A stretch of 64,000 nucleotides of DNA from Pirellulales bacterium (GTDB taxonomy: Bacteria; Planctomycetota; Planctomycetia; Pirellulales; JALHPA01). The notes beneath the pieces were generated by a model. The model was not told the DNA's origin. It made no database searches and saw nothing but the letters and a program-made list of their open reading frames with translations. The stretch covers positions 186,001-250,000 of the forward strand of contig JANRLT010000044.1 in the NCBI GenBank assembly GCA_033762255.1. Direction: 5' to 3'. The translations under genes were made by a program, and so were the position numbers. Below, one piece after another: positions 1 to 64,000 of the stretch (its first letter is position 1; each line of letters starts with the position of its first letter).

Positions 1-81
1 TGCTTTTCCCTCTGGCTCTAGAGGCTCTCAGCGTTCCGCTTTTCCCTGTTGATTGGTTCTCTTCAAATAAGATTTACGATC

Positions 82-2271
82 ATGCAGACCCGCATTCATG
101 CCGTCGTGCGCCCGGCCTTGATAGTTGTCGCGATCTGGTTCGCCAGCTTTGGGAACCAGCTTTGGGCAATGGCCAATCCGGCAAACACGAAAAACGCATT
201 GGTAAATTTAGAGCGGTACCTCAGCCAGTTTCCCGCGGGATCAACCTGGCGCGATTACCTTGAACTAGAGGCGTTACACGCCGAAGCCGATGCCCCTCCC
301 CACGCTTCACGCCCCGCGTTACTCACCACGCTGCGCAAATTGCATAGTGGCGCGGCGGGTTTAGAGCTGGCCCCGTTTGTTAATTTTCGCCGGAGCCTCC
401 TTTCCGAGTTATCCAACGCCGAACTTGTTGAGTTTTTGCAAAATTTCCAAGGCGCCTTTCGCGCTGTCAACCCCGAAGAACTCCATGCCGCGCGAAGTGA
501 ACTGATACAGGCGGTGCAACAACTGGATAATTATCTGACACCCGGCGGCGCAAACGGCCAAAAGTGGAAAAAGTTCTTTCATTGGGACGATTTACAAAAG
601 CAATTGGCCGCGGGGGATCAGGCTGACCCCGAGATGCTGTACTTTCTCAGCACGCTCTTTATCGAGGGGCACGAGGGGTTGGAACTACCCGTCATGCAAA
701 ACACCCGTAAAGCCATCATCCGCTATATGGACTTGCTGGAAACCGCTCAAAACGTCCAAGCCAATATCCAATTTCCCCAAGAAGTCCAAAAATTAGGGGC
801 CACCCTGGCCGAATTCAACCAACAACCCAATCACAAAAATCGAACCGCCGTGGGCCTGCAAGTAGGACGGCTGGCCGCCGCTGGCCAAATCCCCGAAATT
901 CTGCACACCGTGCGTTCCCGCTTTTCCCGCCCTAATCTATGGGTGCGGGTCAGCGAACGCCTAGTCGGGTCGGGAATCAACAACCACATTAGCCAGGTAG
1001 ATCCGTTGACGGATAATATCTTGGGAACCTCCATTCGGGGCACAACCAACACCCAAGCGTGGCTAGTGGCAAGTCTGCGGGATAATCCCAACTATGCGCT
1101 GATCGATCTGCATCTGTCAGGCAATGTGTATTCCAAGACTGTCGGCGTCAATGGACCGGCGGTTATCCATAGTAACGGCGTCACCCGGATTGACGCACAT
1201 AAGCTCATGGGTATTTATCCACAGGGAATCACCGCTGGCTCGGCCACGGCCTGGGCGGATACCGACACGACCTTTACGGGGATTGGTTCCAATCGCAAGC
1301 ACTTTAATGGCTTGATCACCAAGGTCGCAACAAAACGGGCCTATGAAAGCAAGCCCCAGGCCGAAGCTATCGCCAGCCAGCATGCCCAACAACGACTGCA
1401 AAACCGGATGGAGGCCCAGGCCGGTCCGCTGATCGCGCAGGCCGACCGCGACTTAAAACGGCGGGTCAAAACGCCATTGATCCGTTGGGGGCTGACGCCT
1501 CAGGACTTGGCGATCTCATCCAGCGCAGACCATTTATATATGCGTTCATTGACCGCGGCGTCATTTCAGATGGCGGCCAATGACCAGCCCCCCGCGATTG
1601 CCGCCACGCCCTTGCCGGCCGAGATGGTGGTCAACGTGCATGAGTCGCTGGTCAATAATGCCGCAGCGACGGTCTTTGGTGGGCGAACCATGACCAAGGA
1701 CGACCTGGAAACAATGCTGGTTCGCCTGACGGGCAAAACCCCCGCGGAATTTAGCCAGGGAAGCCCCTCCCCCATGCTAGACCCTGACAACCCGGATAAG
1801 GAAGATCTGGAAAACAAGGATTACGCGATAGCCTTTAGCAGTGAAAATCCCATTTATGTGGAATTTGCCGATGGAGGCTTTAAAGTCACCATCGCCGCCG
1901 ATCGCTTTATCTCGCGGCCAAAGGTCAAGCCGGCGTCCGGCCCCACCCCCGCCGATGCGGCGAATGCGGCTGGGGAAGAGGAAAAAGAGTATCCCGGAGC
2001 CTACATCAGCGCCAATTACAAGCTGGAAACCAACGGGAGGGGTATTCGCGCGGTCCGCCAAGGTGACATTGAAATTACCTTTGATCAAATGATCGATACC
2101 GAACTGCGCGTCTTGCGGCGGCGACTGGCGGCCCGCTTTGGCGAAATCTTTAAACCCACGCTAGAAGGTGAAGGCCTGCAATTGCCAGGAAACTACGCCA
2201 AAATGGGCAAGCTTTACGTCCAATCGTTTATCAGCGACCAGGGCTGGCTGCAATTAGGCTGGCGAAATTAA
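82..2271 (+). CDS. Secreted protein of unknown function, 729 aa
   Basis: I do not recognise a family. The ATG at 82 is preferred over an in-frame TTG at 49 because it puts a signal-peptide-like segment at the N terminus (basic MQTRIHAVVRP, then a hydrophobic stretch ending near FASFGNQLWA). The rest is soluble-looking, with long helical Glu/Gln/Ala-rich stretches (residues about 40-260) followed by mixed beta-type sequence and a short Pro/Ala/Glu linker near residue 630. No catalytic motif stands out. It converges on the HExxH protein on the other strand, with only 12 bp between the two stops. Signal peptide plus large unique body fits the many unassigned exported proteins of planctomycetes; export is inferred and the function is unknown. 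Confidence 0.8.
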   Translation: MQTRIHAVVRPALIVVAIWFASFGNQLWAMANPANTKNALVNLERYLSQFPAGSTWRDYLELEALHAEADAPPHASRPALLTTLRKLHSGAAGLELAPFVNFRRSLLSELSNAELVEFLQNFQGAFRAVNPEELHAARSELIQAVQQLDNYLTPGGANGQKWKKFFHWDDLQKQLAAGDQADPEMLYFLSTLFIEGHEGLELPVMQNTRKAIIRYMDLLETAQNVQANIQFPQEVQKLGATLAEFNQQPNHKNRTAVGLQVGRLAAAGQIPEILHTVRSRFSRPNLWVRVSERLVGSGINNHISQVDPLTDNILGTSIRGTTNTQAWLVASLRDNPNYALIDLHLSGNVYSKTVGVNGPAVIHSNGVTRIDAHKLMGIYPQGITAGSATAWADTDTTFTGIGSNRKHFNGLITKVATKRAYESKPQAEAIASQHAQQRLQNRMEAQAGPLIAQADRDLKRRVKTPLIRWGLTPQDLAISSSADHLYMRSLTAASFQMAANDQPPAIAATPLPAEMVVNVHESLVNNAAATVFGGRTMTKDDLETMLVRLTGKTPAEFSQGSPSPMLDPDNPDKEDLENKDYAIAFSSENPIYVEFADGGFKVTIAADRFISRPKVKPASGPTPADAANAAGEEEKEYPGAYISANYKLETNGRGIRAVRQGDIEITFDQMIDTELRVLRRRLAARFGEIFKPTLEGEGLQLPGNYAKMGKLYVQSFISDQGWLQLGWRN

Positions 2272-2283
2272 CAGCGCCGGTTG

Positions 2284-3033
2284 CTAGCGGGGACGATAGG
2301 TGGTGTCGCCGGTGGCCCGCAAATATCGCAGTCCCTGCCGCAGATTCGTCCGGGGACCTGTTTTTAAATGTGCCGCCCATGCTGGATCAGGCTCTTCCCG
2401 AAACAATGCCAAATGCGCGAGGGCCCAACCGTACATCGGGTCATTCATGTATTCCGGCTTGAGTAATTGAGAGTCCGGCCATTGTGTGTAACCGCTGCGC
2501 CACCCACCCCGCGGCACATTCGCTAAAAATATTCCCAGCCCAAAGTGGACCACCGTCAAATCCGTCACGAGTTCGTGGTCGTATACCTCTCCCCAAATTC
2601 GATCCTCGCCCAGTAATCGCACATGGGCCAATTCATGGGCCAGGGTTCCCACCAAGGTCATGGGATCTAGCAACTGGCTGGTTTCGACTCGTATTCGAAA
2701 TCCGTCATCGTCCATCTCAAAGGTTCCCGCCGCCTGCCCCACGGCGTGCCCTTGGTCGTTGACCAGGTAGGTGTCGGTATTTTTAAAGAACACCAATTCC
2801 ACGCTAGCAGGTTCGACATCCATGTAATAGCAGATCCGATCCAGCATCGTGCGGACCGTCTTATACGTCCCATCGTAGCGATCGGGAAAATACCGCGGCG
2901 TGGGCAGGATCACCGGCCGCCCACTAAAAGCACTGTCGGGAAATTCCTCCGCCAGCCATAACAAGCGATCTTCGACCCATTCCTTGGCCAGGGGATCGCA
3001 AGGACAAGTAGGAGGGAAAAGCCAATTCCACAT
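2284..3033 (-). CDS. HExxH-containing putative metalloprotease-like protein, 249 aa
   Basis: The sequence contains LVGTLAHELAHVRLLGE near residues 130-147, a HExxH zinc-binding motif typical of zincin metallopeptidases, followed about 20 residues later by DHELVTDL, whose acidic residues could supply the third zinc ligand. The N terminus (MWNWLFPPTCPCDPLAKEWVEDRL) lacks a clear signal peptide, so a cytoplasmic location is likely. The fold outside the motif is not one I can name. The gene converges with the large secreted protein to its left and has a lone upstream region of its own. A protease role is inferred from the motif only; it could equally be a catalytically inactive structural relative. 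Confidence 0.75.
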   Translation of the reverse strand: MWNWLFPPTCPCDPLAKEWVEDRLLWLAEEFPDSAFSGRPVILPTPRYFPDRYDGTYKTVRTMLDRICYYMDVEPASVELVFFKNTDTYLVNDQGHAVGQAAGTFEMDDDGFRIRVETSQLLDPMTLVGTLAHELAHVRLLGEDRIWGEVYDHELVTDLTVVHFGLGIFLANVPRGGWRSGYTQWPDSQLLKPEYMNDPMYGWALAHLALFREEPDPAWAAHLKTGPRTNLRQGLRYLRATGDTTYRPR

Positions 3034-3509
3034 TCCGGGCCATCAGCTAGCAAAGGTTTTGAATTGACGGATAATTTACGCGATCATCCGGGAAAAGTTC
3101 TGGTGGAACGATTTTTCTAACATTTGGCGAACACTTTTTCCACAAAGAACAACAGAATCGGGATAATTCCCTGATTATTTTACTAAGGTGTTTCCCTATA
3201 TGCACTTACGTTGTATTTCAGAATTCTAATTTATTTGTAAAAACCCCAGTTTTGCGAAAAAAAAGCGTGCCAGCACAGAGTTTGCAGATTGGGAAAACTG
3301 TGAGGTACTTGCCACAGAAAAAAAATCGGGTGAAATAGAGCATGTTAAGAAGCGTGAACGCGAAGAGGCGGTATAGGAAGGTCACGCAGGGCGTTCGCCC
3401 ACGGGTAGTTTTGTGTTGCTAGCAACTTTGGGTCAATCACTCATGCTGATGCCAGTGAAATTCACAATTACTACAATTAATATTTACGGATTCTACTTGC
3501 GAGGATTGC
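3034..3509. other. Gene-free stretch, AT-richer, GCTAGC-rich
   Basis: Spacer between the divergent HExxH gene and the small conserved gene. It carries A-tracts (for example near 3257 and 3318), a GGGC-GTTC-GCCC mini-hairpin near 3389, and GCTAGC palindromes at 3046-3051 and 3418-3423. No reading frame here looks like a gene. It presumably holds the promoters of both flanking genes, but no convincing -35/-10 pair was identified. Confidence 0.5.
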
Positions 3510-3743
3510 ATGCCTAGGTCAAAGCTAGTCCACGAGGTTCGTTTAGGACAGGTGCGGGCGACAGTTTGGGAAGAGTCTCGCCCGGAAGGAATGAAGCATT
3601 CGGTTGCTTTGCACCGGATGTCACGAATTGACAATCATTGGTTACCGGTGGAACGATTTGAGCCGGAAGATCTGCCTATCTTGGCGGAAGCACTCGACTT
3701 GGCCCATTTATGGATCTGCGAACAAGAAGTGCTGATTGGCTAG
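3510..3743 (+). CDS. Small conserved planctomycete-type protein, 77 aa
   Basis: The protein begins MPRSKLVHEVRLGQVRATVW and contains HSVALHRMSRIDNHWLPVERF and DLPILAEALDLAHLWICEQ. From memory this pattern (basic start, HEIRxGxxRAxIW, then a two-stranded segment and a C-terminal helix with LAxxxDxAHxWI) matches a short conserved protein seen repeatedly in planctomycete genomes; the resemblance to PC4/YdbC-like single-strand DNA-binding folds is only a guess. An ATG at 3510 lies shortly after a weak GAGG-like site at 3501. It stands alone between two gene-free stretches rich in GCTAGC, one copy of which overlaps its stop codon. Function unknown; I am fairly sure it is a real gene. Confidence 0.7.
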   Translation: MPRSKLVHEVRLGQVRATVWEESRPEGMKHSVALHRMSRIDNHWLPVERFEPEDLPILAEALDLAHLWICEQEVLIG

Positions 3744-4166
3744 CGGGCAACTTTTGCTAGCGATTCATTCTTTGCTAGCGGGATATAGTGAAGCCTCGGG
3801 TTACAGTGAAGCCTTGGGGCAAATGCAACCTTTGTTTAGTTGCAAGACACGTTCAGTGGCAACTATGCGTTGTCGCTTTCTACGTTGATGGCGAAGCATT
3901 CTCCGCCCTATACGGCGTAATTGATGCTAGCATATCTGCCGCCGGATTATCTTTTCCGGTGATTTTCTGATTTTTTGACGCTGTTTTATTTCAGTGAAAA
4001 TCTGTCAGGCCAGTGATTATTGGCCCCTTGCCGATTTTTTCTTGATTCGAATTGCCTAGCTGGCGCGCCTGTTGTAAGATTCTTGCCCAAATGAAATTTT
4101 GCGCGGGTCCGCGGCCCGACGGGGGGGGCGCGTGAGTGAACGAAATCAATGACAAGGACGTCTGCG
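3744..4166. other. Gene-free stretch with GCTAGC repeats
   Basis: After the stop of the small gene the word TTGCTAGCG recurs at short distance (GCTAGC at 3739-3744, 3756-3761, 3774-3779 and 3926-3931). A 60-codon open frame (3788-3970) has no recognisable content. The last part (4080-4160) is very G/C-rich, directly before the glycosyltransferase gene. No terminator or promoter could be assigned with confidence. Confidence 0.45.
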
Positions 4167-5009
4167 ATGCGGATTTCGGTAATTTTAAGCACGTACAATT
4201 CGCCTGATTGGTTGGAAAACGTGCTCTGGGGCTACTCGGTGCAAACATGGCCTCCTCTGGAAATCGTGATCGCGGATGATGGCTCCACCCCCGAAACCTG
4301 GAGGCGGATCGAAAGTCTGCGTGGCGCGACCGGGTTGCCAATTCGTCATGTCTGGCATGCGGACCAGGGTTTTCGCAAATGTGCGATTTTGAATGCGGCC
4401 ATTCGCTCCGCCCAGGGGGATTATTTTATTTTTTCCGACGGGGATTGCATTCCCCGGCGGGACTTTGTGGAACATCACGCGCGTCTGGCGCGGCCGGGCC
4501 GATTTTTATCCGGCGGTCTCCTGCGGCTGCCCCTGGAATTAAGCCACAAAATCTCTTCAGAAGATATTCGCGCGGGTCGGGCAACCGACGCCGCTTGGCT
4601 GCGAATTAACGGTCTGCCCGGGACTTTCAAATTGCTCAAACTTGCCGCGGGGCCGCGCTGGGGATGGTTGTGGGATCAGCTAACCCCCACCCGCGCCACC
4701 TGGAACGGGCACAACGCCTCCGGCTGGAAGAGCGATCTGATCGCGGTGAATGGCTTTGACGAGCGTATGCAATACGGCGGCGAAGACCGCGAATTAGGAG
4801 AACGGCTCATACACACCGGGATTCGCCCAATGCAAATTCGCCACCGGGCCGTCTGCGTCCACCTGGAACACGCGCGGGGTTACGTTTCCGACGAAGCTTG
4901 GGCCAGAAATCTGCAAATTTGGCGCGATACCCTGGCTCGCCGGGCAACCTGGACCGACTTTGGGTTGATTCAAAAAAACTCCGCACAAGGCCCCGCGCAG
5001 GCCGCATAA
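4167..5009 (+). CDS. Family 2 glycosyltransferase (GT-A fold), 280 aa
   Basis: Transfers a sugar from an activated nucleotide donor; substrate unknown. The N terminus MRISVILSTYN is the typical GT2 start, ADDGSTPE supplies the nucleotide-binding aspartates, and FSDGDCIPRRDF is the DxD metal/donor site. The C-terminal WNGHNASGWKSDLIAVNGFDE...GGEDRELGERL resembles the galactosyltransferase-type C domain (Glyco_transf_7C). ATG 4167 is preferred over ATG 4149 because AAGGA lies about 10 bases before it and the core motif begins immediately. The next gene starts 19 bp after the stop and is also glycosyltransferase-like, so the two probably form an operon for building a surface polysaccharide or glycolipid. 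No membrane segment is seen. Confidence 0.9.
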   Translation: MRISVILSTYNSPDWLENVLWGYSVQTWPPLEIVIADDGSTPETWRRIESLRGATGLPIRHVWHADQGFRKCAILNAAIRSAQGDYFIFSDGDCIPRRDFVEHHARLARPGRFLSGGLLRLPLELSHKISSEDIRAGRATDAAWLRINGLPGTFKLLKLAAGPRWGWLWDQLTPTRATWNGHNASGWKSDLIAVNGFDERMQYGGEDRELGERLIHTGIRPMQIRHRAVCVHLEHARGYVSDEAWARNLQIWRDTLARRATWTDFGLIQKNSAQGPAQAA

Positions 5010-5028
5010 TTTTTTTGCACCGTCAGAC

Positions 5029-6978
5029 ATGGAATTGATTTCACACCAACCCCACGTAGCTCATCCCCGCTTTGTGCTGATGGATCATTCGATCAAGCGG
5101 CTGGGGGGGCATAACCTGGAATACGCCGTGCATGTGTTGGCGGCGGCGGAGCAGGCGGGTTTTCAACCTGTGCTGGCGGTAAACCGGCAATTTTCAGCAA
5201 CACGGCAGATTTCCCCCTCATGGCGGGTTTTGCCAGCGTATCATTACACCACGTACGAAGTCCCCAAATGGCGGGCCCGCCAGTCAAGGCTAGACCCCGC
5301 GGCGGAATTCGCCCGCTTGGTACGGCGGCAGGACGGCGGGGAGACTTGCCCCACACCTGAGGCGCATTCGGCAACATGGTGGCAGTGGCTTTCGCGGCCA
5401 ATACGGCATTGGTTGTGGCAACGATATGATCGTCAACTCACGCGCTTTATCCAACAGTTTGCCGCGGACACGGCCTGCGTCTGGCAAAAACTGGGCCTGC
5501 GACAGGGGGACCAGATTTTGCTGGCCACCGTGATGGAGAGTGAATTGGCGGGCTTGGTCCAATTTTTTGAAGTAGAACCCGCCGCACTGGCCGTGGATTG
5601 GCATTTGCAGTTTCATTTTAAATTATTTGGCGGCAGGGAACCGGACTATCCCGCGCAGCAACCACAAAACCCGAACTTGGCTAGAATCTTTGCCGATGCC
5701 GCGGCACTGCCCGGGCAACAGCTAAAAATATATTGCACGACGGATCGACTGGTCGAGCAATACCACCGGATTACCTCCCTGCCCGTGCGTGATTTACCCT
5801 GGCCGGTCAATCCGCAGTTTGCCTTGCATACCAGGGAATCCGTAAGTTGTCCGCGACCGTTGCGCGTGGGTGTACCAGGTTGCATTCGCGCCGAAAAAGG
5901 AACAGGCCAACTCGCTCCGGTGGTTGCCGCATGCGCTCAAGAATTCGCGCCCGAAGGCCAAATGCAGCTCTTTGTGCAAAGCAAGCGGTTAGGCAAGCTC
6001 AGTCCGTTGTTGCGCGAGTCTGCGCAATTTTATCCATCGGTCGCGGCGGCTCGTTCATGTCGAAGGTCGGTCGCCGTGGTTAAATGGCCGCTGGGAACAC
6101 GGGATTACCTGGAATTTATCCGCGCGACGGATATTGGACTGCTGTTGTACGACGCCAGCGAATATTACGTTCGTTGCTCGGGCGTGTTGGTTGAACTTTT
6201 GGCCGCGGGAAAACCGGTAATTGTTCCCGCAGGTTGCTGGATGGCCAACCAACTGGCCGAAGCCAACTGGCTGCATGTCGAGCAAATCTTACAAGCGTGT
6301 GCCATCGTCGAAAAAATACCCAGTCCAGCATGGAACTGGCGGTATCGGCCAGAGTATGTGAAAACAGCGACCTCTGCGCCGCGGCTGTTTGATAATGCCG
6401 AGCCCAAGCAGGGTTTAACCGCGGGGGGACATCTTCAACCTGCCACCATGGCAGAGGTGACGGTTCCGGCAAATTGTGCCCAACTGGCCTTGAGTTGGCG
6501 ATGGCCCGGCCCACCGGCCCCTGGAAGTTATCTGGCTGTGCGTTGCAACAGCTTTAATGCCGCCAATAGCGCCCTTGGCGAATGGCGCGAAATCACCGGA
6601 CAACGCGCCAGTACAACATCCGTTCCACGGCAACAAGGCTTATTAATTCCACTTCCCCGGGGGACGCGGCGGTGTGAAATTTCCCTGCAGAACGCGTATC
6701 ACAATCATCCTTTGAGTCTGGCAGATGTGGAATGTGCCTTCCTTGATGTTCAGCATGAGCAGCCTTCCCCGCCTCTCGGCAAATTTGGACTCTGCTTTGC
6801 CGATGTGGGAATGGTCGGACACTTACTCAGGCAAATGTGTACTAACTATATAGCTTATGCCCAAGGAGCGCGGGAGCAGGCTGCCATGTGGGCCAAGCAG
6901 CATTCTCCAGAGGAAGTTATAACGCAATTAACATCAAACACTTACAAACCATCCCTGCATCAGTCGCGTGCAGCGTAG
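5029..6978 (+). CDS. Glycosyltransferase-like protein (GT-B type, large), 649 aa
   Basis: Residues about 15-45 (FVLMDHSIKRLGGHNLEYAVHVLAAAEQAGF) look like the acceptor-side start of a GT4-type enzyme (glycine-rich loop followed by a helix), and residues about 365-400 contain ATDIGLLLYDASEYYVRCSG then LVELLAAGKPVIVP, which resembles the donor-binding half of GT-B glycosyltransferases. After about residue 420 comes an extra region of roughly 200 residues with beta-type pattern that could be a carbohydrate-binding or oligomerisation module. It follows the GT2 gene by 19 bp and is probably co-transcribed with it. The assignment to glycosyl transfer is moderate because conserved residues are sparse. 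Confidence 0.65.
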   Translation: MELISHQPHVAHPRFVLMDHSIKRLGGHNLEYAVHVLAAAEQAGFQPVLAVNRQFSATRQISPSWRVLPAYHYTTYEVPKWRARQSRLDPAAEFARLVRRQDGGETCPTPEAHSATWWQWLSRPIRHWLWQRYDRQLTRFIQQFAADTACVWQKLGLRQGDQILLATVMESELAGLVQFFEVEPAALAVDWHLQFHFKLFGGREPDYPAQQPQNPNLARIFADAAALPGQQLKIYCTTDRLVEQYHRITSLPVRDLPWPVNPQFALHTRESVSCPRPLRVGVPGCIRAEKGTGQLAPVVAACAQEFAPEGQMQLFVQSKRLGKLSPLLRESAQFYPSVAAARSCRRSVAVVKWPLGTRDYLEFIRATDIGLLLYDASEYYVRCSGVLVELLAAGKPVIVPAGCWMANQLAEANWLHVEQILQACAIVEKIPSPAWNWRYRPEYVKTATSAPRLFDNAEPKQGLTAGGHLQPATMAEVTVPANCAQLALSWRWPGPPAPGSYLAVRCNSFNAANSALGEWREITGQRASTTSVPRQQGLLIPLPRGTRRCEISLQNAYHNHPLSLADVECAFLDVQHEQPSPPLGKFGLCFADVGMVGHLLRQMCTNYIAYAQGAREQAAMWAKQHSPEEVITQLTSNTYKPSLHQSRAA

Positions 6979-7220
6979 TATGACTAATCTTGATTATTAA
7001 TGGAATTGATGACAAGTATCTATGGTAATTGCTATTATTTTTATCACAGAATGTATTGATTCTTTGCAATAAATGGCATTTTGCGCCATAATCGCAACTG
7101 TCTTGGCCATGTTGGATTTCAACACGCGTACCGCGTGAATTTCAAGTGCGCAAACTTTGACTGTCGTGCGTCTTCGGCGCGGGGGTGTTTCCCCCTTTGT
7201 TTATTCCTTAAGGTACATCA

Positions 7221-10200
7221 ATGAAAACCCCAAATTTCCGCCGGATGACGTTGGCTGCTGTGGTTTGTTTGCTACCCGCGACTCTTCCCGCAGCGGATCG
7301 ATTTTGGATCGATCCATTAGGGGGGAATTTTGTGGATAACGGCAATTGGTCCGCCGTCAGTGGCGGCGCGGGGGGCGCAAGCGTGCCGGGGGCGGCGGAT
7401 GACACAAATTTTGATCTTAATAATACCTATACAGTGTCATTTTCAGGCAATGTAACCAATAACTCGTTGGATGTGGATAATGGAAATATCACGTTCGATT
7501 TGAATGGATTAACCTACACCTTGCTGACTAATTTTGGCGTGGATATTGGGACAGTATCGAATCAAACCGCGCGTTTGACCCTTATCGATGGAACATTGAA
7601 TAGCGATGGCACTGGAGACGACATCTTTGTTGGGCTTTTTGGCACGGGATTTTTAACCGTCGGGACAAATGGCAAAGTGGGCACCGACACCATTCGGCCA
7701 GATTTTAATATAGGATCCAATTCCGCGGGAACCTTAACGATTAACGACAATGGGCAGGTCTTTGGACAGACAATGGTACTGGCAAGCAATTTCGGGACCG
7801 GGACCGCCACTGTCACCGGCCCCCAGGCCAGCATTGACCTAAGCGGGGGCGTGACCGTGGGATCATCTGGCACGGGGTCCCTTAACGTGCAGAGCGGCGG
7901 AACATTCAACACCCTAGGTTCGTTGACGATTGGAAGCGCGACTGGATCGGAAGGAACCGCCACGATCACGGGAAGCGGTTCTAGTCTTAACGCCGGATCA
8001 ATATCGATTGGTTCCATTGGCCTGGGTACACTCACCATTAGCTCGGGGGCGACTGCCAGTACAACAAGCCTTACCCAAGCCAGTAGCGGCGTCAGCGTGG
8101 GAAACGTGGTGGTCACGGGGACCGGATCGGTCCTCAATCTTTCTTCCACCCATACGATTGGAGGGGCGGGGGAGGCCTCACTGACCATTTCCGCCGGCGG
8201 CCAGCTTAATTCGACCTCGAATGTTTCAATCGGCAATACCGGTTCGGCGAATGGCATGGCCACTGTCACGGGGGCAGACTCGCGTTGGACATTGGGTAGC
8301 GGCTTGGCTGTCGGGGCAGCCGGTCCCGGGGCGGTTACAATTTCAAACGGGGGGTTTTTTAGCACGACGCAAAACATTGTCTTGGGAACGACGGCTCCTG
8401 GCGCGGGAACCTTTACCGTCACCGGCGCGGGTTCGCAAAGTTTTTGCGCGTCGTTCATAGTTGGAAACGCGGGCCAAGGGACATTTAACGCGCTGTCGGG
8501 CGCCGAAGTTTATGTCTCTGGCAATCTCAGTATTTTCGATCCCGCGGGGGCTCCGGTCGGCGCCATGCTCTTGGATGGAGGATCCGTCTTTGTCAGCGGC
8601 AATTTCCAAAATTCAAGCGCGTTCAACTTTGTGGACGGCTTGCTGCGGGTTAATGGCAATTTTCAGGCCGCGGCCGCGACGGGACCGTTTACGCTGAACG
8701 GCACGGACAATAGCGACCTGCCAACACTGGAATTGATTGGCGGGGGATTAACCTCCAACATCACCACGCTGAATGTGGGGACGAATCGGCGCGGCGAATT
8801 ACGCCTCCGCCAGGGGCGGATTGTGAATTTGGGGGCGAACTCCATCAATATCGCCTCGCTACCGGGAGGGGAGGGGACGCTCACCGTCGATTCGAGCGCG
8901 CGGCTACTCAGCAGCGGTACGCTCACCGTGGGGGGGATCGGCTTTAATTTTGGAGGCACGGGAACATTGAATATCGCCACTGGAGGGAGTGTCGATATTG
9001 GCACGTTGTTTGTCTTGGGGGACGGCACGGTTAATCTCACCGGGGGAGAGTTGGCGTTCGATTCAATAGGCTTTCTCTCGGGCACCGTCAATTGGTCCAG
9101 TGGCACGGTCCGTATGGACGCGGCTTCCAATACCATAGACGCTACTTTTGTAGAAAAATTCTTAGGCCCCGCCAATACGCTGGGCCCAGGTCGGTTGCTC
9201 TCGACTCCCGTTGCCGCGCATACATTAACTCTTACAAGCCCCATTACCCTCACGGGAGGCATGATCGACGTCAGTTCGTTTGTCAATCAAACCACACTCC
9301 AAATCCAGGCTGGTCAGGTGCGTGGCTTTGATACGGCGGCAAACTCCGGGGTGGTCCTGTTATCCCATCCGTTGGCCATATTCGACGGCTCAACAATCTC
9401 CAACACCGGCACAATTCGCGGCACGGGCAATGTAAGGGGTTCGTTAATCAATCAACTAACCGGCCGAGTCGAGGCACTCACGGGCGAACGGCTGATTTTA
9501 CAAGACCCAACCTCAAACGCCGGCACCGTCTCGGTCATCGGCGGCGAACTCCAATCCAACGCGTTATTTACCAACGCCGTCAGCACGGGCCTGATCGCTG
9601 CCCGCAATGCGCTGCTCAAGTTTAACGGCGGTCTTACCAATAACGGCTCGGTCGGCCTTTCTTTTGGAACCAGCGACATTTACGGCGACATCACCAATTC
9701 CGCCACGGGCCGGATCACCGTCTCGGGGAATTCCAACGCCACGTTCTATGATGATCTGGTCAATAGCGGCGTCGTGCAGGTATCCACCGGCTCCACGGCG
9801 GTCTATTTTGGCGGTGTCAGCGGCGCGGGCAGCTTTCCCGGCGGCGGCACTAACATGTTCGAAGGGGACCTTCGCCCCGGTGCTAGCCCGGCCAATATCG
9901 TCTTTGGGGGGAACATTGTTCTGGGAAGCCTGGCCAACACCCAAATCGAAATTGGCGGCCTAATCCCCGGCACCCAGCACGACCAAATCAACGTGGGGGG
10001 TTCGGCCTCGCTCAACGGCAACCTGGAATTAGCTCTCATCAACGGGTTTATGCCAACGCCAGGCGATAGCTTTACCATACTCAACGCCGCCAATAGGATC
10101 GGTACATTTAGCAGCGTCACGGGGACCAACCCCGCGCCGGGAATCACCCTGACACCCATTTACCTCCCCACCAGCGTGGTCATCCTGAGCAGCACGACCG

Positions 10201-11747
10201 GCGATAAGGTCTGGGGTGTCGATGCCAGCGGCAACGCTAGCGTGGGCGGCAATTGGGTGGGCGGCGTTGCTCCCGGCGGCATCGGCGACACGGCGGCGTT
10301 TACAACAATTATCACGGCCAATCGAGTCGTGACGCTGGACGCGCCCTTAACCGTGGGAACGGTAAAATTCGACGATAACAACAACTATACGATCGCCGGC
10401 CCTGGCACGCTCACCCTGCAAAACACCGGCATGTCGGCGGCAAATATCAGCGTCCTAAACGCCCACGGAAATGGCAGCCACACAATTAACGCCAATGTCA
10501 ACGCCTTAAGCAATGTCAATCTCAGCCAAGGGAGCGGCGGCATATTGACCTTGGGGGGAAATGTGACCCTCGGCGCTTCTCGCACCCTGAATAAAACAGG
10601 GGGAGGCGCGGTCCTCTTGACTGGGGGCCAAACCTACAATAACAACTCCACCCTCAGCTTCGCCGGGGGACCGATCACCTACAACCTGGACGGTATGGAC
10701 GGGGTCGCTTTAGGTACGGGCGTCACGGTGCAACTGGCCGCCGGAACACAACTCAATCTGGCCGGTAGCAACACTCCGTTTTCCGATGGCACCGACCGCG
10801 CGCGGGTCTTTACCAATTCCCCCACCAGCCTGCTGAATATCCTGGGCATTAATCAAGCCGCTGGCCGAGTTACGGGACCAGTGACGATCGCCTTTCCCAA
10901 TGGCAGCCCCACGGGACGCACCGATCTCGACACTCGCACTGATTTAACAGTCACCGGTCTGCGGCAAAATCGACTCACTCTGGCCCCAGGATCGCCTGTC
11001 ATTCCCACCCGGCTTACCGTGGAAGCAACCGACGGCGCGGCGCAGGGGTTGCTGGTCCTGGATAACACGACAGTCAATGGAGGCACCGGCGCGCCGGGAC
11101 TGATACTAGGGAATGACGCTTTGATCGACCTGAACGATAACGACCTGGTCCTCCACTACGAGGACACCCCCGCCGATCCCAATCCCCTGGCCACCGTCAC
11201 CGGTTACCTGGATAACTACTACAGCTTTGGCATGGCACCCGGCAGCGGGGTGCCGATCATCGGCAGCACCGTTGTTGATAACTCTGGTGGTACCCGCGTG
11301 ATTATCGCCGTGGACAACGTCAACACTCAATTTGGCAATATCGGCAATCCTTTTTATGATCTCACCCTGGGGGATTCCAACCTAGGGACAGGTTTTACCC
11401 AAATCATTATTCGCTTTACCTATCCGGGGGACTACAACCTGGACGGACAGGTGGACGGCGGCGACTATGTCGTGGTCGATTCGTTCCTTGGCACACCCAC
11501 GCCTGGATTATCCGGGGGTTGGACGCTGGGGGACGGGGATTTTGACGGCATGGTCACTTCGGCGGATTACCTGCCGATCGACAGCAACTTTGGCTCGGGC
11601 GTGGGGAATCCCCTAGGCGTGAATTTGGGGTATATCGGTAATGCAGCCAATCCTGCGGTAACTGCCATTCCCGAACCGAGCGTCTGGCTGGCAGCGGGAC
11701 TGGCCAGCCTGGGTGTCGCCCGCCTGGGCCTGCGCCGGCGGCGGTAG
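7221..11747 (+). CDS. Giant PEP-CTERM beta-helix surface protein with dockerin-like segment, 1508 aa
   Basis: Start ATG 7221 follows AAGGT by 7 bases and gives a signal peptide (MKTPNFRRMTLAAVVCLLPATLPAA). Residues about 25-110 hold a WxxxxGNF-DNGNWS module. From about 120 to 480 there are repeats of the type IGSxGxGTLTISxGAxASTxxL followed by VTGTGS, as in the T5SS/PEP-CTERM-associated repeat, which predicts a long right-handed beta-helix. Residues about 1400-1463 carry two dockerin/EF-like calcium loops (GDYNLDGQVDGGDY and GDGDFDGMVTSADY). The C terminus, from residue 1483, is IPEPSVWLAAG, a hydrophobic segment and RRRR: a PEP-CTERM sorting tag that an exosortase would recognise. No exosortase gene is in the window. 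Probable role: secreted fibre or envelope-attached scaffold. The second, shorter paralogue follows directly. Confidence 0.9.
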   Translation: MKTPNFRRMTLAAVVCLLPATLPAADRFWIDPLGGNFVDNGNWSAVSGGAGGASVPGAADDTNFDLNNTYTVSFSGNVTNNSLDVDNGNITFDLNGLTYTLLTNFGVDIGTVSNQTARLTLIDGTLNSDGTGDDIFVGLFGTGFLTVGTNGKVGTDTIRPDFNIGSNSAGTLTINDNGQVFGQTMVLASNFGTGTATVTGPQASIDLSGGVTVGSSGTGSLNVQSGGTFNTLGSLTIGSATGSEGTATITGSGSSLNAGSISIGSIGLGTLTISSGATASTTSLTQASSGVSVGNVVVTGTGSVLNLSSTHTIGGAGEASLTISAGGQLNSTSNVSIGNTGSANGMATVTGADSRWTLGSGLAVGAAGPGAVTISNGGFFSTTQNIVLGTTAPGAGTFTVTGAGSQSFCASFIVGNAGQGTFNALSGAEVYVSGNLSIFDPAGAPVGAMLLDGGSVFVSGNFQNSSAFNFVDGLLRVNGNFQAAAATGPFTLNGTDNSDLPTLELIGGGLTSNITTLNVGTNRRGELRLRQGRIVNLGANSINIASLPGGEGTLTVDSSARLLSSGTLTVGGIGFNFGGTGTLNIATGGSVDIGTLFVLGDGTVNLTGGELAFDSIGFLSGTVNWSSGTVRMDAASNTIDATFVEKFLGPANTLGPGRLLSTPVAAHTLTLTSPITLTGGMIDVSSFVNQTTLQIQAGQVRGFDTAANSGVVLLSHPLAIFDGSTISNTGTIRGTGNVRGSLINQLTGRVEALTGERLILQDPTSNAGTVSVIGGELQSNALFTNAVSTGLIAARNALLKFNGGLTNNGSVGLSFGTSDIYGDITNSATGRITVSGNSNATFYDDLVNSGVVQVSTGSTAVYFGGVSGAGSFPGGGTNMFEGDLRPGASPANIVFGGNIVLGSLANTQIEIGGLIPGTQHDQINVGGSASLNGNLELALINGFMPTPGDSFTILNAANRIGTFSSVTGTNPAPGITLTPIYLPTSVVILSSTTGDKVWGVDASGNASVGGNWVGGVAPGGIGDTAAFTTIITANRVVTLDAPLTVGTVKFDDNNNYTIAGPGTLTLQNTGMSAANISVLNAHGNGSHTINANVNALSNVNLSQGSGGILTLGGNVTLGASRTLNKTGGGAVLLTGGQTYNNNSTLSFAGGPITYNLDGMDGVALGTGVTVQLAAGTQLNLAGSNTPFSDGTDRARVFTNSPTSLLNILGINQAAGRVTGPVTIAFPNGSPTGRTDLDTRTDLTVTGLRQNRLTLAPGSPVIPTRLTVEATDGAAQGLLVLDNTTVNGGTGAPGLILGNDALIDLNDNDLVLHYEDTPADPNPLATVTGYLDNYYSFGMAPGSGVPIIGSTVVDNSGGTRVIIAVDNVNTQFGNIGNPFYDLTLGDSNLGTGFTQIIIRFTYPGDYNLDGQVDGGDYVVVDSFLGTPTPGLSGGWTLGDGDFDGMVTSADYLPIDSNFGSGVGNPLGVNLGYIGNAANPAVTAIPEPSVWLAAGLASLGVARLGLRRRR

Positions 11748-11822
11748 GGGGCAGGGGAGAGGGGTTAGGGGTCAGGGAGACGCGGGACGCGAGGCGCGGT
11801 GCGTGGGACGCGGACCTGCCGC

Positions 11823-11919
11823 TTAGCCGCGACGCGCAGCGGAGCACGGTATTTGGTTTTTGGAATTTGGTTACTGGTATTTTTGCTACGACCCACAAAG
11901 CCACCGATGGTATCGGCGG
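11823..11919 (+). repeat. Duplicated noncoding cassette, copy 1
   Basis: About 97 bp, roughly 93 percent identical by eye to 15875-15970. It begins with TTAGCCGCGACGCGCAGC, continues through GGTATTTGGTTTTTGG and ends in the hairpin at 11901-11919. Both copies lie 3' of a PEP-CTERM gene. Confidence 0.85.
11901..11919 (+). repeat. 19-bp hairpin repeat, copy 1 (one mismatch)
   Basis: CCACCGATGGTATCGGCGG, one base from the perfect 8-3-8 inverted repeat CCGCCGAT-GGT-ATCGGCGG found five more times in this window. Preceded by ACAAAG like most other copies. Confidence 0.85.
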
Positions 11920-12146
11920 TCCGCGACGCGGTGGACAGCAATATTTGTAGGAGGCAACTCCGTTGCCGAATATCACCGTGCAGGGGTGCGTAGGCCCCTT
12001 GCCGCGATGCACGGCGCAGCGTAGCGGACAGTACCCAGATCGTCGAATTCTGGGTACTACCTACTTCACTCATAATATTTACATTCAAGTTCCTTTTCTC
12101 ATTTAAAATTCACAACTTCACACTTTAACACGCCACAAGGTTCATC

Positions 12147-15100
12147 ATGCAACAGAATCGCAACCACACAGCCAAGCGTCTTTCCCTGGCCTTGGCAATT
12201 GCCCTGGGTACCCACTTCACACAATCCGCATTAGCCGTGGACCGGACGTGGGATGGCAACGGCCTGGTCCCGCCCAATGGCACGTTTAGCGTGGCGGCCA
12301 ACTGGGACACAGCGGTGCCGCTGGCGGCGGACCGGGCAATTTTTAACATTGCCAATGCCTACACGGTGACGTTGGCCACATCGCCCACGTATACGCAGAA
12401 TGACGTGACGGCGGGGACGGTGAACTTTCGCAGCAATAACGCCACGGTGCGCACTGTGACGCTAACCGGTGCAGACGCATTGAACGTGGATAACGCCACG
12501 TTATCCATTGGGAGCGCGGCGTTACCGGTGGTGGTGAACACAACTAAGTTTGAGGTCGGTTTAGCGGGCGCCGCCACGATTGAGATCGATGGCGGTAATT
12601 CGGCTCTCAATGTTTCCGGGCCGGGGACAACTATTATTGGGCTTAATGGCAATGATGGCACCGTCTTCTTGTCCAATGGGGCCACGCTTTCTTTTGCCCC
12701 TACCGCGCAATTAAATCTTGGCATTTCGGGATTTGCCGCGACTGACGCATTTTTGAATATTCAGAGCGGATCGACGGTGACCGCCGGAGATATTTTTGCC
12801 GGAACTAGTTCAAATGGTGGCGAGGGTAATATTTTGATCACCGGCGCTGGATCACTATTGAATTTACCGACAGCGGCGGATTCCCTGACGTTGGGGGCGG
12901 CGGTCGGCACCGAGATTTCCGATTTGGACGTGATAAACAACGGCACCCTCACAACGGCCGGGATCACGACTATCAACAACACCGGGGATGTATTTATCGC
13001 AACCAATGGCACCTGGAATGCCAATAACAACGTCAGCATTAATGGCGGCAGCCTGAGTCTGCTCAGCACCGGAAATTTCAATTTGGGGGCAAATCGCACG
13101 CTGGCGATTTCTAACTCCGGCGAATTCTCCTCCAATAAGGACTTGCTGATTAACAGTGGCCAAATTCTGAACGTCACCGCTGGCGGCGAACTGCTGGGGG
13201 CTAGTTCGATGCTCGTGGATGTGGGGGACGCCACGACCGGAGCTACCGTCACCGTCGATGGCACTGGCTCGCGAATCGCCGAATCGACCGGCAGCGCCAG
13301 TTTGCGGATCACCGGCGGCGCGGCCAGTTCCACGGTTACGGTCAGTAACGGGGGGAATCTGTCGCTCCCCTCGGGGTTGGCCTTGCAATCGTTGGCTGGC
13401 GTCGGCAACGCCACGCTCAATCTGCAAAGTGGCGGCACGGTCACCGCCAACACATTTAGCATGCTGAGCGATCTGGATGGACTTTCGCAAATCAATATCG
13501 GCAATGCCAGTGGTAATTCGTCGCTCACGTTGACGGGCGGTTTTACCTCAAGCATCGGCGATGGCGCCGGGGCACCCGACTCGGCTGTTGTCTCTGTCAA
13601 CGGCGGCGGTGCTTTTGCGGCTGGAACCAATCCCATTTTTATTAACTCCACGGGGTTATTACATATCAACGGGGGTAATTTCTCTACGTCAGCTAGTATC
13701 TTGATTAATGGCGGGGAATTCCGGAGGAGTTCTAACACGAGCCTAATTTTCGGAAATGGCACTAATTTTACCATCCTGAACGCTGGTGAATTAAATGCTA
13801 CAAGCCCACTTAGCTTTGCATCGAATCAAACTATTTCGATCACGGATGGTGGTAAAGTGCAAGGGACGGGATTTGTGGATGTGCAATCCGGAACGGTGGT
13901 GATCAGCGACCCAGGGACCACTTGGTCAGCGGGTTTCAACACGTTCTGGGGGTTCAATTCCGCCGATCCCTTAAATGTGACTATTTCCAATCAAGCCGTG
14001 GTTACATTAAATAGCCATATCCTGCGGCATAGTGGCGATGGAGCCACAAATGTCACCGTGGAAACCGGCGCAACGCTCAACCTTGACGGAACGACAAGTA
14101 TTAATTCCAACGCTGGAACAATGGCCTCAAACGCAACTATCACCGTCACGGGGTCGGGTTCGACAATCGCATCCAGTGGAGCGAGCTCGATCACCCTGGG
14201 TCGGACGTTAGCGCAAGGCGGAACCGCCCGTATCGAAGTCCTTAACGGCGGTTCGTTTGCAAAAACTACCGGAGTCGTCATTCTCAACGAAACCGGGGTG
14301 TTCCGGCTCGATGGGGGGACGGCGGTCCTCCCCCAAGTCGATTACAACGGCGGCCGGATCGAGCACCTAAGCGGCAGCCTGACGATCGGGGATGATTTGC
14401 CAATTGGCATCAATGGCGCTTTTGGGGATAGTAATGTCACGATCAGCAGCGATGAGTACGTGACGGCCACGGGCGTTACCACCATTCGCGACTTTAAAAC
14501 TCTAACCCTGGCGGGGGGGAGTCTGACGACCGCCGATATCACGATTCCCGCCGGCCAGGGGCAGTTTGCGTTTTTTAACGGCACGCTCAACCTGACCGGC
14601 CCGGGGGGACTTACGGTTGGCGCGGGGGGGCTTTTTGGCGCCAATTTGACAGTCGGCGCCAATCAAAACCTCAATGTAACCAACATTACCACCGTCACGC
14701 CCGGTTCGCTTTTGATCGTGGGGACGGGAGGCGACTTTTCCAGCGGCAGCCTTGGTAACAGCGGTGAAATCATTCTAGGCTCGCTCTCCGCGACTATCTC
14801 GGGGGGGACGGTCTTTAACAACGGCCTGATCCGCGGCGATGGACGTTTTCAATCACAAGTGACAAATAATACTGCTGGCGTTATTCGCGCCGAGTCCGGC
14901 GACCGGATCAAGTTCGAGGGAACCAATGGGCCCAACAGCGGCCGAATCAACCTGCAAGGGGGAACAGCAGAGTTCTTGCAACCATTGACCAATGGCGGCA
15001 CCGGCCAGATCACCGGCCGGGGGACGCTGGTCACTGGCGGGACGGGACTGAATAACCTGGGGAATGTCGCGCTCAGTTCCGGCATCTCGGACATCTTTGG

Positions 15101-15701
15101 CGATGTGCTCAATAACACGGGCAACGCCGCGCTGGGCATTAGCGTCAGCGGCAACGCCGACGTGACATTCTGGGACGATGTGACCAACACCAGCGGGCTG
15201 TTTCGCGTGAGCGCGGGCAGCAGCGCCACATTCTTTGGGGGCTATAGTGGCGGCGGGATCAGCGGCACGGGGGATCTGTACTTTGAAGGGGACATTACCC
15301 CGGGCTTTTCGCCCGCCGATGTTGCCTTTGAAGGGGATGTCGCCTTTGGCCCCGCGGCCAATCTGGTCATGGAATTGGGGGGGAACACCCTGGGTTTCGA
15401 ATACGACCACTTGCAGATTGGCGGCCTGGCCCAACTGGATGGTCTGTTGAGCGTGCGGCTGATTGACGGCTACCGCCTGCCAACGGGGGCCAGCTTTGAC
15501 CTGTTTGACCTGCCTAACGCCCGAGGCCAGTTCAGCGGCATTAATCTGCCCGGCAACCCCGCCGATTGGGACCTGAGCCAACTATACAGTACGGGCCAGG
15601 TCACTTATGTGGGCGTGGCCATCCCCGAACCGAGCGTCTGGCTGGCAGCCGGAATGGCCGGCGCGGGTCTCGTCTGCCTGGGCCTGCGTCGGCGGCGGTA
15701 G
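12147..15701 (+). CDS. PEP-CTERM beta-helix surface protein, paralogue, 1184 aa
   Basis: Start ATG 12147 follows CAAGG. A signal peptide (MQQNRNHTAKRLSLALAIAL and on to ALA) leads into a WDGNG...FSVAANWDT module like that of the preceding gene, then glycine/asparagine/threonine-rich repeats (VTGSGSTIASSG, INNTGDVFIATNG and similar) that predict a beta-helix. The region before the tag (FEYDHLQIGGLAQLDGLLS, LPTGASFDLFD) aligns with HDQINVGGSASLNGNLELA of the first protein. The last about 25 codons, IPEPSVWLAAGMAGAG to LGLRRRR, are almost identical at the DNA level to those of the upstream gene, but the dockerin-like loops are missing. Probably secreted and processed by the same exosortase pathway as its neighbour. 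Tandem duplication or gene conversion is inferred. Confidence 0.9.
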   Translation: MQQNRNHTAKRLSLALAIALGTHFTQSALAVDRTWDGNGLVPPNGTFSVAANWDTAVPLAADRAIFNIANAYTVTLATSPTYTQNDVTAGTVNFRSNNATVRTVTLTGADALNVDNATLSIGSAALPVVVNTTKFEVGLAGAATIEIDGGNSALNVSGPGTTIIGLNGNDGTVFLSNGATLSFAPTAQLNLGISGFAATDAFLNIQSGSTVTAGDIFAGTSSNGGEGNILITGAGSLLNLPTAADSLTLGAAVGTEISDLDVINNGTLTTAGITTINNTGDVFIATNGTWNANNNVSINGGSLSLLSTGNFNLGANRTLAISNSGEFSSNKDLLINSGQILNVTAGGELLGASSMLVDVGDATTGATVTVDGTGSRIAESTGSASLRITGGAASSTVTVSNGGNLSLPSGLALQSLAGVGNATLNLQSGGTVTANTFSMLSDLDGLSQINIGNASGNSSLTLTGGFTSSIGDGAGAPDSAVVSVNGGGAFAAGTNPIFINSTGLLHINGGNFSTSASILINGGEFRRSSNTSLIFGNGTNFTILNAGELNATSPLSFASNQTISITDGGKVQGTGFVDVQSGTVVISDPGTTWSAGFNTFWGFNSADPLNVTISNQAVVTLNSHILRHSGDGATNVTVETGATLNLDGTTSINSNAGTMASNATITVTGSGSTIASSGASSITLGRTLAQGGTARIEVLNGGSFAKTTGVVILNETGVFRLDGGTAVLPQVDYNGGRIEHLSGSLTIGDDLPIGINGAFGDSNVTISSDEYVTATGVTTIRDFKTLTLAGGSLTTADITIPAGQGQFAFFNGTLNLTGPGGLTVGAGGLFGANLTVGANQNLNVTNITTVTPGSLLIVGTGGDFSSGSLGNSGEIILGSLSATISGGTVFNNGLIRGDGRFQSQVTNNTAGVIRAESGDRIKFEGTNGPNSGRINLQGGTAEFLQPLTNGGTGQITGRGTLVTGGTGLNNLGNVALSSGISDIFGDVLNNTGNAALGISVSGNADVTFWDDVTNTSGLFRVSAGSSATFFGGYSGGGISGTGDLYFEGDITPGFSPADVAFEGDVAFGPAANLVMELGGNTLGFEYDHLQIGGLAQLDGLLSVRLIDGYRLPTGASFDLFDLPNARGQFSGINLPGNPADWDLSQLYSTGQVTYVGVAIPEPSVWLAAGMAGAGLVCLGLRRRR

Positions 15702-15737
15702 GACTCGTCCGCAAAGTAGGTCCCGTCAGCAAAGTAG

Positions 15738-15758
15738 GTCCCGTCCGCCGGACGGGAC
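15738..15758 (+). repeat. Perfect hairpin after PEP-CTERM paralogue
   Basis: GTCCCGTCC-GCC-GGACGGGAC, 9-bp stem and 3-base loop, 37 bp after the stop codon. It has no T-run behind it, so it is either an atypical terminator or a dispersed palindromic element. Confidence 0.55.
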
Positions 15759-15803
15759 TTGCTAGGGGACAGGGGTCGCGGGGCTGGAGACGCGAGGACA
15801 AAG

Positions 15804-15822
15804 CCGCCGATGGTATCGGCGG
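15804..15822 (+). repeat. 19-bp hairpin repeat, copy 2
   Basis: CCGCCGATGGTATCGGCGG, a perfect 8-bp stem with a GGT loop, flanked by ACAAAG on the left and TCTGCGG on the right. Confidence 0.9.
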
Positions 15823-15874
15823 TCTGCGGTGCGGGAGGCGGGAGGCGAGAGACTGGAGACGCGGGACCACCCGG

Positions 15875-15970
15875 TAAGCCGCGACGCGCAGCGGAGCGCG
15901 GTATTTGGTTTTTGGAATTTGGTTGCTGGTATTTAGCTACGTCCCACAAAGCCGCCGATGGTATCGGCGG
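15875..15970 (+). repeat. Duplicated noncoding cassette, copy 2
   Basis: Counterpart of 11823-11919; about six substitutions and one single-base length difference over 96 bp. Ends with hairpin copy 3 at 15952-15970. Confidence 0.85.
15952..15970 (+). repeat. 19-bp hairpin repeat, copy 3
   Basis: Perfect CCGCCGATGGTATCGGCGG at the right end of the second cassette, preceded by CCCACAAAG. Confidence 0.9.
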
Positions 15971-16145
15971 GGGCTGGGCGTATGACGGGTTGCGGAGCAC
16001 CGCCACCATCCCCATTCTGTATTCATCATTCATAATTCTGCATTCAGCTAGACCACCGCCCTCCCGCCCATTATCATGCTGACTGGTATTCCGGGTCCTC
16101 TTGGCCCGTATCAACCAGTGATTTTACGCTTAGGCATCCACGCGC

Positions 16146-17705
16146 ATGGCGGATTTATCCGGTTTTTCCACTGTAGGACCGTCCCAGTCCCCGAACCAAT
16201 CCGGCCAACCCTGGTACCGGTTGCTCACCCGTTATCACTGGTTTGTGCTGGTGGTGGCGGCGCTCGGCTGGCTGTTTGACTGCCTCGACCAGCAGTTGTT
16301 TGTCATGGCCCGTCCCGCGGTCATGGCTGATTTCTTTCCCGTTCCCGCCAACGCCACCCCGGCAGAGAATGCCGCTATCCGCCAGCGGCAAAGCGACGGT
16401 GGCAACATCTCCACATCTATTTTTATGGCGGGTTGGGCGTTGGGGGGGATTGTCTTTGGCGTCCTGGGAGACCGCATCGGCCGCGCCCGAACCATGGTCA
16501 TCACCATCCTCATGTATTCCCTCTTTACGGGGCTAAGTTCCTTTGCCGTCGGCCTGTGGGATTTTGCCTTTTACCGATTTTTGACCGGCCTGGGTGTCGG
16601 CGGAGAGTTTGCCGTGGGCGTGGCCCTGGTGGCCGAGGTGATGCCCGCCGCGGCGCGTCCCTACTGCCTGGGCCTGTTGCAGGCTCTTTCAGCCGTGGGA
16701 AACATCAGCGCTGCGCTCATCAATCTGGGCTTGGGTATCGCCGATGAGGGGGGCCTCCCCGCCAGTCCCTGGCGGATCATGTTTCTGATCGGCGCCATCC
16801 CCGCGCTTTTGGCCCTGGTCATCCGCCGAAACCTCCAGGAACCAGAAGTTTGGCAGCGGCAACAAGCCCTCAATGCGTCCCAACCCACGCCATTTTTTTC
16901 CCAATATCAAGAGCTATTTTCCACGCCCAAGCTGCGCAAGCACGCGATTTTGGGGTTGATTTTGGGCTGTGCGGGGATCATTGGGCTGTGGTCGGTCGGT
17001 TTTTTCACGATGGACTTGATCAAAAGCGTCGCTCGCCCCGTCGAACGGCAGGCATTGTATGGGCAGGCCGTCAGCGCCGCGCGGGCGTCCAGCGATCAAT
17101 CGCAATTGGCACGTCTGGATCAACTGATCAAGTTGGGAGCCGCGGAACGGGACACCCTGGACGCCACAACCCTATCGCCTGAATTGCGCGCAGAGTATCA
17201 GACAATCGCCCGGCAGTTGGACAAGCGGCTGATCGCCCTGCAAAGTTATACCGGCATCGCGCTCAACGTGGGGGCGTTTTTTGGCATGTTCGGATTTGGC
17301 GCATTATCGCAGATAATCGGCCGCAAACCGACGTTTGCCCTGGCCTTTATCGCGGCGTTTATTTCGACGGTGGTGGTGTTTTTATACTTGCAGGATTTTT
17401 GGCAAATTTGGGTGCTCGTGCCGATCATGGGTTTTTGCCAGTTATCGCTCTTTGCCGGATACGCCATCTATTTTCCCGAATTATTTCCGACGCGGCTCCG
17501 TTCGACCGGCACCAGTTTTTGTTACAATGTTGGGCGGTTTATCGCCGCCAGCGGGCCGTTGGTGAAATTGTATTTGGAATGGTTGTTTAAGGATTCCACC
17601 GAACCGCTGCGCTACGCCGGCGCGACGATGTGCTTTGTGTTTATCATTGGGCTGTTGGCGCTGCCGTTTTTGCCCGAGACCAAGGGCCGCCCCCTGCCCG
17701 AGTAA
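16146..17705 (+). CDS. MFS transporter, 519 aa
   Basis: Twelve-helix secondary transporter of the inner membrane. The first helix WFVLVVAALGWLFDCLDQQLF resembles the acid:H+ symporter branch. The cytoplasmic loop 2-3 carries GDRIGRARTM (motif A, residues about 113-122), and helix 4-5 has RFLTGLGVGGEFAVGVALVAE. Unusually long loops follow the first helix (about 35 residues with NATPAENAAIRQRQSDGG) and lie between halves (residues about 300-355, helical and charged). The C-terminal half includes FPELFPTRLRSTGTSF, typical of sugar/organic acid porters. The substrate cannot be told. It is followed 48 bp later by the DedA-family gene on the same strand, possibly co-transcribed. Confidence 0.88.
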   Translation: MADLSGFSTVGPSQSPNQSGQPWYRLLTRYHWFVLVVAALGWLFDCLDQQLFVMARPAVMADFFPVPANATPAENAAIRQRQSDGGNISTSIFMAGWALGGIVFGVLGDRIGRARTMVITILMYSLFTGLSSFAVGLWDFAFYRFLTGLGVGGEFAVGVALVAEVMPAAARPYCLGLLQALSAVGNISAALINLGLGIADEGGLPASPWRIMFLIGAIPALLALVIRRNLQEPEVWQRQQALNASQPTPFFSQYQELFSTPKLRKHAILGLILGCAGIIGLWSVGFFTMDLIKSVARPVERQALYGQAVSAARASSDQSQLARLDQLIKLGAAERDTLDATTLSPELRAEYQTIARQLDKRLIALQSYTGIALNVGAFFGMFGFGALSQIIGRKPTFALAFIAAFISTVVVFLYLQDFWQIWVLVPIMGFCQLSLFAGYAIYFPELFPTRLRSTGTSFCYNVGRFIAASGPLVKLYLEWLFKDSTEPLRYAGATMCFVFIIGLLALPFLPETKGRPLPE

Positions 17706-17753
17706 GCCTGTTGATTCTGATTATCTTTTTTTCCTTTTTACCCCCGGCCCGGC

Positions 17754-18461
17754 ATGGAGTTTATCCAACAACTGTTCGCGGGACTGCTGTGGCTGGTGCG
17801 GGACTTTCCCCAGCCCGAGAACCTGCAATCCCTGGTGCAGCAGATCGGCCCGGTCTGGATCTACGCCCTACTGGCCCTGATCGTCTTTAGCGAGACGGGG
17901 TTATTGGTGGGGTTTTTCTTGCCGGGGGATTCGCTCTTGTTTGCCTGCGGGTTATTGGCGGGGATTGGAGTCTTGGATATCTGGACGCTCAATATCACGC
18001 TGATCATCGCGGCCATCGTGGGTGACGCCGTCAATTACAGCCTGGGCTGGTGGATGGGCTCCCGCGTCTACGAAAAAGGAAATCTGTGGTTCATCAAGCA
18101 TGATCACCTTTTAGCGGCCAAGGCCTTTTATGAAAAGCATGGCGGACCGGCGATTGTGCTGGCGCGGTTTGTCCCGCTGGTGCGGACGTTTACGCCGTTT
18201 GTGGCGGGCGTGGCCCGCATGAATTACCGCGAGTTTGTATGGTACAACGTCGCGGGGGGAATCGGTTGGGTGGTGTCGATGACGCTGGCGGGGCTGCTGT
18301 TGGGCAAGATCCCCTTTGTGAAAGAAAACTTTGAAAAGATCGTTTATTTGATCATTATTTTAAGCATCGTGCCGGTCGTCATCGGCGCCCTCCGGCACAG
18401 GCGTGGCCAAAAAATCGCTGAGCCGGCGACTACGTCCGGGAATACGGACTTTAGCCCGTAA
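17754..18461 (+). CDS. DedA-family (SNARE-associated / VTT domain) membrane protein, 235 aa
   Basis: Inner-membrane protein of the DedA family, members of which act in envelope homeostasis; some are undecaprenyl-phosphate or phosphatidylethanolamine flippases. Diagnostic stretches are FSETGLLVGFFLPGDSLLF (residues about 43-61), GDAVNYSLGWWMGSRVY (about 92-108) with the conserved G-D...N-Y-x-x-G pattern, FYEKHGGPAIVLARFVPLVR (about 123-142) with the key R-F-x-P-x-x-R, and TFTPFVAGVARMNYREF. Several hydrophobic helices follow, with a short charged tail. The start at ATG 17754 lacks a strong ribosome site. The MFS gene is 48 bp upstream. Confidence 0.92.
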   Translation: MEFIQQLFAGLLWLVRDFPQPENLQSLVQQIGPVWIYALLALIVFSETGLLVGFFLPGDSLLFACGLLAGIGVLDIWTLNITLIIAAIVGDAVNYSLGWWMGSRVYEKGNLWFIKHDHLLAAKAFYEKHGGPAIVLARFVPLVRTFTPFVAGVARMNYREFVWYNVAGGIGWVVSMTLAGLLLGKIPFVKENFEKIVYLIIILSIVPVVIGALRHRRGQKIAEPATTSGNTDFSP

Positions 18462-18626
18462 GTACATTACACATCTATAATCGTCGAGTTGGTGATATCT
18501 GAATTGGCAGAATGAACACAGATAACGCTGATTATACTGATTTTCGAAGATCAGATTCTCGCAGTTAAGATTTTTAGATGGAGCGAGGAAGTGAAACTAT
18601 TCCGGCAAATTCCGGCTCCTCCCTAC

Positions 18627-18644
18627 GGCGGATCATGATCCGCC
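18627..18644. repeat. 18-bp perfect palindrome, copy 1
   Basis: GGCGGATCATGATCCGCC, self-complementary over all 18 bases and followed by CTGCGG. The second copy is at 19048-19065. Confidence 0.85.
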
Positions 18645-18759
18645 CTGCGGCTGTTTCTATTGTTGCATCACGGACTGCTATCTCTCTTTGCTACCACCTC
18701 ACCCCCGCCCCCCTGCCACCCCTCACCTCTGCTCCTCCGCCCCCCTGCCAGCTCCCAGA

Positions 18760-18778
18760 CCGCCGATACCATCGGCGG
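18760..18778 (-). repeat. 19-bp hairpin repeat, copy 4 (inverted)
   Basis: CCGCCGATACCATCGGCGG on the plus strand, so the GGT loop lies on the minus strand; followed by CTTTGT, the complement of the ACAAAG flank of the other copies. Confidence 0.9.
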
Positions 18779-18803
18779 CTTTGTTTGGCATTCTCCAGTC
18801 GCG

Positions 18804-18833
18804 GGGGCAAAAGCAAGTTTTGTCCCCGCCACC
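18804..18833. repeat. 30-bp GGGGCAAAAGC element, copy 1
   Basis: A 30-base sequence running from GGGGCAAAAGCAAG through TTTTGTCCCC to GCCACC, repeated exactly at 18937-18966. GGGG(C)AAAA and TTTTGTCCCC can pair into an imperfect hairpin. Confidence 0.85.
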
Positions 18834-18936
18834 CATCTGAATGCAGAAGTATGAATGAAGAATACAGAATTGGATACCATAGTTTCGGCGCTCTATATTC
18901 TTACTTCATCAGTCTTATTTCTGACTTTGCTCCAGC

Positions 18937-18966
18937 GGGGCAAAAGCAAGTTTTGTCCCCGCCACC
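18937..18966. repeat. 30-bp GGGGCAAAAGC element, copy 2
   Basis: Exact 30-base repeat of 18804-18833, 133 bp downstream in the same orientation. Confidence 0.85.
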
Positions 18967-19047
18967 TGGATCAATTAAAAATGAAGAATGAAAAATTAAG
19001 CTGAGTAATGCGGCACTGGTTCTGCCCATTTACCGTGTGACCAGAGT

Positions 19048-19065
19048 GGCGGATCATGATCCGCC
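19048..19065. repeat. 18-bp perfect palindrome, copy 2
   Basis: Second GGCGGATCATGATCCGCC, followed by CTACGG. Confidence 0.85.
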
Positions 19066-19080
19066 CTACGGATCTACCCT

Positions 19081-19103
19081 CACTGCTGGGCAAGCCAGCA
19101 GTG
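19081..19103. repeat. CACTGCTGG hairpin next to DUF1080 stop
   Basis: CACTGCTGG-GCAAG-CCAGCAGTG, 9-bp perfect stem, lying just beyond the stop of the minus-strand DUF1080 gene. There is no T-run on either strand, so it is a palindromic element or a weak terminator. Confidence 0.6.
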
Positions 19104-19110
19104 GCACACA

Positions 19111-19770
19111 TTACTTCAGTGGCTTCACCCGGATGTCCTTGTAATGGACTTCGCTATCCGGGTCGTGACCTTGCAGGGCAAAGGTCCCCCGGTCCAGCAC
19201 CCGCTTGGGAAATTGAGCGCTCGGTTGTTTGCCTTCTTCCTGGGTCCATTCGGTCACGGTCTTGTCGTTGATTTTGATCGTCACATCCTTCCCTTTGACA
19301 ATGATGTGATAATCAAACCATTCATCGTCCGGCACGGGAGCCTTGTTTACATCCTTGACCCCATACAGACTGCCGGTTTTGCGCGGGTCGCCATAGTTGG
19401 CGCTGCAAACCTGGGCCTCAAACCCCTTGGCCGGCCAATCCTGATCCTGGAATTCGGTGTGAAAGTAAATTCCAGAGTTGGAATTGCCAATGATTTTGAC
19501 CTTGGCCTTGAATTCAAAATCCTGAAAATCATGCTTATTGACCGGGCCTTCATAAAACAAGTGCGAACGACCGGTCTTTTTGATCTTCAGCACGCCATCC
19601 TCGACGACGGCCATTTTGGGATTTTCGTTGGATTTCCAACCGTCTAGCGACTTGCCGTCAAAAAGCGAATAAAAGCCCTCGGCGTCCGCCTTGGGGGCGT
19701 CCTCGGCCCGTACAGCGCTCGTCCCCACCACCAGCAACACTCCCGCAAAGATGCTACTCCATCCACGCAT
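19111..19770 (-). CDS. Secreted DUF1080 (3-keto-disaccharide hydrolase family) protein, 219 aa
   Basis: The signal peptide MRGWSSIFAGVLLVVGTSAVRA precedes a single DUF1080 domain of the concanavalin-like jelly-roll type. Diagnostic stretches are FYSLFDGKSLDGWKSNENP at its start, FEFKAKVKIIGNSNSGIYFH in the middle and FALQGHDPDSEVHYKDIRVKP at the end. Family members are abundant in planctomycetes, and characterised ones cleave 3-keto sugars or bind glycans. Here the enzyme would act outside the cytoplasm on a glycan, but the substrate is unknown. It is monocistronic, between the repeat island and the diguanylate cyclase on the same strand (133 bp away). Confidence 0.9.
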   Translation of the reverse strand: MRGWSSIFAGVLLVVGTSAVRAEDAPKADAEGFYSLFDGKSLDGWKSNENPKMAVVEDGVLKIKKTGRSHLFYEGPVNKHDFQDFEFKAKVKIIGNSNSGIYFHTEFQDQDWPAKGFEAQVCSANYGDPRKTGSLYGVKDVNKAPVPDDEWFDYHIIVKGKDVTIKINDKTVTEWTQEEGKQPSAQFPKRVLDRGTFALQGHDPDSEVHYKDIRVKPLK

Positions 19771-19903
19771 GGCGAACTCCCCGCAAAAAAAGTATTAACA
19801 ACACATTCAGGCCTTTTGGCCAGAAATCTCCCTTAGGTCCCCCTAATCTAATCCACGGCGTAATATGACGCCACACCCGCCGCGGGTACATTCTGGCAAA
19901 TTT

Positions 19904-20845
19904 TTAACCCAGACTGTCATCCGCCAGGGACACCGGCCCTGGGGCGGTGGGCAAAGTCCCAGATTCCCAGCAAATCCCCGCTTTTTCCGACATTTTGGCG
20001 CGTAACAGGGCCTGCTCCGCTCGGTTCAGCGCCTCTCCCCACGCACAATCGGGAGCGGAAAAATATTGCACGCCCAGCGAGAGGGAAACCTCGCATTCGT
20101 GATCGGTCAGGGAGCTAATCTCTAGCGGAATGACGTGCTGTAACTGCTGTTCCAGCTCTTCCCGACTGGCCACGGGCAAGAGTACCACAAATTCATCCCC
20201 ACCCCGGCGGCCTATCAAATAAGCCGTGGGAAAGAGCACCCGCAAATAATCCCCGACGACCATTAGCACCAAATCGCCAAACTCGTAGCCGTATTCGCGG
20301 TTAAAGCGGCGAAAATTGTCCCCATCCAGATAAATCACCGCGCAGCCGCGCTGCGTCGCGCGCAGGTTTTCCCACCAGATTTGGCCGCAACCCTGGATCG
20401 CCTCTCGATTTCCCAGCCTTGTCAGCGGGTCAAACAACTGCGCGTCCCGGCTTTGCACCAGCAACTGGCTGGCATATTGGGCCAAAAATACGACGCTCGC
20501 CTGGGGCAGCGCTCGAGTGGCTAACAATTCCCAGGGAAGAGCCGCGGTTCCGTTTGCGTTGGCGGCCAGTTGTAACCGCCAGGCTGTCCCCACCCATGCC
20601 GCCAGGGAAATCCCCACCCCCCAGCACAGCATTTCGCCCACGGTCGCGGTTCTACCAAACACCCACGCCCAAACCAACAGACCCAGCCACAGCCACCAGG
20701 CGTCGGGCCAGGCGGAAAGCAGCATGGCCCCACCCAACCAGAGGGCAATGGCGGGGACAAGCGTGGCGGGTCCGCGGGTGTTAAGCGTCGCCAGCGACCG
20801 CCAAAAATCGTAGGATTGCCGTGATTGCTGGGGCAATTGTTCCAT
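19904..20845 (-). CDS. Membrane-bound diguanylate cyclase (GGDEF), 313 aa
   Basis: Synthesises cyclic di-GMP from two GTP. The catalytic signature RRGGDEFVVLLPVA is intact near residues 212-225, preceded by DPLTRLGNREAI (domain start, about 140-151) and VIYLDGDNFRRFN (metal site). The N-terminal 115 residues contain several short hydrophobic helices (TLVPAIALWLGGAMLL, WLWLGLLVWAWVFG, GVGISLAAWVG) that should anchor it in the membrane. No RxxD inhibitory site is evident before the GGDEF motif, and no recognisable sensor domain is present. ATG 20845 (MEQLPQQ) is chosen; an in-frame upstream ATG at 20902 adds 19 residues without family character. Divergent from purF. Confidence 0.88.
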   Translation of the reverse strand: MEQLPQQSRQSYDFWRSLATLNTRGPATLVPAIALWLGGAMLLSAWPDAWWLWLGLLVWAWVFGRTATVGEMLCWGVGISLAAWVGTAWRLQLAANANGTAALPWELLATRALPQASVVFLAQYASQLLVQSRDAQLFDPLTRLGNREAIQGCGQIWWENLRATQRGCAVIYLDGDNFRRFNREYGYEFGDLVLMVVGDYLRVLFPTAYLIGRRGGDEFVVLLPVASREELEQQLQHVIPLEISSLTDHECEVSLSLGVQYFSAPDCAWGEALNRAEQALLRAKMSEKAGICWESGTLPTAPGPVSLADDSLG

Positions 20846-21090
20846 GAAAAACAGGGTCGCGGCAAAATGAGTCGGGCAGCCGCCGAAAGAATGCCGCCGC
20901 ACTCCTACAGTCGGGAGCCAAGATTTGTTAAGCTAGATGTGGATATCTTAGCATGGGCGGGCAAAAAAATGGTCGGCGTGGCGGAAAAACCGCAATGCGC
21001 TTTGCCAGCGGAGAGGCTGTCGCCACCGGGGAATTTCCTCTGAGGCGGCCGACACCCCGCCCCCGCGCCCGTATTTTTACGGAATATGTA

Positions 21091-22692
21091 ATGAGTCAAT
21101 TGCGGCATGAATGCGGTTTGGCGGCGATTTATCATCTTCCCGGCGAAGAACGCAGTCCGCTGGCCCCCGATCCCGGCCCCGAGGAAGTCTCGCGGCTGAT
21201 CCCGCGAATGCTGTTGGATGTGCAAAATCGGGGACAGCTTTCAGCGGGGATGACCACGTATGCTCCCGACCGCAACCAGCTCTTGTTGACGTTTAAGGAT
21301 TTGGGGGGAGTCAGCGAGGTATTTCGCCTGAGCCACCGGGGCAAAGCCGAAAGCCTGATGAAGGAGTACGCGGGGCGGGCGGCGATTGGCCATGTGCGGT
21401 ATGCCACCTGCGGGGCGGAGGATCGCAATTACGCGCAGCCCTTTGAGCGGCAGCATTTGCAAAAGCCCAAGTGGTTTAGCTTTGCGTTTAACGGGCAACT
21501 GGCCAACTATGCCGCCCTGCGTGAGCGGCTGCTGGCCAGCGGCGAAAGCCATCTGTCGCGCGAGACCGATACCGAGATCATCCTGCACGAAATCAGCCAC
21601 GAATTGAGCGGCGATAATCGGCCCGGCCTGGCCGAGATGTTTAGCCGGGTCACGCGGGATTTTGACGGGGCGTACAACATTGTCTACTTAAACGCACAAG
21701 GGGACATGGCGGTGCTGCGCGATCCCTTGGGCCTGCGACCGCTCTGTTATGCCAAGGAAGGATCTTTGTTTGCGGCCAGCAGCGAAAGCGTGGCGTTATT
21801 AAATTTGGGCTTTCACGCGGAGAGCATTCATTCCCTGCCGCCAGGCGAAATGATCAGCATTACGGAGGGGCGGTTTTCTATCGAGCGGGTCGCCCCCGCC
21901 AGCCCCCGGGCGCATTGCTTTTTTGAATGGATCTATTTTGCCAATGTGGCCAGCACGATGGATGGACATGGGGTGTATCTGTCGCGCAAGCGGTTGGGCG
22001 AGGAACTGGCCCGCCAAGAGACGGTGCCCATCGACGACCAGACAATCGTGGTGCCGGTGCCGGACACCAGCAAAGCGGCGGCGGATGCCATGGCCTACGC
22101 GCTGAAGATTCCTTCGTTGGAGGGGTTGATTCGCAATCGCTACAGCGGCCGGACATTTATCGAAGGGGGGAGCAGCCGCCGCCAAAAGGTCGAGACCAAG
22201 TACACTCCCTTGCGCGAGATTCTGGCGGGAAAGCGGATTTTTTTGGTGGAGGACTCGATTGTCCGCTCCACCACTCTAAAAGTGCTGCTAAAACGGATTC
22301 GCGAATTTGGCCAGGCCCGGGAAATTCACGTGCGCGTCGCCTGCCCGCCGATCATCGCCCCTTGCTTTTATGGGATCGATATGTCGACCATCGGCGAGTT
22401 GTTTGCCCCCCCGTATCTGCGGGACGGCACATTGACGATTGCTTCACAGGACGAGATGGCCCGCGCGCTGGGAGCGGATTCGCTCCGGTATTTGCCCGTC
22501 CCCTCGATCGCCCGCGCTATTGGCCTGCCCGCGGATCAACTCTGCCAGGCCTGTATTACCGGCGATTACCCAACCCCTTGGGGGAAGGAACTGTATCAAA
22601 TTGCCTTACGGAACACCGGTCCGGGTCAACATGGTCAGCGTACTTACGAAAATCTCCCCGTGATCCAGCAAAGTACGATTGTGCGGGGGTAA
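21091..22692 (+). CDS. purF: Amidophosphoribosyltransferase, 533 aa
   Basis: First committed step of purine synthesis: PRPP plus glutamine to 5-phosphoribosylamine. The class II glutaminase domain begins [15 protein letters not shown]; Cys8 is the expected nucleophile after removal of a short propeptide. GHVRYATCG and FNGQLANY match the glutamine site. The phosphoribosyltransferase domain carries the PRPP loop [12 protein letters not shown] (near residues 385-396) and the upstream [21 protein letters not shown] 21091 is chosen over an in-frame ATG at 20953 because the propeptide-plus-Cys layout starts here. A cysteine-bearing tail ([18 protein letters not shown]) resembles the iron-sulfur type of B. 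subtilis PurF, but I could not confirm all four ligands. Divergent from the diguanylate cyclase. Confidence 0.93.
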
Positions 22693-22972
22693 TGGGGCAA
22701 AGTTAGAAGTATGAACGATGAATGATTAACGGGGAATTTGATTTTCAACATTCCTTCCCCTGCTTTTCCGATGTTCCCACGCTTCCCGCAAAATACCATC
22801 GGCGAATTTACAGATTTTGATCTAAAGCCCGAAGTGCCGTTCCCCGTTCCCTATCCCGTGTTCCCCGTTGCCCGTTCCCCAACGCCTGTTTTGCGGATAT
22901 ATTAGAGAAAGGGGGCAAATAGAGGGCACGCGCGCACGCCCAAGTCCCGGTACCCTTATTCGAGGTATAACC

Positions 22973-23731
22973 ATGATGGAAACAATGCCCACTGAATCGA
23001 CCTACCGGCGCGTGCTGCTCAAACTCTCGGGCGAAAGCTTTGTTCGGCCCGGGGAGCGCGGCATCAGCATGACCGAAGTCAGCCATATCGCCGTGCAAAT
23101 CAATCAAGCCCGCCAACACGGGGCGCAAATTGCCATTGTTATCGGGGGGGGAAATATCTTGCGCGGGTCGCAGTTTGCCGCGGGCACCTCCAGCATTCAC
23201 GAAGCGACCGCCCACTACATGGGGATGCTGGCCACCGTGCTCAATGGACTGGCCTTGCAGGACGCGCTAGAGGCCCTGGGCTGTGAATGCCGATTGATGA
23301 CGGCCATCCGCATGGAGGGAGTCGCCGAACCGTACATTCGCCGCCGCGCGCGGCGCCATCTGGAAAAAGGGCGGATCGTGATCATGGCCGCCGGAACTGG
23401 CAGTCCTTACGTCACAACCGATACCGCCGCCGCCCAACGCGCGCTCGAACTAGAGACGGATATCCTCTTAAAGGCGACCAAGGTGGACGGCGTGTTCAGC
23501 GAAGACCCGGAAAAAAACCCCCACGCGGTGCTATTTCACGAGATTCACTACAACACTTTGCGGGAAAAAAACTTGCGCGTCATGGACTCCACGGCGATTG
23601 CCCAATGCATGGAACACGACTTGCCAATCTTGGTGTTTAACTATAAGCGCGAGGGAAACATCGAACGCGCGGTCCGCGGCGAGCAGGTGGGGACGCTGAT
23701 CTCTAGCGCGAATCAAGTTTTAAAGGTCTAA
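22973..23731 (+). CDS. pyrH: UMP kinase, 252 aa
   Basis: Phosphorylates UMP to UDP in the cytoplasm. [13 protein letters not shown] (residues about 13-25) is the phosphate-binding start of the amino-acid-kinase fold, [13 protein letters not shown] (about 52-64) is the second glycine loop, [17 protein letters not shown] is the UMP/UTP site, and [12 protein letters not shown] the ATP side. The length fits the hexameric bacterial family. ATG 22973 follows CGAGGT by 6 bases; an in-frame upstream start at 22868 runs through a C-rich repeat and is not plausible. Usually pyrH is followed directly by frr; here a Uma2 gene lies between them. Confidence 0.95.
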
Positions 23732-23782
23732 ATCAATTTTGATGACGGCAAGACGCCCAAATCCCTCCCTTTGAGTTCCCCT

Positions 23783-24490
23783 ATGGCCACCGTCATCGCC
23801 ACCCCCCCTTTGTCCGTCGCGGAAGCATTTCTTTCTCCGGCGTCATTACCAGGCATTCCCACTGGACCGGTGCTGATACCACGGGGGGAATGGATTGGGG
23901 ATTTCTTGCGCAACCGCCGGGACTGGGGGGGAGCCCGCTGGGACGAAGTATGGAATGGAGTTTACATCATGTCCCCCTTTCCAAATTTTGTGCATCAACG
24001 GCTGCTCACTCGATTAGCGGCGTTTTTTGAAAACGTCTTGGCATCTCGCCAAGTGGAAGTTTACGCCGGTCTGAACGTCAGCGATCGGGAGGAGGATTGG
24101 ACCAAGAATTTTCGCATTCCCGATATCGCGGTACTGTTTCCGGACAATCCGGCTCGCCGGCTGGACGCGGCGCTGGTCGGTGGCCCCGATTTTTTAGTCG
24201 AAATCCTTTCCGAGGATGACAAAGCGGCTGAAAAACTCGAATTTTACGGCCGCATTGGCACGCGGGAATGTTTGTACCTAATCCCCGAAACCCGCGCCTG
24301 CCAGCTTTATCGACTCATTGACCAGGAATTGCGGTTGGTCGCGCAGTCCAGTTGTGAGCAACCCAACATCTGTTCCAGCGACGTGCTGGGCCTAACTTTT
24401 CAGACCGTGGGGAGCGCGGCGGACCCCAAGCTGCGAGTGGCCATACCCCCGGACAGTACAGTCCAACTGGCGGTAAGCATCGAGATCTAG
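23783..24490 (+). CDS. Uma2-family (DUF820) restriction-endonuclease-like protein, 235 aa
   Basis: The family has a PD-(D/E)XK nuclease-like fold and is much expanded in cyanobacteria and planctomycetes, with no firm biological role. Here EVWNGVYIMSPFPNFVHQ (about residues 53-70) is the typical Uma2 beginning, and FRIPDIAVLFPDNPARR, GGPDFLVEILSEDD and KLEFYGRIGTRECLYLIP supply the putative catalytic D, E and K. ATG 23783 is used; a TTG four codons upstream is possible. It sits 51 bp after pyrH and 114 bp before frr on the same strand, breaking an otherwise conserved gene pair, which suggests a later insertion. Confidence 0.88.
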   Translation: MATVIATPPLSVAEAFLSPASLPGIPTGPVLIPRGEWIGDFLRNRRDWGGARWDEVWNGVYIMSPFPNFVHQRLLTRLAAFFENVLASRQVEVYAGLNVSDREEDWTKNFRIPDIAVLFPDNPARRLDAALVGGPDFLVEILSEDDKAAEKLEFYGRIGTRECLYLIPETRACQLYRLIDQELRLVAQSSCEQPNICSSDVLGLTFQTVGSAADPKLRVAIPPDSTVQLAVSIEI

Positions 24491-24604
24491 CCCCAACAGC
24501 AGTTGAATTGCGTTGTTTCGGCCCGTAGGCAAACCGTCAAAAAATTGGTATCTTCGCGATTGAGAAACGGTTTTATTGTTGATTCCTCTCGCCCAGGCCC
24601 CGCC

Positions 24605-25165
24605 ATGCCCGCCGACGAAATATTACTGGATAGTGAAGAACGAATGGACAAAGCGGTCGAGCATTTTAAGCATTCCCTCACCGGTATTCGGACTGGCCGG
24701 GCCAATCCCGGGCTGGTTGATACGCTGCGGGTGGAAGCCTATGGAACCATGACGCCGCTCAAGGGGTTGGCGCAGGTCGGCGCTCCGGAACCGACGCAAA
24801 TTGTCATTCGTCCGTTTGATCCCACCACGATCAAGGATATCGAAAAAGCGATTCGCAACAGCGACCTGGGCCTGAATCCCCAAAGCGATGGCCGGGTGGT
24901 GCGGTTGAATATTCCCCCCCTGTCCACCGATGTCCGCAAAAAAATGGTCGCCCGCATCAAGGAACTGGCCGAGGAAGCACGTGTCAGTATCCGCAATGTC
25001 CGCCGCGATGCCAATAAACTGGCAGATCAAGAACAAAAAGATAAAATCTTGACCGAGGACGATTGCGACAAACTCAAGGAAGACGTACAAGAATTGACTA
25101 AAAAATACGAAGAGCAGGTGAACGATATGGCCAAGGGGAAAGAATCCGAAGTCATGGACAATTAA
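24605..25165 (+). CDS. frr: Ribosome recycling factor, 186 aa
   Basis: Splits post-termination ribosomes together with EF-G. The full family pattern is present: LLDSEERMDKAVEHFKHSLTGI then RTGRANPGLVD (residues about 27-37), ALN-like RVEAYGTMTPLKGLAQVG, IRPFDPTTIKDIEKAI, and SDLGLNPQSDGRVVRLNIPP followed by VSIRNVRRDANKLADQEQ. The length of 186 matches the usual 185. ATG 24605 follows CAGGCCCC; the frame is open upstream to 24503 but without family sequence. Its stop overlaps the stop of the convergent CYTH gene by 4 bp. Confidence 0.96.
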   Translation: MPADEILLDSEERMDKAVEHFKHSLTGIRTGRANPGLVDTLRVEAYGTMTPLKGLAQVGAPEPTQIVIRPFDPTTIKDIEKAIRNSDLGLNPQSDGRVVRLNIPPLSTDVRKKMVARIKELAEEARVSIRNVRRDANKLADQEQKDKILTEDDCDKLKEDVQELTKKYEEQVNDMAKGKESEVMDN

Positions 25166-25710
25166 CCTCTTCCGGCTCGCGGTAACATCATTTCCTGATA
25201 AGAACTGGCAATCCCTTCCGCGGGATCCAGCCCAAATTCGCCAATTAACCGCTCCACCAGTTCCCTGGATTGGCGCATGACAAGCAGCTCCTCCCCCTCG
25301 GAGGTCGACAGCACCGCCTCAAATTCTAAAAAATTCCCCAAGCCGGCCACCTGATCCAGGTGGATCCGCACATGCTGGTGAAGCCATATCTCGCGCGTTT
25401 TCGCCACCCGGACCACCACCCCCATACTGGCGGACAACACCTCTCGCAGCACCGCCGCATCCGCCACGGGTATTTGCGTGTAGGTGCTGGCCTTGGTCCC
25501 CGCCAAATTCGCCCGTTCATACCAGATTAACTCCGCCCATGATTCCAGGGGCGTGGCGATCTCGCGCAATTTCAAGCGTCCGCGTCGCGAGTCAAAATAG
25601 GTATCGACCTGGGTTTGCCGTTCGACAGGTTGTGTGGCCAAGCGGGCCGCGGTAGCGCGGGCTTGTTCCCAATCCTTGATCGCCCCTTTCCATTCGATGT
25701 TTTGCGGCAT
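25162..25710 (-). CDS. CYTH-domain protein (class IV adenylate cyclase / triphosphatase-like), 182 aa
   Basis: MPQNIEWKGAIKDWEQARATAA at the start, QVDTYFDSRRGRLKLREI around residues 36-53, AELIWYERANLAGTKAS and VRIHLDQVAGLGNFLEFEAV match the CYTH fold, whose tunnel of charged residues binds triphosphates. The usual opening ExExK is represented only by NIEWK, as in a subset of class IV cyclase-like proteins. Reaction not certain: cAMP formation, thiamine triphosphate or inorganic triphosphate hydrolysis are all possible. The ATG at 25710 is preferred over 25758 because the domain begins there. Convergent with frr (4-bp stop overlap). Confidence 0.82.
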   Translation of the reverse strand: MPQNIEWKGAIKDWEQARATAARLATQPVERQTQVDTYFDSRRGRLKLREIATPLESWAELIWYERANLAGTKASTYTQIPVADAAVLREVLSASMGVVVRVAKTREIWLHQHVRIHLDQVAGLGNFLEFEAVLSTSEGEELLVMRQSRELVERLIGEFGLDPAEGIASSYQEMMLPRAGRG

Positions 25711-25851
25711 GGGAAGAGTTAAGGGGGGGGCTTGACGCGGCGTGAACGCTTTTGGCAATAAGTCTAGTACGCGGAAGCTCCCTGAACCCCTTTCAGTGAT
25801 GTTTTCGCGGGACGGGAGTTCTGGGCGAATCAGGCTGATTAGCGAAATACG

Positions 25852-26073
25852 CTAATCCCGCCCACGACTCGCGGCCCCTGCGCGTTTGCCGTTAAAGTTA
25901 GTCAACTGCACCAATTGTGGCGTGGAAATGGCGGACTGGACTGGATTTTGCTGGCAATTGCCGCAACCCCCGCAGCCCTCCGTCGTGCGCGGGACAAACC
26001 GCCGAAACGCCACGACAGCCAAATGCCCCGCCGCGGCTACCACGATCAGGGCGACAATGATGGATTGGAACAT
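25852..26073 (-). CDS. FeoB-associated Cys-rich membrane protein-like, 73 aa
   Basis: One N-terminal transmembrane helix (MFQSIIVALIVVAAAGHLAVVAF) is followed by a short basic stretch and the cluster CGGCGNC (residues about 34-40), the architecture of the FeoB-associated Cys-rich family (sometimes FeoC/YhgG neighbours). These small proteins accompany FeoB and may bind or pass Fe(II), but their role is not proven. It is on the same strand as feoB and 325 bp downstream of its stop; the gap contains a dispersed repeat, so it may be transcribed separately. The fit of topology, cysteine cluster and location makes this assignment better than chance despite the short length. Confidence 0.72.
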   Translation of the reverse strand: MFQSIIVALIVVAAAGHLAVVAFRRFVPRTTEGCGGCGNCQQNPVQSAISTPQLVQLTNFNGKRAGAASRGRD

Positions 26074-26398
26074 GGTAGTGAGTAGTGGTTAGTAATACTA
26101 ATCGCAAGTAATCATAGCGCGGTTTTTAGCCATTTTACCAAGAGTTTATGCAACTCCGTTGGAGTAGGGGTTCATTGGTTTTGCCCTTTTTCCCAGGGCT
26201 GTTCGCTGCGCTCCAACCCGTGGGCTATGTTACAGAACCGCGTTGCGGTAGTGGAGTACCGTACGCGGTTGCGTCATCCGGAAATAACTCATTAATACAG
26301 GGGTGCCTTCACAAAAACTTAGCCGTGCTACGTTTAACTAGAAAGCGTATAAAGACTCACATGCCTATCTATTCCCTATTCCCTAGCCCCTGCCCCCC
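26074..26398. other. Spacer between feoB and the Cys-rich gene, with dispersed element
   Basis: Holds dispersed element A (26111-26350) and a run that is G-rich on the minus strand just after the feoB stop (26369-26399). No reading frame here is supported. Confidence 0.6.
26111..26350 (+). repeat. Dispersed structured element, copy A
   Basis: About 240 bp related to 37943-38280. Shared blocks in the same order are an AT-CGCGG-TTTTT start, TTACCAAGAG, AACTCCGTTGGAGT, TTTTGCC, GCTGCGCTCCAACCCGTGGG, CGCGGTTGCGTCAT and a closing stretch around GCTA-GTTTA-CT-GAAA-CGTAT. It contains short inverted repeats (ACTCC-GTT-GGAGT) and no coding potential. Confidence 0.75.
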
Positions 26399-28678
26399 CT
26401 AGAACAGCCACATACCCACTTGGTAAGTCGCCAACGCTCCCACATAGGCCAATAGTGTCATGTACACAAAGGTAAATATGGGCCAGAACCAGCTTTGAGT
26501 TTCCTTGCCGATGATCGCCAGGGTGGAAACACACTGTGCGCAAAGCGCAAAAAACACCATGATCGAGAGTGCGGTCGGCACCGTAAAAACCGGACGCGTC
26601 GAATCATGATCCCAAGTGGCTTGGCGCAGGCGGGCCTGCAATTGAGTTTGTCCGGCTTCTTCCGCGACATCCTCTCCCACATTATAAATCACGCCCAACG
26701 TCCCCAACACCACCTCGCGTGCCGGAAAAGAGGCAATTGCCGCCGCGCCAATGCGCCAGTCCCAGCCTAGGGGTCGCACCACCGGTTCGATCACCCGGCC
26801 CAGTTGCGCCAGATAACTATGCCGCTGGGCAATTGCCGCTAACAGGGCCGCTTGCTGATCGGGATCGCGGTACAGGGATAATTGATCGTTTAGCGAGGCG
26901 ATTCGTTCCGCGTCCAGCCCCGTGGTAGCCAGCTCCCTTTCGATCGAGGCTTGCTCCGCCGCGCGTTGTTCTTCTAAAAAAACCGGATCGTTGCCATAGG
27001 GATAATACTGCGCCGCCCAAACAACAATGGCGACCGCCACGATGACGCTGCCCGCCCGTTTAACAAATTCCCACCCCCGTTCTAGCATCCTCCGCAGGAC
27101 AAACGCCAGGGAGGGCCATTTATAACTGGGCAGTTCCAGCACAAAGGGGGGAGTTTCGCCACGTAACAGGGTCCCCTTTAGCAGCCAGGCGACCACGACC
27201 GCGGCCAGTATGCCCACCAGATACATGGCAAATAGTGTGAGGGATTGCAAGCTGAGCCACCCCCCCAGATAGGCCACGTTGGCCGGTATCACCGCTCCGA
27301 TGAGCAGCAAATACACGGGGAGTCGGGCGGAGCAACTCATGAGTGGCGCGACCAAAATGGTGGTCAACCGGTCGCGGCGATTTTCAATAACGCGGGTCGC
27401 CATGATTCCCGGAATGGCGCACGCAAATGACGAGAGCAGCGGAATAAACGATTTGCCGCTAAGACCCACGCGCGACATCAGCCGATCCATGAGAAACGCC
27501 GCGCGGGCCATATAGCCGCAATCCTCCAGGATGCCAATGAACAAAAAAAGCAGCATGATTTGCGGGACAAAGACGACCACGCCCCCCACGCCGGCGATAA
27601 CGCCATCCACGAGTAAAGCCCGCACCGGTCCCGCGGGCAAAGCGGCTCCCACGGTATCGCCAAGGGAGGTCACCGCCTGGTCGATGGCATCCATAAAAAC
27701 CGGTGCGACCCAAAAGATCGTGGAAAATAACAACAACATCAACGCCGCAAAAAACATCGTCCCCCACCAGCGGTGGGTCAGCACGCGGTCCAGCGCGTCC
27801 CCGGCGGTCGCGGGGCGCAGGGCTGGCCGCTGGAGCACGCCGCGCAGCCGCTCGCCAATCCAGGCATAGCGTCCCACGGCCTCGCAAGCGGGGACTGGCT
27901 GGCCCAGGCTGTGCAGCGTCTCTCGTTCCGCTTTTACCGCGTCGTGCAGCGCGGTTCCCCCCCGGGAAAGTTCGTGTTCCAAATAGCCACTGGTGTCCAA
28001 TAGCAACCGCTCCGCCAAAAAATGCCCCGCCACGCCGGTAATTCCCAGGCACAGGGGCAGCAGTCGTTCCACTGCGGCATAAAATTCGGGCGAGAGGGGG
28101 CGCGCCACGGGGGGAGCCTGTTGGCGTGTGGCGGATACCAGGGCTTGGCGCAGTTCCTCGAGGCCGATTCGCCGATTGGCTTGCACGGGAACAACTGTTA
28201 CATTTAACCGTCTCGCCAGTTCCGCCGTGTCAATGCGGACGCCCCGCTGCCGCGCCACGTCAATCATATTGAGCGCGACCACCACCGGCCGACCCAGGGC
28301 CAACACTTGCGACACGACAAACAGATTGCGCTCTAGATTGGACGCATCGACAATGCATAGGATCGCGTCTGGCGGGGGGACATCCTTCCGCCTTCCCAAC
28401 AGAACATCCACGGCCACCATCTCGTCGGGGGATCGAGGAGCCAAGCTATAAGTTCCTGGCAAATCCACTAAATCCACCGCCACCCCCGCGATATCGCATC
28501 GGCCCACTTTTTTTTCGACGGTCACTCCCGGATAGTTGCCCGTCCGCTGGCGAACATTGGCCAGCGCGGCAAATAAGGTTGATTTGCCCGTGTTGGGATT
28601 TCCCACCAGCGCGATCGTCATGACCGCCGCGGAAGAAGTTGCGGAGTCGGTGGTCGCGGGCGTGGCTGGCAATGTCAT
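26399..28678 (-). CDS. feoB: Ferrous iron transporter FeoB, 759 aa
   Basis: GTP-dependent Fe(II) uptake through the inner membrane. The N-terminal G domain shows G1 GNPNTGKS (residues 26-33), the G2 region NYPGVTVEKK, G3 DLPGTYSL (72-79) and G4 NMID (137-140). A helical GDP-release region follows (about 170-290), then a membrane domain with two Gate motifs, including FIGILEDCGYMARAAFLMDR and FSCAIPGIMATR-like sequence (LLSSFACAIPGIM), and AIASFPAREVVLGTLG. Total length is normal. A start at 28621 (MTIALVGNPN) is an alternative. It is the third gene of a feoA-feoA-feoB operon, 13 bp after the second feoA. Confidence 0.96.
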   Translation of the reverse strand: MTLPATPATTDSATSSAAVMTIALVGNPNTGKSTLFAALANVRQRTGNYPGVTVEKKVGRCDIAGVAVDLVDLPGTYSLAPRSPDEMVAVDVLLGRRKDVPPPDAILCIVDASNLERNLFVVSQVLALGRPVVVALNMIDVARQRGVRIDTAELARRLNVTVVPVQANRRIGLEELRQALVSATRQQAPPVARPLSPEFYAAVERLLPLCLGITGVAGHFLAERLLLDTSGYLEHELSRGGTALHDAVKAERETLHSLGQPVPACEAVGRYAWIGERLRGVLQRPALRPATAGDALDRVLTHRWWGTMFFAALMLLLFSTIFWVAPVFMDAIDQAVTSLGDTVGAALPAGPVRALLVDGVIAGVGGVVVFVPQIMLLFLFIGILEDCGYMARAAFLMDRLMSRVGLSGKSFIPLLSSFACAIPGIMATRVIENRRDRLTTILVAPLMSCSARLPVYLLLIGAVIPANVAYLGGWLSLQSLTLFAMYLVGILAAVVVAWLLKGTLLRGETPPFVLELPSYKWPSLAFVLRRMLERGWEFVKRAGSVIVAVAIVVWAAQYYPYGNDPVFLEEQRAAEQASIERELATTGLDAERIASLNDQLSLYRDPDQQAALLAAIAQRHSYLAQLGRVIEPVVRPLGWDWRIGAAAIASFPAREVVLGTLGVIYNVGEDVAEEAGQTQLQARLRQATWDHDSTRPVFTVPTALSIMVFFALCAQCVSTLAIIGKETQSWFWPIFTFVYMTLLAYVGALATYQVGMWLF

Positions 28679-28691
28679 AGTGCCCGTTAAA

Positions 28692-28913
28692 TTAAGAGAT
28701 GTGCACGCGGGCGGCTTCTGATTTGCGCAGACTCAGCCGAAAGCCCCGCACTTCAAATTCCAGCGGATCCCCCCACGGAGCGGCACCCACGGCCGTGACG
28801 ATTGTTCCCGCGACTAGCCCCATCTCCCCGATTCTTACCGCCACCCCATCCGTCCCGGAAACCTCGGTGATCGTGGCTTGCTGGCCAACCGGCAAATCGG
28901 CCAAAGTTTTCAT
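28692..28913 (-). CDS. feoA: FeoA-like SH3-domain protein (proximal to feoB), 73 aa
   Basis: A small cytoplasmic beta-barrel that associates with FeoB and is needed for Fe(II) uptake in bacteria where it was tested. KTLADLPVGQQATITEVSG, then VAVRIGEMGLVAGTIVTAV and EFEVRGFRLSLRKSEAARVHI follow the FeoA pattern closely (L-x-x-L-x-x-G at the start, R-L-x-E-M-G-L-x-x-G in the middle). It lies 13 bp before feoB and 45 bp after a second FeoA-type gene. Confidence 0.9.
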   Translation of the reverse strand: MKTLADLPVGQQATITEVSGTDGVAVRIGEMGLVAGTIVTAVGAAPWGDPLEFEVRGFRLSLRKSEAARVHIS

Positions 28914-28958
28914 ACAGGCAAATCTACTAATGAATTTGGATAAAAAAGTCTTGGTTTG

Positions 28959-29195
28959 CTAACCCACCAGCCGGACCAACACGTTGAGTAGTTCGTTGCC
29001 GCGAAGGCACAAAGTTTGGTTCCCTAGCCGGCAAATACAGGGGCTTCCCCCTTGTAACATGTCGATCCTCACGCCGGTATGAATGCCTAACTCTTGCACA
29101 CGACGGACTTGCTCGGGTAGGCCAACAACGTCGACCACATCCGCGCGCGCCCCGGCCTGAAGCATGTTAAGCGGCAAAATATCGTGAGCTGTCAC
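28959..29195 (-). CDS. FeoA-like SH3-domain protein (first gene of operon), 78 aa
   Basis: A second, divergent FeoA-family protein: MTAHDILPLNMLQAGARADV, QVRRVQELGIHTGVRIDMLQGG and NQTLCLRGNELLNVLV. It keeps the E-L-G-I-x-x-G core but differs from its neighbour, including a CICRLG stretch with two cysteines. Two FeoA genes before feoB occur in several lineages; whether the two form a heteromer with FeoB is unknown. The upstream region holds a Fur-like inverted repeat. Confidence 0.87.
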   Translation of the reverse strand: MTAHDILPLNMLQAGARADVVDVVGLPEQVRRVQELGIHTGVRIDMLQGGSPCICRLGNQTLCLRGNELLNVLVRLVG

Positions 29196-29608
29196 TGCAA
29201 ACCCTTAATCATTAAATGTTTGTGTCACTAACAAGCTGCTAACAACAGTACCACACCAGATTGCAGGTGTTATTGAGAATGAATCTCAGTCTTAATATCG
29301 TCATTCTAGCGCAAGTTTTGACAAAAAACAAGCAAGGTCGGTAAGAGTTTAGGATCCAAAAGGAGAAAATCCGCCCCTGGCGTGCTAGTAAGCTTGCGGT
29401 AACACGCCAAACTGTTACACGAGAGCGCTAGAGGCCAAACTGCAACAGCCCCCCCCTCAAAAATAGCATGCGCTAGTTATAGATAGAATGACGCATCATC
29501 AGACCCCCATAACCAGGATAGCGGGGCTGTAACAGCAAGACCGCGTCCCGCTTGAAAGAGCGATCTTTGGATCAAGATCAACCAAAAATGACCTTAACAA
29601 AGCGGTTC
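29196..29608. other. Spacer upstream of the feo operon
   Basis: Contains the Fur-like site at 29274-29288, a GGCGTG...CACGCC inverted repeat (about 29379-29409) and a GATCTT-TGGATC-AAGATC hairpin near 29562. No gene. The stretch near 29196-29340 presumably carries the feo promoter. Confidence 0.5.
29274..29288. promoter_or_regulatory. Fur-box-like inverted repeat upstream of feo operon
   Basis: TGAGAATGAATCTCA, an inverted repeat (TGAGA-N5-TCTCA) close to the 7-1-7 Fur consensus core TGATAAT-N-ATTATCA. It lies 79 bp before the first FeoA start codon, where an iron-dependent repressor would block transcription. Match and position are seen; binding is inferred. Confidence 0.6.
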
Positions 29609-32089
29609 TTAGGGTGAACCAAATGGATTGTCACCAAACGGACTGTCATTGTCCGTTGATGGGGGTGTCGCCGAATCCGTGGCTGGCACATCTACCGCAG
29701 GCGAGTCACCTGTTGACGGCGTTTCACCTTTGGGTGTGGAATTATCCGAATGAGGGACATTCGGATCAATCAAGCCGGGATCGGTGGCTTCCGAAGCCGG
29801 GGGAACAGAATTCATCTCGGCCGGATCGGGTGTTGCCAGGGAATCCGGCAGAGGGGTAATCGACTCACTACCCGCACCATTATCACTCCCTGTACTTTTA
29901 ATCGCATGGGCCGGGGCCACACTTACCCAAATTACCCGCTCATCCGTCCCGGTATAGCCGGGAATAAGAGTGGTGGGCGCGTCAACAATTGTCCCTAACA
30001 GGGTAACCTGTCCCTCAATGAGGGGCTGCGCGCTATAAATGGTAAAAGGAGGCTCGTTAGGCTTGGCGGTTGGGGTTGCTAGTTTGTATTTATGTAATCC
30101 CGGAGTCGCCGCGGCGGTGGAATCGGCTACCACCTCGCCTAAAAGCAAAACACCGTTATTAGTCCGCTTCTTGGCGGTAAGCCACAACGGACTCAACTCG
30201 ACCATGGCGGCAAGTTGCGTTGGATTCTGTGATAACTTTTCCATTTCGCCGCGAATCGCCGTGAGGTATCCGACAATGGCCGCTTGATCCGCATCGGGGG
30301 GCAAACTGGAGATCACATCGCCTAGCTTGACCAGGGACTTATACGCGGTCATTTTAGCCACTTTATCCGTGCTAGCCGCTTGCCAGGCAGCCAGGGCGGT
30401 TTGACTGTCACTAATCGCGGATGCTAATTCGGCCAACTGGCTTTGTCCCGTGCTGCGATTTAAAACGACGTATTTATCCCCTGTCGCGGCGGGAGCCGGA
30501 TTTGTGACAGTGCCAGAGGGGTCTGGAGTCAACGCCGGCGTTGTTCCGGGGTCGCTGCCGGGAATACTGGCCACCGCCGGATCATTGGGGGTGATTGCTG
30601 GCGCTGGATCTGACCCAAAAGGATTATTCTCTGTTGGGTTTGTAACCACCGGGTCAGTGGGCGTTGTGGTTGTATTCGAATTGGCGGCATTCGCGGGATC
30701 GACGGGAGTTAACGGTGGTACAGGGGAGGTCGGCGGATTCGCGGGATCAACTGTGACGGGATCGACGGTGGTTGGATTTGTTACGGGAGATTCGGGGGTA
30801 GCGTTAGGGTCGGTAATAGTGTCCGTGGAGGTGATGGAATTTGTGGCATTATCCCCGGAATTATCGCCGCCGCTGGACGGATTGGGCGTGTTATTGGATG
30901 TCGCGCTTTTAAAGGGATCGCTTACCGGCTTGTCGTTCTCTTCGGGAGGGACAATACCACTGTCGCCAGGAACTTCGTCTGCTCCATTCGATCCTAAATT
31001 GTCAAAGTCGATGTTGGTGGGTTTGGCAATACTGGGGACTTTTTCCTGATATAACTTGGGAGGAACCAGTTCCTTTGGCAACACGGCCCATAAGCTGAGG
31101 GGATCTTGATTTAACACCCACATCAAGATGCCGTAATAGGCAATCAACACGCCTAATAAACCGCCAAAAATCACACCGATAAGCATGGTGAGCATGCCGG
31201 AGGATTTGCGACGACGGGTCGGAAACGAGGGAATGCTGGCAAAGGACGCGGGGGAAACTCCCGCTGCGGATTTGGTGGCCCCCAGCAAAGGTCGTTCGCT
31301 GGTGGATTCTTCGTCGGCGCTTGGTTCCAGGGTAAATTCTGCCTCGGAATCTTCGGCCCTGGCCATCGCCGCATCCAGGTTTTCATCTTCCGGGGTGGAC
31401 TCTTTGTCTAAAAAGCCAAAATTCCCGGTCGCTGATTCGTCTGCAGACGCGAGCTCGCCAAATTCCCCCTCCGTCGTGGCAAAGGGATTATCCGGGTCAA
31501 ATTTGCCGATTCCCCCGGAGCCGCTGTGATCTTCTGGCGCAAGATCCAAATCCAACGCGATGTCGTCTCCGCCGACAACTTCCCCCATGGAATCCGCGGT
31601 TGCAGTGGAGTTGTCGTCAGGTAAGGGAGAAAGCTGTAGTGGCGTGAATGGCTCTTCATCATCGGAAAGCGCTAGGGGAGCCAGGGGTTCTGTCTCTCCA
31701 GTATGAGAGCTTGTCGTGGTTGCCCAACCATTTTGTCCCGAGCGGTCAAAACCCGCTTCGCCCGGGGGAGAATTTTCCTCCCGAAAACCAAATTCCAGCG
31801 GATCGGCCAACGAGACATTGGTCGCCAGGGTATGTTCGGCAAAATGGGGGTTGAGTTGTGCTTCGGAAGGAGCGGGAGCGATGCCAAACGCCTGCCGTCC
31901 CGCGGTCCCCGCAATATAGGCCGCGGAGGGTCCGTCCAAAATCTCCAATTCTGGCGGCTGAAAATTGAGAGCCTCGTACAGGTGATATTCGGCGGCACAT
32001 ATACGACAGCGGACCCACGCCTGGTGGTCGGCGGTCAAGGGGACCAAGACTTGTGTGCCGCAGCGTGGGCAATGGGCAAATTCTGACAT
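29609..32089 (-). CDS. Zinc-ribbon, single-span membrane protein with Pro/Thr/Asn-rich exterior, 826 aa
   Basis: No family recognised for the full chain. The N terminus MSEFAHCPRCGTQV...WVRCRICAAEYHL has two CxxC pairs (residues about 7-34), a zinc ribbon of the type that precedes many planctomycete membrane proteins. Residues about 35-290 are acidic and low in complexity. A hydrophobic span (MLTMLIGVIFGGLLGVLIAY, about residues 300-322) follows a basic RRRK stretch, so the N terminus should be cytoplasmic. Residues about 390-540 are a long disordered Asn/Pro/Thr/Asp segment with NPFGSDP-like repeats. A folded region (about 545-730) comes next and then another acidic tail ending in NPFGSP. 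Likely envelope-spanning; role unknown. Confidence 0.8.
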   Translation of the reverse strand: MSEFAHCPRCGTQVLVPLTADHQAWVRCRICAAEYHLYEALNFQPPELEILDGPSAAYIAGTAGRQAFGIAPAPSEAQLNPHFAEHTLATNVSLADPLEFGFREENSPPGEAGFDRSGQNGWATTTSSHTGETEPLAPLALSDDEEPFTPLQLSPLPDDNSTATADSMGEVVGGDDIALDLDLAPEDHSGSGGIGKFDPDNPFATTEGEFGELASADESATGNFGFLDKESTPEDENLDAAMARAEDSEAEFTLEPSADEESTSERPLLGATKSAAGVSPASFASIPSFPTRRRKSSGMLTMLIGVIFGGLLGVLIAYYGILMWVLNQDPLSLWAVLPKELVPPKLYQEKVPSIAKPTNIDFDNLGSNGADEVPGDSGIVPPEENDKPVSDPFKSATSNNTPNPSSGGDNSGDNATNSITSTDTITDPNATPESPVTNPTTVDPVTVDPANPPTSPVPPLTPVDPANAANSNTTTTPTDPVVTNPTENNPFGSDPAPAITPNDPAVASIPGSDPGTTPALTPDPSGTVTNPAPAATGDKYVVLNRSTGQSQLAELASAISDSQTALAAWQAASTDKVAKMTAYKSLVKLGDVISSLPPDADQAAIVGYLTAIRGEMEKLSQNPTQLAAMVELSPLWLTAKKRTNNGVLLLGEVVADSTAAATPGLHKYKLATPTAKPNEPPFTIYSAQPLIEGQVTLLGTIVDAPTTLIPGYTGTDERVIWVSVAPAHAIKSTGSDNGAGSESITPLPDSLATPDPAEMNSVPPASEATDPGLIDPNVPHSDNSTPKGETPSTGDSPAVDVPATDSATPPSTDNDSPFGDNPFGSP

Positions 32090-32612
32090 AAAAAAGCCTC
32101 TTCAAAGCCAAAAAAGCAATCGTATCCCCCGCCAAGAATTTTGGACCACTTAAAAGGTTGGAGGATATTTTTTCTAGTATAAACAAACAGCCTGACCTAT
32201 TGGTCTTAATTTAACATTAGCAAAGTTGGGAAAACCAGTATTTTTTGCGGGGTTGCGGATTTTTCCGGTTATTCCAGGAAGCCCTGGCCACCCCTCCGGG
32301 CGGGTTTTGGACTGAAACGATCCGTTGGCCCCAATTGACCCCAAAATGCGGAAATTATAGACTGTCTGTTCTACAAACATGGTTTGTGCCCACGAACTTT
32401 TGTGGTGGAGTGGACCAGGGTTAAAAAATCCCCGGAGGGGACTTCCCCGCCAGCGGTTTTTTCACGGTCCACGCATGGCAACCTTTGCCACCGCCAGGTT
32501 GAACGACTTTGTGGGCGACTTTTTTCCGCAAAATGTCCATCGCCCCGGCGAATATAGTTTTTCGCCAGGCACATTGGGCATGACCTCTTTTTCCAATGGA
32601 AAGTAACTTGTT
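32090..32612. other. rpsB upstream/leader region
   Basis: About 520 bp without a supported gene. A loose -35/-10 pair, TTGACC (32335) and TATAGA (32356) with a 15-base gap, could start the rpsB transcript. The later part can fold: GTGGACC near 32391 pairs with GGTCCAC near 32465, CCCC-GGA-GGGG lies near 32429, and CAACCT...AGGTTG flanks 32478-32502. A leader used for S2 autoregulation, as known in other bacteria, is possible but unproven. A 75-codon frame at 32379-32606 looks non-coding. Confidence 0.4.
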
Positions 32613-33341
32613 ATGGCAACCCTCAGCGCGAAGGAACTGATTGAAGCGGGCGTCCACTTTGGCCATCGGGCCAGCCGGTGGAACCCCAAAATGCGTCCCT
32701 ATATTCATGGGCGGCGCAATCTGATCCACATTATTGATGTCAAGGAAACCCTGCGTGGATTATTGCGGGCCAAAAAATATCTCAAACAAGTCGCTGCTAA
32801 TAACAGCCTGATTCTGTTTGTCGGGACCAAGCGGCAGGCCCAGGATTGCCTGAATCGCGAATGCACGCGGGCGGGGATGCCCTTTGCGGCGGAGCGTTGG
32901 CTGGGGGGGACCTTGACCAACTTTCGCACGATCCGCAGCCGCCTGACCCGGCTAGAAGAAGTCGAAAAAATCATGAATTCCGAGGAATTCAACGCCTACT
33001 CCAAAAAAGCCCAATCCGCGCTCAAACGCGAACATCGCAAGATGTATCGCAACCTAAACGGCATCCGCACGATGAACCGCGTGCCGGAAGTGATGGTGGT
33101 GATCGATCCCAAAAAAGAAAAAAATTCAATTCGCGAAGCGCGTAAATTGGGCGTGACCGTGGTCGCGCTGATCGATACCGACTGCGATCCGGATTTGGTC
33201 GATTTGCCCATTCCCGGCAATGACGATAGCATCCGTTCGATCGAATTGATCGTTCAACAATTGGCCGACGCCATCCTAGAAGGCAAAACCGAATCCGTGA
33301 CTAAGCAATTTGACAAGGACGCCGTCCCCGCGGGACGCTAG
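32613..33341 (+). CDS. rpsB: 30S ribosomal protein S2, 242 aa
   Basis: Component of the small ribosomal subunit. [20 protein letters not shown] then [19 protein letters not shown] at the N terminus, [12 protein letters not shown] near residue 70, [20 protein letters not shown] near 94-113 and [19 protein letters not shown] are the S2 signatures, and the 242-residue length is normal. The ATG at 32613 is preceded by TGGAAAG. It is followed by a clear intrinsic terminator and then tsf, the usual partner. The usual downstream genes pyrH and frr are about 8-10 kb to the left in this window instead of behind tsf. Confidence 0.97.
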
Positions 33342-33462
33342 AACCATCGATTGGCGGCCACTTTGCGGGTCGTCATTGGTGGATCGGCGGATTGATGCCC
33401 CGCGGCAGCATGACACTCTGCGTGATCATGACACCTCGGGATCGGTTCCATAGGCCGAACCC

Positions 33463-33488
33463 GGGGAGTTCCGGACTCTCCTTTTTTT
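33463..33488 (+). terminator. Intrinsic terminator/attenuator between rpsB and tsf
   Basis: GGGGAG-TTCCGGA-CTCTCC forms a 6-bp stem (one G-T pair) and is followed at once by seven T. It lies 32 bp before the tsf start, so part of the transcripts would stop after rpsB. Confidence 0.75.
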
Positions 33489-33520
33489 CATGAACTAACT
33501 TTTGCCAGGAGTTTATTTAT

Positions 33521-34351
33521 ATGGCTGAAATTACCGCCGCCGCCGTCAAGTCGCTACGGGAAAAAACCGGCTTACCGATGATGGATTGCAAGGCCGCCCT
33601 GGCCGAATCCAACGGCGATGAACAGGGTGCTATTGAGTACCTGCGCAAAAAAGGGATCAAAACCCAAGAAACCCGCCTCGGTCGCGAAACCAGCGCTGGG
33701 CGGATCGCGGTGTTTGTGGATGCGGCCCGGCCCGTGGCTGCCATGGTCGAACTCAAGTGCGAAAGCGCGCCCGTGGCCAATCATGACGATTTTAAGCAGT
33801 TGGCCGCCGATTTGGCCAAACAACTGGCCACCGGACCGGGCGCCGCGACCGGCGACGAGCTGTTGACCCAGCCTAGCCCTTCGCACCCCGGAAAAAAGCT
33901 GGGAGACATCAAGGACGATTTATTTAACCGCATGCGGGAAGTCTTTCAAGTGGGACGAATTATCCGCGTGGACGCCCCGTGTGGGGTCTACGCCCATCAT
34001 GATGGCTCGATGGCGGCGCTTGTCGAAATTACCGGGTCCAACATGGATGCCGCGAAGGACATAGCCATGCATGTGGTGGCCCAACGTCCCGCCGCGGTGT
34101 CCAAGGAAGACCTGGACCCCGCGATAGTAGATAAGGAACGGGAAATTTTATCTGAAGCCGCCCGCAAGGAAGGAAAGCCCGAAAACATCATCGCCAAGAT
34201 GATCGAAGGGCGGTTAAAGAACTTTTATGCCGAGCGCGTCCTCAACGAGCAACCCTTTATCAAGGACGACAAGCAAACCGTGTCGCAATACGCCAAATCG
34301 GCGGGCATCGCGGTAAAAAAGTTTGCCGCCTGGGTCATGGGCAAAGAGTAA
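33521..34351 (+). CDS. tsf: Elongation factor Ts, 276 aa
   Basis: Nucleotide exchange factor for EF-Tu. MAEITAAAVKSLREKTGLPM then MDCKAALAESNGDEQGAIEY and LRKKGI form the conserved UBA-like N-terminal module; the two core subdomains follow, with FVDAARPVAAMVELKCESAP near residues 63-82, and MHVVAQRPAAVSKEDLDP and EREILSEAARKEGKPENII (residues about 180-225) typical of the family. The C-terminal QPFIKDDKQTVSQYAKSAG matches also. The start follows CAGGAG. Two hairpins downstream (34362-34380 and 34442-34460) could end transcription. Confidence 0.97.
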   Translation: MAEITAAAVKSLREKTGLPMMDCKAALAESNGDEQGAIEYLRKKGIKTQETRLGRETSAGRIAVFVDAARPVAAMVELKCESAPVANHDDFKQLAADLAKQLATGPGAATGDELLTQPSPSHPGKKLGDIKDDLFNRMREVFQVGRIIRVDAPCGVYAHHDGSMAALVEITGSNMDAAKDIAMHVVAQRPAAVSKEDLDPAIVDKEREILSEAARKEGKPENIIAKMIEGRLKNFYAERVLNEQPFIKDDKQTVSQYAKSAGIAVKKFAAWVMGKE

Positions 34352-34361
34352 ACAAAGTACT

Positions 34362-34380
34362 CATCTCACTCCGTGAGATG
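34362..34380 (+). terminator. Hairpin after tsf
   Basis: Perfect 8-bp stem with a TCC loop, 10 bp past the tsf stop, with a weak T-rich tail (TTATTA). Confidence 0.6.
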
Positions 34381-34441
34381 TTATTAGCATAAATTTCCCA
34401 CACTATCATATCTGCTACCAAAAACTCTGTTGCCAATGGAG

Positions 34442-34463
34442 GGGGTGTTTTTCGCACCCCTTT
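34442..34463 (+). terminator. Second hairpin after tsf
   Basis: GGGGTG-TTTTTCG-CACCCC then TTT; 6-bp G/C-rich stem with a short T-run. Confidence 0.5.
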
Positions 34464-34694
34464 CCCGGCGGCATTCTTACTTGCGTACGCCGGTAGCGGG
34501 CCGGGACGCATAGTTTCTGTAAAAATTGGCGCGTATCTTGGCCATTCCGCCAGAATTGTTGAAACTTGACATGTCAGGCCGAGGTCTGGATGGTGGCAAG
34601 TTTTATTCCAAAGACAGTTGCGGGGAGAATGTTTCCCCCGTAGCATAAGAAAGAATTCCAGATCACTGGCAAATTAAATCGCATCTAGCAATTC

Positions 34695-36923
34695 ATGGGT
34701 ACTTCTATGTTGACGCATTGGCGGGGAGCGGGACTCACCCTTTTTACCAAAATTTGCGCGGGCTGTTGCGTCTTGGGCCTGTTATGGGGGGGGCGGCCCA
34801 TGCCGTCGACGGCGGAGACCCTGGGAAATTCGCTGGATTTTGTCCCGGCGGATGTCTCCTTTTATAGCTCTTCGCTGCGGCTGCGCGAACAATGGGAACT
34901 GCTGACCGACAGCAAGGCCTGGGTGGCCCTGACCAATATGGCCAGCGTGCAACTGGGGTTGCAGCAGTTACGCGGCCAATTCAATAGCGAGGATGGCGCG
35001 CTTGCCCCGGTGCAGGCATTTTTAGAAGATCCCGAAAACGCGGACCTGCTCGAACTGTGTCATGACGCATTTAAGCACGAGATTTTTATCTATGGCGACG
35101 CCCAATTCGCCCCCACGCTCAATCTGATTAACAACGCGTACGGCTCGATTTACTATTCCTCAATGATGAGCGGACTCAAGCAAGGGATTAACGATGATGG
35201 AGAGGGTCCCCCCCGTCCCGAGGAAATGGCCGCTGCGTTTTTGCAGACGCTTAACGCCGACCTGCCCAATGTGGCGATCCCCAACATGGTCATTGGCCTG
35301 AAAATCACCAAGCCCGAAATCGCCGAAAAAGAACTCCGACGGTTGGAAATGGTGCTAACCCGCCTCTTGGCCCCCATCCCCCCCGCGCTCGAACGCTTTA
35401 AACGGGAAAAAGTCGGAACGGGCACATTTTTAACCTTGAACGTGGAGGGGGCTTTAGTTCCCTGGGAAGAAATCCCCTGGCAAGATGTGGAAAACGAACC
35501 GGGTGAATATGACAAGCTGCGCAATCAGTTGCAGCAAATGAATCTAAATGTCAGCATTGGCGTCAACAATGGTTATATTCTGGTGGGGATTGGCTCGGGG
35601 AATCAACATTTGGGCAACCTGGCCGCGGAAAAACTCCTGCGCGACCGCGAGGAATTCGCCGCGCTAAAACCGCATCTCGATCAGCGGTTGACCAGCATCG
35701 CCTGGACCAACCAACAAATGATGGAGCTATCTTCCGGACTCACCACCGCCAATATTGACGGCTTGGTCCAATTAGTCGAGCAAGTCCTGGTTGAAACCGA
35801 CCTCCCCGAAAATGTCCAAAGTGACCTCAAGTCCGACGCCGCCAGTTTGGCGGAAGATATCAAAAAGCAAATGCCTGCTATTGGACCCAGCCTAGGCTTT
35901 AGCTTTATGACCAACCGCGGATACGAAGGCTACTGGTACAACTGGACCGAAGACCGCCGGCTGGACGCTTCGCAACCCTTAGGCATCCTTAGTAACTTAT
36001 CGGGAAACCCCCTGCTGGCGATTGCTTCGCGGGGACAATACCGCCCCGAGGATTATGACATTTTGGCTAAATGGGCCAAAAAGGGGTTTGGCTATTTCCA
36101 AGAACATGCCTTGCCGCAAATGAGCGAGGAAGAGCGCGCCCAGGCGGAACTTGTCATCTCCAAGGCCATGCCATTGGTGGAACGCCTGGACCGGGTCAAC
36201 CGGGAATTGCTCATTCGCTCCGTCAAAGATGGCCAGTCCGCCATCGTGCTGGATGCGCAAATCGCCAGCAAAACCTGGATTGGCGAGCAACCCCCCGCCA
36301 ACGAACCTCTCCCCATGCTGGAACTGGCGGTAATTCTTAGCGTTACCGACATGCCCAAGTTTAAACAAGCGTTTGTCGAACTCCGCGAGATTGGCCAAGG
36401 CGTGGTGGATATGATTCGCGAATTGAATCCCGGCGAGATTCCGGCCGATTACGCGGTTCCCACCCCTAAGACCCGCAAACTGGACAACGGAGCGGAATCC
36501 TACTGGTATGATCTCCCCGCCGAAATCCAATTGGACAAGCAAATCCTGCCGCATGGGGCCACCACTGAAAATTTGGCGCTCATTTCCAGCAGTCCCCGCT
36601 TGACCACACAAGTCCTCAAGCCAACACCACTCAAAAATGAATTCCTAAGCGCGGTTGCCAGCAAACCCATCAGCATGGCGTTTATCATCAACACGGGGGA
36701 CCTTTTGCAAAAAATCGCCCCTTGGGTGGAATACGGCTTTGCCCAGGCCGCGGCCGAACGCGGGGGTAACATCACCGATTATCCGGAGATGATCTTTGCC
36801 CAAAACGAAGTGCGGACCGCGCTTAGTGTATTGGCCTGCGTGCAAAGTATTTCGGGTTATAGCTATCGCGAGGGGGCCGCGACCGTCACCCACACTCAAA
36901 CGCTGATTCGTGATTTAGAGTAA
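34695..36923 (+). CDS. Secreted protein of unknown function, 742 aa
   Basis: No family recognised with confidence. The N terminus has a basic start and a hydrophobic stretch (LFTKICAGCCVLGLLWGG) ending before MPSTAETLG, consistent with export. The body begins FVPADVSFYSSSLRLREQWE and alternates helical Gln/Glu/Leu stretches with beta segments such as GYILVGIGSGN, TSIAWTN and LLAIASRGQYRPEDY; the overall pattern recalls DUF3352-type bacterial proteins, a comparison from memory only. There is no HExxH or other catalytic motif. It is downstream of tsf but separated by hairpins, so an independent unit. Confidence 0.8.
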   Translation: MGTSMLTHWRGAGLTLFTKICAGCCVLGLLWGGRPMPSTAETLGNSLDFVPADVSFYSSSLRLREQWELLTDSKAWVALTNMASVQLGLQQLRGQFNSEDGALAPVQAFLEDPENADLLELCHDAFKHEIFIYGDAQFAPTLNLINNAYGSIYYSSMMSGLKQGINDDGEGPPRPEEMAAAFLQTLNADLPNVAIPNMVIGLKITKPEIAEKELRRLEMVLTRLLAPIPPALERFKREKVGTGTFLTLNVEGALVPWEEIPWQDVENEPGEYDKLRNQLQQMNLNVSIGVNNGYILVGIGSGNQHLGNLAAEKLLRDREEFAALKPHLDQRLTSIAWTNQQMMELSSGLTTANIDGLVQLVEQVLVETDLPENVQSDLKSDAASLAEDIKKQMPAIGPSLGFSFMTNRGYEGYWYNWTEDRRLDASQPLGILSNLSGNPLLAIASRGQYRPEDYDILAKWAKKGFGYFQEHALPQMSEEERAQAELVISKAMPLVERLDRVNRELLIRSVKDGQSAIVLDAQIASKTWIGEQPPANEPLPMLELAVILSVTDMPKFKQAFVELREIGQGVVDMIRELNPGEIPADYAVPTPKTRKLDNGAESYWYDLPAEIQLDKQILPHGATTENLALISSSPRLTTQVLKPTPLKNEFLSAVASKPISMAFIINTGDLLQKIAPWVEYGFAQAAAERGGNITDYPEMIFAQNEVRTALSVLACVQSISGYSYREGAATVTHTQTLIRDLE

Positions 36924-36966
36924 ACGGAATGGATGCAGCGCTCCGCGTTGCTGGCTGGGTTGGTGG

Positions 36967-37941
36967 GTGAGTAAATATTTCCAGATGTCCTTCGAGACTA
37001 GTTTCGAATTTTTTGGCAGTTCTACCTTACTTGACCACGCCTATTCTGAATATGCCGTGTTCCTGGCGTCGTTTGATCAGGAAGGTTGTTTTACTATTTA
37101 TAAAGATCCGATTGCCCGACGTACGGCGGCCCAACAAGCTAACAGTATTATACAAAAATACCTAGCTAGCACGAGCATCAGCGAAGGGGAGAATGCCATC
37201 TCCGCAAGCTATGTTTGGCCTGCCAGGAAAGGAGAGGGATTTGTCCTTGTGGATTCCATTGTTTATGGTGCTGGATATGATAAGCGCATGAACCCGCGAT
37301 TGCTGGTTCAAGTGGAGATGCCGGTGTATATGCCCAAGTGCATATCTCCGCTGGGCATAAGTGACATCCTGCATGGCAAAGTTCAGAGTCAGGGGAAAAA
37401 TCCGAAAGTCTATCCAAAGGGAATGTCTGGTGTTTCGGCTCGCTCCATGTACAATTGTGTACAACTGTATTCGTATTTTGCCATGCTACCCAGTTTACAA
37501 TGCGTGCCGGCTGATCAGGAATTCTATGGGACAATCGAGCGTCAACATGGTGAATGTTTACCATTTAACCAAAATGGTTTGCATCGGAGAAGCGTACTTT
37601 CTTTTCGGGACGATTTTAAACGGCTCCTTGCTTATTTGAGTGTAAAACAAGGCGAGACAAGTCCAGCGCCAGCAGGGCTATTCCCCCATGGCACATTTAT
37701 GGATTATGAAGCAGAATACACTGTGAAAGCTGGTCAATATGAAAAAATTGTCAATACTTCAGACGAAGAGTGGGTAACTCTGTTTCACGAGTTCATCCAG
37801 CAATTGGATGACCGGTTTTCCTGGTTCATCATGCAAGACGGTTCCGTATTGCTCTATACCAATAATCCGATAGTTTGCAACCTGCGGCCATTTTATAATG
37901 CCTTACTTGCGTTTGTGAACACCGGTAATATTCCTCTGTAG
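36967..37941 (+). CDS. Unknown protein, AT-richer than neighbours, 324 aa
   Basis: No family recognised. It starts with GTG 36967 (MSKYFQMSFE), with an in-frame ATG six codons later; no clear ribosome site is seen. No signal peptide or membrane helix is visible, so a cytoplasmic protein is likely. It contains aromatic-rich stretches (YSEYAVFLASFDQEGCFTIY and FSWFIMQDGSVLLYTNNPI) and scattered cysteines without a metal-site pattern. Lines I counted run about 43-48 percent G+C, against clearly higher values in the genes around it, and codon choice looks different. It is flanked on the right by dispersed element B. Signs of horizontal origin; function cannot be stated. Confidence 0.7.
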   Translation: MSKYFQMSFETSFEFFGSSTLLDHAYSEYAVFLASFDQEGCFTIYKDPIARRTAAQQANSIIQKYLASTSISEGENAISASYVWPARKGEGFVLVDSIVYGAGYDKRMNPRLLVQVEMPVYMPKCISPLGISDILHGKVQSQGKNPKVYPKGMSGVSARSMYNCVQLYSYFAMLPSLQCVPADQEFYGTIERQHGECLPFNQNGLHRRSVLSFRDDFKRLLAYLSVKQGETSPAPAGLFPHGTFMDYEAEYTVKAGQYEKIVNTSDEEWVTLFHEFIQQLDDRFSWFIMQDGSVLLYTNNPIVCNLRPFYNALLAFVNTGNIPL

Positions 37942-37942
37942 A

Positions 37943-38280
37943 ATTCATAACGCGGCTTTTTCCTGGATTACCAAGAGCTTCCAGAACTCCGTTGGAGTTC
38001 GGGGTGATTGTTTTTGCCAGCTTTCCCAGGCTAGTCGCTGCGCTCCAACCCGTGGGCAATGATCCACTGTATTGCCAAAGAACAGGGCGCTTCGCGGTAC
38101 CCTTTTACCGCAACGCGGTAACGTAACTCAGCCCAGGGTTACCGCGCAGCGGTTACCCTGGGAATACTAGCCTAGCCAAAAAATTCTACCGCAACGCGGT
38201 TGCGTCATGCCGTGATTTCCTATTAATTGTACATGCATTTGCATAATGCTAGCTGCGCTAAGTTTAGCTTGAAATCGTAT
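37943..38280 (+). repeat. Dispersed structured element, copy B
   Basis: Related to 26111-26350 but about 100 bp longer; the extra part contains the ACCGC-AAC-GCGGT hairpins and the long hairpin at 38132-38162. Shared blocks include AACTCCGTTGGAGT, TCGCTGCGCTCCAACCCGTG and CGCGGTTGCGTCAT. Confidence 0.75.
38132..38162. repeat. 14-bp-stem hairpin inside element B
   Basis: CCCAGGGTTACCGC, loop GCA, then GCGGTTACCCTGGG: 13 of 14 pairs match. The strongest fold in the element. Confidence 0.8.
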
Positions 38281-38299
38281 TCGTTCGTAGCTAGCTTTT

Positions 38300-39223
38300 T
38301 TAACTCCCTGCAAACTCCCCCTCCCGCAGCGCCACGACCACCAGCCCCTGCTGATCAGCGAATTTAATAAATTGTTCCTGCTCGACCAGGATGGTTTTGT
38401 CCGCTTCGATGGCCAACACCTTTCCTCCGGCGGCCAACATACTTTCCAGGGTTAGCACGCCCACGGTTGGCACGTCAAACCGCATATCTTGCTGCGGTTT
38501 GGCTGTTTTAACCACGGTAAAACCCCCCGCGGTGCATAACTCTCCGGCGCGGCGGATGCACGCATCGGTCCCTTCCAGCGCCTCCACCGCGACGGCCGTG
38601 CGATCCTTGACCACCACGCTTTGGCCAATATCCAGCCGGCCTAGTTCCTTGGCCAGCTTCCAGCCAAAGCGAATATCCGCCCATTGGGCATCGGTGGGGG
38701 CTTTTTTGGTGAGTTGTCCGGCGGGCACAAGCAACTCCGGTGCGTAATTGGTGGCGGGTCCGAGGGTGATGCCATCCGCGGCAAAGGCCTCCACGATTGC
38801 CAGTAAGAGCGTATCATCCCGACGATCTCGCTGGGTCGTGACAAAGTGGGGCCAAAAGACCCGCAGCGCGCGCCAGTCGGGAAAATGCCGCCACCACGCG
38901 CCCCGCTCGTACAGGCGCGTTTTAAAGACTTTGCCCGCCATCAGGGCGTCCGGCACGCCTCGCCGGGCAAAAAACCGAATCGCCCGGCCCAATTGTCCCA
39001 GGCCAATCCATTGAAATTCATGGGCCAGGTTTTGTAAAGCCGGATCGGCGTGCTGCGCGATACCCAGACAGTAGATATCGTAATTTTGTCGCGCTAGGGC
39101 CTGGGCCACCGCCCGGGGAAACTCTCCCCAACCGGCGATAAGGCCAATCTTTGGCCGTGAAGGGGCAGTGGCTGGCGGAGTGATCGTTGTGTAACGCAAC
39201 ATTGTCAAAAAAGTCGCGGCCAA
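38300..39223 (-). CDS. lpxI: UDP-2,3-diacylglucosamine pyrophosphatase LpxI, 307 aa
   Basis: Hydrolyses UDP-2,3-diacylglucosamine to lipid X and UMP in lipid A synthesis, a role done by LpxH in E. coli. IGLIAGWGEFPRAVAQALAR at the start, FFARRGVPDALMAGKVFKTRLY, QRDRRDDTLLLAIVEAFAADG, and KDRTAVAVEALEGTDACIRR (residues about 205-224) are LpxI (DUF1009) patterns; VVKTAKPQQDMRFDVPTVG is the C-terminal core with the metal-site D. The length is slightly above the usual about 270 because of about 20 extra N-terminal residues; a start at 39202 is possible. It follows lpxD by about 24 bp on the same strand. Confidence 0.94.
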   Translation of the reverse strand: MAATFLTMLRYTTITPPATAPSRPKIGLIAGWGEFPRAVAQALARQNYDIYCLGIAQHADPALQNLAHEFQWIGLGQLGRAIRFFARRGVPDALMAGKVFKTRLYERGAWWRHFPDWRALRVFWPHFVTTQRDRRDDTLLLAIVEAFAADGITLGPATNYAPELLVPAGQLTKKAPTDAQWADIRFGWKLAKELGRLDIGQSVVVKDRTAVAVEALEGTDACIRRAGELCTAGGFTVVKTAKPQQDMRFDVPTVGVLTLESMLAAGGKVLAIEADKTILVEQEQFIKFADQQGLVVVALREGEFAGS

Positions 39224-39247
39224 ATTGGGATCGAGATATTTTTGATG

Positions 39248-40372
39248 TTACGCCGCCCGTTGTTCCGTGGGATTCGTGTTGAGGGGCAAACTGGCGGGGG
39301 AATTCGGGTTATGATCCGTTCCCGCCGCGGCTTGTTGCAGACTGGCCACAACCAGCCGTAATTGCTTCAGCTCTTTGCGCATTTCGGGGAGCTTGCTGAG
39401 TGCCGCGAATTGCAGTTTTTGTTCCCGTTCGGGGATGGCGGGAGCCCCCAGCATGTGCGTATGTTCCGGGACGTCGTTGGCCACGCCCGCCATGGCCCCC
39501 AACTTTGCCCCGGTGCCAATATGCACATGGTCGCGCACGCCCACCTGGCCCGCCATGACCACATAATCACCGGTGGTCGTGCTGCCGGCAATGCCGACCT
39601 GGCTGCAGATCATATTGTGCTTGCCCAGGCGGCAATTGTGGGCGATCATCACCAGGTTATCGATCTTGGTTCCTTCGCCGATGATAGTCGGCCCATAGGT
39701 GCCGCGGTCGATGGTGGTATTCGCGCCCACTTCGACGTCAGACTCTAAAATGACATACCCCAACTGGGCGGAGAGGCAGTGTCGGCCATTGACTAGTTTA
39801 TAGCCAAAACCATAGGCCCCCAGGATGGCGCCCGCATGAATGATGCACCGCGGACCAACCAATGTTTCTTCGTAGAGCACGGCATTGGAAAAGATCACCG
39901 TCCCCGCGCCGATACGACAGCCGGCCATAATTTTTGCGCCGCTATGCACGATGACGCCAGCTTCTAGCTCGACATCGTCACCGATGAGCGCGAGCGGATG
40001 GACGGTGACATCGGGAGCGATGCGGGCGGTGGGGCTAATGTGCGCGGCGGGACTGATACCCCGCGACGGGGGGGCGCGGCGCGGACGAAAGTGCTGGACA
40101 ATTTTTGCAAAGGCGGCGTGGACATCGGCCACGGCGATGACGGGAATATTGAGTGGCGTCAGTGTTAAATTCGCGGGAACCAACACCGCGCTGGCCGCGC
40201 ACTGTGGCAGGCGCAGAGCCTTGTCCGCGGTGTCGACCAGGGTAATGTGTCCCGTTGAGGCGGTTTCCAGGGTGGCGGCGCCGGTGATGGCGATCGCCGA
40301 CGCGGTCGAATCGCCGCGAAGTTCCCCCCCCGTGATTTCCGCCAAATGCGACAGCGTGACTATCATGGTCAT
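39248..40372 (-). CDS. lpxD: UDP-3-O-acylglucosamine N-acyltransferase LpxD, 374 aa
   Basis: Adds the second acyl chain to the glucosamine precursor of lipid A. The N-terminal domain begins IVTLSHLAEITGGELRGD; the left-handed beta-helix is seen as hexapeptide repeats (IAPDVTVHPLALIGDDVELE then AGVIVHSGAKIMAGCRIGAG), with TIDRGTYGPTIIGEGTKIDN and the catalytic histidine in MIAHNCRLG. IVGPRC-like and GQVGVRDHVHIG repeats continue to the helical C terminus, which is a longer Lys/Glu/Gln tail than usual. The ATG at 40372 or 40366 fits the family start; an upstream frame to 40495 is non-homologous. Co-transcribed with lpxI; supports a lipid A pathway in this organism. Confidence 0.95.
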   Translation of the reverse strand: MTMIVTLSHLAEITGGELRGDSTASAIAITGAATLETASTGHITLVDTADKALRLPQCAASAVLVPANLTLTPLNIPVIAVADVHAAFAKIVQHFRPRRAPPSRGISPAAHISPTARIAPDVTVHPLALIGDDVELEAGVIVHSGAKIMAGCRIGAGTVIFSNAVLYEETLVGPRCIIHAGAILGAYGFGYKLVNGRHCLSAQLGYVILESDVEVGANTTIDRGTYGPTIIGEGTKIDNLVMIAHNCRLGKHNMICSQVGIAGSTTTGDYVVMAGQVGVRDHVHIGTGAKLGAMAGVANDVPEHTHMLGAPAIPEREQKLQFAALSKLPEMRKELKQLRLVVASLQQAAAGTDHNPNSPASLPLNTNPTEQRAA

Positions 40373-41038
40373 CCCGCTTTCCCCTGCTGGGCCGCGCGGA
40401 TCATCGTTCCCGCGCAGCGCGTGTCTGGTGTCTGCCATTTCTTTGGACCGGTGATCGTAACGACGGGCGGGACAATGGGCAAGAGGAATGTCCACCCGCG
40501 CGGCGGAGTATCACGGCTCTCTTATGACGAGGGCGACAGACCCTGCCCGCTAGCAATCTGCTGGCGGCGTTCCGTTAGAATTGATACGACCCGCGCGCCG
40601 CCGCGCGGGGCCTGCCGGTCGCGGTCAAAAAAGAGTCGAGGAATAATCGCTGTTTTATGTGGAAATTTAACACCCGGGGGTCGGCGGCGAGGATCTAACT
40701 TGACGCGCGGCGATTTGTCAAGATGCCGTTGCCACCGAGCGCCGCTTTTCCAAAGTTTTATAAAAAACCACTCTTTTCAGGGTTGATCCTCAATTCAATT
40801 TGTCATTAGGATAAAGGTAGCGATGTGCGGATGGGTTGCTCGCAACGAGCTGCCAACCTTTCCCAATAACCAGCCCGTTGCGGAAAACAGGCTGACTCGC
40901 ATCCGCTACGCATTCCTCCCGGAAAGGAATCGAGGCGCCTGTGATTGTGCTAGTTTCGCTCCCTTTTTCCAAAGCGGCGCGCGGGATTAGTCACAGTTGA
41001 ACTGCACTTCATTTGGGCCACGCTGTGGAGTATGTCCG
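40373..41038. other. Spacer between divergent lpxD and the CxxC gene
   Basis: About 670 bp. The part near lpxD is G/C-rich and open on the minus strand but without family sequence. Near 40828-40852 there is a nested inverted repeat, GGTT-GCTCG-CAA-CGAGC-TGCC-AACC. A 60-codon minus frame (40790-40972) has no recognisable content. Nothing else supported. Confidence 0.4.
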
Positions 41039-41341
41039 ATGATTCATTACAGTTGTGATTTGTGTAAACGTACGCTCGACCCCCAGGATGATCTGCGGTA
41101 TGTCGTCAAGCTGGAGGTTTTTGCCACACTCGACCAGGAACATTCCCCCCTTGATGAGGATCAAGATAATTTGCTGGAACTGCAAGACGTCCTGCAGCGC
41201 CTGGATGACCACGCGGACGAAACAATCAGTAGCGAAGTTTACCAATCGCTCAAATTCGATCTTTGTCCCGATTGCCGCAAAAAATTCCTAAAAAATCCGC
41301 TTGGTCGTGAAGTCAAGCAATTTGACTTTAGTAAAAACTAG
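41039..41341 (+). CDS. Small two-CxxC (zinc-finger-like) conserved protein, 100 aa
   Basis: MIHYSCDLCKRTLDPQDDLR at the start and FDLCPDCRKKFLKNPLGRE near the end place two CxxC pairs about 65 residues apart, enclosing an acidic helical middle (LLELQDVLQRLDDHADE). The pair would make one zinc site bridging both ends. I recall this arrangement as a small conserved planctomycete protein, function unknown; a regulator or chaperone role is speculation. ATG 41039 follows GGAG and begins the cysteine motif; the frame opens 14 codons earlier. Alone, divergent from lpxD. Confidence 0.78.
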   Translation: MIHYSCDLCKRTLDPQDDLRYVVKLEVFATLDQEHSPLDEDQDNLLELQDVLQRLDDHADETISSEVYQSLKFDLCPDCRKKFLKNPLGREVKQFDFSKN

Positions 41342-41542
41342 CCGTAGTTTTTTGGCCGTAGCATTTTGATGGTCGCCGATGGCGCGGCTATCATATCACC
41401 GGCAGTCTGTGGTATCACCGCCAGCCTGTTTTAAGATCGGTTGGCATATTTCATAGCCGGCGGTATTCAGAACCAGCGTCCGTTCCACCGACCGCATTTT
41501 ACGTTGGTCGCTTTTCATTAGTTCCTCTTGCCGGTAACGAGC

Positions 41543-42283
41543 ATGTCGGCCTCCACGCCACGCCGGCCAGCAGCTTCGGACTCACCCCTCCCGTTTCGCT
41601 TTAATCCGCGTTCGGGTTATTCCTGGCTCATACTGCTGGTCATTTTGGCGTTGGCCGCTTATCAGGCTTGGCAGCGGCAACAACCACCGCCAATTCCCAA
41701 TCCCCCGCCGGTGGCGGCGGATCCGGCATTGCCCCCTGCATCACCGCGGGCTACTCCGCCCGAACATGGCGGTACGTCCGCCAAATCGCGCGGCAGCGAT
41801 ATCCCTCTTGAAAATTCCCGGGAAAAACCGGCGGTTGATCAGCCCGCTGGCGAATCATATCAAGTAATCCGCGTGGCCGATGGCGATACGCTGACGGTCC
41901 GCGACAGCCGCAACCGTGAAATTCGCGTGCGTCTGATCGGCGTGGATGCTCCCGAAATCGACCATCCCGATCAGAACATTCGCGCCGAACCCGGCGGCTA
42001 TGAGGCCAAAATTTTTACCACCCGCGCCGTCCAAAAGCAACGCATCCGGCTGGTTTTTGACGAGGGTTATGAACGGGAGGACCGGTATGGCCGCTGGCTG
42101 TGCTATGCCTACTATCAGGAGGGGGCGACCGAGAAATTTTTAAACGTGGAACTGGTGCGGGCGGGATGGGCCAGTGTCTACGATGACCGGCGTAGGTTTC
42201 CATACTCGGCGGCGATCTATCGCCAACTAAAAGCGGCCCAAAGCGAGGCCCAATCCGCGCGCCGGGGAATTTATGGGAATTAA
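41543..42283 (+). CDS. Membrane-anchored thermonuclease-family (SNase-like) protein, 246 aa
   Basis: One N-terminal hydrophobic span (YSWLILLVILALAAYQAW, residues about 27-44) is followed by a Pro-rich linker and, from about residue 107, an SNase fold: YQVIRVADGDTLTVRDSRNR, then VRLIGVDAPEIDHPDQN with the catalytic Arg and Asp, FTTRAVQKQRIRLVFDEGYE, REDRYGRWLCYAYY and LVRAGWASVYDDRRRF. The pattern fits staphylococcal-nuclease-like enzymes that degrade nucleic acid outside the cytoplasm. ATG 41543 is used; a TTG five codons upstream is possible. The stop is followed 21 bp later by a 30-bp perfect palindrome. Confidence 0.9.
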   Translation: MSASTPRRPAASDSPLPFRFNPRSGYSWLILLVILALAAYQAWQRQQPPPIPNPPPVAADPALPPASPRATPPEHGGTSAKSRGSDIPLENSREKPAVDQPAGESYQVIRVADGDTLTVRDSRNREIRVRLIGVDAPEIDHPDQNIRAEPGGYEAKIFTTRAVQKQRIRLVFDEGYEREDRYGRWLCYAYYQEGATEKFLNVELVRAGWASVYDDRRRFPYSAAIYRQLKAAQSEAQSARRGIYGN

Positions 42284-42668
42284 TGGCATTTTGCAGGTTC
42301 TCAAATTTCAAATCTCAAATTTGAGATTTGAAATCTCCGATAGTTACGCGGCTACCCACCTTCACCGTGTCCCTCCGTGTCTCCAGCGTTCTTCTGTGGT
42401 TTAGAAAGATATTTAGCACGCAGCCACAGATGATAAATAGAAGCGGCACAGAGAAGGTAAAAATACTATGACTGTGACTTGAAATTTAGCATCTCGATCC
42501 GTGAAAATCCGTATTCATCCGTGGCTCAGTAATAATTTTCAGCCACGAATATTCACTAATTGAACACGGATATGGAATTCTCTTCTCCCTGCCCCTCCGT
42601 GTCTCTCAGTAACTCCGTGATAAATGTATTCTGTCCCTGGCTGACGCGGCGGGCTGAAAACATGCTGG
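42284..42668. other. Spacer with long palindrome and CTCCGTG-type remnants
   Basis: Starts with the 30-bp palindrome at 42305-42334, then carries phrases such as CCGTGTCCCTCCGTGTCTCC, ATCCGTGAAAATCCG and TCAGTAACTCCGTGAT. These short words (CTCCGTG, CACGGAG) match the sequence near the GxxExxY remnant at 44939-45030. No gene. Confidence 0.55.
42305..42334. repeat. 30-bp perfect palindrome after the nuclease gene
   Basis: ATTTCAAATCTCAAA followed directly by its exact reverse complement. It can form a 15-bp stem with no spacer (cruciform) or a strong RNA hairpin ending the nuclease transcript. Confidence 0.85.
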
Positions 42669-43046
42669 CTAGCCCTGGGGCCAGGCAAATAACCGTACCG
42701 TGTTCCCATCGGGGTCCTTGGTCACTATTTCGCTAAAACCCTCGTTGCTCTCGCGGGGAGCCTCCACCGCCAACCCGGCCTCCTCCAAACGCTGCCCAAT
42801 CTTGGCCAGGTTTTCCACTTCAAAGCCCAACGACCAGCGGGGGCTGGCATCCCCCGCCTGCTCGCGCTTTAATAGCGAGATCCGCGTCTCCCCCGCCTCC
42901 AACAACGCATATCCATCTTCCTCCACTCGGACCAACACCCGCAGGCCCAGCGTCAGGCGGTACCACTGTAACATTTCCTGCCAACGCCCGGTGCGCAGTT
43001 CCACACAATACAAACTAGGGCGATTTTCCCGATTTAGCATGGCCAT
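42669..43046 (-). CDS. VOC-family (glyoxalase/bleomycin-resistance-like) protein, 125 aa
   Basis: A single vicinal-oxygen-chelate module pair: YCVELRTGRWQEMLQWYRLT then LGLRVLVRVEEDGYALLEAG, LGFEVENLAKIGQRLEEAGL and VTKDPDGNTVRLFAWPQG, the last being the classic D-P-D-G-N closing motif. The metal ligands expected of glyoxalases are not all evident (the usual first His is C-V-E). Substrate unknown. Start ATG 43046 (MAMLNRENRPS) is preferred over 43124, which adds unlike sequence. Confidence 0.85.
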   Translation of the reverse strand: MAMLNRENRPSLYCVELRTGRWQEMLQWYRLTLGLRVLVRVEEDGYALLEAGETRISLLKREQAGDASPRWSLGFEVENLAKIGQRLEEAGLAVEAPRESNEGFSEIVTKDPDGNTVRLFAWPQG

Positions 43047-43432
43047 AGATGAAAAAAAGTTGAAAGACAGGTTGTGGTAACTGGCATTTCCGGCGCGTTC
43101 CGCTAGCACACCGGGGCCTGGCACCGACCAACGGATGTTTCAAGCCCGGCTGCGGGAAAGTGGGCATGCCAGTTGGCCACTGGCATTGACGGAACCGGCA
43201 AATTCCCGGAAAATATTGCCTCATTTAGGTTTAGGACAATTCTTTAGGCCCGGGGAAAATTTCCCGCACTCAACAGAGTTGTCTATTTTAGGGCGTCCCT
43301 TGCCTGGCAAACAAGGGATTGTTCCCACCACCTGAATTAAAGTTTAAGCATCCCCCGCTTTGATAAACCCACCGAATGTTGACCATCCCAGGGGGGGTGC
43401 GCTCATTTTGTCCTCCGAAAGACCCGCGCTCG
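43047..43432. other. Spacer between VOC gene and lysS
   Basis: About 385 bp between divergent genes. CCCTTG-CCTGGCAAA-CAAGGG (43297-43317) can fold; a CGGGGAAAATTTCCCG element lies near 43251. The lysS frame is open from 43376 but without family sequence before 43433. No T-box-like structure was recognised. Confidence 0.4.
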
Positions 43433-44938
43433 ATGTCCGATTCGTCACCATCCCCCGAATTGAGTTCCGGCCAGCAATTGGAAGCCGCCCGCCGCGCCAA
43501 ACTACAAAAACTGGTCGAATTGGGCGTGGACCCGTGGGGTTGCCGCTTTGACAACCATAAAAAAATCAGTGAGATCCGCGCGCGCGAGGGAGAAATCACT
43601 AGCAGCACTACTTCCGACGGCCAGACGGAACAACATGGCCCCACCGTCCGCGCGGCCGGGCGGATTATGCTCTTGCGCGATACCGGCAAACTCATTTTTA
43701 TCACGCTGCGCGATTGGTCGGGCGATATCCAGTTGTTCCTGGGAAAAAAACAAGTCGGCGACGCCAACTGGGCTGTCGCGCAGTGCCTGGACCTCGGGGA
43801 TCTCTTGGGCGTGGAGGGAGAACTCAAGCGAACCAAGACAGGCGAACTGACGATTTTTGTGACGGAACTGCAGTACCTAGGCAAGTCGCTAGAAACCCCG
43901 CCGGATAAGCATAAAGGGCTAGCCGATCCCGAATTGCGTCAACGGATGCGGTACCTGGACCTCACCCATACCGAGGGAGTCTGGCCGCGATTCCTCAAGC
44001 GGACTCAAATCGTGCATTCGATAAGGCAAACGCTGGCGGGAGAGGGATTTGTGGAGATTGAGGGGCCGACTTTGCACGCTATTGCCGGGGGCGCGGCGGC
44101 GCGGCCCTTTGTGACGCACCACAACGCCCTGGATATGCAATTGTACCTGAGAATCGCGCTAGAGTTGCACCTCAAGCGGTTGTTGGTTGGCGGTGTGGAG
44201 CGCGTGTACGAATTGGGACGCGTCTATCGCAACGAAGGGATCAGCCCGCGACATAATCCGGAATTTACGATGCTGGAGGTGTATCAGGCGTATGGCGACT
44301 ACCGCACGATGATGGACCTGACCGAAAAACTGCTAGTTGGCGCGATCCAAGCGACCGGACAGCCGCTGCAACTGGCCTGGGGCGAAAAAAACATCGACTT
44401 TACACCTCCCTTTGCGCGGGCGACTTATGACGAGTTATTCGCCCAGCACGCGGGCGTGGATCCAACTGATCCTGCGGGATTAATAACTAAAGCGAGGGAG
44501 TTGCATCTGGACACGGCAGGCAAACACCCGGATGTGATCAAAAGCGAGATTTTTGAGGAATGCGTGGAGGACGCGCTGGTGGGACCGATTTTTGTCATGG
44601 ATTATCCCGCTAGCATTTGCCCCCTGACCAAGCGCAAAAAAGAGAATCCCGCCGTGGCGGAGCGGTTTGAACTATTTGTGCAGGGCATGGAACTGGCCAA
44701 CGCCTATACGGAACTAAATGATCCCGACCTGCAGGAGCAACTGTTCAGCCAGCAACTGGCTGGCCAAAAAGAAGAAGACAGCATGGCCAAGATGGACCGC
44801 GACTTTATCAAGGCCCTGCGCCACGGCATGCCCCCCGCCGGCGGCCTGGGAATCGGCATCGACCGGCTGGTGATGCTACTCACCAATAGCACGACGATCC
44901 GCGATGTGATTTTGTTCCCGCTCTTGCGGGGGGAATGA
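43433..44938 (+). CDS. lysS: Lysine--tRNA ligase (class II), 501 aa
   Basis: Charges tRNA-Lys. The N-terminal OB-fold anticodon domain (residues about 70-165) includes VRAAGRIMLLRDTGKLIF and ITLRDWSGDIQLFLGKKQ, and RQRMRYLDLTHTEG starts the catalytic part. Class II motif 2 is YRNEGISPRHNPEFTMLE (near 270) and motif 3 is GLGIGIDRLVMLLT (near 482). The SxxNxYTELNDP-like ELANAYTELNDPDLQ is also present. The length is close to E. coli LysS (505). ATG 43433 follows a GACCCGC stretch without a strong ribosome site and starts a typical charged leader (MSDSSPSPEL). Ordinary core gene; the next gene on this strand is over 300 bp away. Confidence 0.96.
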   Translation: MSDSSPSPELSSGQQLEAARRAKLQKLVELGVDPWGCRFDNHKKISEIRAREGEITSSTTSDGQTEQHGPTVRAAGRIMLLRDTGKLIFITLRDWSGDIQLFLGKKQVGDANWAVAQCLDLGDLLGVEGELKRTKTGELTIFVTELQYLGKSLETPPDKHKGLADPELRQRMRYLDLTHTEGVWPRFLKRTQIVHSIRQTLAGEGFVEIEGPTLHAIAGGAAARPFVTHHNALDMQLYLRIALELHLKRLLVGGVERVYELGRVYRNEGISPRHNPEFTMLEVYQAYGDYRTMMDLTEKLLVGAIQATGQPLQLAWGEKNIDFTPPFARATYDELFAQHAGVDPTDPAGLITKARELHLDTAGKHPDVIKSEIFEECVEDALVGPIFVMDYPASICPLTKRKKENPAVAERFELFVQGMELANAYTELNDPDLQEQLFSQQLAGQKEEDSMAKMDRDFIKALRHGMPPAGGLGIGIDRLVMLLTNSTTIRDVILFPLLRGE

Positions 44939-45287
44939 GGGATACAGAGTCTAAAGGGAGAGGATACTGATTTAAGCACGGAGTCACGGAGTAAATCCAG
45001 AGTTGCACGGAGAAAAGAGGGAAACTGATGGCATTGCAATTAGAAGAGCTTACCCACGAGATCATTGGCGCAGCAATTGAAGTAAATCGTGTGCTAGGTC
45101 CAGAACGAATTAAAGTCAGAATTATGAATGCAGAATGAAGATTTGAATGCTTGCCAATCGGCGCTTTGCATTTTTACTTCCCTATTCTGCTTCTCACTTT
45201 GCCCTACCCCCCGTTCACTATCCCCTATCCCCTTCCCCCTGTTCCCCATTCCCCGTTCCCTAACTTCCCGTCCACGGATGGACAACC
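44939..45287. other. Spacer with GxxExxY remnant and mosaic repeats
   Basis: Contains CACGGAGTCACGGAG-type sequence (44977 on), the truncated GxxExxY gene (45028-45138), an AATGCAGAATGAAG mosaic (45107-45150) and a C-rich run (45201-45272) ending just before the permease start. Confidence 0.7.
45028..45138 (+). pseudogene. Truncated GxxExxY-family gene remnant, 36 codons
   Basis: ATG 45028, after AGAGGG, reads MALQLEELTHEIIGAAIEVN then RVLGPE, matching the N terminus of GxxExxY-family proteins (usual pattern L-T-x-x-I-I-G-A-A-I-E-V-H-x-x-L-G-P-G). From there it leaves the family and ends in RIKVRIMNAE*, which is the translation of the AATGCAGAATGAAG mosaic repeat. The remaining about 90 residues of the family are missing. 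A decayed copy, cut at the repeat; not a functional gene. Confidence 0.7.
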
Positions 45288-46898
45288 ATGTACAAAATTT
45301 TGCTCTGCCTGCGGTATCTGCGGACCCGCTGGATCGCGCTTGCCAGCATTATTAGCGTGATGTTGGGTGTGGCGACGATGATCGTGGTTAATAGCGTCAT
45401 GTCGGGCTTTACGCACGAAATGATGACCCGTCTGCGCGGCAGCTTTGCCGATTTAATCTTTGAAAGCACCAGTCTGGACGGTTTTCCCGACGCCGACTGG
45501 CACATGGCCAAAATCCGCGAAGTCGGCGGTGACCGCATCGTCGGGGTCACGCCCACAGTCCATGTCCCCTCCATGCTCAGCTTTCAGGTCAATGGCCAAT
45601 GGATCAACCGCCAGATCGTCTTGATCGGCGTCGATCCCGCCACCCAAGCCAGCGCGAGCGACCTGTCCCAAAATCTGCTCCATGCGGGGAATCGGCAAAA
45701 GTTGTCGTTTGACCTGCGCGAGGGAGGCTTCGACCTGTATGATCGCCAGGCTCCCGCCGGAGAAGCCCAGGAACGAACCGACCTCAAACACGCGGGGTGG
45801 GAGTATCGCCGTTTTCAGGCCGAACGCCGCAAAGCGCTCGAACGAACCCAACAGGCCGAAGCCGCCCTGCGCGAGCAACAGGCCTTGGCCAATCCATCCC
45901 CGGCCCCCCTAAATCCCGCCGCGGGCAACTCCTCCGCGCCCGTGGGCGTCCCCACGGACTCAGCCGCAACCGATAGCGCCGCGGCCCCGGTGACGGATCC
46001 GTTCGCCCAGCGAGCGACACAACCAGAGCAGGTTTTTGACCCAGCCAAGGAGCAGTTCACCGGGATCATCCTGGGGAAGGAGCTGATTTTTCATGACGCG
46101 CTGGCGCGGTTTTTGGTGATCCCCGGCGATGATGTCAAGATCTCCTTTCCCACCGTGGGCCACCCCCCCAAGATCCTCAGTGATAACTTTACCGTGGTGG
46201 ATATTTATGAAAGTAAAATGACCGGGCATGATGGAAACTTTGTCTTTGTGCCGTTGCGCCAATTGCAAGAAATGCGGGGAATGATCGATCCCGCCACTGG
46301 CAGCGGACGAGTCAATGCCATTCAAATCCGCGTGCGGGACGGCGTCGATGTGACAGAGCTGCGCGCGGAAATGGCCGCGGCTTTTTCCAAGGCGTTTTAT
46401 AAAATCGAAACTTGGCAGGAAAAAGTCGGCCCGCTGCTGGCCGCCGTCGCCATGGAAAAGCAAGTGCTGAACATACTATTGTTTTTAATCATTGCCGTCG
46501 CCGGATTTGGCATCTTGGCGATCTTTTTTATGATCGTCGTGGAAAAAACCAAGGACATCGGCATTCTCAAATCGCTCGGGGCTTCGCGGCAGGGGATCAT
46601 GGGCATCTTTCTGGGCTATGGCCTGTCGCTGGGGATTGTCGGCTCCGGAGTTGGGCTAATCCTGGGCTTGATTTTTGTTTGGAATATCAACACCATTCGG
46701 GACCTGCTGGAGTATTGCACCGGCCAGCGCGTCTTTGATCCCAGCATTTATTACTTTTACAAAATCCCCACAGTGGTCGAGCCATTGACCGTGGGCTGGA
46801 TTGTTTTAGGCGCATTGGTGATCGCGGTGTTGGCCAGCGTGCTGCCGGCCATTCGCGCGGCCAATCTTCATCCCGTGGAGGCGCTTCGCTATGAATAA
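45288..46898 (+). CDS. LolC/E-type ABC transporter permease, 536 aa
   Basis: Inner-membrane permease of the FtsX/MacB fold. One N-terminal helix (WIALASIISVMLGVATMIVV), a large periplasmic domain (about residues 45-370), then three C-terminal helices (ILLFLIIAVAGFGILAIFFMI, GIMGIFLGYGLSLGIVGSGV and VGWIVLGALVIAVLASVLPA) and the coupling sequence [15 protein letters not shown] typical of LolC/LolE. The periplasmic part contains an unusual Ala/Gln-rich charged insertion with Pro/Ala linker (residues about 160-250). Its last codons overlap the ATPase start by 8 bp, so translation is coupled. Lipoprotein release is the family's best-known job; other substrates are possible. Confidence 0.88.
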   Translation: MYKILLCLRYLRTRWIALASIISVMLGVATMIVVNSVMSGFTHEMMTRLRGSFADLIFESTSLDGFPDADWHMAKIREVGGDRIVGVTPTVHVPSMLSFQVNGQWINRQIVLIGVDPATQASASDLSQNLLHAGNRQKLSFDLREGGFDLYDRQAPAGEAQERTDLKHAGWEYRRFQAERRKALERTQQAEAALREQQALANPSPAPLNPAAGNSSAPVGVPTDSAATDSAAAPVTDPFAQRATQPEQVFDPAKEQFTGIILGKELIFHDALARFLVIPGDDVKISFPTVGHPPKILSDNFTVVDIYESKMTGHDGNFVFVPLRQLQEMRGMIDPATGSGRVNAIQIRVRDGVDVTELRAEMAAAFSKAFYKIETWQEKVGPLLAAVAMEKQVLNILLFLIIAVAGFGILAIFFMIVVEKTKDIGILKSLGASRQGIMGIFLGYGLSLGIVGSGVGLILGLIFVWNINTIRDLLEYCTGQRVFDPSIYYFYKIPTVVEPLTVGWIVLGALVIAVLASVLPAIRAANLHPVEALRYE

Positions 46899-47778
46899 CC
46901 TAATCGAGTCATTTTCCACCGCGACAGTACCCCCAGCGCGCGGCGGGCAGGGAGCTATTTCTCCCCAGGAACAGACCCACTTAAGCCAAAATACCGCCGC
47001 CGAGCGCGGCGTGCGCGGTCCACACGCGCGGTTTCCACCAGCGGCGATAGAGCCCTCCGGGGAGCACCAATCTTCCACCGGCGCAAAAACGCAACTATGT
47101 GCGCGGGGGTTGGTCAAAAATTATCGCAAGGGAGAATTAGAAATTCCCGTTTTGCGGGGGGTGGATTTGGAACTGCGGGCGGGAGAGTTTTTGTCGATTA
47201 TCGGTCAAAGCGGATCGGGTAAAAGCACGTTATTACATTTGCTGGGGACGCTGGACGCGCCGACCGCGGGGGAAATTCACTTTTGGGGGCATCGGATTGA
47301 CAATTTGCCCGTCAAAGCGCGCGATCGCCTGCGAAATGAAGAATTTGGCATGGTGTTTCAGTTTTACCACCTCTTGCCGGAACTGACCGCGCTGGAAAAT
47401 GTACTGATGCCGCTGATGATTCGGGAAAATTGGTGGAATTATCAGCGAAACAAGCGAAAATACGCCGCCCGCGCGACGGAACTGCTAGAGATGGTAGGCC
47501 TGGGTCACCGCAGCCATCACCAACCGCGGGAAATGTCCGGGGGTGAAATGCAGCGGACCGCCATCGCCCGCGCCCTCATGACCCAGCCGCAAGTGCTCCT
47601 GGCGGACGAGCCGACGGGAAATCTGGACGCGGCGACCGGGGAGGAAATTTTGGGAATCTTGCGAACCTTGAATCGCACCCAAAACCTCTCTATCATCATG
47701 GTCACACACGATCAGGGGCTGGCGGCCCGCGCCGATCGTATTATCCGCTTGTCCGCGGGGCGTGTGGAGTTGGTATAA
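46891..47778 (+). CDS. LolD-type ABC transporter ATP-binding protein, 295 aa
   Basis: Powers the permease encoded before it (8-bp overlap). From about residue 68 it is a standard ABC domain: [20 protein letters not shown], Walker [10 protein letters not shown] (106-114), Q-loop [20 protein letters not shown], signature MSGGEMQR (about 215-222, with M for L), Walker [10 protein letters not shown] (about 236-244), and H-loop VTHD. In front is an atypical 65-residue extension rich in Pro/Ala/Gly/Ser without known domain, which may be disordered or mean that the true start is an internal codon near [10 protein letters not shown]. Followed by a G-rich purine run on the coding strand. Confidence 0.92.
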
Positions 47779-47944
47779 TGGTAGCGAGCAGGGACAAGGG
47801 GATAGGGAGCCAGGGGCCAGGTGTTAGGGACGAGGGGTCAAAGTGCCAATTCTCGTACCAAAATAATAAATACCAAAAACCAAACTTCATTACTCCAAAC
47901 TCCACTCCTCCAAACTCCAAAACCAAACTTCATCCTCCCGCATC

Positions 47945-48802
47945 ATGTCGCTGCAAATTTACATCTCTGGCAAATTCTACCCCAAAGAGGACGCCAAGAT
48001 CAGCGTCTATGATCATGGGTTGCTGTATGGCGATGGCGTGTTTGAGGGGTTGCGCAGCTACGGCGGCAAGGTCTTTCGCCTGGAACAGCATTTGGACCGC
48101 CTGTGGGCGTCGGCCCGGGCGATCATGCTAGAGATTCCCCTCTCGCGCCCCGCCCTGGCCAAAGCGGTCAACGACACCGTCGCGCTCAATAAAATCCAGG
48201 ATGGGTACGTGCGGCTGGTTGTGACCCGCGGGGCGGGCAGCCTGGGCCTAGACCCCCACAAAACCAGCCATCCCCAGGTGATCATCATCGCCGACGCGAT
48301 CAGCCTCTATCCGGATGAGTTTTATCAAAAAGGGTTAGAGATCATCACCGCCAGCACGATCCGCAACCATCCCGCCGCCCTCAGCCCCCGAATCAAGTCG
48401 CTGAATTATTTAAATAATATCCTGGCCAAGCTCGAGGGCCTGCAGGCGGGATGTGTCGAGGCCCTCATGCTTAACCACAAAGGTGAAGTGGCGGAATGCA
48501 CGGGAGATAATATATTTCTGGTTAAAAATTCCGCCGTCCTTACCCCCCCCTTGGACGCGGGAATACTCGAAGGGATCACCCGCGACGCTATCATGGAACT
48601 GGCCCGCAAGGCGGGCTACGAAGTTCGTGAACCCGCCCTGACCCGGCACGATGTCTACACCGCGGACGAATGTTTCTTAACCGGTTCCGCCGCCGAGGTC
48701 ATCCCCGTGGTCAAGGTCGATCAACGCCCCATTGGCAATGGCACCGTCGGCCCCGTAACCCGCGACCTGCTAGAACGCTTTAAGAAAGCGACACGCGGCT
48801 AG
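47945..48802 (+). CDS. ilvE: Branched-chain/D-amino-acid class IV aminotransferase, 285 aa
   Basis: Pyridoxal-phosphate enzyme of fold type IV. ISVYDHGLLYGDGVFEGLRS (residues about 19-38) is the N-terminal signature, Lys151 in RIKSLNYLNNILAK should bind the cofactor, and EALMLNHKGEVAECTGDNIF plus EGITRDAIMELARKAGYEV and ADECFLTGSAAEVIPV complete the pattern. The length is a little below E. coli IlvE (309). Likely reaction: 2-oxoglutarate-dependent transamination of branched-chain amino acids; D-alanine aminotransferase is a close alternative, so the symbol is provisional. A G-rich run begins at its stop codon. Confidence 0.85.
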   Translation: MSLQIYISGKFYPKEDAKISVYDHGLLYGDGVFEGLRSYGGKVFRLEQHLDRLWASARAIMLEIPLSRPALAKAVNDTVALNKIQDGYVRLVVTRGAGSLGLDPHKTSHPQVIIIADAISLYPDEFYQKGLEIITASTIRNHPAALSPRIKSLNYLNNILAKLEGLQAGCVEALMLNHKGEVAECTGDNIFLVKNSAVLTPPLDAGILEGITRDAIMELARKAGYEVREPALTRHDVYTADECFLTGSAAEVIPVVKVDQRPIGNGTVGPVTRDLLERFKKATRG

Positions 48803-48892
48803 GGGACAGGGTTAGGGGATAGGGGTTAGAGACGAGGGATGAGGGACGAGGGTGGCGGGGAAAAAACTTGGCCCCTCACTGCTTCAACAAAT

Positions 48893-48911
48893 CCGCCGAT
48901 GGTATCGGCGG
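48893..48911 (+). repeat. 19-bp hairpin repeat, copy 5
   Basis: Perfect CCGCCGATGGTATCGGCGG, preceded by CAACAAAT and followed by TGCGAGAGACG. Confidence 0.9.
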
Positions 48912-49003
48912 TGCGAGAGACGGGAGGTGGGAGACGAGAGGCGGCAGGCAGGAGACGCAGGGGTGCAGGGGAGCGGAGGTGCAAGGGGGGAATGGCAACA
49001 AAG

Positions 49004-49022
49004 CCGCCGATGGTATCGGCGG
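49004..49022 (+). repeat. 19-bp hairpin repeat, copy 6
   Basis: Perfect CCGCCGATGGTATCGGCGG, preceded by CAACAAAG and followed by TGCGGGAGACG, so the flanks resemble copy 5. Confidence 0.9.
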
Positions 49023-49154
49023 TGCGGGAGACGAGGGTCGAGGGACGGGAGACGCAGGGAGAATGGTAAAAATTTAGTAGTAAGAATGCAGCAGGCAGAA
49101 TGACTGTAATCAATTTTTGATTCTTCATTTTTAATTCTTATTTGACAGCCCTCC

Positions 49155-50297
49155 TCACCGCAGTTCCTCCATAAACCTTAAATACCGCGCGTTCAGCAAG
49201 CGAAAGTCCTTGCCAAACACACTGACAAAGTCCGTCAACCGCGCTTGCGGTGGATAATCCGTAAATGCCTCGCGATTGGCCGTCAGTTGCAAATACCGCG
49301 CGTATTCCCGTGGGTGTTGCTCCACCAGAAAAAACGTGAACGCCCACGCCTCGGCATAACCCGCATCCGGGTCGGCGTCAAAAAAACGGTCATCGGCAAT
49401 TAGTCGCAACAACGCGTCTTCCGGACGGCGTTCTTTTACATATGTCCTAAACTGCGCTAGCCGGTCGCGATTGATGCGATCCTCGCGTCGGGGATAGCCT
49501 CGCGAATCCCACACGCCGGGGGCTTCAAACATGGTCCCCAACCCCTCCGCCACCCACCGCGGCGGCGGCGACCAGCGATTATGGATGCCGGTGTTAAACG
49601 CCGCCTGGTGGGCCGCTTCATGCACAATGGTCGCCATATTTTGCTGCCAGTTGCGAGTGGATTTTCCCCCATCCAGGTCAAAGAGGGCCACGCGGTTGGT
49701 TCCTCCCAGGTAATAGCCCAGCATTTCCGGCGTCGCGGCCACCCCTTGATTGGTCGAATACCTGATAAAATCGGCCTGCCGGTCCAACACCACGGCCACG
49801 AGCGGAAATTCCGGCTCCGCCAGTTGAAACCCCCGCACCTGAAAATACATCACGAATGAACGGTACATTTCTTCAAACCGCTCCGCCCAGGCGCGGGCTT
49901 TGCCGGATTGGGTGGCGACCAAAAAATGCCCGGTGGATGTGACCGTAAAATCATGTCCTAGTTCGGCTTCTAGCCGGGCTTTCATGACGCTGGCGGGATA
50001 GCTAGTAAAATCACGCGCGGTCTGGCGAAAATCCGTTGCTTGATTAGGGTGAAATGATTTGAGCGCCCCCGCGCGGGTCAGCAGCAGAACGTTATCCTCC
50101 GACCAGGCGAGCGGCCGCCCCTCTAGCCGCTCGCCAGCCAAAGTCAGTTCAAAGGTCACCCGCGGCGGTTCCGCCGACAACGTCAGAGGCAAAATCATCT
50201 GCCCGCAAATGGCCAGGACCATAGACAACCAGCCGCGCGCTTGCCATCTCGTCCGCCCAGCCACAAAATCATCCCCTGCCGGCGTCAGTGCTTGCAT
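49155..50297 (-). CDS. Exported DUF1570 putative peptidase-like protein, 380 aa
   Basis: IVHEAAHQAAFNTGIHNR (near residues 218-235) is the HExxH motif typical of DUF1570, and WVAEGLGTMFEAPG about 25 residues later supplies the glutamate expected as third zinc ligand, the gluzincin arrangement. An N-terminal hydrophobic segment (WLSMVLAICGQMILPLTLSA) suggests export. The family is common in planctomycetes and of unknown physiological role. The start at 50297 (MQALTPAGDD) gives an unusually long leader; an internal ATG at 50222 (MVLAICG) may be the true start. Divergent from the next gene. Confidence 0.85.
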   Translation of the reverse strand: MQALTPAGDDFVAGRTRWQARGWLSMVLAICGQMILPLTLSAEPPRVTFELTLAGERLEGRPLAWSEDNVLLLTRAGALKSFHPNQATDFRQTARDFTSYPASVMKARLEAELGHDFTVTSTGHFLVATQSGKARAWAERFEEMYRSFVMYFQVRGFQLAEPEFPLVAVVLDRQADFIRYSTNQGVAATPEMLGYYLGGTNRVALFDLDGGKSTRNWQQNMATIVHEAAHQAAFNTGIHNRWSPPPRWVAEGLGTMFEAPGVWDSRGYPRREDRINRDRLAQFRTYVKERRPEDALLRLIADDRFFDADPDAGYAEAWAFTFFLVEQHPREYARYLQLTANREAFTDYPPQARLTDFVSVFGKDFRLLNARYLRFMEELR

Positions 50298-50436
50298 GTT
50301 TCACTCGATGATAAGTGTCTAATCCCCCAGGCTCCGCACTTTAATTCTAGGTTACGCGAAATGACGGTGACGCCCCATAAATAACGATTTTTCTAGCGAA
50401 CCGGGGGAAATAAAATGTTAAAATGAATTTGCCTAA

Positions 50437-51978
50437 ATGGGATTTGTCATGTTGCCGCCCCAACACTTTTTTTACGGTTGCCCGATGACCGCCGACACCC
50501 TCATTCATTTCCTATTTTCACCCAAGTTCCCCGGGAGGATAACCAGCCAGCTCATGCGGTTGCTGGCTGGGGCGTTGTTGCTGGTTTATTTGCAGCATGG
50601 GGGGACGCGCGCGGGCATCGCCCAAGACACAACCAAGCCAGGCCCCCCCTCCCCTGCTGCTCAATCACCTTCCCCGACGCAGCCCCCTTTGACTACGCAG
50701 CCCCCATTAACAGATAAACCGCCATTGGCGGACCAGGCTTCCCCGGCTTCGGAAACGTCGGACATGTCCGACACCCCGCAAGCGACGGCCGTGCGAAAAC
50801 TACTGCGTCAGTTAGAGGCCCCCGTGCTGGAGGACCGGGACGCGGCGGAAGCGGAGCTGATCGAGCTGGGGCCGGATATCTTGCCGCTTTTGCCCGCGGA
50901 AAAAACCTTGCCCAAGGGGGCCCAGCAAAGCCTGGCCCGTATTCGCAAAGCCATCGAGGTGCAGGCGATCGCGCTGACGGCTAAAGGCTCGTTGGTAACG
51001 CTCAAGGTTGAAAAAATCCCCTTGGCGGATGTCCTGGCCGACCTGCAAAAGCAAACGGGCAATACGCTCAAACTTGGCGAAAATCAAGCCGACCTGGCCA
51101 ACACGCCGATCACGCTGGATTTAACTAAGGAACCATTTTGGCGGGCGCTCGACAAAATTTTGGACCAGGCCCAGGCCACGACCTATCTCTTTCATCCCGA
51201 TCATGGAATTCTAATTATTCCCAAGGCCAAAATGGCTTTGCCGCGCTTTGGACAGGCCAGTTACAGCGGTCCATTACGGATCGATGCCACGCAATTAATT
51301 CTGAGCCGCGATCCCCGCATGGCCAATGACCCATTATTGCGGGCCACGGTGGAGATCGCCTGGGAACCGCAGTTGCGGCCGATTTTTTTGGAATTGGACC
51401 AAAAATCACTAGTCGCCAAGGATGATCAAAGCCGCACGTGGTCCTCGGCGATGGACCAGGGGAGCGCGGGGAGCCTGATTAATCATAAAACCAACGCCGC
51501 TTCCCTGGATATGCTGCTGGAGGCTCCCCCCCGCGCGGCGACCGAGCTAAAAAGCCTGACCGGCAGGATCAAGCTATTGATGCCCGGCCAAACCCAGACG
51601 TTCACCTTTAACGACCTGGGCAAGGCCAAGAACGTGGAAAAGAAGCTGGCTCAAGCGACAGTCACGCTAGAGAACATTGTCAAAAACGATGAATTGTGGG
51701 AATTTCATGTGCGCATCCGCTATGACCAGCCGTATGTCGCGTTTGAATCGTATTTGGCCGCCTGGATCTTGTCTTATCAGCCGGTCTTGTTTGACAACCA
51801 GGGCAAAACAATAGAACATATCAGTTTGGATACCAACGGCCGCAATGAGCGGGAAATTCTCTTGGTGTATCTGTACGATGTGGCGGACCTGACGGGGTGT
51901 AAATGGGTTTATACCTTGCCGGGGGGGATTTTGGAGGTACCGTTAGAATTTGAACTACAGAGCCTGCCGCTCCCCTAA
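50437..51978 (+). CDS. Secreted protein with STN-like region, unknown function, 513 aa
   Basis: A hydrophobic segment (MRLLAGALLLVYLQHGG at residues 40-56) looks like a signal peptide preceded by a long leader, so the real start may be ATG 50485 or 50554. A Pro/Gln/Ser/Thr-rich linker (about 65-105) follows, then HEAT-like QLEAPVLEDRDAAEAELIEL (about 125-145) and an STN-like unit: VTLKVEKIPLADVLADLQKQ, TGNTLKLGEN and ITLDLTKEPFWRALDKIL, as in secretins and TonB receptors. The C-terminal half (about 280-513) is beta-rich and not recognised. Typical of planctomycete exported proteins; the role is open. Confidence 0.78.
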   Translation: MGFVMLPPQHFFYGCPMTADTLIHFLFSPKFPGRITSQLMRLLAGALLLVYLQHGGTRAGIAQDTTKPGPPSPAAQSPSPTQPPLTTQPPLTDKPPLADQASPASETSDMSDTPQATAVRKLLRQLEAPVLEDRDAAEAELIELGPDILPLLPAEKTLPKGAQQSLARIRKAIEVQAIALTAKGSLVTLKVEKIPLADVLADLQKQTGNTLKLGENQADLANTPITLDLTKEPFWRALDKILDQAQATTYLFHPDHGILIIPKAKMALPRFGQASYSGPLRIDATQLILSRDPRMANDPLLRATVEIAWEPQLRPIFLELDQKSLVAKDDQSRTWSSAMDQGSAGSLINHKTNAASLDMLLEAPPRAATELKSLTGRIKLLMPGQTQTFTFNDLGKAKNVEKKLAQATVTLENIVKNDELWEFHVRIRYDQPYVAFESYLAAWILSYQPVLFDNQGKTIEHISLDTNGRNEREILLVYLYDVADLTGCKWVYTLPGGILEVPLEFELQSLPLP

Positions 51979-52101
51979 GAATATTGATTTGTCCGGGTTT
52001 CCCGGAAAAAAATCTTGTCCCACGCAACTTTGTTGACACCTGGCCACTTTGTGCCAGAACATCCTTTTTTCCAAGACCGTATTTTCGCATAGGTAACGCC
52101 A

Positions 52102-53253
52102 GTGCCCGCCCCCATGAGAAAGCCTTTCCGGAGTCAGCCCTTGTTACTGACTTGCAATTTCTTTCGAACGCGCGGGGCGTCGCTTGCCCGGTCGGTCATT
52201 ACCAGTTGGTGCCTGCTGTTTTGCCTATGGGCGGTATGGGGTTACCGGGCCGCGGCGCAAGCCGTCGGTGACCCGCCTGCCGCATCCCCTCCGTCCCCCA
52301 CCAGTCCCGCCCAGCCCCGCCCCGACCAAATCATCGTGGCCAAAATTAACGAATTGCCCATCTTTATGGCCGATGTCGAGCAAGCGCTCGAGCGGCATCT
52401 CAAGGGAAGGCAAGTGGATCAGCAGGTACGGACCCTGATGATCGCCGAACTGTTGCGAAAGCTGATGGAAGAGCGGATGTTGGTCGGTTTTATCGATCAA
52501 TGGCCAGACCGCGCCACGGAGGCGGAGATAGATAAAGTGCTAGAGGAACGGCGGGAAATGATCAAAACCAAGGATCCCATGGCCGATTTGGATAAAATCC
52601 TGCAAAAGGCGGGTATGACGTTGGCGCAATACCGTCGGCGGCTATTTTGGGAAACCAGTTGGAGCAAGTACGTTGCCCAAAAAACCACCCGTGAGGCCCT
52701 GGAGAAGTATTTTGAGGATCACCATCAGGAATTTGACGGCTCGCAAATTCGCGTGCGGCATGTGCTTTTTCGCCCGGTAAAAAACCTGGATGAACGGGAA
52801 TTTCAACGCCTCTACGACCGGGCGTTGGCCGTTTATCAGCAAATCCAGGCCAAGGAACTGACCTTTGATCAGGCTGTCGAAAAATACTCCAACGGTCCCA
52901 GCCGCCTGCAAAACGGCGATTTGGGCTGGATAGAACGGAGCGGCCCGATGCTCGAGGAGTTTTCCAAACCCGCGTTTGGACTAAAAATGAACGAAGTCAG
53001 CGAGCCGATCCTGACCCAATTTGGCGTGCATTTGATCATGGTGACCGAAACCCGGGGCGAAAATCTAAAAAAATTTGACGATGTGCTGGATAAAGTGCAG
53101 GTCGCCTATTCGCAAATGATCATGAGCCAGGCCACCGAAGAATTTCGTGCCGCGGCCAAAGTGGAAATCAGCCCCTACATTCCCCACTATGAATGGGGGA
53201 CTAAAAAACTGCACATTCCCGACCCCAAATTGCTTCAGAAAACTGGTAAATAG
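52102..53253 (+). CDS. Exported parvulin-type peptidyl-prolyl isomerase, 383 aa
   Basis: A SurA/PrsA-like folding helper. Leader with hydrophobic SVITSWCLLFCLWAVWGY then AAA-Q, so probably exported. A helical SurA-like N-terminal region (about residues 75-200) with VAKINELPIFMADVEQALER is followed by one parvulin domain (about 215-320): IRVRHVLFRPVKNLDEREFQ, FDQAVEKYSNGPSRLQNGDL then GWIERSGPMLEEFSKPAFGL, and EPILTQFGVHLIMVTE. GTG 52102 follows TAGGTAA; an ATG four codons later is possible. It lies 123 bp after the STN-like gene. Confidence 0.9.
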   Translation: MPAPMRKPFRSQPLLLTCNFFRTRGASLARSVITSWCLLFCLWAVWGYRAAAQAVGDPPAASPPSPTSPAQPRPDQIIVAKINELPIFMADVEQALERHLKGRQVDQQVRTLMIAELLRKLMEERMLVGFIDQWPDRATEAEIDKVLEERREMIKTKDPMADLDKILQKAGMTLAQYRRRLFWETSWSKYVAQKTTREALEKYFEDHHQEFDGSQIRVRHVLFRPVKNLDEREFQRLYDRALAVYQQIQAKELTFDQAVEKYSNGPSRLQNGDLGWIERSGPMLEEFSKPAFGLKMNEVSEPILTQFGVHLIMVTETRGENLKKFDDVLDKVQVAYSQMIMSQATEEFRAAAKVEISPYIPHYEWGTKKLHIPDPKLLQKTGK

Positions 53254-53336
53254 CCCACCTACAAAGGGCTGGGCCAGCGGTGGAATTACCGCGCGGGCCG
53301 TGGCCCCCCCTGTTAGTGGCTCCCGCGGATTCGCGT

Positions 53337-54080
53337 ATGGCACATATCTTGATAGTCGAGGACGATCCCCATATTGCCCGCGCGCTCAAGCTGAACCTGG
53401 AGGCGGAAGGATACGACGCCAGTATTTCCGCTGACGGCCAAACCGCGCTCGCGTTGCTGGGCGAGTCGTCCACCACGATTGATTTGGTGATTTTGGATCT
53501 CATGCTTCCCGGCCTAAGCGGGTATGCCGTCTGCGAATCGCTACGTAATCGGCAGTGCGAGATACCAATCGTGATTTTAAGCGCCCGGACACTGACCGAG
53601 GACCGCGTGCGGGGGTTTGACTCGGGGGCGGATGTGTATTTACACAAACCGTTTGACCTGGAGGAATTGCTAAGCGTGGTGCGAAATTTGCTTAACCGGC
53701 GCTCCCGGGGGCGAATTGACGCCGAACAAAAGACCACTGGCAAGGGGGCGACTTATGCCTTTGGCGATGCCAGCGTGAACTTTGACACTTATGAAGTCAC
53801 CGTCCACGGAAAGCTGGTCCGGCTGACCACCCTGGAAATCAAGCTCCTGCGATACTTTATCGAGCACGAGGGGATGGTGGTTTCTCGTTCGGAACTTCTG
53901 GAAGAAGTGTGGGGGCTGGCCCACACCCCCACGACCCGCACGGTGGATAATTTTATTTTGAATTTACGAAAGACGTTCGAGCAGGATCCGGCGAATCCGC
54001 GGCATTTTTTGAGTATTCGGGGCACAGGTTATCGTTTTGTGGCCCGACCCCAGACAGATCCCCCGACGGGCGACGGCTAA
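53337..54080 (+). CDS. OmpR/PhoB-family response regulator (orphan), 247 aa
   Basis: Two-component transcription regulator. Receiver domain with acidic pair (VEDDPH, residues 8-10), phospho-acceptor Asp54 in ILDLMLPG, Ser82 in ILSAR and Lys104 in LHKPF, all in place. The winged-helix DNA-binding domain (about 150-240) includes VHGKLVRLTTLEIKLLRYFI, VVSRSELLEEVWG and TRTVDNFILNLRKTFEQDP then RHFLSIRGTGYRF. No histidine kinase gene is adjacent, so its partner is unknown. ATG 53337 begins the domain; an upstream in-frame start at 53280 is rejected. It follows the isomerase gene by 83 bp on the same strand. Confidence 0.95.
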   Translation: MAHILIVEDDPHIARALKLNLEAEGYDASISADGQTALALLGESSTTIDLVILDLMLPGLSGYAVCESLRNRQCEIPIVILSARTLTEDRVRGFDSGADVYLHKPFDLEELLSVVRNLLNRRSRGRIDAEQKTTGKGATYAFGDASVNFDTYEVTVHGKLVRLTTLEIKLLRYFIEHEGMVVSRSELLEEVWGLAHTPTTRTVDNFILNLRKTFEQDPANPRHFLSIRGTGYRFVARPQTDPPTGDG

Positions 54081-54711
54081 AAACAGCACAAGCGGGTACG
54101 CTCTTGCACCCTCTTCCGCCTGTGCGATCGGGGCCATAACGATTGGCGGCACCGGCCCATTCAGTATCGCCATTTATTTAGTCCAACAAAAAAATCGCAT
54201 TTTATATTCACGGTCAAGAATCGCGCCTGTTGACTCGATAGAAATAGGGAACCACCCGCAACCGCCAACACTCGACTTCACGGGTCAGACAAAGCTATAC
54301 AGGTGGCATATATCCCCGGCGATTCAACCGAACTCCGGGGCTGGCGGCCTTGGTGACTAACGGCGCTGGTTGTGTAGCTTCCAACCAGTAGGACTATGGG
54401 GGTCCCGCCCTTATTCCACCACGGCTCGTCCTCCCTGGATTCGGTTTTTTCAAAGTTTCCGCAGGTTTCCGCCCGTTTCATCACCACACCCTAGGTATCC
54501 TTGGCTGGGGGAATCTACCGGCGCATTCTTGTCCGAGCTCAAATCAACAGCCGCCTAAGGTTTGGGGGGCTTGCCCGATGGCCGGAACGGCGCGCGAGGC
54601 TGTATCAAGATAACGCCAGATAGCCCGGGGATAGCGGGCGCAATAAAAAACCGCCGGGTTGTGCCAGCCCGGCGGTATCGCGATTCTTGACTTCAAACTT
54701 TGTCCACTAGA
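54081..54711. other. Spacer between response regulator and variant PEP-CTERM gene
   Basis: About 630 bp between convergent genes. It holds an imperfect GCACA...TGTGC hairpin near 54086-54125 and the terminator at 54643-54675 on the minus strand. The middle shows nothing recognisable; open frames there look non-coding. Confidence 0.5.
54643..54675 (-). terminator. Intrinsic terminator of the variant PEP-CTERM gene
   Basis: On the minus strand the perfect hairpin CCGCCGGG-N9-CCCGGCGG is followed by TTTTTTATTG. It lies 36 bp beyond the stop at 54712; a textbook rho-independent terminator. Confidence 0.88.
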
Positions 54712-55536
54712 TTAGCGGAACAAGAACAGGGCCGCCAATAAGGAGCAACCCAGGACGACATTTTTACGCAAGTCGTGTTTGCGGGATAATTTTCCAAACA
54801 ACATAAGCACACCTACCGTGGATAGGAAGATGCCCCCCATTAAAACGCTGCTGACTTCGGGAATGATGACTTGGTTATAAAATTGGAAGAATTCACCCAA
54901 GTGGGCGGAACCGGATGCTCCCCCTGTGACGGAGATCGCCTTGCGAACAAAGACCGACGAACTAGGTGTAGTCAAGGCTGTGGTTTGCTCTAAATCGCCA
55001 AGCGGGCTATTTTGCTGCTTTGAAACGCTAAGGCTACCTAGGATCGGGGAATTCGGCGAGGAGTTGGCAAAAATCGTCTCTGCGATATTGACAATGCCAT
55101 TTCCCGTGGCGGAGGCACCGCTCATCACCATCCCGACACCCGCTCCGCCAATCACCATTTGCTGGGAGGGAGGAAGCATTGGATCCGGGATAACCGAAAC
55201 CTTAAAGGTCAGGTTGGCGTTGGTTGTCGCGCCGGACCCGGCGTTCATCGACATCAAGAAACGCAACCCGTATTCCCCTGTCATGCTATCCTGGCCCCCT
55301 TGGACAAGGAATGTGCTCAAGCTTTGGGGAATGGAGCCGCCAAAAGCGATCCCATCCAAGGCAAACATGCTAAAGAGCTTGTCCCCGGCAATCAATTGCC
55401 CATTCGGCAAATTGCTGAGGGCCACGGGATCGCCCGTGAGGGAAACAAATGCTGCTGGGGCATTTTGTAGCGGCATACAAACCGCAAATGCCAGGGCCGT
55501 TAAACAAACCGCCCAAATTCGACGTAGTCGTCGCAT
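54712..55536 (-). CDS. Secreted protein with variant PEP-CTERM-like tail, 274 aa
   Basis: ATG 55536 is supported by AAGGA ten bases upstream and gives a signal peptide (MRRLRRIWAVCLTALAFAVC to APAAF); a longer frame to 55626 has no ribosome site. The body (FVSLTGDPVALSNLPNGQLI, LRFLMSMNAGSGATTNANLT, and GIVNIAETIFANSSPNSPIL) is Ser/Gly/Asn-rich beta-type with no known domain, similar in style to small PEP-CTERM cargo proteins. The C terminus reads IPEVSSVLMGGIFLSTVGVL, then MLFGKLSRKHDLRKN and a second hydrophobic helix VVLGCSLLAALFLFR: the usual P-E-P is P-E-V and the tag is followed by extra sequence. Probably a related or degenerate sorting signal. Confidence 0.75.
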   Translation of the reverse strand: MRRLRRIWAVCLTALAFAVCMPLQNAPAAFVSLTGDPVALSNLPNGQLIAGDKLFSMFALDGIAFGGSIPQSLSTFLVQGGQDSMTGEYGLRFLMSMNAGSGATTNANLTFKVSVIPDPMLPPSQQMVIGGAGVGMVMSGASATGNGIVNIAETIFANSSPNSPILGSLSVSKQQNSPLGDLEQTTALTTPSSSVFVRKAISVTGGASGSAHLGEFFQFYNQVIIPEVSSVLMGGIFLSTVGVLMLFGKLSRKHDLRKNVVLGCSLLAALFLFR

Positions 55537-55791
55537 AGGATGAGTCCTTAGGTGCAAACACGTGTGTAGTTTCTCGCAGACAACAGGTTGCCGCGACCAT
55601 GATGGCTCTAAAACCTTGCCGGACAAACGGAGTTTTGCCCGACGATTTCCCCCCAGCCCGCCGAATGGCGCGGCTTCTCCCGTCTTTCAAACCACCATGG
55701 CCGATGACCACATCCCACCCGGGGGAAGAGGCTGGCGAATACCGGGTAAACCGGCAATCGACAACGACCAACGATAGCTCTGACAGACCCC

Positions 55792-55977
55792 TTACCAGCT
55801 CCAACGCTTGTTCCGGCGACGATGAATTCCGTTCATGCTGACCGGGCGCTTCTTAGTGCGAAAATCTTGCTTACGAGAGCCTTGCGGGGCTTCGTTGGAC
55901 TTTTCGCGGACCCGCATCGAGCGATAATCCAGATCGTTGCCTTCGTCTTCGTGAATCCAAGTGTTAGGAGCGTTCAT
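55792..55977 (-). CDS. Short strongly basic protein ending in GIHRRRNKRWSW, 61 aa
   Basis: ATG 55977 follows AGAGGACAGACTC, a good ribosome site. The sequence is MNAPNTWIHEDEGNDLDYRS, then a Lys/Arg-rich middle and the end VSMNGIHRRRNKRWSW. I recall small planctomycete proteins ending in a similar Gly-Ile-His-Arg-Arg-Arg...Trp motif; this rests on memory only. Net charge is strongly positive, so nucleic-acid or ribosome association is plausible, but unproven. It stands alone between the variant PEP-CTERM gene and the pseudo-receiver operon, all on the minus strand. Confidence 0.65.
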   Translation of the reverse strand: MNAPNTWIHEDEGNDLDYRSMRVREKSNEAPQGSRKQDFRTKKRPVSMNGIHRRRNKRWSW

Positions 55978-56072
55978 GAGTCTGTCCTCTAGGTAAAAAG
56001 TGCTTCAACCCAACTAATGATTGACCGCTTAAAATCCAAACCATCGTTAAAACGCGTCGCGTTGTACTATCC

Positions 56073-56480
56073 TTAAACCGTTGTCGGCGAATGCCTGGCG
56101 GCAATTTGCAGGGCTTGCTCACACAACTCGGTGTAATTCGCCTGCAAATCAACCTCGGATAAGTAGGTCCAAACCCCCGCCTGTCTGGCCCATAGTTCAA
56201 TCTGCGGATCCGACTGGGAAGCTCCCACAATGAGCAACACCCCCCCGATCCACGTCATGTGTTCCACTAACTGCCGCACTCCGCTCGCCGCGGAATCTTC
56301 CCCGGGCAAATGCAGAAAAGCCATTCTCACGGGATTGCGGCATAAAATCTTCAATGCTCCGACCGCGTCCCGTGTAATCCACGGTTGCCAACCAGCCCGC
56401 TTCGCCCCGGCTGCAAACTCGGTGGATAACCTTTCGTCATGACTCATGACCAAACACGGCCAGTGGGAATTGCCTTGCAT
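56073..56480 (-). CDS. Pseudo-receiver (degenerate response-regulator) protein, 135 aa
   Basis: The pattern of a receiver domain is visible: beta1 WPCLVMSHDERL, helix STEFAAGAKRAGW, beta3 VRMAFLHLPGED, beta4 GGVLLIVGASQSD, beta5 AGVWTYLSEVD. The aspartate that is phosphorylated (normally in L-x-D-L-x-L-P) is a histidine here (FLHLPG), and the conserved beta5 lysine is absent, so phosphotransfer is unlikely. It may work as a protein-binding module. ATG 56480 avoids overlap with the preceding small gene (10-bp gap); a longer frame to 56606 overlaps it. No output domain. Likely the second gene of an operon behind the TCAC-N7-GTGA array. Confidence 0.6.
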   Translation of the reverse strand: MQGNSHWPCLVMSHDERLSTEFAAGAKRAGWQPWITRDAVGALKILCRNPVRMAFLHLPGEDSAASGVRQLVEHMTWIGGVLLIVGASQSDPQIELWARQAGVWTYLSEVDLQANYTELCEQALQIAARHSPTTV

Positions 56481-56490
56481 TGTTATTCCA

Positions 56491-56748
56491 CTAGTCGTTT
56501 GCTGATCTGTCTGACGCGGTTGGTCCGTGATGTTTGTCTGCGTGGCGTTCGGCCCATCGCCAGGTAAAGCGACGTTGTTCGGCAAAACCATTGCGCTGGG
56601 TGACATCCTGAATCAGTCGTTGTGCATCTGTGATTGTTGGCCCGTAATCCAATTCCAACCCGCAATCAAAATCCACACTCTCTCTGCGCAGAATCCAATT
56701 GCTTTCTGACGCACTGTTACAAAGCAATTGATATGCCATGAGCCGCAT
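56491..56748 (-). CDS. Small protein of unknown function, first gene of pseudo-receiver operon, 85 aa
   Basis: Reads MRLMAYQLLCNSASESNWIL, then RRESVDFDCGLELDYGPTIT, DAQRLIQDVTQRNGFAEQRR and FTWRWAERHADKHHGPT. ATG 56748 or the ATG three codons later could start it. The stop is 10 bp before the pseudo-receiver ATG, which argues for co-transcription. No known motif; composition looks like a real cytoplasmic protein. Its upstream region has three inverted-repeat operator-like sites. Confidence 0.5.
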   Translation of the reverse strand: MRLMAYQLLCNSASESNWILRRESVDFDCGLELDYGPTITDAQRLIQDVTQRNGFAEQRRFTWRWAERHADKHHGPTASDRSAND

Positions 56749-56840
56749 GACCTTAAAAGCTATTCTTTAACCACAAGCGCAATAACGGTTTACAGAATTT
56801 AATAACCACCCATGCGGCACTAAATTGGATTTATGAGAAT

Positions 56841-56855
56841 TCACCCAAATGGTGA
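56841..56855. promoter_or_regulatory. Operator-like inverted repeat 1
   Basis: TCACCCAAATGGTGA: TCAC-N7-GTGA, here extended to TCACC...GGTGA. It lies 93 bp upstream of the 85-aa gene start and 72 bp (start to start) from the second site. Confidence 0.6.
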
Positions 56856-56912
56856 TTCCATTACCGCCGAAGAGCCTAGATTGGCCGTATAATGCGGCAC
56901 TTTAGCTACGAT

Positions 56913-56927
56913 TCACCAATTTAGTGA
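56913..56927. promoter_or_regulatory. Operator-like inverted repeat 2
   Basis: TCACCAATTTAGTGA, again TCAC-N7-GTGA with the same CAA after TCAC. Starts 19 bp before the third site, about two helical turns. Confidence 0.65.
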
Positions 56928-56931
56928 CAGC

Positions 56932-56946
56932 TCACCAAAACAGTGA
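56932..56946. promoter_or_regulatory. Operator-like inverted repeat 3
   Basis: TCACCAAAACAGTGA, the third copy, 19 bp from the second. A regulator dimer could bind copies 2 and 3 on the same helix face. Confidence 0.65.
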
Positions 56947-57268
56947 TTTTCACAACTTAGCCTGCTAGCAAGGACAAATTATCCCAAATGGCCCAGCCAG
57001 GGATCTTGTTATTATGAGTAACGTTTATCCCTTTAGTTTTGTCATAGCTAGGGGTAAAAATCGCGCAGAACCACCGGTGGGAATCAGTCCGTGGATTTTC
57101 GCTTCAACCATATTCAATCGTCATGCGGCGAATCGCGTTGACAGCGTACCTGATTTCTACGCCCAGCAGGTTCCGTGGGTTCTGCCTAAGCCACGATGCT
57201 CCCGCCAACAGGGGGGCCCGGGTAGTACCGCCAGCGCGAGAATGCCACTGACGCGCAAAGAGAGCTAG

Positions 57269-57697
57269 CTAACCCAGCGGCGGGGCGTTCTCCACTGCCG
57301 CTAAACCCCGTAAAAATGTTTGCGCTTGCTCAAAAGAGGCTTGCAAATTCAAAAACTTTTGCCGGTCTCCTCCTTTATCGGGGTGCAATTTCTTTACCTT
57401 TTCACGATAAGCTTTTAATAAATCTTCCTCGCTGCAGGGCAATCGCAGTCCAAAGGTCAATAAACAGGGAGGCGTTTTTTGCCTGGCCCAGGCTGGAATT
57501 TGCGGCAAATAATTGCTCACCACAATCATCACCCGCCGCGCTGCGAGCCACCAGGCCCGCAAATCAAAAAACATGAGCACATAACCGCTTCCCACCAAGC
57601 TTAACAGCACAGTGAAAAATACAATCAACACCCAGCGGTCAAAATCGTCCGGCCAGCGATTCATGGCAAAAAAGCTCATAGCAAATCCGACGCCCAA
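57269..57697 (-). CDS. Membrane-anchored J-domain protein, 142 aa
   Basis: One transmembrane helix or hairpin (WVLIVFFTVLLSLVGSGYVL, then MFF, about residues 22-45) is followed by a C-terminal J domain: LPCSEEDLLKAYREKVKKLH, PDKGGDRQKFLNLQASFEQA. The HPD tripeptide (residues 105-107) that stimulates Hsp70 ATPase is intact, and the domain is at the C terminus, facing the cytoplasm. It lacks Gly/Phe and zinc-finger regions, so it is a class III J-protein that would recruit DnaK to the membrane. It follows the metallophosphoesterase gene by 16 bp and should be co-transcribed with it. Confidence 0.88.
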   Translation of the reverse strand: MGVGFAMSFFAMNRWPDDFDRWVLIVFFTVLLSLVGSGYVLMFFDLRAWWLAARRVMIVVSNYLPQIPAWARQKTPPCLLTFGLRLPCSEEDLLKAYREKVKKLHPDKGGDRQKFLNLQASFEQAQTFLRGLAAVENAPPLG

Positions 57698-57713
57698 CTT
57701 TCAATAATAAATC

Positions 57714-58937
57714 TCAAGCCGTTCCGGCGGCTCCCCGCACAAGTTTGAGCAAACTGATTTCCGGAGGGGCGTTCCACCGCAGGGCTAATTCCGCCGAAAG
57801 CCCGCGGCTGACATGCATCACGCACCCTCCTTGAAAAAACGTACCGCCCGCATAGCGTACCCCATGATAGCTGGGGGCAAAGATCGGCCCAATCCCTGGC
57901 AGGGCTATCTGGCCACCGTGGGTGTGGCCAGCCAACATGAGGGGAAAATTCCACCGTTGAGCGTAGCCAAATTGATCCGGTGTATGCGCTAACAAGACGC
58001 GAAAATATGGTTTTCCCCGCCATTCCACCGGGGCATGCCGCAGGTCGGCCGCTGGACCCAACCAGGGAAGTTCGTTACCGGCTAATAAGAGCGGCCAACC
58101 ACGCGGATAGGCAAATTTCCAACCTCCCCCCACATCCTGAATTCCCACATCGGCCAAGACCCGGTGAATGCGGCCCAGATTGTGGGTGCGGGAATCGTGA
58201 TTTCCCAGAATGTAATAAATGCCATGTTCCGCCCGCAAATTTCCCACTGTTTCCGGCAGCCAATCAATGCAATCCGCGGCATCGACTAGGTCTCCGGTAA
58301 TGGCAATTAATTCCGGTTGCAAGTCCGCCACATGTTGAAGTGCTAACTGAAAATAACGTTGAGAGATGTGGCCGGTAAAATGCATATCCGACAGATGCAC
58401 GATCCGCAAACCGTCCAACTCCGGCGGTAACTGGGGAATCGGCAATTCGTGCTGCTCCACGTGTAAACGCAAAACCTCATTTCCCGGCCAAAATTGGCAT
58501 AGTTTGGCGAACCAGCCCACGCATAATGGCTGATCCGCCTGGTCGGCGACATTGAGTTTCTTTACGGTTGAATGATGTGTAAAGGCGACGGGATCGCCCG
58601 GGTACTTGCGTCTGGCCCAAATTACCGCCACAAAAGCCATCCAGGGGAGCAGGACGCAACTGTAGATTTGCCAGAGGGGGAATTCCTCCCGCCAAAATTG
58701 CCAGATTGACGTGAGTGGCTGTGCCTGACTGGCAAATAGCATGGCCTGCGTCCGCCAGCCAATGAATAGCCAATACATCAGCCCCACGGGCATGAGTATT
58801 AGCCCCACCAGGGAGCAGCTTTTGACAATCCAGCGCGGCATGCCAATGGCGTGGATACGATTAACCAGTGCGGCGCACAACGCCCAATGCCCGGCCAGGG
58901 ACCAACTCCAAAAAATCGCCGCCAACAACAGGGACAT
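57714..58937 (-). CDS. Membrane metallophosphoesterase (YkuE/YaeI-like), 407 aa
   Basis: The calcineurin-like core lies in residues about 185-380 with all metal motifs: LRIVHLSDMHFTGHI (D-x-H), AITGDLVDAAD (GD), ILGNHDSRTHN (GNHD), VLLAHTPDQF and MLAGHTHGGQIALPG (GHTHGG). The order and GHTHGGQ match the YaeI/YkuE group, some of which hydrolyse UDP-2,3-diacylglucosamine-like or phosphatidyl substrates. The N-terminal part has several hydrophobic helices. ATG 58937 (MSLLLAAIFWSWSL) is preferred; an in-frame start at 59060 adds 41 residues without membrane or family character. J-protein gene 16 bp downstream. Confidence 0.88.
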   Translation of the reverse strand: MSLLLAAIFWSWSLAGHWALCAALVNRIHAIGMPRWIVKSCSLVGLILMPVGLMYWLFIGWRTQAMLFASQAQPLTSIWQFWREEFPLWQIYSCVLLPWMAFVAVIWARRKYPGDPVAFTHHSTVKKLNVADQADQPLCVGWFAKLCQFWPGNEVLRLHVEQHELPIPQLPPELDGLRIVHLSDMHFTGHISQRYFQLALQHVADLQPELIAITGDLVDAADCIDWLPETVGNLRAEHGIYYILGNHDSRTHNLGRIHRVLADVGIQDVGGGWKFAYPRGWPLLLAGNELPWLGPAADLRHAPVEWRGKPYFRVLLAHTPDQFGYAQRWNFPLMLAGHTHGGQIALPGIGPIFAPSYHGVRYAGGTFFQGGCVMHVSRGLSAELALRWNAPPEISLLKLVRGAAGTA

Positions 58938-59116
58938 TGTGCTTGGAGCGGTTCCAAAAGGATAAGGCCGGGAAAACCTGCGAAACAGGGGAGGCCAGAA
59001 GGCCAAATCGCGCGGGGGTAAGCTGTAGTTTAAGCAACGTTCCGCTATTCGCCCAGTCAAGCTAAAATTTTGGCCCGGACAATCGCGTTACCCTGCAGCG
59101 GCGTATGGAGCAAACA

Positions 59117-61105
59117 TTATGCCGCCGCCCGCAATTGAGTTTGGTGTAGACGGCGGTACATTTCACACCGGCCAAACAATTCTCGGTGCGGTCCGGCGTC
59201 CACAATGGTTCCCCGGTCCATGACCACGATATGATCCGCTAAATCCAAGGTCGAGACGCGATGCGTGATCATGATGGTGGTCCGGCCGCGAATAAACTCT
59301 TCGAGGGCCCGGTGGATTTCTTGTTCGCTTTCGGGGTCGATTTGGCTGGTTGCCTCGTCCAGAAGTAATATCGCAGGATTGCGCAGAATCGCCCGCGCCA
59401 AGGCAATCCGCTGCCGCTGCCCCCCCGACAGACGCGCTCCCTGCGGGCCAATGATCGTCTGGTAACCATGCTCTAATTGTTGTTCAATAAATTGATGCGC
59501 ATGGGCCTGTTGGGCGGCGGCAATGACCTGCTCAGTGGTGGCCGTCGGGGCGCCATAACGAATGTTATTGAATACCGTGTCGTCAAATAGCAGCGCTTCC
59601 TGGGTGACCAGGCCGATCTGGCCGCGTAGTTCGCGCACCCGCGCCTTGCGGATGTCGATGCCGTCTATGCGGACGCTGCCAGCGGCCGGGTCATAAAACC
59701 GCGGGATCAGATTGAGCAATGTACTTTTGCCGCAGCCATTAGGCCCGACGATCGCCACGGTCTGGCCGGCAAAAATTTCTAGACTAAGATTGTGCAGGAC
59801 GAGTTGATCGGGATGATAGGCAAATTTGACATTCTCCAAGGTGATCGCGCGGCTATGCCGGGACAGGCGGACTGGCCGCGGCGGGTCCTGGATGGTTGGT
59901 TCGCGGTCCAAATACTGGTAAATTCGGTCTCCCGCCGCCATCGCCCGTTGCAACCTGCCAAAAACGTCCGAGAGCTTGCGGGCCGGATCGGTCGTGCCAA
60001 CCAATAAACCATAAAAAATCAGCAGGGAACTTAGGCTTAGCGGGCGGTCCGTCATGCGAATGCCAAAGATGTGGGTTTCTTGGTTGAGCACCAGATAAGC
60101 CCCGGCCAAGATGCCCAGACAGATCGCGCTGATGCCCATCATCTCGGTCAAGGGATGAATCAGCGCGTCATAACGGGCAATTTTCATCCCGCGTTTAAAA
60201 ATCTCTTTATTATTGCGATGAAAGCGCAGCCGTTCGTGCCGTTCGCGGGTAAAGGCTTTGACCACTTTGATATTGCCAAAGGTTTCGCCCAATATGCCAA
60301 AGAGCGCGGCGATTTCTTCCATGGCGCGGCGATTGGCGCGTTTCAGCGATTGGGCCAGGCGATTGATCAGAAATCCCATGATCGGCGCGAAAACTAGCGA
60401 TAACAACAAGAGCCGCCAACAGACAAACGCCGCCCCGGCCAGGCAGACGATCATTTTGAGCGGCTCGCGCACCGCCCTGCCCAAGAGTGTCTGGATCCCC
60501 GCGTACAAGGCGTCCATATCATTGGTAAAGCGGCTTAGCAAGTCACTGGTTTTACTCTCGCTAAAGTTCGCCAGATCCAGCCGTAGCGTGCGGCGAAAAA
60601 ACTTTTTGCGCAGGTCGGTCATCACCAGCATCGTCAGCCGATCGACCAGGATCGAATCAAACACCAGGAACACATTTTTTAGAATTGTACCCGCCAACAA
60701 GACCATCATGATCGCCAGCAAGGTTTGAAATTTATCACTGGGCAAATATTCATGGATAAGCGGGCTGAGCCACTCTTGCCGCGCCAGATGCGTTTCTTCC
60801 GCGGATAGCTTAAAAACCAATTCCTCGCGCCGCGCGCGGGCAAAGTCACCTTCTGGGGCCGGGGCATTGCCCGGTAATGCCGCCAATTCTGCCTGCCAGG
60901 CCTGGATATTTGCCCGCGATGCCTGAATATCCTTGGTCACCCATTCTTGTAACGACTGTCCGCGAAAGATGACTTCCACCACCGGGTACGCGCCCCCGAT
61001 GTTCGCGCCCCATAATAGCGCAACCAGAATCGCACAACCGGCCGAGGCGGCCAGCGTGGCTTTGTACCGTAACACGCGCTGCAAGGTGCGCGCAAAATTC
61101 TTCAT
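59117..61105 (-). CDS. MsbA-like ABC exporter (fused membrane and ATPase domains), 662 aa
   Basis: Half-size ABC exporter; likely flips lipid A-core or another lipid across the inner membrane. One early helix (TLAASAGCAILVALLWGANI), a long periplasmic insert (residues about 35-105), then the rest of the six-helix domain with the coupling stretch FTNDMDALYAGIQTLLGRAV. The ATPase shows Walker A VGPNGCGKST (about residue 450), signature LSGGQRQRIALARAIL (about 555), Walker B ILLLDEATSQIDPESEQ and H-loop MITHRVSTLD. The periplasmic insert is longer than in E. coli MsbA (total 582). Together with lpxD and lpxI in this window it fits a lipid A route; drug or glycan export cannot be excluded. Confidence 0.88.
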   Translation of the reverse strand: MKNFARTLQRVLRYKATLAASAGCAILVALLWGANIGGAYPVVEVIFRGQSLQEWVTKDIQASRANIQAWQAELAALPGNAPAPEGDFARARREELVFKLSAEETHLARQEWLSPLIHEYLPSDKFQTLLAIMMVLLAGTILKNVFLVFDSILVDRLTMLVMTDLRKKFFRRTLRLDLANFSESKTSDLLSRFTNDMDALYAGIQTLLGRAVREPLKMIVCLAGAAFVCWRLLLLSLVFAPIMGFLINRLAQSLKRANRRAMEEIAALFGILGETFGNIKVVKAFTRERHERLRFHRNNKEIFKRGMKIARYDALIHPLTEMMGISAICLGILAGAYLVLNQETHIFGIRMTDRPLSLSSLLIFYGLLVGTTDPARKLSDVFGRLQRAMAAGDRIYQYLDREPTIQDPPRPVRLSRHSRAITLENVKFAYHPDQLVLHNLSLEIFAGQTVAIVGPNGCGKSTLLNLIPRFYDPAAGSVRIDGIDIRKARVRELRGQIGLVTQEALLFDDTVFNNIRYGAPTATTEQVIAAAQQAHAHQFIEQQLEHGYQTIIGPQGARLSGGQRQRIALARAILRNPAILLLDEATSQIDPESEQEIHRALEEFIRGRTTIMITHRVSTLDLADHIVVMDRGTIVDAGPHRELFGRCEMYRRLHQTQLRAAA

Positions 61106-61486
61106 TCGTCAGTCCCGGATGCGTATGGCTGCTTTTTTATCGCCGCATTGACGGGGGCTTATTATCCCCCCCGCGACAACACGTGTCCCCCCCCGCGAGC
61201 GCTGCTTTTGCGTAAAATCCGGCCCGGGATGCCACCCAAAGCTATTTCACGCATAAAACTTGCTAGCACGTTCCCGTCGTTAGACGGGTGGGGACGCTAC
61301 TTTTAGCACAATGCGAACAGACGGCCAAGAGCGATGTCCGCCGCCCATCCCCGTTACAATCCGCGGATTTGGCACACCCCTTTCAATCTGTCAACTCCGG
61401 TGGGTGGGTGGAGAAGGCCGCCCCTCTGTGTCGAAACCCTTAGGTAGGCCCTCCCGTTTGCGCACCTGGTATTTTTTGACTTTGCC
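61106..61486. other. Spacer between divergent MsbA-like and sigma factor genes
   Basis: About 380 bp, G/C-rich near 61140-61220. CCCGTC-GTTA-GACGGG (61273-61288) forms a hairpin, with a GCTAGC at 61262-61267 before it. No open frame is convincing and no promoter could be assigned. Confidence 0.45.
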
Positions 61487-62326
61487 ATGCCCAGTCCCCG
61501 CCGCAAATCCGCTTCTTCCGTGCAGACCCCGTTAGAGACGTATCTGCGCGAAATAAACGAAACCGCGTTATTAACGGGGGATGACGAGCAACAATTGGCC
61601 ATTGCCATTGGCCAAGGGGACCTGCGCGCCCGGGACCGCATGGTCCGCGCCAATCTGCGACTGGTGGTCAATATCGCCCGCGGTTACGCCGGCAAAGGCT
61701 TGGGCCTGCAGGATTTAATCGAAGAGGGAAACCTGGGATTACTGCGGGCGGTGGAGGGGTTTGACCCCGCGATGGGGACCCGCTTTAGCACGTATGCCAG
61801 CTACTGGATCAAGCAGTCGATCAAGCGGGCGCTTATAAATTGCGGCAAGACAATCCGTATACCCGCCTACATGGTGGAATTGCTCTCTAAATGGCGGCGC
61901 GCGTCTGCCCGCTTGACCGAGGAACTTGCCCGCACACCCACCCCGGAAGAAGTGGCCCGGGTTCTGGGCCTGCAGCGGAAAAAGCTGCCGATTATCAAAA
62001 AAGCGATTCGCATTTATAACTCCACCCCCCAAACCGAGCAGGCCGATGTCGGCTGGTCGCTGGGGGATATGGTGTGCGACGAGAACGCCAAAACGCCCGA
62101 GGATGTTCTATTAAACGAGGACAATCTGGTCCACGTCATGGAAATGATCAAGTCCATGGATCCCCGCGAGGCAACCGTCCTCAAAATGCGCTTTGGCCTG
62201 GATGACCACGAGCCCAAGACGCTCAAGGAAATAGGAGAATCGCTGGGTCTGACACGCGAGCGTGTGCGTCAGATCGAGACCGAAGCGCTGGCTAAACTGG
62301 CGGCGGGGCTTGATTCGCGTCCGTAG
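61487..62326 (+). CDS. RNA polymerase sigma-70 family factor (RpoD-like, group 2/3), 279 aa
   Basis: A sigma factor of the primary-sigma-like type without the long region 1.1. Region 1.2 (TPLETYLREINETALLTGDD), region 2 (RMVRANLRLVVNIARGYAGK, LIEEGNLGLLRAVEGFDPAM then FSTYASYWIKQSIKRAL), region 3 (RIPAYMVELLSKWRRASARL, TRTPEEVARVLGL-like TPTPEEVARVLGLQ), and region 4.2 (TLKEIGESLGLTRERVRQIE). The -10-recognition region keeps TYASYWIKQ and the helix-turn-helix TRERVRQIE. It is too short for RpoD and lacks the extracytoplasmic family form, so it probably directs an alternative regulon. A hairpin (62337-62355) follows the stop. Confidence 0.92.
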   Translation: MPSPRRKSASSVQTPLETYLREINETALLTGDDEQQLAIAIGQGDLRARDRMVRANLRLVVNIARGYAGKGLGLQDLIEEGNLGLLRAVEGFDPAMGTRFSTYASYWIKQSIKRALINCGKTIRIPAYMVELLSKWRRASARLTEELARTPTPEEVARVLGLQRKKLPIIKKAIRIYNSTPQTEQADVGWSLGDMVCDENAKTPEDVLLNEDNLVHVMEMIKSMDPREATVLKMRFGLDDHEPKTLKEIGESLGLTRERVRQIETEALAKLAAGLDSRP

Positions 62327-62972
62327 CGTGACAACGCCGCCGATGTCAGCGGCGGTTGCACAACGCGGGACCAGTGTGGCATGACTCTAGATGGCACATG
62401 CGGGCTATAGAACGCGTCTCTGCCGAGGGGCAAACTCCTCTGTTCTATATTGCCGTTCTCCGTCTACGTTCCCTGGACGGCGGGTCCTGGTTGGGGAAAA
62501 GCAATCGGCTGGGGGCGCCGGGATGAGTTTTTTAGAATTACCGGTCGGGCGCGGTCCCGGCTAGCTGGCGTCGCACCATACCCCGGGAAATTCCCCAAGA
62601 GCACGCGCTGGGATAAATTCGCTTGCATCGTTCGATCCTCCTGATCGCAGGTCCCGGGCCGTGGCGAGATCACCGACAATCATGCTGTCGGATCGGATCA
62701 CGCGCCAAGTATCCCGGTACGGTAAAGAAGTCCTGTTTTCCGCTTTCCGCCTGGCAAGCGCCGGTAAAATAATTTCCGGCAATCAGCAACTGCATCGTCG
62801 GATACGCGGATAATCTTGATGCACAACGTGGTTTTGGCGGAAATAAGTAAAACATTTCTTTCATATCCCGAGCTTGATTGGCGCAATCGTTACAACGCGC
62901 AGCGCGACTATTAAAATTTCCCGCCAAGCTCTAAAATAGGACTGCCTCAACCCAACGTTCACTTTCGCGCCC
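62327..62972. other. Gene-free stretch after the sigma gene
   Basis: About 645 bp. Near the start is the hairpin at 62337-62355; the rest holds short open frames on both strands with no recognisable content and no repeats I could identify. Nothing further supported. Confidence 0.5.
62337..62355 (+). terminator. Hairpin after the sigma gene
   Basis: CCGCCG-ATGTCAG-CGGCGG, 6-bp stem, 11 bp past the stop. There is no T-run, so a weak terminator at best; its arms resemble the 19-bp hairpin family but the centre differs. Confidence 0.45.
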
Positions 62973-63593
62973 ATGCCGTTCATCCTGGAAACCCTGGTCA
63001 CCACGCTGAATGCCGACGGTTCGGTCAATTTGGCTCCCCAAGGCCCGATCGAGTTGATCCGCGACGAACGCTATTTGCTGCGCCCTTATCAAGGCTCCCG
63101 CACCTTTGAAAATTTGCTTCGCGCCCGCTGTGGCGTGCTGCACATCTGCGACGATCCGCTGTTGTTGGCCCAGGCCGCCCTGGGCGAGCCTGATCCACCC
63201 CCCAAGACGCGCCCCGCCAAGGAATTTGCCGGACGTGTGCTTTCCGCCGCCTGCCGCTATTATGAATTTATCATCGAGGAAATCAACACCGCCGCGGAAC
63301 GGAGTGAACTTACCGCCCAGGTGGTCCGCAAAAAAACGGTACGCGAATTTGGCGGATGGAATCGGGCCCAGTTTGCCGTGTTGGAGGCGACCATTTTAGC
63401 GACACGGTTGCGATTCTTTCCCCCCGCGGTCGTGCAGACGGAACTGCAACGATTGCGCCCCCTGGTGGAAAAAACCGGTGGCGAACGGGAACTTGCCGCC
63501 TGGAGTTATGTGGAAGGTCAAATTCAAAAATTTTACAATCCTATCATTCCTGGCGACGGAACTGATACCATGGAACATTCATCTCCCGGCTGA
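62973..63593 (+). CDS. DUF447-family protein (tetrahydromethanopterin context), 206 aa
   Basis: MPFILETLVTTLNADGSVNL, then APQGPIELIRDERYLLRPYQ and GSRTFENLLRARCGVLHI is the flavin-reductase-like split-barrel start of DUF447; ACRYYEFIIEEINTAAERSE and RKKTVREFGGWNRAQFAVLE (residues about 90-150) are the conserved middle. Members occur in methanogens, methylotrophs and planctomycetes, next to genes of tetrahydromethanopterin-dependent C1 metabolism. The exact reaction is not established. It is followed 46 bp later by the start of a beta-RFAP synthase, in keeping with that setting. Confidence 0.85.
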   Translation: MPFILETLVTTLNADGSVNLAPQGPIELIRDERYLLRPYQGSRTFENLLRARCGVLHICDDPLLLAQAALGEPDPPPKTRPAKEFAGRVLSAACRYYEFIIEEINTAAERSELTAQVVRKKTVREFGGWNRAQFAVLEATILATRLRFFPPAVVQTELQRLRPLVEKTGGERELAAWSYVEGQIQKFYNPIIPGDGTDTMEHSSPG

Positions 63594-63639
63594 AATTGCC
63601 TGAAATCAAATTGCCCGACGGACGAGCCCCGATGCTTTT

Positions 63640-64000
63640 ATGACCGATCTTCCCGCCATCCTTGATATCAATACGCCAGCGCGGCTGCACTTTGGGCTAT
63701 TGGGGTTTGGCCAAGGAAATTCCCCGCTGGGCAGGCAGTATGGCGGTGTCGGGGTAATGTTGGCCCAGCCAGGCTGGCGGCTGCGGATGACCACCGCCGC
63801 GGAATGGCGGGTAACCGGTCCCCAGCGGAGCCGGGTGGAGGGGGTGCTAGAAAAAATAATCGAACGTTGGCAGCTACTGCCAACGGAAGGTGTGCAGACT
63901 CCGGGAGTATCGGGGGAGCAGCACCCATCCAAGAATTTACCCGTCGATCATGCAGACCGGGCATCCCGGCAAGTCCGTCCCTTTGCCGTCGAGGTCTTGC
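63640..64000 (+). CDS. Beta-ribofuranosylaminobenzene 5'-phosphate synthase (beta-RFAP synthase), N-terminal part
   Basis: First 120 codons; the gene runs past the window edge. After MTDLPAILDI the sequence NTPARLHFGLLGFGQ and GRQYGGVGVMLAQPG follows the GHMP-kinase-like start of beta-RFAP synthase (T-P-x-R-L-H-F-x-L followed by a glycine-rich R-x-Y-G-G-x-G loop). The enzyme condenses p-hydroxybenzoate or p-aminobenzoate with PRPP in the first dedicated step of tetrahydromethanopterin synthesis. The N-terminal insertion (residues about 78-105, EGVQTPGVSGEQHPSKN) is not conserved in my recollection. DUF447 immediately upstream supports the call. Confidence 0.8.
   Translation, partial: MTDLPAILDINTPARLHFGLLGFGQGNSPLGRQYGGVGVMLAQPGWRLRMTTAAEWRVTGPQRSRVEGVLEKIIERWQLLPTEGVQTPGVSGEQHPSKNLPVDHADRASRQVRPFAVEVL

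Follow-up and report, generated by a model that had tools for sequence, protein, structure and literature searches.

The block of about 97 bp that recurs behind two neighbouring PEP-CTERM genes of a Pirellulales bacterium is, we conclude with good confidence, a piece of a REP cluster, in which two dispersed repeats designated A and C are joined through TTTGGTN heptads. Both A and C are REP-like elements. In the clusters of this genome, at least two families that carry the classical GTAG foot occur together with families that carry an AAAG or a TTTAG foot.

A composite block behind two neighbouring genes

The window, which denotes the whole 64,000-nucleotide stretch that was analysed, contains two similar genes on the plus strand. 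Gene 1 (7221-11747) encodes a T5SS/PEP-CTERM-associated repeat protein (TIGR04393, 6e-36) with a dockerin type I domain (PF00404) and a C-terminal PEP-CTERM tag (PF07589), and gene 2 (12147-15701) encodes a large secreted repeat protein whose tag is PEP-CTERM-like. A whole-genome search with PF07589 found both tags, that of gene 1 above the Pfam cut-off (21.5 bits) and that of gene 2 below it (15.1 bits). Both open reading frames are intact and share the C-terminal end PEPSVWLAAG...RRRR. The two composite cassettes, each consisting of A, TTTGGTN heptads, and C, occupy positions 11823-11919 and 15875-15970 of the plus strand. The sequence-only reading that drew attention to these blocks described them as nearly identical, and indeed they align with 93.7% identity over 95 bp (BLAST E ~1e-34). 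It also held that, between the two genes, the near-identity was limited to the tag codons and this noncoding block. Beyond the reach of that reading was the occurrence of the block away from these genes: a genome search (5.47 Mb, 72 contigs) with the 97-bp query gave 52 matches. Only ~9 of these span most of the query, and the remainder cover mainly its first 26-60 or last 25-46 bases. The partial matches at either end therefore identify the ends of the cassette as two independent dispersed repeats.

Repeat A, which is headed by TTTAG, lies at 11823-11848 with one mismatch to its consensus and at 15875-15900. Repeat C, a hairpin headed by AAAG, lies at 11895-11919, where the stem contains one A-C mismatch, and at 15946-15970, where it matches the consensus exactly with an 8-bp stem and a 3-nt loop. 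The degenerate heptad spacers between them were read from the sequence at 11850-11884 and 15902-15935; TTTGGTN heptads also adjoin many other copies of A. The 3′ flank of gene 2 contains a further exact copy of C (15798-15822) in the same orientation as the cassette copy, and GTAG-headed REPs oriented like the cassettes are found at 11947-11970 (repeat E; GTAGGAGGCAACTCCGTTGCCGAA) and 15734-15758 (repeat F; GTAGGTCCCGTCCGCCGGACGGGAC). All of these elements lie on the plus strand. Elsewhere in the window, copies of C with no PEP-CTERM gene nearby are located between convergent genes (18760-18784, minus strand) and, as two co-oriented copies 111 bp apart, at 48887-48911 and 48998-49022 (plus strand). 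Folding of the whole cassette as one RNA was no better than that of shuffled sequences, and an Rfam search returned only one miRNA model, a chance match that fell far short of the cut-off.

The similarity between the two 3′ flanks is slightly longer than the cassette (11782-11919 versus 15831-15970; 86% over 141 columns). The tag DNA (11664-11747 and 15618-15701, plus strand) is 88% identical over 84 bp, silent sites included, and the alignment that runs to the stop (11664-11748 versus 15618-15702) gives 88% over 85 bp. Between the tag and the 141-bp block, the flanks of the two genes do not align. Gene conversion at 3′ ends, an early suggestion for the shared block, is plausible for the window pair on the strength of this tag DNA, but the suggestion does not extend to PEP-CTERM genes at large: the window tag DNA is not common to 30 other PEP-CTERM loci (14 bp in one at most). 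As judged from the alignments, a local duplication or conversion of the 3′ end, with later turnover of the simple-sequence spacer, appears to fit the window pair best. The cluster would then stand behind both genes because duplication or conversion carried a 3′ end of ~300 bp, comprising the tag and a portion of the flank, from one neighbour to the other. The two copies could instead represent independent insertions of a composite A-heptad-C unit. Such composites are indeed found in other surroundings at ~7 other sites (for example, C53:27143 (87%), C7:65252, C72:62980, and twice on contig C46). However, the window pair is mutually closer than either copy is to any other, its similarity continues ~40 bp past the cassette, and similar tag DNA adjoins the block only in these two genes. 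We therefore consider independent insertion rather unlikely and favour the local duplication or conversion.

Hairpins, feet and transposase genes

The consensus of C (ACAAAGCCGCCGATGGYATCGGCGG) is 25 nt long and begins with the foot AAAG, in the context AYAAAG, followed by the stem and loop. The genome contains 96 copies with up to 1 mismatch, as well as 72 copies of the 21-nt core of A (consensus GTTTAGCCGCGACGCGCAGCGGAGCGCG, foot TTTAG) with up to 2 mismatches; the reversed control of each gave 0. Called genes in the sampled stretches contain only 2 of 113 C copies. Folded as single-stranded DNA, the C hairpin reaches a z of -4.5 against shuffles; A alone folds as DNA no better than shuffles. 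Each position of the AAAG foot is conserved in 96-98% of C copies. A scan of 296 genomes of the order for C gave two hits, one of which is this genome. Elsewhere in Planctomycetota, C occurs with an altered, still complementary stem (CCGCCGAT/ATCGGCGG and CCGCGGAT/ATCCGCGG), and most copies of these C-like elements retain the foot AAAG. The search pattern used in relatives left both sides of the fifth stem pair free; of the 28 distinct elements found there, 11 have C-G at this pair and 15 have G-C. Further both-sided stem changes were observed within and outside this genome, and these compensatory changes support the C hairpin. The GTAG foot is present in E (consensus GTAGGAGGCRACTCCGTYGCC) and F and absent from A and C.

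Hairpins of this type border transposase genes. In genome G019, two inverted copies of C that lie 626 bp apart enclose an open reading frame of ~177 amino acids, which contains the HUH motif THLHLL and the tyrosine motif YIERHN and matches PF01797 above its cut-off. In genomes G297, G298, and G300, inverted AAAG hairpins flank an HUH open reading frame (H-L-H, Y-I) whose protein is 57-60% identical to that of G019. These four loci were reached through the hairpin; a protein-alignment search of 392 Planctomycetota genomes provided a hairpin-blind test. The two strongest full-length hits of that search (L249 and L250; E < 1e-80) are intact and have AAAG-foot hairpins on both sides, with an unrelated stem (CGCGACC) in L250. 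The third strong hit, G483, is broken by two stops and lacks the typical AAAG REP pair. Several of the weaker, more distant RAYT-like hits of the clade have hairpins with the foot TTTAGC, which is that of A. C-type hairpins flank a transposase gene in inverted orientation in six genomes. Within this genome, copies of A flank a RAYT-like HUH gene (C60:63568-63906), in plus orientation on the left and as two minus copies on the right, and E lies on both sides of a RAYT at C17:56080 (NF047646, 114 bits; cut-off 80).

Repeat C flanks no transposase gene in this genome. Searches for a close relative of the C-flanked transposase gave none here (best 26-32% identity; no match at 1e-12); C is therefore either an orphan in this genome or served by an enzyme encoded in the few percent that are missing. 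Two of three tested C-flanked transposases fall just below the Pfam cut-off for Y1_Tnp, and with NF047646 the C-flanked transposase scores 38 against a cut-off of 80. We consider it probable that Planctomycetota have a clade of RAYT-like HUH/Y1 transposases in which A and C have separate partner enzymes, and the explanation as a whole carries the same probability. The anatomy of the flanks and the example of E. coli TnpAREP (PMC6006769) suggest that transposases copy these repeats and choose the strand: the hairpin would be recognised on single-stranded DNA by a RAYT-like enzyme, for which the foot tetranucleotide would serve as a guide for cleavage and which would paste copies elsewhere. The early proposal of a mobile noncoding unit is supported in substance, in that its components are REP-like and such elements lie on either side of transposase genes.

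The repeats share many features with REP elements of the GTAG superfamily and their RAYTs (Di Nocera et al. 2013, PMC3733652; for the TnpAREP classes, PMC6006769). They are intergenic palindromes of 20-40 nt in high copy number with an unpaired foot, they lie 3′ of genes and are inverted around an HUH-Y transposase gene, and E and F from the same clusters have the classical foot. They differ from REPs in the feet of C (AAAG) and A (TTTAG), and the C-flanked transposases differ from RAYTs in scoring below the cut-off of the RAYT model. Class 3 TnpAY1 enzymes of Planctomycetes and Acidobacteria, which are characterised by a CnGA foot and a Y----Q motif (PMC6006769), resemble the C-flanked enzymes in their length (~178 amino acids), their occurrence in Planctomycetes, and their position beside atypical secondary structures present in many genome copies. 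However, the C-flanked enzymes have AAAG feet and the motif YIE-HN, and the CnGA foot is absent (AAAG/TTTAG instead). CGTC-tagged repeats (PMC3733652) are likewise short tagged palindromes downstream of genes, but CGTC has no conserved place here, where it closely precedes C in just one cassette (copy 2), and those repeats have no dedicated transposase, whereas C has one in relatives. TIRtrons and their TIRYTs (PMC3733652) are similar in that RAYT-like genes lie between non-GTAG inverted repeats that form genomic families; their terminal repeats are mostly long and not uniformly self-complementary, whereas each flank here is a short hairpin with a constant foot. In the open papers, among them REP/RAYT papers that mention planctomycetes, we found no description of AAAG- or TTTAG-footed families. 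If our reading is correct, RAYTs are not tied to GTAG as their guide tetranucleotide, and relatives with AAAG or TTTAG feet and freely varying stems would provide a natural series for studying how the enzyme reads foot and stem.

Repeat C at gene ends and the PEP-CTERM genes

The placement of C raises the alternative that it is an intrinsic terminator or a general stabiliser of mRNA 3′ ends, selected at any gene end and spread by selection rather than by a transposase. C is oriented with the upstream gene in 35:13 of co-directional gaps, is commoner in convergent than in divergent gaps (40:11), and lies nearer its sense gene in 31 of 40 convergent gaps. However, no T-run follows the hairpin, where positions are mixed T/A/G/C, and 24 of 99 copies run antisense to the closest gene upstream. 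In addition, the unpaired head of C is conserved as much as the stem, and similarly built hairpins flank HUH transposase genes. These features render a terminator or stabiliser improbable as the explanation for C, for which a secondary role as an RNA element is possible.

The sequence-only reading had named the block a candidate 3′ UTR element for PEP-CTERM cargo and proposed a test of whether it is enriched behind the PEP-CTERM genes of this genome. Two profile searches yielded 60 such genes; the background was drawn from three complete contigs (0.94 Mb) chosen as unbiased, on which a home-made hexamer-based caller, which may miss small genes, called 569 genes. C lies within 500 bp downstream of 4/60 PEP-CTERM genes versus 12/569 others with the window genes included (one-sided Fisher p = 0.057), and behind 2/58 versus 10/567 with them excluded (p = 0.31). 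Thus, C stands in sense behind both window genes and downstream of two further PEP-CTERM genes, but 56 of the 60 lack C (up to 1 mismatch) in the first 1 kb downstream, the majority of C copies are located elsewhere, and no PEP-CTERM gene of the 60-gene set outside the window is followed by A. A functional element whose hairpin stabilises or regulates the mRNAs of sorted proteins is therefore hardly credible, and with enrichment absent a PEP-CTERM-specific 3′ element was rejected. Copies are scattered through this genome with no preference for PEP-CTERM genes, which by the yardstick of the sequence-only reading itself marks a plain dispersed repeat; the block is no signal of the PEP-CTERM system here, and PEP-CTERM sorting has no part in the clusters.

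One-way clusters of unrelated families

Orientation was analysed in a sample of 1.69 Mb that was partly chosen around copies. Pairs of A, C, E, and F less than 600 bp apart are co-oriented in 232 of 237 cases (232:5), including 175 of 178 pairs between different families. Clusters are uniform in orientation in 64 of 67 cases versus at most 37 in 2000 random draws, although some clusters arose by duplication and the draws overstate independence. Mixed-family clusters are uniform in 49 of 51 cases. Replication direction was considered as the cause of this co-orientation and rejected: pairs more than 1.5 kb apart are randomly oriented (95:107 and 112:109), and a replichore-wide bias is therefore not the explanation. 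A GC-skew comparison at the 20-kb scale was a weak test.

Clusters run with the upstream gene in 59:24 of co-directional gaps and lie nearer the gene with which they are sense in 41 of 49 convergent gaps. For ~80% of copies, the element strand is rich in G in the neighbouring non-repeat DNA, and this mostly holds for elements antisense to the gene as well. Copies have thus built up immediately 3′ of genes, on the strand rich in G and in one direction per cluster. One tentative model is that several RAYT-like transposases of one cell place their REPs in 3′ flanks of genes with strand specificity, always on the same G-rich strand, which is perhaps exposed as single-stranded DNA by transcription (R-loops), producing one-way mosaics of unrelated families; AAAG and TTTAG would then constitute two further guide classes beside GTAG. 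Deposition on an exposed G-rich strand as the mechanism of one-way clusters is our conjecture. If our overall reading is right, the one-way clusters give a direct approach to the strand and the DNA state in which REPs insert.

The co-orientation within clusters is unexpected and unusual. Published REPs also lie downstream of genes, but in many of their families the paired elements face opposite ways (PMC3733652). The clusters of this genome are arranged head-to-tail across families instead of in the inverted pairs typical of BIMEs and REPINs. Inverted clusters ~150-2500 bp apart were considered as REPtrons in general, a reading rejected on finding a recognisable RAYT in only 2 of 29 gaps. In relatives, the transposases do have inverted dimers next to them.

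Hairpin feet and stems in the transposase clade

The transposases at loci L249, L250, L255, L267, L268, L273 and L275 belong to a single clade of RAYT-like HUH/Y1 enzymes of Planctomycetota and have hairpins alongside. The foot of these hairpins, AAAG or TTTAG, seems to be constant inside each subclade, whereas the stem sequence varies freely between genomes.

RAYT-like genes of the Pirellulales genome

A third RAYT-like gene of the genome (L246, G000:C60:51259-51729) encodes a 163-aa protein that contains YGTWLPGDERG and SNHIHVV. Yet another inverted repeat family, CAGCCCGCNGCGTTAGCAASGG, lies on both flanks of the gene, and one flank carries three 36-nt copies in tandem. An IS200-like gene remnant with four stops (L068, G000:C42:27709-27954) adjoins a copy of repeat E, a REP with a GTAG foot, and is probably a decayed RAYT gene.

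Intergenic hairpins, mosaics and heptads

The hairpin AGTACCCAGA...TCTGGGTACT lies 3' of gene 1 (window 12030-12058); no second copy was found in three whole contigs. A very dense intergenic mosaic occupies the start of contig C46 (L107:1-2500). Its first ~480 bp, which consist of REP families and heptads, are present again 1.4 kb onward, inverted but with order unchanged, and the two copies enclose decayed sequence. Degenerate G-rich heptads (GGGGNNA, GGGAGAC and TTTGGTN) crowd intergenic DNA on the REP strand, at window 11750-11820, 15770-15875 and 48780-49080 and in many flanks. They may resemble the heptameric STRRs of cyanobacteria.
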